Shown piece after piece: positions 1 through 9,498 of a DNA stretch of 9,498 bases. Below the pieces are notes generated by a model. It had not been told where the DNA came from. It saw nothing but the letters and a program-made list of their open reading frames with translations, and did not search any database. Position 1 is the first letter of the stretch; each line of letters opens with the position of its first letter. Source of the stretch: Candidatus Hydrogenedentes bacterium CG07_land_8_20_14_0_80_42_17 (lineage in GTDB: Bacteria; UBA8481); contig PEWQ01000032.1 of the NCBI GenBank assembly GCA_002780065.1, forward strand, positions 1-9,498, given 5' to 3'. Both the position numbers and the translations under genes were made by a program.

Positions 1-82
1 CGCTGAGACACAGAGGCACAGAGAAAAAGATAGATAAAAATAAAAAATTATTTAAAAATCTCCGTGTCTCAGTAACTCAGTG
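1..82. repeat. Imperfect inverted repeat of 'ctgagacacagag' type
   Basis: Bases 1-23 and 60-82 pair as reverse complements at 17 of 23 positions, with an AT-rich loop between them. The left arm may continue before the window. Both arms are the 'cactgagacacagag / ctccgtgtctcag' kind of degenerate word that I recall as dispersed intergenic filler in many environmental bacterial genomes (recollection, not searched). Nothing in it looks coding. Confidence 0.55.
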
Positions 83-144
83 CTAAAAATTTCGGTATCT
101 TCATGGTTCAAAAATTAAACTTTTACGGTTCCGGCATTAAAAAA

Positions 145-201
145 ATTAGTGTTTATTAGTGTTCATTAGTGGTTCGCTTTTTTTAATGTTGATTAGTGGT
201 C
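145..201. repeat. Tandem 10-bp 'attagtgttY' repeat
   Basis: Three abutting 10-base units (145-154, 155-164, 165-174) share the core attagtg, and a fourth degenerate copy lies at 192-201. The region carries many stops and no credible coding signal. It fills the gap between the inverted repeat at the left edge and the promoter of the Nif3-like gene. Confidence 0.6.
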
Positions 202-230
202 CTCATTTGGAGAATTACAGAAAAAAGATA

Positions 231-259
231 ATGACAAAGCAAATTGTAAATTACATAAT
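231..259 (+). promoter_or_regulatory. Predicted sigma70-like promoter for nif3-like gene
   Basis: ATGACA (231-236, 5/6 match to the -35 consensus) and CATAAT (254-259, 5/6 match to the -10) are separated by 17 bases. The -10 ends six bases before the ATG at 266, so transcription would start at or next to the start codon. No Shine-Dalgarno is present, which agrees with a leaderless mRNA. This is read by eye and is not experimentally supported. Confidence 0.5.
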
Positions 260-265
260 CATTTT

Positions 266-1066
266 ATGTTCAGCGCAGGAAATCTTTTGGATGTTTTGCA
301 AGAGTTATACCCTCCTGAATTTGCATTGCAGGATGATAATTTCGGTTTGCAGATAGGTTCTCTATCCGCACAAATACGGTCAGTTCTAATTTCGCTCGAT
401 CTGGACGAGAAGTCTATAGCACTTGCAAAAAAGAAGTCTTGCGATGCGATTGTGACTCATCACCCTATTTGGCGCCGCGGCCCGAAGATGCTGAATGAAG
501 ACGATGCTTCGGTGTCGAGAGCATTATCAGCGGCCAGAGCAGGACTCGTAGTCATAAACGCTCATACAAATGCGGATTTTGCGCCGGGCGGCATTTGCGA
601 TGCTTTGTCCGAACTATTGTCGCTGAATACTGTTATCTCTCTTTACGAAGAAAAGAGAGTGCCGATTGGAAGGATCGGCCGAGTTCGTCCTACAAAATGG
701 AAGAATTATCGCGCCCGTCTGAATAGACTTTTTGGAAAAACTGTTCGTGCATCCGGAACTGTTCCGAACATAATCGAGATTGTTGCGTTATGTTCAGGAT
801 CAGGTTCGGATTTATTGGAGAAAGCTTATGAATCAGGTGCGGATATTTTCGTTACCGGTGATGTCAAATATCATACTGCTCGTGATGCAGAGACTTTAGG
901 AAAAAAAAGAATTGGAAAGGAGGGGAGAGGATTTCTTCTTGTAGATGCAGGCCATTATGAGACAGAAAAAATATTTGTCGATATTACGGCAAAAGGTTTG
1001 AAAAGAACTGCCTCAAAATTGAGAATTGAAAAATCTATAGTGAAGAGTCCTTTTATTTTACTATGA
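266..1066 (+). CDS. Nif3-like dinuclear metal centre protein (DUF34/NIF3 family)
   Basis: The 266-residue product is a short-form NIF3/YbgI family protein, a toroidal hexamer that binds two metal ions per subunit. Family members are often labelled GTP cyclohydrolase I type 2, but the physiological reaction remains unsettled. The N-terminus has the family pattern 'DDNFGLQIGS' (residues 23-32). Metal ligands by analogy with E. coli YbgI are His65-His66 in THHP, Asp104 in 'NAHTNAD', and His230 and Glu234 in 'VDAGHYETE'. 'GDVKYHTA' (198-205) is the usual motif of the second half. ATG 266 is the only ATG after an in-frame stop at 194-196, and it leaves a normal N-terminus. The TGA overlaps the next gene's ATG by four bases. 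Adjacency to a zinc-ribbon coiled-coil gene is common for this family. No Shine-Dalgarno precedes it. Confidence 0.93.
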   Translation: MFSAGNLLDVLQELYPPEFALQDDNFGLQIGSLSAQIRSVLISLDLDEKSIALAKKKSCDAIVTHHPIWRRGPKMLNEDDASVSRALSAARAGLVVINAHTNADFAPGGICDALSELLSLNTVISLYEEKRVPIGRIGRVRPTKWKNYRARLNRLFGKTVRASGTVPNIIEIVALCSGSGSDLLEKAYESGADIFVTGDVKYHTARDAETLGKKRIGKEGRGFLLVDAGHYETEKIFVDITAKGLKRTASKLRIEKSIVKSPFILL

Positions 1067-1764
1067 TCGATACATTGAAGAAAATATTCGAGATAGATTC
1101 TGAGGAACTTCGGCTCAAAAAGTGGATCGTACCGCACAAAGAATTATACGAAAAGATAAAAATTAAATTTGATAATGAAACGGCAGAATTGAATACACTG
1201 TTGGAAAAGAAAAATGTTTTAGATAAGGAACTGAGACTGCTTGAAGATGACATTACATTGCTTTCAGAGCTACGAAAAAAGGAAGAGAAGAAGCTGGAAG
1301 TAATTACCTCAGTAAAAGCCGCAAAAGCCGCAGAAACGGAATTGCTTTCCATATCAGATAAGAAGAATGCAATAGAAGAGCAGATGCTTGAGATTATGGA
1401 AAAGACGGAAGAGCTCGAACACACTCTGCATGAGAAGAAGCTGGAAGTTGAAAAACTCGGCACAGAAAAAAAAGAGGCTGAGGATAAACTGGCAGAGGGA
1501 GAAAAAAATCTTAGCGAAAGATATTCAAAGCTCGATACTGAGCGTGAAGAATTGCTTGGCCGATTGCCAATTGAACTGAGCCGAAGATACAAAGGAATTA
1601 TAGAGAGCGGAATAGTGCCTGCGATAGCAATATTCAAGGAAGATGCTTGCCAGGGGTGCAGAGTGAAATTGAAACAGAATATGATTGCGCATTTGAAAGC
1701 GAACGGCCATTCAACATGCGATCATTGCAAAAGAATATTAATTTCGCCGTTCTTGACAAATTAA
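1063..1764 (+). CDS. Coiled-coil C4-type zinc-ribbon protein (COG1579 family)
   Basis: This 233-residue protein has the COG1579/zf-RING_7 architecture: a long Lys/Glu/Leu-rich coiled coil (about residues 10-170) followed by a small zinc ribbon. The ligands are Cys196 and Cys199 in 'ACQGC' and Cys219 and Cys222 in 'TCDHC'. The linker 'GIVPAIAIFKEDACQGC' is typical of the family. The family is thought to act as a nucleic-acid or protein scaffold, and no enzymatic role can be read from the sequence. The ATG overlaps the Nif3-like stop (ATGA), so translational coupling is likely; no Shine-Dalgarno is visible. The last codons contain a perfect TTGACA -35 box that probably serves the next gene. Low-complexity charge in the coiled coil produces long antisense shadow frames that are not genes. 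Confidence 0.9.
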   Translation: MIDTLKKIFEIDSEELRLKKWIVPHKELYEKIKIKFDNETAELNTLLEKKNVLDKELRLLEDDITLLSELRKKEEKKLEVITSVKAAKAAETELLSISDKKNAIEEQMLEIMEKTEELEHTLHEKKLEVEKLGTEKKEAEDKLAEGEKNLSERYSKLDTEREELLGRLPIELSRRYKGIIESGIVPAIAIFKEDACQGCRVKLKQNMIAHLKANGHSTCDHCKRILISPFLTN

Positions 1765-1780
1765 TTGCATCAAATATTAT
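1753..1780 (+). promoter_or_regulatory. Predicted efp promoter inside end of zinc-ribbon gene
   Basis: TTGACA (1753-1758, perfect -35) overlaps the last sense codons of the upstream gene. TATTAT (1775-1780, 5/6 -10) follows after 16 bases. The expected start is near 1786-1789, giving a leader of a few bases before ATG 1791. There is no Shine-Dalgarno. This would let efp be expressed independently of the two genes before it. Confidence 0.5.
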
Positions 1781-1790
1781 TCATAACATT

Positions 1791-2348
1791 ATGATTACTA
1801 TGAATCAGTTTAGAAAAGGCATGTGCCTTAAGATAGATGGAAAGTTAATGAAGATTGTTGAGTTTCAGCATGTGAACCCAGGCAATTGGCGCGCGTTCGT
1901 GCGAACAAAGCTAAAGGATCTTTCGACCGGAAATGTGGTTGAACGCACTTATCGCGAGAATGATCAATTCGAAGAAGCTATGCTTGAGACTGCTGAGATG
2001 CAGTTATTATATTCAGATGTTAATGGATATAACTTTATGAACCAAGCGACGTATGAACAGGTGACTTTGTCTAAAGAAGATTTAGGCAATGCAGTCAATT
2101 ATCTGAAGGAGAACGATGTCATAAAGGTGGAATTCAGCGAAGGAAAAGCATTAGGAGCCGAACTGCCGGCTTCGGTTGCTCTGAAGGTGATTGAGGCTCC
2201 GCCAGCGACAAAAGGCAATACAGCTACCGGCGCTACAAAACCTGTAAAACTTGAGACCGGGCTTATCGTCAATGCTCCGCTTTTTATTATTCAAGGCGAG
2301 ATGGTTAAGATTGATACAAGAACAGGAGCTTTTTTAAGTAGAGCTTAA
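1791..2348 (+). CDS. efp: Translation elongation factor P
   Basis: EF-P binds between the P and E sites of the ribosome and promotes peptide bonds at stalled polyproline stretches. The 185-residue length is standard. The three beta-barrel domains are readable: the N-terminal KOW-like domain (1-65) beginning 'MITMNQFRKGM', the central OB domain, and the C-terminal domain ending 'IDTRTGAFLSRA', which carries the EF-P signature. I place the start at ATG 1791, not at 1647, because the longer frame adds 48 residues read from the zinc-ribbon gene in another frame; ATG 1800 is a less likely alternative. The domain I loop reads 'HVNPGNWRAF', so the residue equivalent to E. coli Lys34, the usual modification site, is Asn32. 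This predicts an unmodified EF-P or one modified differently from the lysyl, hydroxylysyl or pentanol types. A TMEM43 gene follows 15 bases later. Confidence 0.96.
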   Translation: MITMNQFRKGMCLKIDGKLMKIVEFQHVNPGNWRAFVRTKLKDLSTGNVVERTYRENDQFEEAMLETAEMQLLYSDVNGYNFMNQATYEQVTLSKEDLGNAVNYLKENDVIKVEFSEGKALGAELPASVALKVIEAPPATKGNTATGATKPVKLETGLIVNAPLFIIQGEMVKIDTRTGAFLSRA

Positions 2349-2363
2349 CTGTAGGAGAAAATA

Positions 2364-3536
2364 ATGGCCGACAAAGTAGTTGAAGTCACTCAGAAGGGTT
2401 ATTTTTCGAGAATAGGCAATTCATTCAAAGGCATTGTTTTTGGACTGATACTTTTTGTCGTATCAATTGGGCTTTTGTTTTGGAACGAGGGCAGAGCAGT
2501 TAAAACTGCAAAGACATTGAAGGAAGGCAAAACAGCAGTTATATCTGTGCCGGTAGAACCCATAAATGGCGCGAACGATGACAGATTAATTCACACCATC
2601 GGCATGGCGAATACGGATGAGATACTTATCGATCCTGAATTCGAGTTAAGCAGAAATGCTTTGCGATTTAGGCGTGACGTAGAAATGTATCAATGGGAAG
2701 AAGATAAAAAAACGGAAGAAAGAAAAAAGCTTGGCGGCGGAACAGAAGAGATTACAACTTATGAATACAAAAAAGTTTGGTCCAGTTCTTTAATAAATTC
2801 ATCGGACTTTAAAGAGATATCAGGTCATGACAATCCTAACTCAATTCAATTTAAGAGCCAGACATGGAATGCCGGCAAAGGCACGCTAGGTGCGTTTTCG
2901 CTGACATCTGAACTTATAGAGAAAATCGATTCGTTTCGTAATGCTTCACTTTCGGATTCGGATTATGAAACATTTATGAAGGCGAATACGGGGAAAAAAG
3001 TTAATCGTATTGAGAACGGTTATTATATCGGAGCTGATCAGTCAGCGCCTGCAATAGGAGATATGCGAGTTCGCTTCACTGAGGTCGTTCCGCAATCCGT
3101 GAGCATAATTGGCAAGCAGTTCGGTGGAACTTTTACTGCTTATCAAACATCTGCAGGTGGCTCAATTCTGATGATTGAACCGGGGATTAAAACTGCTGAC
3201 GAGATGTTTGCCTCAGCAGAAAAACAGAACTCAATGATGACTTGGATTCTTCGCGGAGTCGGTTTTATTTTGGCTTGGATTGGCCTCTCAATGATCTTCG
3301 CTCCGCTTTCAGTTATTGCAGATGTTGTGCCGTTTATCGGAACTATTGTTGGAGCCGGAACGTCTATTATTTCCTTTATTATTGCTTTGCCGATTTCGCT
3401 CATTACTATTGCGGTCGCTTGGTTATTTTTTAGACCTGTTCTCGCGATAATGTTGCTGATTCTTGCAGGAGCTATTATTGGCGCAGGAATTTTTTGGGCA
3501 TTCAAGAAGGGCGCGGCTTCTAAGATAGCAAGCTGA
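2364..3536 (+). CDS. TMEM43 family membrane protein
   Basis: This 390-residue protein matches the TMEM43/LUMA family (Pfam PF07787) in layout: one N-terminal transmembrane helix (about 23-40, followed by 'FWNEGRAVKTAKTLKEG'), a soluble loop of about 250 residues, and four hydrophobic segments at the C-terminus (about 293-312, 316-341, 343-357, 359-379). The 'NEGRAV' motif after the first helix is typical. The eukaryotic relative is an inner nuclear membrane protein. The bacterial function is not settled, though some prokaryotic relatives have been proposed to sit in conflict-system loci. Nothing here suggests defence: the neighbours are housekeeping genes. AGGAG at 2353-2357 lies six bases before ATG 2364, a good ribosome binding site. 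The 15-base gap to efp suggests co-transcription. Its stop abuts the stop of the convergent gene. Confidence 0.85.
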   Translation: MADKVVEVTQKGYFSRIGNSFKGIVFGLILFVVSIGLLFWNEGRAVKTAKTLKEGKTAVISVPVEPINGANDDRLIHTIGMANTDEILIDPEFELSRNALRFRRDVEMYQWEEDKKTEERKKLGGGTEEITTYEYKKVWSSSLINSSDFKEISGHDNPNSIQFKSQTWNAGKGTLGAFSLTSELIEKIDSFRNASLSDSDYETFMKANTGKKVNRIENGYYIGADQSAPAIGDMRVRFTEVVPQSVSIIGKQFGGTFTAYQTSAGGSILMIEPGIKTADEMFASAEKQNSMMTWILRGVGFILAWIGLSMIFAPLSVIADVVPFIGTIVGAGTSIISFIIALPISLITIAVAWLFFRPVLAIMLLILAGAIIGAGIFWAFKKGAASKIAS

Positions 3537-4271
3537 TTACAGTCTCATCCTTTTGAAAATCTGTTCAGGTATTATTTTTATTATTGTCAATATCCATCTC
3601 CAGAACCATGGAATGTAAACAATATCTTTTTCAACACTGATCGCTTTGAAGATTAATTCTCCGGCTTCTTTCGCAGACGTAAAAAGAGGATTATGCGGAA
3701 AGCTTGCTGTCATAGGAGTATCCACATATCCAGGCTTTATCGAAATTACTTTGATTCCATATTTATGCAATTTATTTCTAAGCCCGGAAAGATATGTATC
3801 TAAAGCGGCTTTTGTGGCGCCGTAAAGAAAGTTGCTCTGCCTGCCTCTGTCGCCGGCAACAGACACTATCGCCGCAATTTTGCCTGAGCCTTGTTCTATC
3901 ATTTGGTTTGCGATTAGTGTGAGCAGCGAAACATAACTGACGAAGTTTGTCTGAATCATTTTTCGTCCGGACTCAATATTCGAATCCGCTTCCGCTTGAG
4001 GAATATTAATTCCGTGCGCAAGAATTGCGATGTCGATCTTTTCAAGATACTCTGCGGCGCGCTTAATAAAATTTAAATGCTCGTCTGATAGATCTAAATC
4101 AATGCATTCTTCTTTTACATCTGCTCCTAGAACTTTTAATTCATCTGCAATAGAAGTAAGTTTGTTTTCAGTTCTTCCGGTTATGTAGATCTTTGAACCT
4201 TCTTTGGCAAACATTCTCAATGATTCTCTGATCATTGCAGATGTTCCGCCAATAACCAAAATTCTTTTCAT
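3537..4271 (-). CDS. Short-chain dehydrogenase, DprE2-like (keto-pentose reductase)
   Basis: This 244-residue SDR most likely reduces the 2-keto intermediate made by the DprE1-like enzyme encoded just upstream, as DprE2 does in mycobacterial decaprenyl-phosphoryl arabinose synthesis. The catalytic set is readable: Asn109 in 'QTNFVSY', Ser137 in 'IVSVAGDRGRQSN', and Tyr150 and Lys154 in 'YGATK'. The nucleotide loop reads 'GGTSAMIRE' (8-16), where the usual last glycine is replaced by Ile14. A C-terminal amphipathic or hydrophobic stretch ('PWFWRWILTIIKIIP') could associate with the membrane, fitting a lipid-linked substrate. AAGGAG at 4283-4278 lies six bases before the ATG, and the ATG overlaps the upstream TGA (ATGA). 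The exact sugar is not determined by the sequence. Generic SDR activity is the fallback. Confidence 0.82.
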   Translation of the reverse strand: MKRILVIGGTSAMIRESLRMFAKEGSKIYITGRTENKLTSIADELKVLGADVKEECIDLDLSDEHLNFIKRAAEYLEKIDIAILAHGINIPQAEADSNIESGRKMIQTNFVSYVSLLTLIANQMIEQGSGKIAAIVSVAGDRGRQSNFLYGATKAALDTYLSGLRNKLHKYGIKVISIKPGYVDTPMTASFPHNPLFTSAKEAGELIFKAISVEKDIVYIPWFWRWILTIIKIIPEQIFKRMRL

Positions 4272-5626
4272 ACCCTGCTCCTTTTAACTCTTCGCCATAG
4301 ATTCGACGAGAAAGCCGGATCGATGAACTTTTCAAATTTTTCAATGTTGAATGATGAATAGTATAAATCGTCTGCGGACCCGGCGTCTTTCGCCGTATAA
4401 ACCCTTCCGCCGGCTGACCTTGTTATCGCGTCCAAGCGTTTAATTAATTCGATGCTTTTTAATTTTTCAAACGGAAAATCCATTGTGATCGTATAGCCCT
4501 TCATTGGGAATGACAGCATTCCTGGCGATTTTAGTTCTCCGAAATGTTTTAGAACTGTGAGGAAGGAGCCTGTTCCGAGCTTTATTCCAGTCTCAAGCAG
4601 ATCGTGAATTGCGGGGATACCTGCAGTTTCAGGTATGACGCATTGATACTGAAAGAATCCGCGTTTGCCGTATATGCGGTTCCATTTTCCTAAAACATCA
4701 AGCGGATAAAAAAAAGGAGAGTAATGAATCTTGGAGTTTGCAAGCGGCTTTCGAAAATAGGTTTCATTGAATGCTCGAATGGATAATCTATTGAGAAAAA
4801 ATTCGGGAAAGTCGCATGGAATTGTGATGCTGGGATTTTTTTTACCGGGAACAAGAGCTCCTTCTTCTGAATGATTTCCTCGAATGAAGTGGCCGCGGCC
4901 GAAAGATTTTCCTCTCGAAGAGCCGTCAAGCCATGCTACGGTATATTCGTGGGTTGAGTCGGACTCGCGTGAAAGTTTGTCGAAGTCGTTCAGATTTCCG
5001 AAACGAATCGTCTCAGCATCAATAAACGCCGAATGAATCTTCTTTAGTTTTATTTTTGCTTTCGTTATGAGTCCGGTCAGCCCGATGCCGCCTATTGTTG
5101 CATTGAAAAACTCAGGATTGTTTCCGGCAGAAAGAATTAAACTTTTACAATCAGATCTCAGCAACTCAAGCTCTATTATGTGCCGGCCGAATGTTCCTTC
5201 GCGGTGATGATTCTTTCCGTGAACGTCATTTGCAATAGCTCCGCCGAGCGTGACGAATCGGGTGCCTGGCGTCACCGGCAGAAACCAACCATGAGGCACT
5301 ATGAATTCGAGCAGATCTGAAAAAGAAATTCCAGCATCACATTCGATGATGCCGTCTTCTTTATCGAAGCTTATCAGGCGATTAATATTTCTTGTTGAAA
5401 TAATTGTGCCGTTATCGCAAAGACAGCAGTCGCCGTAACTTCTTCCGAGCCCATAAGCGAGGAGAGGAGAAGAATATGGAATAGCCTCATTCAGCCAATA
5501 CGGAATGAATTCATTTTGATTTTGAACCTTGGGATACCGTCCCCATGATTCGAAAGATTCGATTCCGGCTCCAAAAAATTTTTTCAGAAAACTAGAGGGA
5601 TTGTTTGAAGAAATTAAATCGCTCAA
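4268..5626 (-). CDS. FAD-linked oxidoreductase, DprE1-like (decaprenylphosphoryl-ribose oxidase family)
   Basis: This 452-residue flavoprotein has a PCMH-type FAD domain and a C-terminal substrate domain. FAD contacts include 'GLGRSYGD' (59-66) and 'TPGTRFVTLGGAIANDVHG' (119-137) followed by KNHH. The C-terminal half aligns by memory with mycobacterial DprE1 over 'YPLDVLGKWNRIYG', 'GFFQYQCVIP' and 'GGRVYTAKDA'; Lys413 corresponds to DprE1 Lys418. The residue matching DprE1 Cys387, the covalent target of benzothiazinones, is Thr380. The family oxidises the 2'-OH of polyprenyl-phosphoryl ribose; the substrate here is inferred. The start codon is TTG at 5626-5624, because the frame is closed upstream by a nearby TAA and no Met occurs before the FAD domain. 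It overlaps the last BMC-P gene's TGA (TTGA), suggesting coupling. Confidence 0.87.
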   Translation of the reverse strand: MSDLISSNNPSSFLKKFFGAGIESFESWGRYPKVQNQNEFIPYWLNEAIPYSSPLLAYGLGRSYGDCCLCDNGTIISTRNINRLISFDKEDGIIECDAGISFSDLLEFIVPHGWFLPVTPGTRFVTLGGAIANDVHGKNHHREGTFGRHIIELELLRSDCKSLILSAGNNPEFFNATIGGIGLTGLITKAKIKLKKIHSAFIDAETIRFGNLNDFDKLSRESDSTHEYTVAWLDGSSRGKSFGRGHFIRGNHSEEGALVPGKKNPSITIPCDFPEFFLNRLSIRAFNETYFRKPLANSKIHYSPFFYPLDVLGKWNRIYGKRGFFQYQCVIPETAGIPAIHDLLETGIKLGTGSFLTVLKHFGELKSPGMLSFPMKGYTITMDFPFEKLKSIELIKRLDAITRSAGGRVYTAKDAGSADDLYYSSFNIEKFEKFIDPAFSSNLWRRVKRSRV

Positions 5627-5919
5627 TGAAATTTAATGTAGCTGTCGCCTGACTGGACGGCATCGACAATACCGACTATTACTGTTCTGATCGGAGCTGT
5701 TTTATCGTCTAGAACTTGCCGAGCAGAATTGCCTTCATCGATTACGAGCACGCAGTCGCCGACTCCGGCATCGACTTTAGGGTCGAGCGCAAGCTGAACT
5801 TTACCGCACTCTTTTCCGGATAAAGGCTCGATAGGAACTACCAAGAGCAGTTTATGCTTTTCAAGTTTAGCCTGTTTTCTGGTTGCCCATGTTCGCCCTA
5901 CAACTTTAGCAATAAACAT
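5623..5919 (-). CDS. EutN/CcmL microcompartment vertex protein (third BMC-P)
   Basis: This 98-residue BMC-P protein, beginning 'MFIAKVVGRTWATRK', is predicted to form pentamers that cap the vertices of a bacterial microcompartment shell. Family landmarks are present: 'KLLLVVPIEP' (23-32), 'VDAGVGDCVLV' (49-59), 'GNSARQV' and the closing 'IVGIVDAV'. It has about three extra residues in the loop before the 'ALDPKVDAGVGD' stretch compared with its two neighbours. It is the last of three adjacent paralogues, starts three bases after the previous stop, and its TGA overlaps the TTG start of the DprE1-like gene. GGGA at the end of the previous gene is only a weak ribosome binding site. Confidence 0.92.
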   Translation of the reverse strand: MFIAKVVGRTWATRKQAKLEKHKLLLVVPIEPLSGKECGKVQLALDPKVDAGVGDCVLVIDEGNSARQVLDDKTAPIRTVIVGIVDAVQSGDSYIKFH

Positions 5920-5922
5920 TTT

Positions 5923-6207
5923 TCATTTCCCGTCCGTGTATTTGCCGTTGAACTCAACACCGTCGATTATTCCCAAGATAGTTGCATCAACCGGCGGAAC
6001 CTCTTTAAAAGCTACTGCGGCTTCTCTCGCTTTGACGAAGAAGACAAATTCGCCTGAGCCTGCCCCGACAGCATCGAGCGCGACTAGCGGGTCTCCGTCT
6101 TCTTTTTTGTCCCAAGTTAATGGTTGAAGAAGAAGAAGTTTTTTTCCTTCGAGAGCCTGGACCTTTTCAGAGCAGACGACGCGACCGATTATTCGACCAG
6201 CGAACAT
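5923..6207 (-). CDS. EutN/CcmL microcompartment vertex protein (second BMC-P)
   Basis: This 94-residue BMC-P family protein begins 'MFAGRIIGRVVCSEK'. Motifs include 'LEGKKLLLLQPL' (19-30), 'PLVALDAVGAGSGEFV' and 'ATILGIIDGV'. The usual 'GSSAR' turn is changed to 'AREAAVAF', which may alter the pore-side or contact surface. It starts six bases after the first BMC-P stop, has no convincing Shine-Dalgarno, and is probably translated by coupling. It diverges clearly from both neighbours, so this is an old set of paralogues and not a recent duplication. Pentamer formation is inferred from the family. Confidence 0.92.
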   Translation of the reverse strand: MFAGRIIGRVVCSEKVQALEGKKLLLLQPLTWDKKEDGDPLVALDAVGAGSGEFVFFVKAREAAVAFKEVPPVDATILGIIDGVEFNGKYTDGK

Positions 6208-6213
6208 GAAATT

Positions 6214-6513
6214 TTATGAGCCTTGACTTTTATCGAATGTAACTGTTCCGTCGCGCTCCACTGTATCGACGATTGCCATGATTACAGCGTCGCACGGGCG
6301 GCTTTCTGTAAGCTTTGTCTGGCGAGCGGACGAGCCTGAACAAAGCAGAACGAGTTCTCCCGTACCGGCTTGTACGGCATCAACTGCAACCAAAGGATTG
6401 CCGCTAGGCTCATACTTGATGTTCACCGGTTGAACGAGAAGAAGTTTTCTTCCCTCGAGTTTTTCATCTTTTCTTGTGCACACAACTGTGCCGATAACTT
6501 TAGCGAATTGCAT
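6214..6513 (-). CDS. EutN/CcmL microcompartment vertex protein (first BMC-P)
   Basis: This 99-residue BMC-P protein begins 'MQFAKVIGTVVCTRK' and carries the most canonical motif set of the three: 'LEGRKLLLVQPV' (19-30), 'PLVAVDAVQAGTGELVLL', 'GSSARQT' and 'AVIMAIVDTV'. It is the first gene of a tight five-gene (-) operon with two more BMC-P genes and a DprE1/DprE2-like pair. No BMC-H or BMC-T shell gene, aldehyde dehydrogenase or other cargo enzyme is in the window, so the rest of any compartment must be encoded elsewhere. The ATG has no Shine-Dalgarno; a strong promoter ends seven bases before it, predicting a leaderless transcript. Confidence 0.93.
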   Translation of the reverse strand: MQFAKVIGTVVCTRKDEKLEGRKLLLVQPVNIKYEPSGNPLVAVDAVQAGTGELVLLCSGSSARQTKLTESRPCDAVIMAIVDTVERDGTVTFDKSQGS

Positions 6514-6520
6514 AATCTGA

Positions 6521-6567
6521 ATTATAGGATTGCTGAATCATCTTTCAAGCGGAAAAAAATATTTTTT
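6521..6567 (-). promoter_or_regulatory. Strong predicted promoter with UP-like element for BMC-P operon
   Basis: On the minus strand TTGAAA (6548-6543, 5/6) and TATAAT (6526-6521, perfect) are separated by 16 bases. Just upstream, 6566-6556 reads AAAAATATTTT, an exact fit to the core AAAWWTWTTTT of the alpha-subunit UP element, about 42-52 bases before the expected start. The ATG lies seven bases after the -10, so transcription should begin at or within a couple of bases of the start codon. Positions are firm; strength and start site are predictions. Confidence 0.65.
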
Positions 6568-6608
6568 GTGAGAAAAAGCAGCTCACGAAGTTTTGATCTG
6601 GGATCGTA

Positions 6609-6631
6609 CACGTGCGAGGCGCACGTGCCTC
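6609..6631. repeat. Overlapping alternative hairpins, GC-rich
   Basis: CACGTGC (6609-6615) pairs with GCACGTG (6621-6627) around GAGGC. The alternative GAGGC (6616-6620) pairs with GCCTC (6627-6631) around gcacgt. The two stems exclude each other. No T-run follows on either strand, so it is not a classical terminator. It resembles a dispersed palindromic repeat more than a gene-specific signal. Confidence 0.5.
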
Positions 6632-6670
6632 TCCTCGCTCCGGAGGTTGGCTGTCCAAAAAGTGTTTACA

Positions 6671-6690
6671 TGTGCCATTGCGAGGAGCGT
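6671..6690. repeat. Fragment resembling dispersed 'cattgcgaggagc' repeat
   Basis: The word cattgcgaggagc (6676-6688) matches a dispersed repeat I remember from many environmental genomes (the longer form continues with 'gaagcgacgaagcaatc'). Here only the 5' part remains. Together with the hairpin at 6609-6631 it suggests that the 192 bases between the small protein gene and the BMC-P operon promoter are partly repeat debris. Recognition is from memory only. Confidence 0.35.
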
Positions 6691-6705
6691 ATTTTGATAT
6701 TTGCC

Positions 6706-6885
6706 TCAGGCTTTTTTTCGATAAACATTCAGTCCTATCTTTTCATCGCGGTCAGGAATAGTTATGTTACCCTCAGTAGAAGCAATTATGATTGTCTTAC
6801 CTGAGGATGAAGGTCCAAAACTTTTACTTAGGTCTATCTTAACCGTGAGAATGGTTCCCTCGACATTTAATTCAACATTTTTCAT
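6706..6885 (-). CDS. 59-residue small protein with GPSSSGKT motif
   Basis: A complete small reading frame begins 'MKNVELNVEGTILTVKIDLS' and ends in a basic 'NVYRKKA'. It has a strong ribosome binding site: AAGGAG at 6898-6893, seven bases before the ATG. I believe it belongs to a conserved family of about 60-residue hypothetical proteins whose centre reads 'FGPSSSGKTIIIASTEGN', but I cannot name a function. Residues 24-31 fit the Walker A pattern GxxxxGK[ST] exactly. With only 59 residues and no Walker B, an ATPase is unlikely, and the alternating hydrophobic pattern looks like a small beta-rich fold. It is cytoplasmic by appearance, with no signal peptide. It lies between the helicase and BMC-P operons on the same strand and has its own candidate promoter. 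Confidence 0.82.
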   Translation of the reverse strand: MKNVELNVEGTILTVKIDLSKSFGPSSSGKTIIIASTEGNITIPDRDEKIGLNVYRKKA

Positions 6886-6963
6886 GTGACATCTCCTTTG
6901 CTATTCGCACAGATCACGCATTAACTATGCTTCTATGCGATATTTTTCTTAATTTTCTGAATT

Positions 6964-6992
6964 ATTGTATCCAACGACTGAAGAAATTGCAA
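6964..6992 (-). promoter_or_regulatory. Candidate promoter for the 59-residue protein
   Basis: On the minus strand TTGCAA (6992-6987, 4/6) and TACAAT (6969-6964, 5/6) are separated by 17 bases. The expected start near 6957 gives a leader of about 70 bases with a Shine-Dalgarno, unlike the leaderless genes in this window. The leader contains GCATAG twice in direct order and a weak CGCAT/ATGCG stem (within 6917-6939). No named riboswitch is recognisable. Confidence 0.35.
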
Positions 6993-7023
6993 ACGATCTT
7001 TTTTCTCAAAAGCGCGGCTCAAT

Positions 7024-7047
7024 ATATTGGAAAAGATATTGGAAAAG
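7024..7047. repeat. Perfect 12-bp tandem duplication
   Basis: atattggaaaag occurs twice without spacing (7024-7035, 7036-7047), twelve bases beyond the helicase stop codon. It is outside all coding regions that I accept and does not form a terminator. It is probably a small slippage duplication. Confidence 0.6.
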
Positions 7048-7058
7048 TTACATCGAAA

Positions 7059-8552
7059 TCAGCCTCTCCGCCGGCCTTGACCGAATGGCTTCCATGATGA
7101 ATGCCCTGATAGTTTTCGTTTTTTATGAGCGTCTCCAAAACTTTTTTCTGCTCGCCCTTGACCGTCACTTGTTGCAGCTCGAACAGAATCTTTTGAGTAC
7201 GAGCCTTTGACAGAATTTCGTGATATTTCGCGTTCAGAATTATTTTGCGTTTCGCGCTTTTCATCTCGGCCGTGACGAAAGCCGCCTGACTTACCGTGAG
7301 AATGAGTGGGCTTGCTCCGTCCGCTATGTTGCGAACTTTGATCTCGAAAATCCGAATGTTCTTTTTTATGCGCATGTGCATGAGAATTTGACCGCGGCAT
7401 AGAGTCGCGCTTGTTTCGCGGTTGGGAAGGAGCTTTATAGTCGAAGCCTTCGAGCATTCTCCGCTCGATTGGAGCTTTCAGAACGCGTTCGATTGATCGG
7501 ACGACATCCGTATCCTCGGAAGTGACGAATGTGAATGCGTCACCGGATCTGAGCATTCTGCCGGTTCGCCCGATACGATGAGTGTAAGCGTCTGTTGTGT
7601 CGGGAATGTCGTAGTTGATTACGTGAGATATGGTTGAGACATCAAGTCCTCTCGCCGCAATATCTGTGGCTACAAGTATGCGATATTTACCGCTTCGAAA
7701 TCCATTTAGAGATTCCTTGCGGCGATTCTGCGAGAGATTTCCCTGCAACTCCGCTACAGCATATCCTTCATGTTCAAGAACTCTAGAAACTTTCTTTGCT
7801 CGGTGCTTGGTGCGTGTGAAGATCAAAACCGATCCTGTCTCCGTGCGCTTGAGCAGTTCCAACAACAATGGGGTTTTGAGATGTTCTGGAGTCGGGAAGA
7901 GAGCGTGGTCAACAGTTTCCACGGGCGCGGAGTGTCCGAACTTTATAGCCACCGGGTTTGATAAAATCTCAGTGACGAGATGATTGAGCTCATTGGGCAT
8001 GGTTGCGGAGAAGAGAAGTGTCTGGCGCTTCTTTGGTATTTTCGCAATAACGCGGCGAATGTTGGGAAGAAATCCCATGTCGAACATTCTGTCTGCTTCG
8101 TCGATGACAAGTACCTCGAGTTTAGAGACGTTGATCATTTTCCTTTCGAAGTGGTCGAGGAGCCGCCCGGGACAGGCAACAACGATATCATGACCCGCGC
8201 GCAGTTTTTCGATTTGTGGCTGCATTCCGACACCGCCATATACAGTCATGCTTCGGATGCCGGTGTGCGGAGTCAGCTCGCGTATTACTTCGTGAATCTG
8301 TTCGGCAAGCTCGCGGGTTGGAGCGAGAATAAGACAGCGCAGAGTGCGGTGCGATCCGGCGAGCAATCGCTCGAGGATGGGCAGAACGAATGCAGCTGTC
8401 TTGCCTGTGCCGGTCTGTGCAAGTCCGAGTACATCTCGACCTTCCAGAATCGGCGGAATGCCTTTTGATTGAATCGGCGTCGGATTGGTGAAACCGAGCG
8501 CCTTGATGCCTGCTGTAATGCGAGGATGAAACTTGAATATTGCGAAACCCAT
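7059..8552 (-). CDS. rhlE: DEAD-box ATP-dependent RNA helicase, RhlE-type
   Basis: This 497-residue protein unwinds or remodels RNA duplexes using ATP. RhlE-type enzymes work in ribosome assembly, RNA decay and cold adaptation. Motifs occur in order: Q motif 'FTNPTPIQ' (21-28), I 'AQTGTGKT' (45-52), Ia 'PTRELA' (78-83), II DEAD (151-154), III SAT (182-184), V 'ATDIAARGLDV' (295-305) and VI 'HRIGRTGR' (325-332). The core ends near residue 373; the last 120 or so residues are a disordered Lys/Arg/Ser/His/Gly-rich tail, rich in His around 390-430, suited to RNA binding. AAGGAG at 8564-8559 lies six bases before the ATG. RhlE is chosen over CsdA, SrmB or DbpA because of length, the N-terminal 'HPRITAGIKALGF' and the basic tail. 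The tail's biased composition generates long shadow frames on both strands. Confidence 0.93.
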   Translation of the reverse strand: MGFAIFKFHPRITAGIKALGFTNPTPIQSKGIPPILEGRDVLGLAQTGTGKTAAFVLPILERLLAGSHRTLRCLILAPTRELAEQIHEVIRELTPHTGIRSMTVYGGVGMQPQIEKLRAGHDIVVACPGRLLDHFERKMINVSKLEVLVIDEADRMFDMGFLPNIRRVIAKIPKKRQTLLFSATMPNELNHLVTEILSNPVAIKFGHSAPVETVDHALFPTPEHLKTPLLLELLKRTETGSVLIFTRTKHRAKKVSRVLEHEGYAVAELQGNLSQNRRKESLNGFRSGKYRILVATDIAARGLDVSTISHVINYDIPDTTDAYTHRIGRTGRMLRSGDAFTFVTSEDTDVVRSIERVLKAPIERRMLEGFDYKAPSQPRNKRDSMPRSNSHAHAHKKEHSDFRDQSSQHSGRSKPTHSHGKSGGFRHGRDEKRETQNNSEREISRNSVKGSYSKDSVRAATSDGQGRAEKSFGDAHKKRKLSGHSSWKPFGQGRRRG

Positions 8553-8612
8553 GTTGAACTCCTTAAATTATTTGAGAGCCGGTCCTAAAGGAAGAGCACC
8601 CTGCCGGACGGC

Positions 8613-8667
8613 ATTATAAGTGCGGTGCGGAAAAATTATTATATCACAATTCTTTGGAATAGTGCAA
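8613..8667 (-). promoter_or_regulatory. Candidate helicase promoter region with two TATAAT boxes
   Basis: Two perfect TATAAT words lie on the minus strand (8643-8638 and 8618-8613). The first has TTGCAC (8667-8662) 18 bases upstream; the second has no good -35. Either would give an untranslated leader of tens of bases before the Shine-Dalgarno of the helicase gene. The leader shows no recognisable regulatory RNA. Confidence 0.35.
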
Positions 8668-8690
8668 ATTATCTTGGCGACATGCGGCGC

Positions 8691-8717
8691 AGGGCGAACA
8701 CGTAGGTTCGCCCCTAC
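8691..8717. repeat. REP-like palindrome (GGGCGAAC hairpin)
   Basis: GGGCGAAC (8692-8699) and GTTCGCCC (8706-8713) form an eight-base-pair perfect stem with a six-base loop (acgtag), followed by CCTAC. The same stem, with loop acacag, occurs twice inside the transposase gene at the right edge. This is the solitary REP of a REP/RAYT pair. It ends just before the predicted gatC -35 box. Confidence 0.75.
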
Positions 8718-8723
8718 AATCGA

Positions 8724-8752
8724 TTGCGAATATAAAAAAATTATTGTAAGAT
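8724..8752 (+). promoter_or_regulatory. Candidate gatC promoter
   Basis: TTGCGA (8724-8729, 4/6) and TAAGAT (8747-8752, 4/6) are separated by 17 bases, and the -10 ends six bases before ATG 8759. This is the same geometry as at the nif3-like gene. The match to consensus is modest, but no Shine-Dalgarno is present, which is consistent with a leaderless start. It begins directly after the REP-like hairpin. Confidence 0.35.
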
Positions 8753-8758
8753 TCTCCT

Positions 8759-9043
8759 ATGTCCATTTCTATTGATGAAGTTAAACACATAGCATTTCTG
8801 GCAAGGCTTTCTTTAACCGAAGAAGAAGCTGAAAGGTATTCTAACGACCTTTCGAGAATTCTCGAATACGCGTCGACAATTTGCAAATTGGATACTGCTG
8901 ATGTTCCGACCACCAGCCATGTGATTGAAATAAAAAATGTGCTGAGAGACGATGAAACAGGCAATACGCTCGACAGAGAGACTGTTCTTTCACAGGCTCC
9001 GAGCAGCGATGACGCTTGTTTTATTGCACCGCGTATATTGTGA
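8759..9043 (+). CDS. gatC: Asp-tRNA(Asn)/Glu-tRNA(Gln) amidotransferase subunit C
   Basis: GatC is the small wrapping subunit of the GatCAB complex, which converts misacylated Glu-tRNA(Gln) and Asp-tRNA(Asn) to Gln- and Asn-tRNA. The 94-residue length is normal. The N-terminus 'ISIDEVKHIAFLARLSLTEEE' pattern (3-23), 'LSRILEYAS' and the C-terminal 'LRDDE' (62-66) followed by 'SQAPSSDDACFIAPRIL' are all typical; the intact tail shows the gene is not truncated. Its usual partner gatA is not next: a transposase gene begins at the overlapping GTGA. The presence of GatC suggests that this organism uses the indirect route for Gln-tRNA and/or Asn-tRNA. It is preceded by a REP-like hairpin and a candidate leaderless promoter. 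Confidence 0.93.
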   Translation: MSISIDEVKHIAFLARLSLTEEEAERYSNDLSRILEYASTICKLDTADVPTTSHVIEIKNVLRDDETGNTLDRETVLSQAPSSDDACFIAPRIL

Positions 9044-9498
9044 CAACAACGCTGCTTCAACATCATCGTCGTTCTATTCGTTTGAAGGGATATGATTATT
9101 CACAGCTCGGTTCGTATTTCATTACAATTGTTACCCAGAATCGGGTAATTTTGTTTGGGAAAATTATTGATGATGAAATGGTTTTAAATGATGCGGGGAA
9201 AATGATAAAGAAATGGTATCGTGAAATTGAAAATAAATTTTCCGACATCAAATGTGATGAATTTATTTGCATGCCGAACCATGTCCATTTTATTTTGATG
9301 AATGTTGGATATGAATTTCCCATATCCGCATTCGTAGGTGCAGACCTATGTGTCTGCCCTTGTGAGGGCGAACACACAGGTTCGCCCCTACGCAAATCGG
9401 GTGAATGTAACCAGGGCGAATGGAATCAGGGCGAACACACAGGTTCGCCCCTACGCAAATCGGGTGAATGTAACCAGGGCGAATGGAATCAGGGCGAA
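9040..9498 (+). CDS. RAYT-type (REP-associated) Y1 transposase, 3' end beyond window
   Basis: An open frame of 153 codons runs off the right edge. It begins at GTG 9040, whose bases overlap the gatC TGA. 'HHRRSIRLKGYDYS' (8-21), 'GSYFITIVTQNR', 'GEMVLNDAG'-type sequence ('DDEMVLNDAG') and 'MPNHVHFILM' (78-87) are the hallmarks of COG1943 REP-associated transposases; His81 and His83 form the HUH metal site. The catalytic tyrosine should lie downstream and is not in the window. After residue 88 the frame enters the variable insertion of the family, here 'FVGADLCVCP' and then a 21-residue repeat starting 'GEHTGSPLRKSGE', encoded by REP-like hairpin DNA. RAYTs are single-copy relatives of IS200/IS605 TnpA and are thought to nick and spread REP sequences. 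GTG is the only near-upstream start; CTG 9052 is less likely. Confidence 0.88.
   Translation, partial: MTTTLLQHHRRSIRLKGYDYSQLGSYFITIVTQNRVILFGKIIDDEMVLNDAGKMIKKWYREIENKFSDIKCDEFICMPNHVHFILMNVGYEFPISAFVGADLCVCPCEGEHTGSPLRKSGECNQGEWNQGEHTGSPLRKSGECNQGEWNQGE
9307..9327. repeat. Inverted repeat GGATATG/CATATCC inside transposase gene
   Basis: GGATATG (9307-9313) and CATATCC (9321-9327) are perfect seven-base arms around a seven-base loop. The structure lies directly after the HUH motif codons, at the point where the conserved domain gives way to the repeat-derived insertion. Its role is unknown. Confidence 0.55.
9340..9357. repeat. REP-like hairpin GCAGAC/GTCTGC inside transposase gene
   Basis: GCAGAC (9340-9345) and GTCTGC (9352-9357) pair around a six-base loop (ctatgt), flanked by gtaggt on the left and ccc on the right. 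It has the same architecture as the GGGCGAAC hairpins (short GC-rich stem, six-base loop, GTAG/CTAC-like flanks) but a different stem sequence, so it may be a second REP subfamily. It is read through in frame as 'GADLCVCP'. Confidence 0.55.
9365..9498. repeat. 63-bp tandem repeat carrying REP-like hairpins, in frame
   Basis: The unit beginning agggcgaacacacag repeats exactly at 9365, 9428 and 9491; two full identical copies and eight bases of a third are visible before the window ends. Each unit contains the perfect GGGCGAAC/GTTCGCCC stem (9366-9373/9380-9387 and 9429-9436/9443-9450, loop acacag). The period is 21 codons, so the transposase frame is kept open. Each unit also contains a shorter echo, agggcgaatggaatc, directly before the next unit. 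Confidence 0.9.

Follow-up and report, generated by a model that had tools for sequence, protein, structure and literature searches.

A triplet of BMC-P vertex genes next to a DprE1/DprE2-like gene pair: a probable satellite shell locus whose remaining compartment genes lie on another contig

Gene content and layout of the locus

The window, by which is meant the whole stretch of 9,498 bases that was analysed, is contig C143 of the assembly, and reading of its open reading frames identified five closely spaced genes, all on the minus strand (Table 1). Three BMC-P (EutN/CcmL) genes, here called Pa, Pb and Pc, are followed by a gene for a DprE1-like oxidase and then by one for a DprE2-like reductase. 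Gaps of 6 and 3 bases were found between Pa and Pb and between Pb and Pc respectively, while the remaining junctions are 4-base overlaps, TTGA between Pc and the DprE1-like gene and ATGA between the DprE1-like and DprE2-like genes. The gene order, the single strand, the gaps and the overlaps were all as described in the original prediction.

Table 1. Features of the five-gene locus in the window and gene content of contig C141, in the order of each
Feature	Position	Strand	Description
BMC-P gene Pa	6513-6214	-	EutN_CcmL, 99 aa
BMC-P gene Pb	6207-5923	-	EutN_CcmL, 94 aa
BMC-P gene Pc	5919-5623	-	EutN_CcmL, 98 aa
DprE1-like FAD oxidase gene	5626-4268	-	FAD_binding_4, 452 aa, TTG start overlapping Pc stop
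DprE2-like SDR reductase gene	4271-3537	-	adh_short, 244 aa, ATG overlapping oxidase stop
Sigma-70-like promoter TTGAAA-16-TATAAT	6521..6548	-	11/12 consensus matches
C141 genes 1-3			GGDEF protein; 5'-nucleotidase-family protein; 161-aa protein with EutQ/PduM/TIGR02536-like parts
C141 genes 4-5			PduT-like BMC-T; RnfC/PduS-like protein
C141 genes 6-8			PduP/EutE-type (CoA-acylating) aldehyde dehydrogenase; EutM-like BMC-H; PduL phosphotransacylase

The start/stop overlaps and the tight spacing are a strong signal of co-expression, and selection may have kept them. A scan with the sigma-70 consensus detected no promoter-like site between the genes of the set. The promoter-like site ahead of Pa is a consensus match, and three such sites were found where shuffles gave an expectation of 6.1; as this count is not above chance, it is the spacing and the overlaps that suggest a single transcript carrying both the triplet and the DprE pair. 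The -10 box of the site ends 8 bases ahead of the Pa ATG, therefore the transcript may be leaderless; no Shine-Dalgarno-like stretch was found before this ATG.

It is conceivable that the five genes are coupled in expression only, sharing a constitutive promoter under selection on expression level and having no common pathway. The position of the promoter-like site ahead of the set, with none between the genes, would agree with this, as would the suggestion of Axen et al. (2014) that constitutive expression is one reason why BMC genes in candidate phyla need no clustering (PMC4207490). However, the promoter match does not exceed the shuffle expectation and the arrangement was seen in one genome only, from which selection is not inferable; this explanation was considered unlikely.

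The three BMC-P assignments were supported by Pfam EutN_CcmL E-values of 5e-32, 1e-24 and 4e-23 for Pa, Pb and Pc respectively, and the nearest solved relative of Pa is 5v74. Each gene is orthologous to its counterpart in the triplet of genome G019, with identities of 59% (Pa and gene 1), 53% (Pb and gene 2) and 44% (Pc and gene 3). The BMC-P tree placed them in three separate clades, each with the matching gene from G019 and from G166; SH support for the three ortholog groupings (window, G019, G166) was 0.81, 0.94 and 0.90. BMC-P genes were present in 94 of 386 sampled genomes, 68 of which carried exactly three (counted from the listing).

The remainder of the compartment

A profile search of the contigs found exactly three BMC-P genes in the genome, all of them in the window. 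The BMC-H and BMC-T genes of the same genome were found only on contig C141, where no BMC-P gene is present. The original prediction had stated that BMC-H is missing from the window, which proved true and holds equally for BMC-T, and had pointed to the rest of the genome as the place to look for both.

C141 (9,568 bases) was read over its full length, and the genes encoded on it all lie on one strand. Its aldehyde dehydrogenase and PduL have amphipathic N-termini of the encapsulation-peptide type; its 161-aa protein yielded no solved relative in a structure search, and no signature enzyme was evident on this 9.6-kb contig. The metabolosome core on C141 lacks vertices, and the vertices in the window lack a core. 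The trio is the sole vertex set found for the C141 compartment in an assembly that is about 87% complete, and we infer that it assembles with the C141 shell proteins. With the missing shell and core genes located on C141, the functional puzzle of a lone trio is largely gone. Both contigs are short, and C141 and C143 might be neighbours on the chromosome. Genomes G001, G019 and G166 each encode one BMC-H, one BMC-T adjoining a PduS-like gene, an aldehyde dehydrogenase and the triplet, in each case distributed over three contigs.

The fragmentation of the assembly (207 contigs) and its completeness leave room for an artefact of assembly or binning, in which the junction or the entire contig would be foreign to the organism. 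However, the junction is an in-frame gene overlap of 4 bases, the tetranucleotide profile of the contig correlates at 0.93-0.97 with those of C141, C112 and C47, and the DprE part and the flanking parts are alike in this profile; the correlation for the 0.9-kb triplet alone was noisier, at 0.57-0.66. An artefact was judged extremely improbable.

The DprE1/DprE2-like pair and its linkage to the triplet

Known relatives of the DprE pair epimerise polyprenyl-phosphate ribose to polyprenyl-phosphate arabinose for cell-surface glycans. Pfam searches matched the oxidase of the window to FAD_binding_4 (E 4e-20) and the reductase to adh_short (E 1e-36). The top NCBIfam match of the oxidase was DprE1 (NF053785) with 354 bits, below the equivalog cut-off of 500, and the reductase gave 178 bits with DprE2 (NF053786), below the cut-off of 250, scoring better with the general SDR model PRK07102 (256.5 bits, cut-off 267). 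Mycobacterial DprE1 and DprE2 ranked first for oxidase and reductase in searches of solved structures. With neither protein reaching its equivalog cut-off and the general SDR model outscoring DprE2 for the reductase, 'DprE-like' is an apt name, and the two enzymes are classed from their sequences as family-level homologues and not called equivalogs. The predicted DprE1/DprE2-like pair was upheld as far as family homology and the top structure matches are concerned but did not reach either equivalog cut-off.

In the DprE1-like protein the motifs HGKNHH (residue 136) and YTAKD, with the catalytic lysine (residue 410), occupy conserved alignment columns, and Thr381 takes the place of the cysteine of mycobacterial DprE1. 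The DprE2-like protein has the active-site motif YGATK, and the alignment of its C-terminal amphipathic helix stretch with mycobacterial DprE2 suggests that this stretch is a feature of the family. The pair resembles that of Mycobacterium and many Gram-negative bacteria in the adjacency of oxidase and SDR reductase and in these active-site motifs, and differs in the sub-cut-off scores, in the threonine and in that a DPPR synthase was not found in the genome. The G001 DPPR-like query gave E 3e-4 against this genome (about 87% complete), and its sole UbiA gene, on C112, is of the menaquinone/4-hydroxybenzoate type; in the available assembly the polyprenyl-phosphate arabinose pathway is therefore incomplete.

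The DprE pair is an ordinary, widespread and conserved two-gene unit, a DprE2-like gene starting no more than 300 bases past the end of the oxidase gene in 83 of 90 DprE1-like loci, the window's included. A DPPR-synthase-like UbiA gene, searched for with the G001 homologue, was present in the fetched flanks of 62 of the 80 DprE1-like loci from named genomes. This adjacency and the UbiA genes in the flanks fit the polyprenyl-phosphate pentose pathway, which is found in mycobacteria and Gram-negative bacteria and has membrane-linked lipids as substrates (PMC11127046).

The linkage of triplet and pair was not conserved. None of the 80 other DprE1-like loci had a BMC-P gene in its flanks (up to 8 kb, shorter at contig ends). 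A clear DprE1-like gene was found in 10 of 80 BMC-P genomes, and it was adjacent to BMC-P in the window genome only, adjacency in the other nine being checked over a distance of 1.5 kb; G194 has both on one contig, separated by about 43 kb. G019 and G166 lack DprE1, despite their one-to-one triplet orthologs. The only relative of the same order that was compared, G001, belongs to another family and carries its triplet on C31 and, on C25, the DprE pair beside a GH94 gene and a membrane-protein gene; genomes nearer than this could still differ. The neighbours of the triplet vary by genome: in G001 a DAHP synthase gene follows it and a histidine-kinase-like ATPase gene is present, in G019 the neighbour is a folC-like Mur ligase gene, and the nif3, EF-P, TMEM43, DEAD helicase and GatC genes flanking the locus in the window were not matched at the G001 triplet locus. 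Among the papers searched, none named both a microcompartment and DprE1.

Two readings had been offered in the original prediction, according to which the linkage would be incidental if close relatives kept trio and pair at separate loci, and such a separation was found in G001. The reading that gives the trio a part in a pathway of pentoses or lipid-linked sugars was not borne out, DprE1 being absent from G019 and G166 and none of the 80 loci being linked. The other, a satellite shell locus beside unrelated enzymes, gained support from the further shell genes and core enzymes on C141.

The DprE1-like protein carries an N-terminal extension, MSDLISSNNPSSFLKKFFGAG, of ~20 residues beyond most homologues, the majority of which begin a few residues ahead of the SWGRYP motif. 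The TTG is the sole ATG, GTG or TTG start codon upstream of this motif, so that a gene start at this codon would make the extension genuine. An encapsulation peptide is an amphipathic helix of 15-20 residues with a linker. The helix predicted in the extension has nine residues (10-18) with pLDDT below 50, as throughout residues 1-30, and the extension contains a proline and is unlike the N-termini of the aldehyde dehydrogenase and PduL of the same genome. On balance this speaks, at low confidence, against an encapsulation peptide in the DprE1-like protein. In the DprE2-like protein the N-terminus is not extended at all.

These features bear on the alternative of functional coupling, in which the two DprE-like enzymes would act inside the compartment or at it, on an intermediate derived from ribose for instance, with the extension of the DprE1-like protein as the targeting signal. 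The single predicted transcript with its overlapping genes, an extension that most homologues lack and the 5'-nucleotidase-family protein of C141, which makes nucleotide-derived ribose conceivable, are all compatible with such coupling. Set against these are the lack of conserved linkage, the short, low-confidence helix with its proline and its dissimilarity to the N-termini of the aldehyde dehydrogenase and PduL, a reductase that lacks an N-terminal extension and whose C-terminal helix is shared with mycobacterial DprE2, which is no compartment protein, and known substrates that are membrane-linked lipids (PMC11127046). Functional coupling was considered very unlikely, and even less credence was given to an epimerisation of the lipid-linked-sugar type in or at a protein compartment, perhaps targeted through the extension. 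The probability of any functional link between pair and compartment was put as very small.

A probable satellite triplet in a scattered compartment

The explanation that accounts best for these data, and which we hold to be highly probable, is a satellite BMC-P triplet that serves the C141 compartment, beside an unrelated DprE pair that is co-transcribed with it, no joint function being needed. The triplet would supply the pentameric vertices of the only microcompartment that the genome appears to encode, and C141 its facets and core enzymes. The DprE pair probably arrived behind the triplet by rearrangement and, judging from spacing and overlaps, would now be read from the transcript of the triplet.

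Satellite BMC loci were defined by Axen et al. (2014) as those with only PF03319 or only PF00936 (PMC4207490). The window has only PF03319, in three contiguous copies (6513-5623), and no PF00936; the strict definition asks in addition for another complete locus carrying both shell domains, whereas C141 has PF00936 only and both loci are partial.

A BMC-P triplet was described by Sutter et al. (2021) in the FRAG type, in which the shell genes can occupy as many as six places, mostly far from the enzymes (PMC8217296). The window genome is similar in its triplet of three paralogues remote from enzyme genes, in shell genes spread over several places (C141 and C143 here, three contigs apiece in G001, G019 and G166), in a C141 aldehyde dehydrogenase without an obvious signature enzyme, and in belonging to poorly known phyla. 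It differs in that BMC-H and BMC-T share a contig with PduL and the PduS-like gene, an arrangement more compact than many. The likeness is to the FRAG type as a whole, whose subtypes are marked by the colour composition of their shell proteins, grey and orange BMC-P clades included, and it was judged by gene content and layout, with places told apart by contig.

C141 also resembles a metabolosome with incomplete core (MIC) in its aldehyde dehydrogenase, phosphotransacylase and PduS-like protein with no signature enzyme on the contig, the difference being that the vertex genes of this genome are on another contig. A compartment of the SPU type, which has a DeoC-type aldolase (PF01791) and RpiB (PF02502) with its locus, was considered and rejected on a search for the aldolase; the one weak PF01791 match in the genome (E 1.6e-19) lies on C47, away from the BMC genes.

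The triplet pattern has already been published, and the window is one more scattered compartment gene set, adding a further scattered microcompartment with a BMC-P triplet from a poorly known bacterial order. A true link of the DprE pair to the shell would make this the first compartment connected with the chemistry of lipid-linked sugars, but what was observed argues against such a link. The lesson is that genes next to a satellite shell locus, even in an operon-like arrangement, are not to be taken for cargo before the relatives have been checked.

Transcript start and neighbouring features

Features of the window and of C141, the contig of the same genome (G000) that carries BMC-H and BMC-T, are tabulated below. 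No Shine-Dalgarno-like stretch was found before the first BMC-P ATG, and as this absence is combined with a distance of 8 bases between TATAAT and the ATG, the sequence suggests that the triplet transcript is leaderless or almost so. The TMEM43-family gene and the DprE pair are convergent. At the contig end lie two of the palindromic repeats as a 63-base tandem, and the repeats are adjoined by an open frame (9016-9498) which had no match in Pfam and, by eye, looks like a REP-associated transposase.

Coordinates of features in the window and in L007, a stretch of C141
Feature	Location	Strand	Remark
Region with -10-like box TATAAT	window 6513-6548	-	box ends 8 bases ahead of first BMC-P ATG
Palindromic repeat GGGCGAACAC..GGTTCGCCC	window 8690-8717 and 9364-9490		three copies
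TMEM43-family protein gene	window 2364-3536	+	PF07787, E 3e-82
DprE1-like start region	window 5563-5626	-	TTG start
Metabolosome core, GGDEF and 5'-nucleotidase-family genes	L007 96-8594
161-aa protein gene	L007 3341-3826	-

The DprE1-like protein and UbiA

Sequence comparison showed the DprE1-like N-terminus to be ~20 residues longer than in most homologues, whose start Met corresponds approximately to I22 (ATC). Benzothiazinones bind a cysteine in mycobacterial DprE1, whereas the residue aligned with it here is a threonine, Thr381 (window 4480-4490, minus strand). Despite the DprE-like pair, DPPR synthase was not found in the whole G000 assembly; the sole UbiA found (contig C112, L192 6374-7801) belongs to an in-frame fusion in which a futalosine-hydrolase-like part precedes it.

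The metabolosome core and kinship of the triplet

The order GGDEF, 5'-nucleotidase, 161-aa protein, AldDH and BMC-H is common to C141 and C86 (L036) of G001, a same-order relative. Unlike C141, the G001 stretch lacks PduS, BMC-T and PduL, and a fourth BMC-P lies between its AldDH and BMC-H. The 161-aa C141 protein had no Pfam match, and its NCBIfam matches (TIGR02536, EutQ and PduM) were weak. Its short N-terminus looks helical, and two motifs in its sequence resemble ITPxARDxAExxG.

In a comparison with stretches L035 and L037, the window triplet (5623-6513) shared 44-59% identity with the triplets of G019 and G166, and about 35-46% with the G001 trio. Because the G019 and G166 triplets are closer to it than that of the same-order genome, the triplet may have been transferred between lineages.
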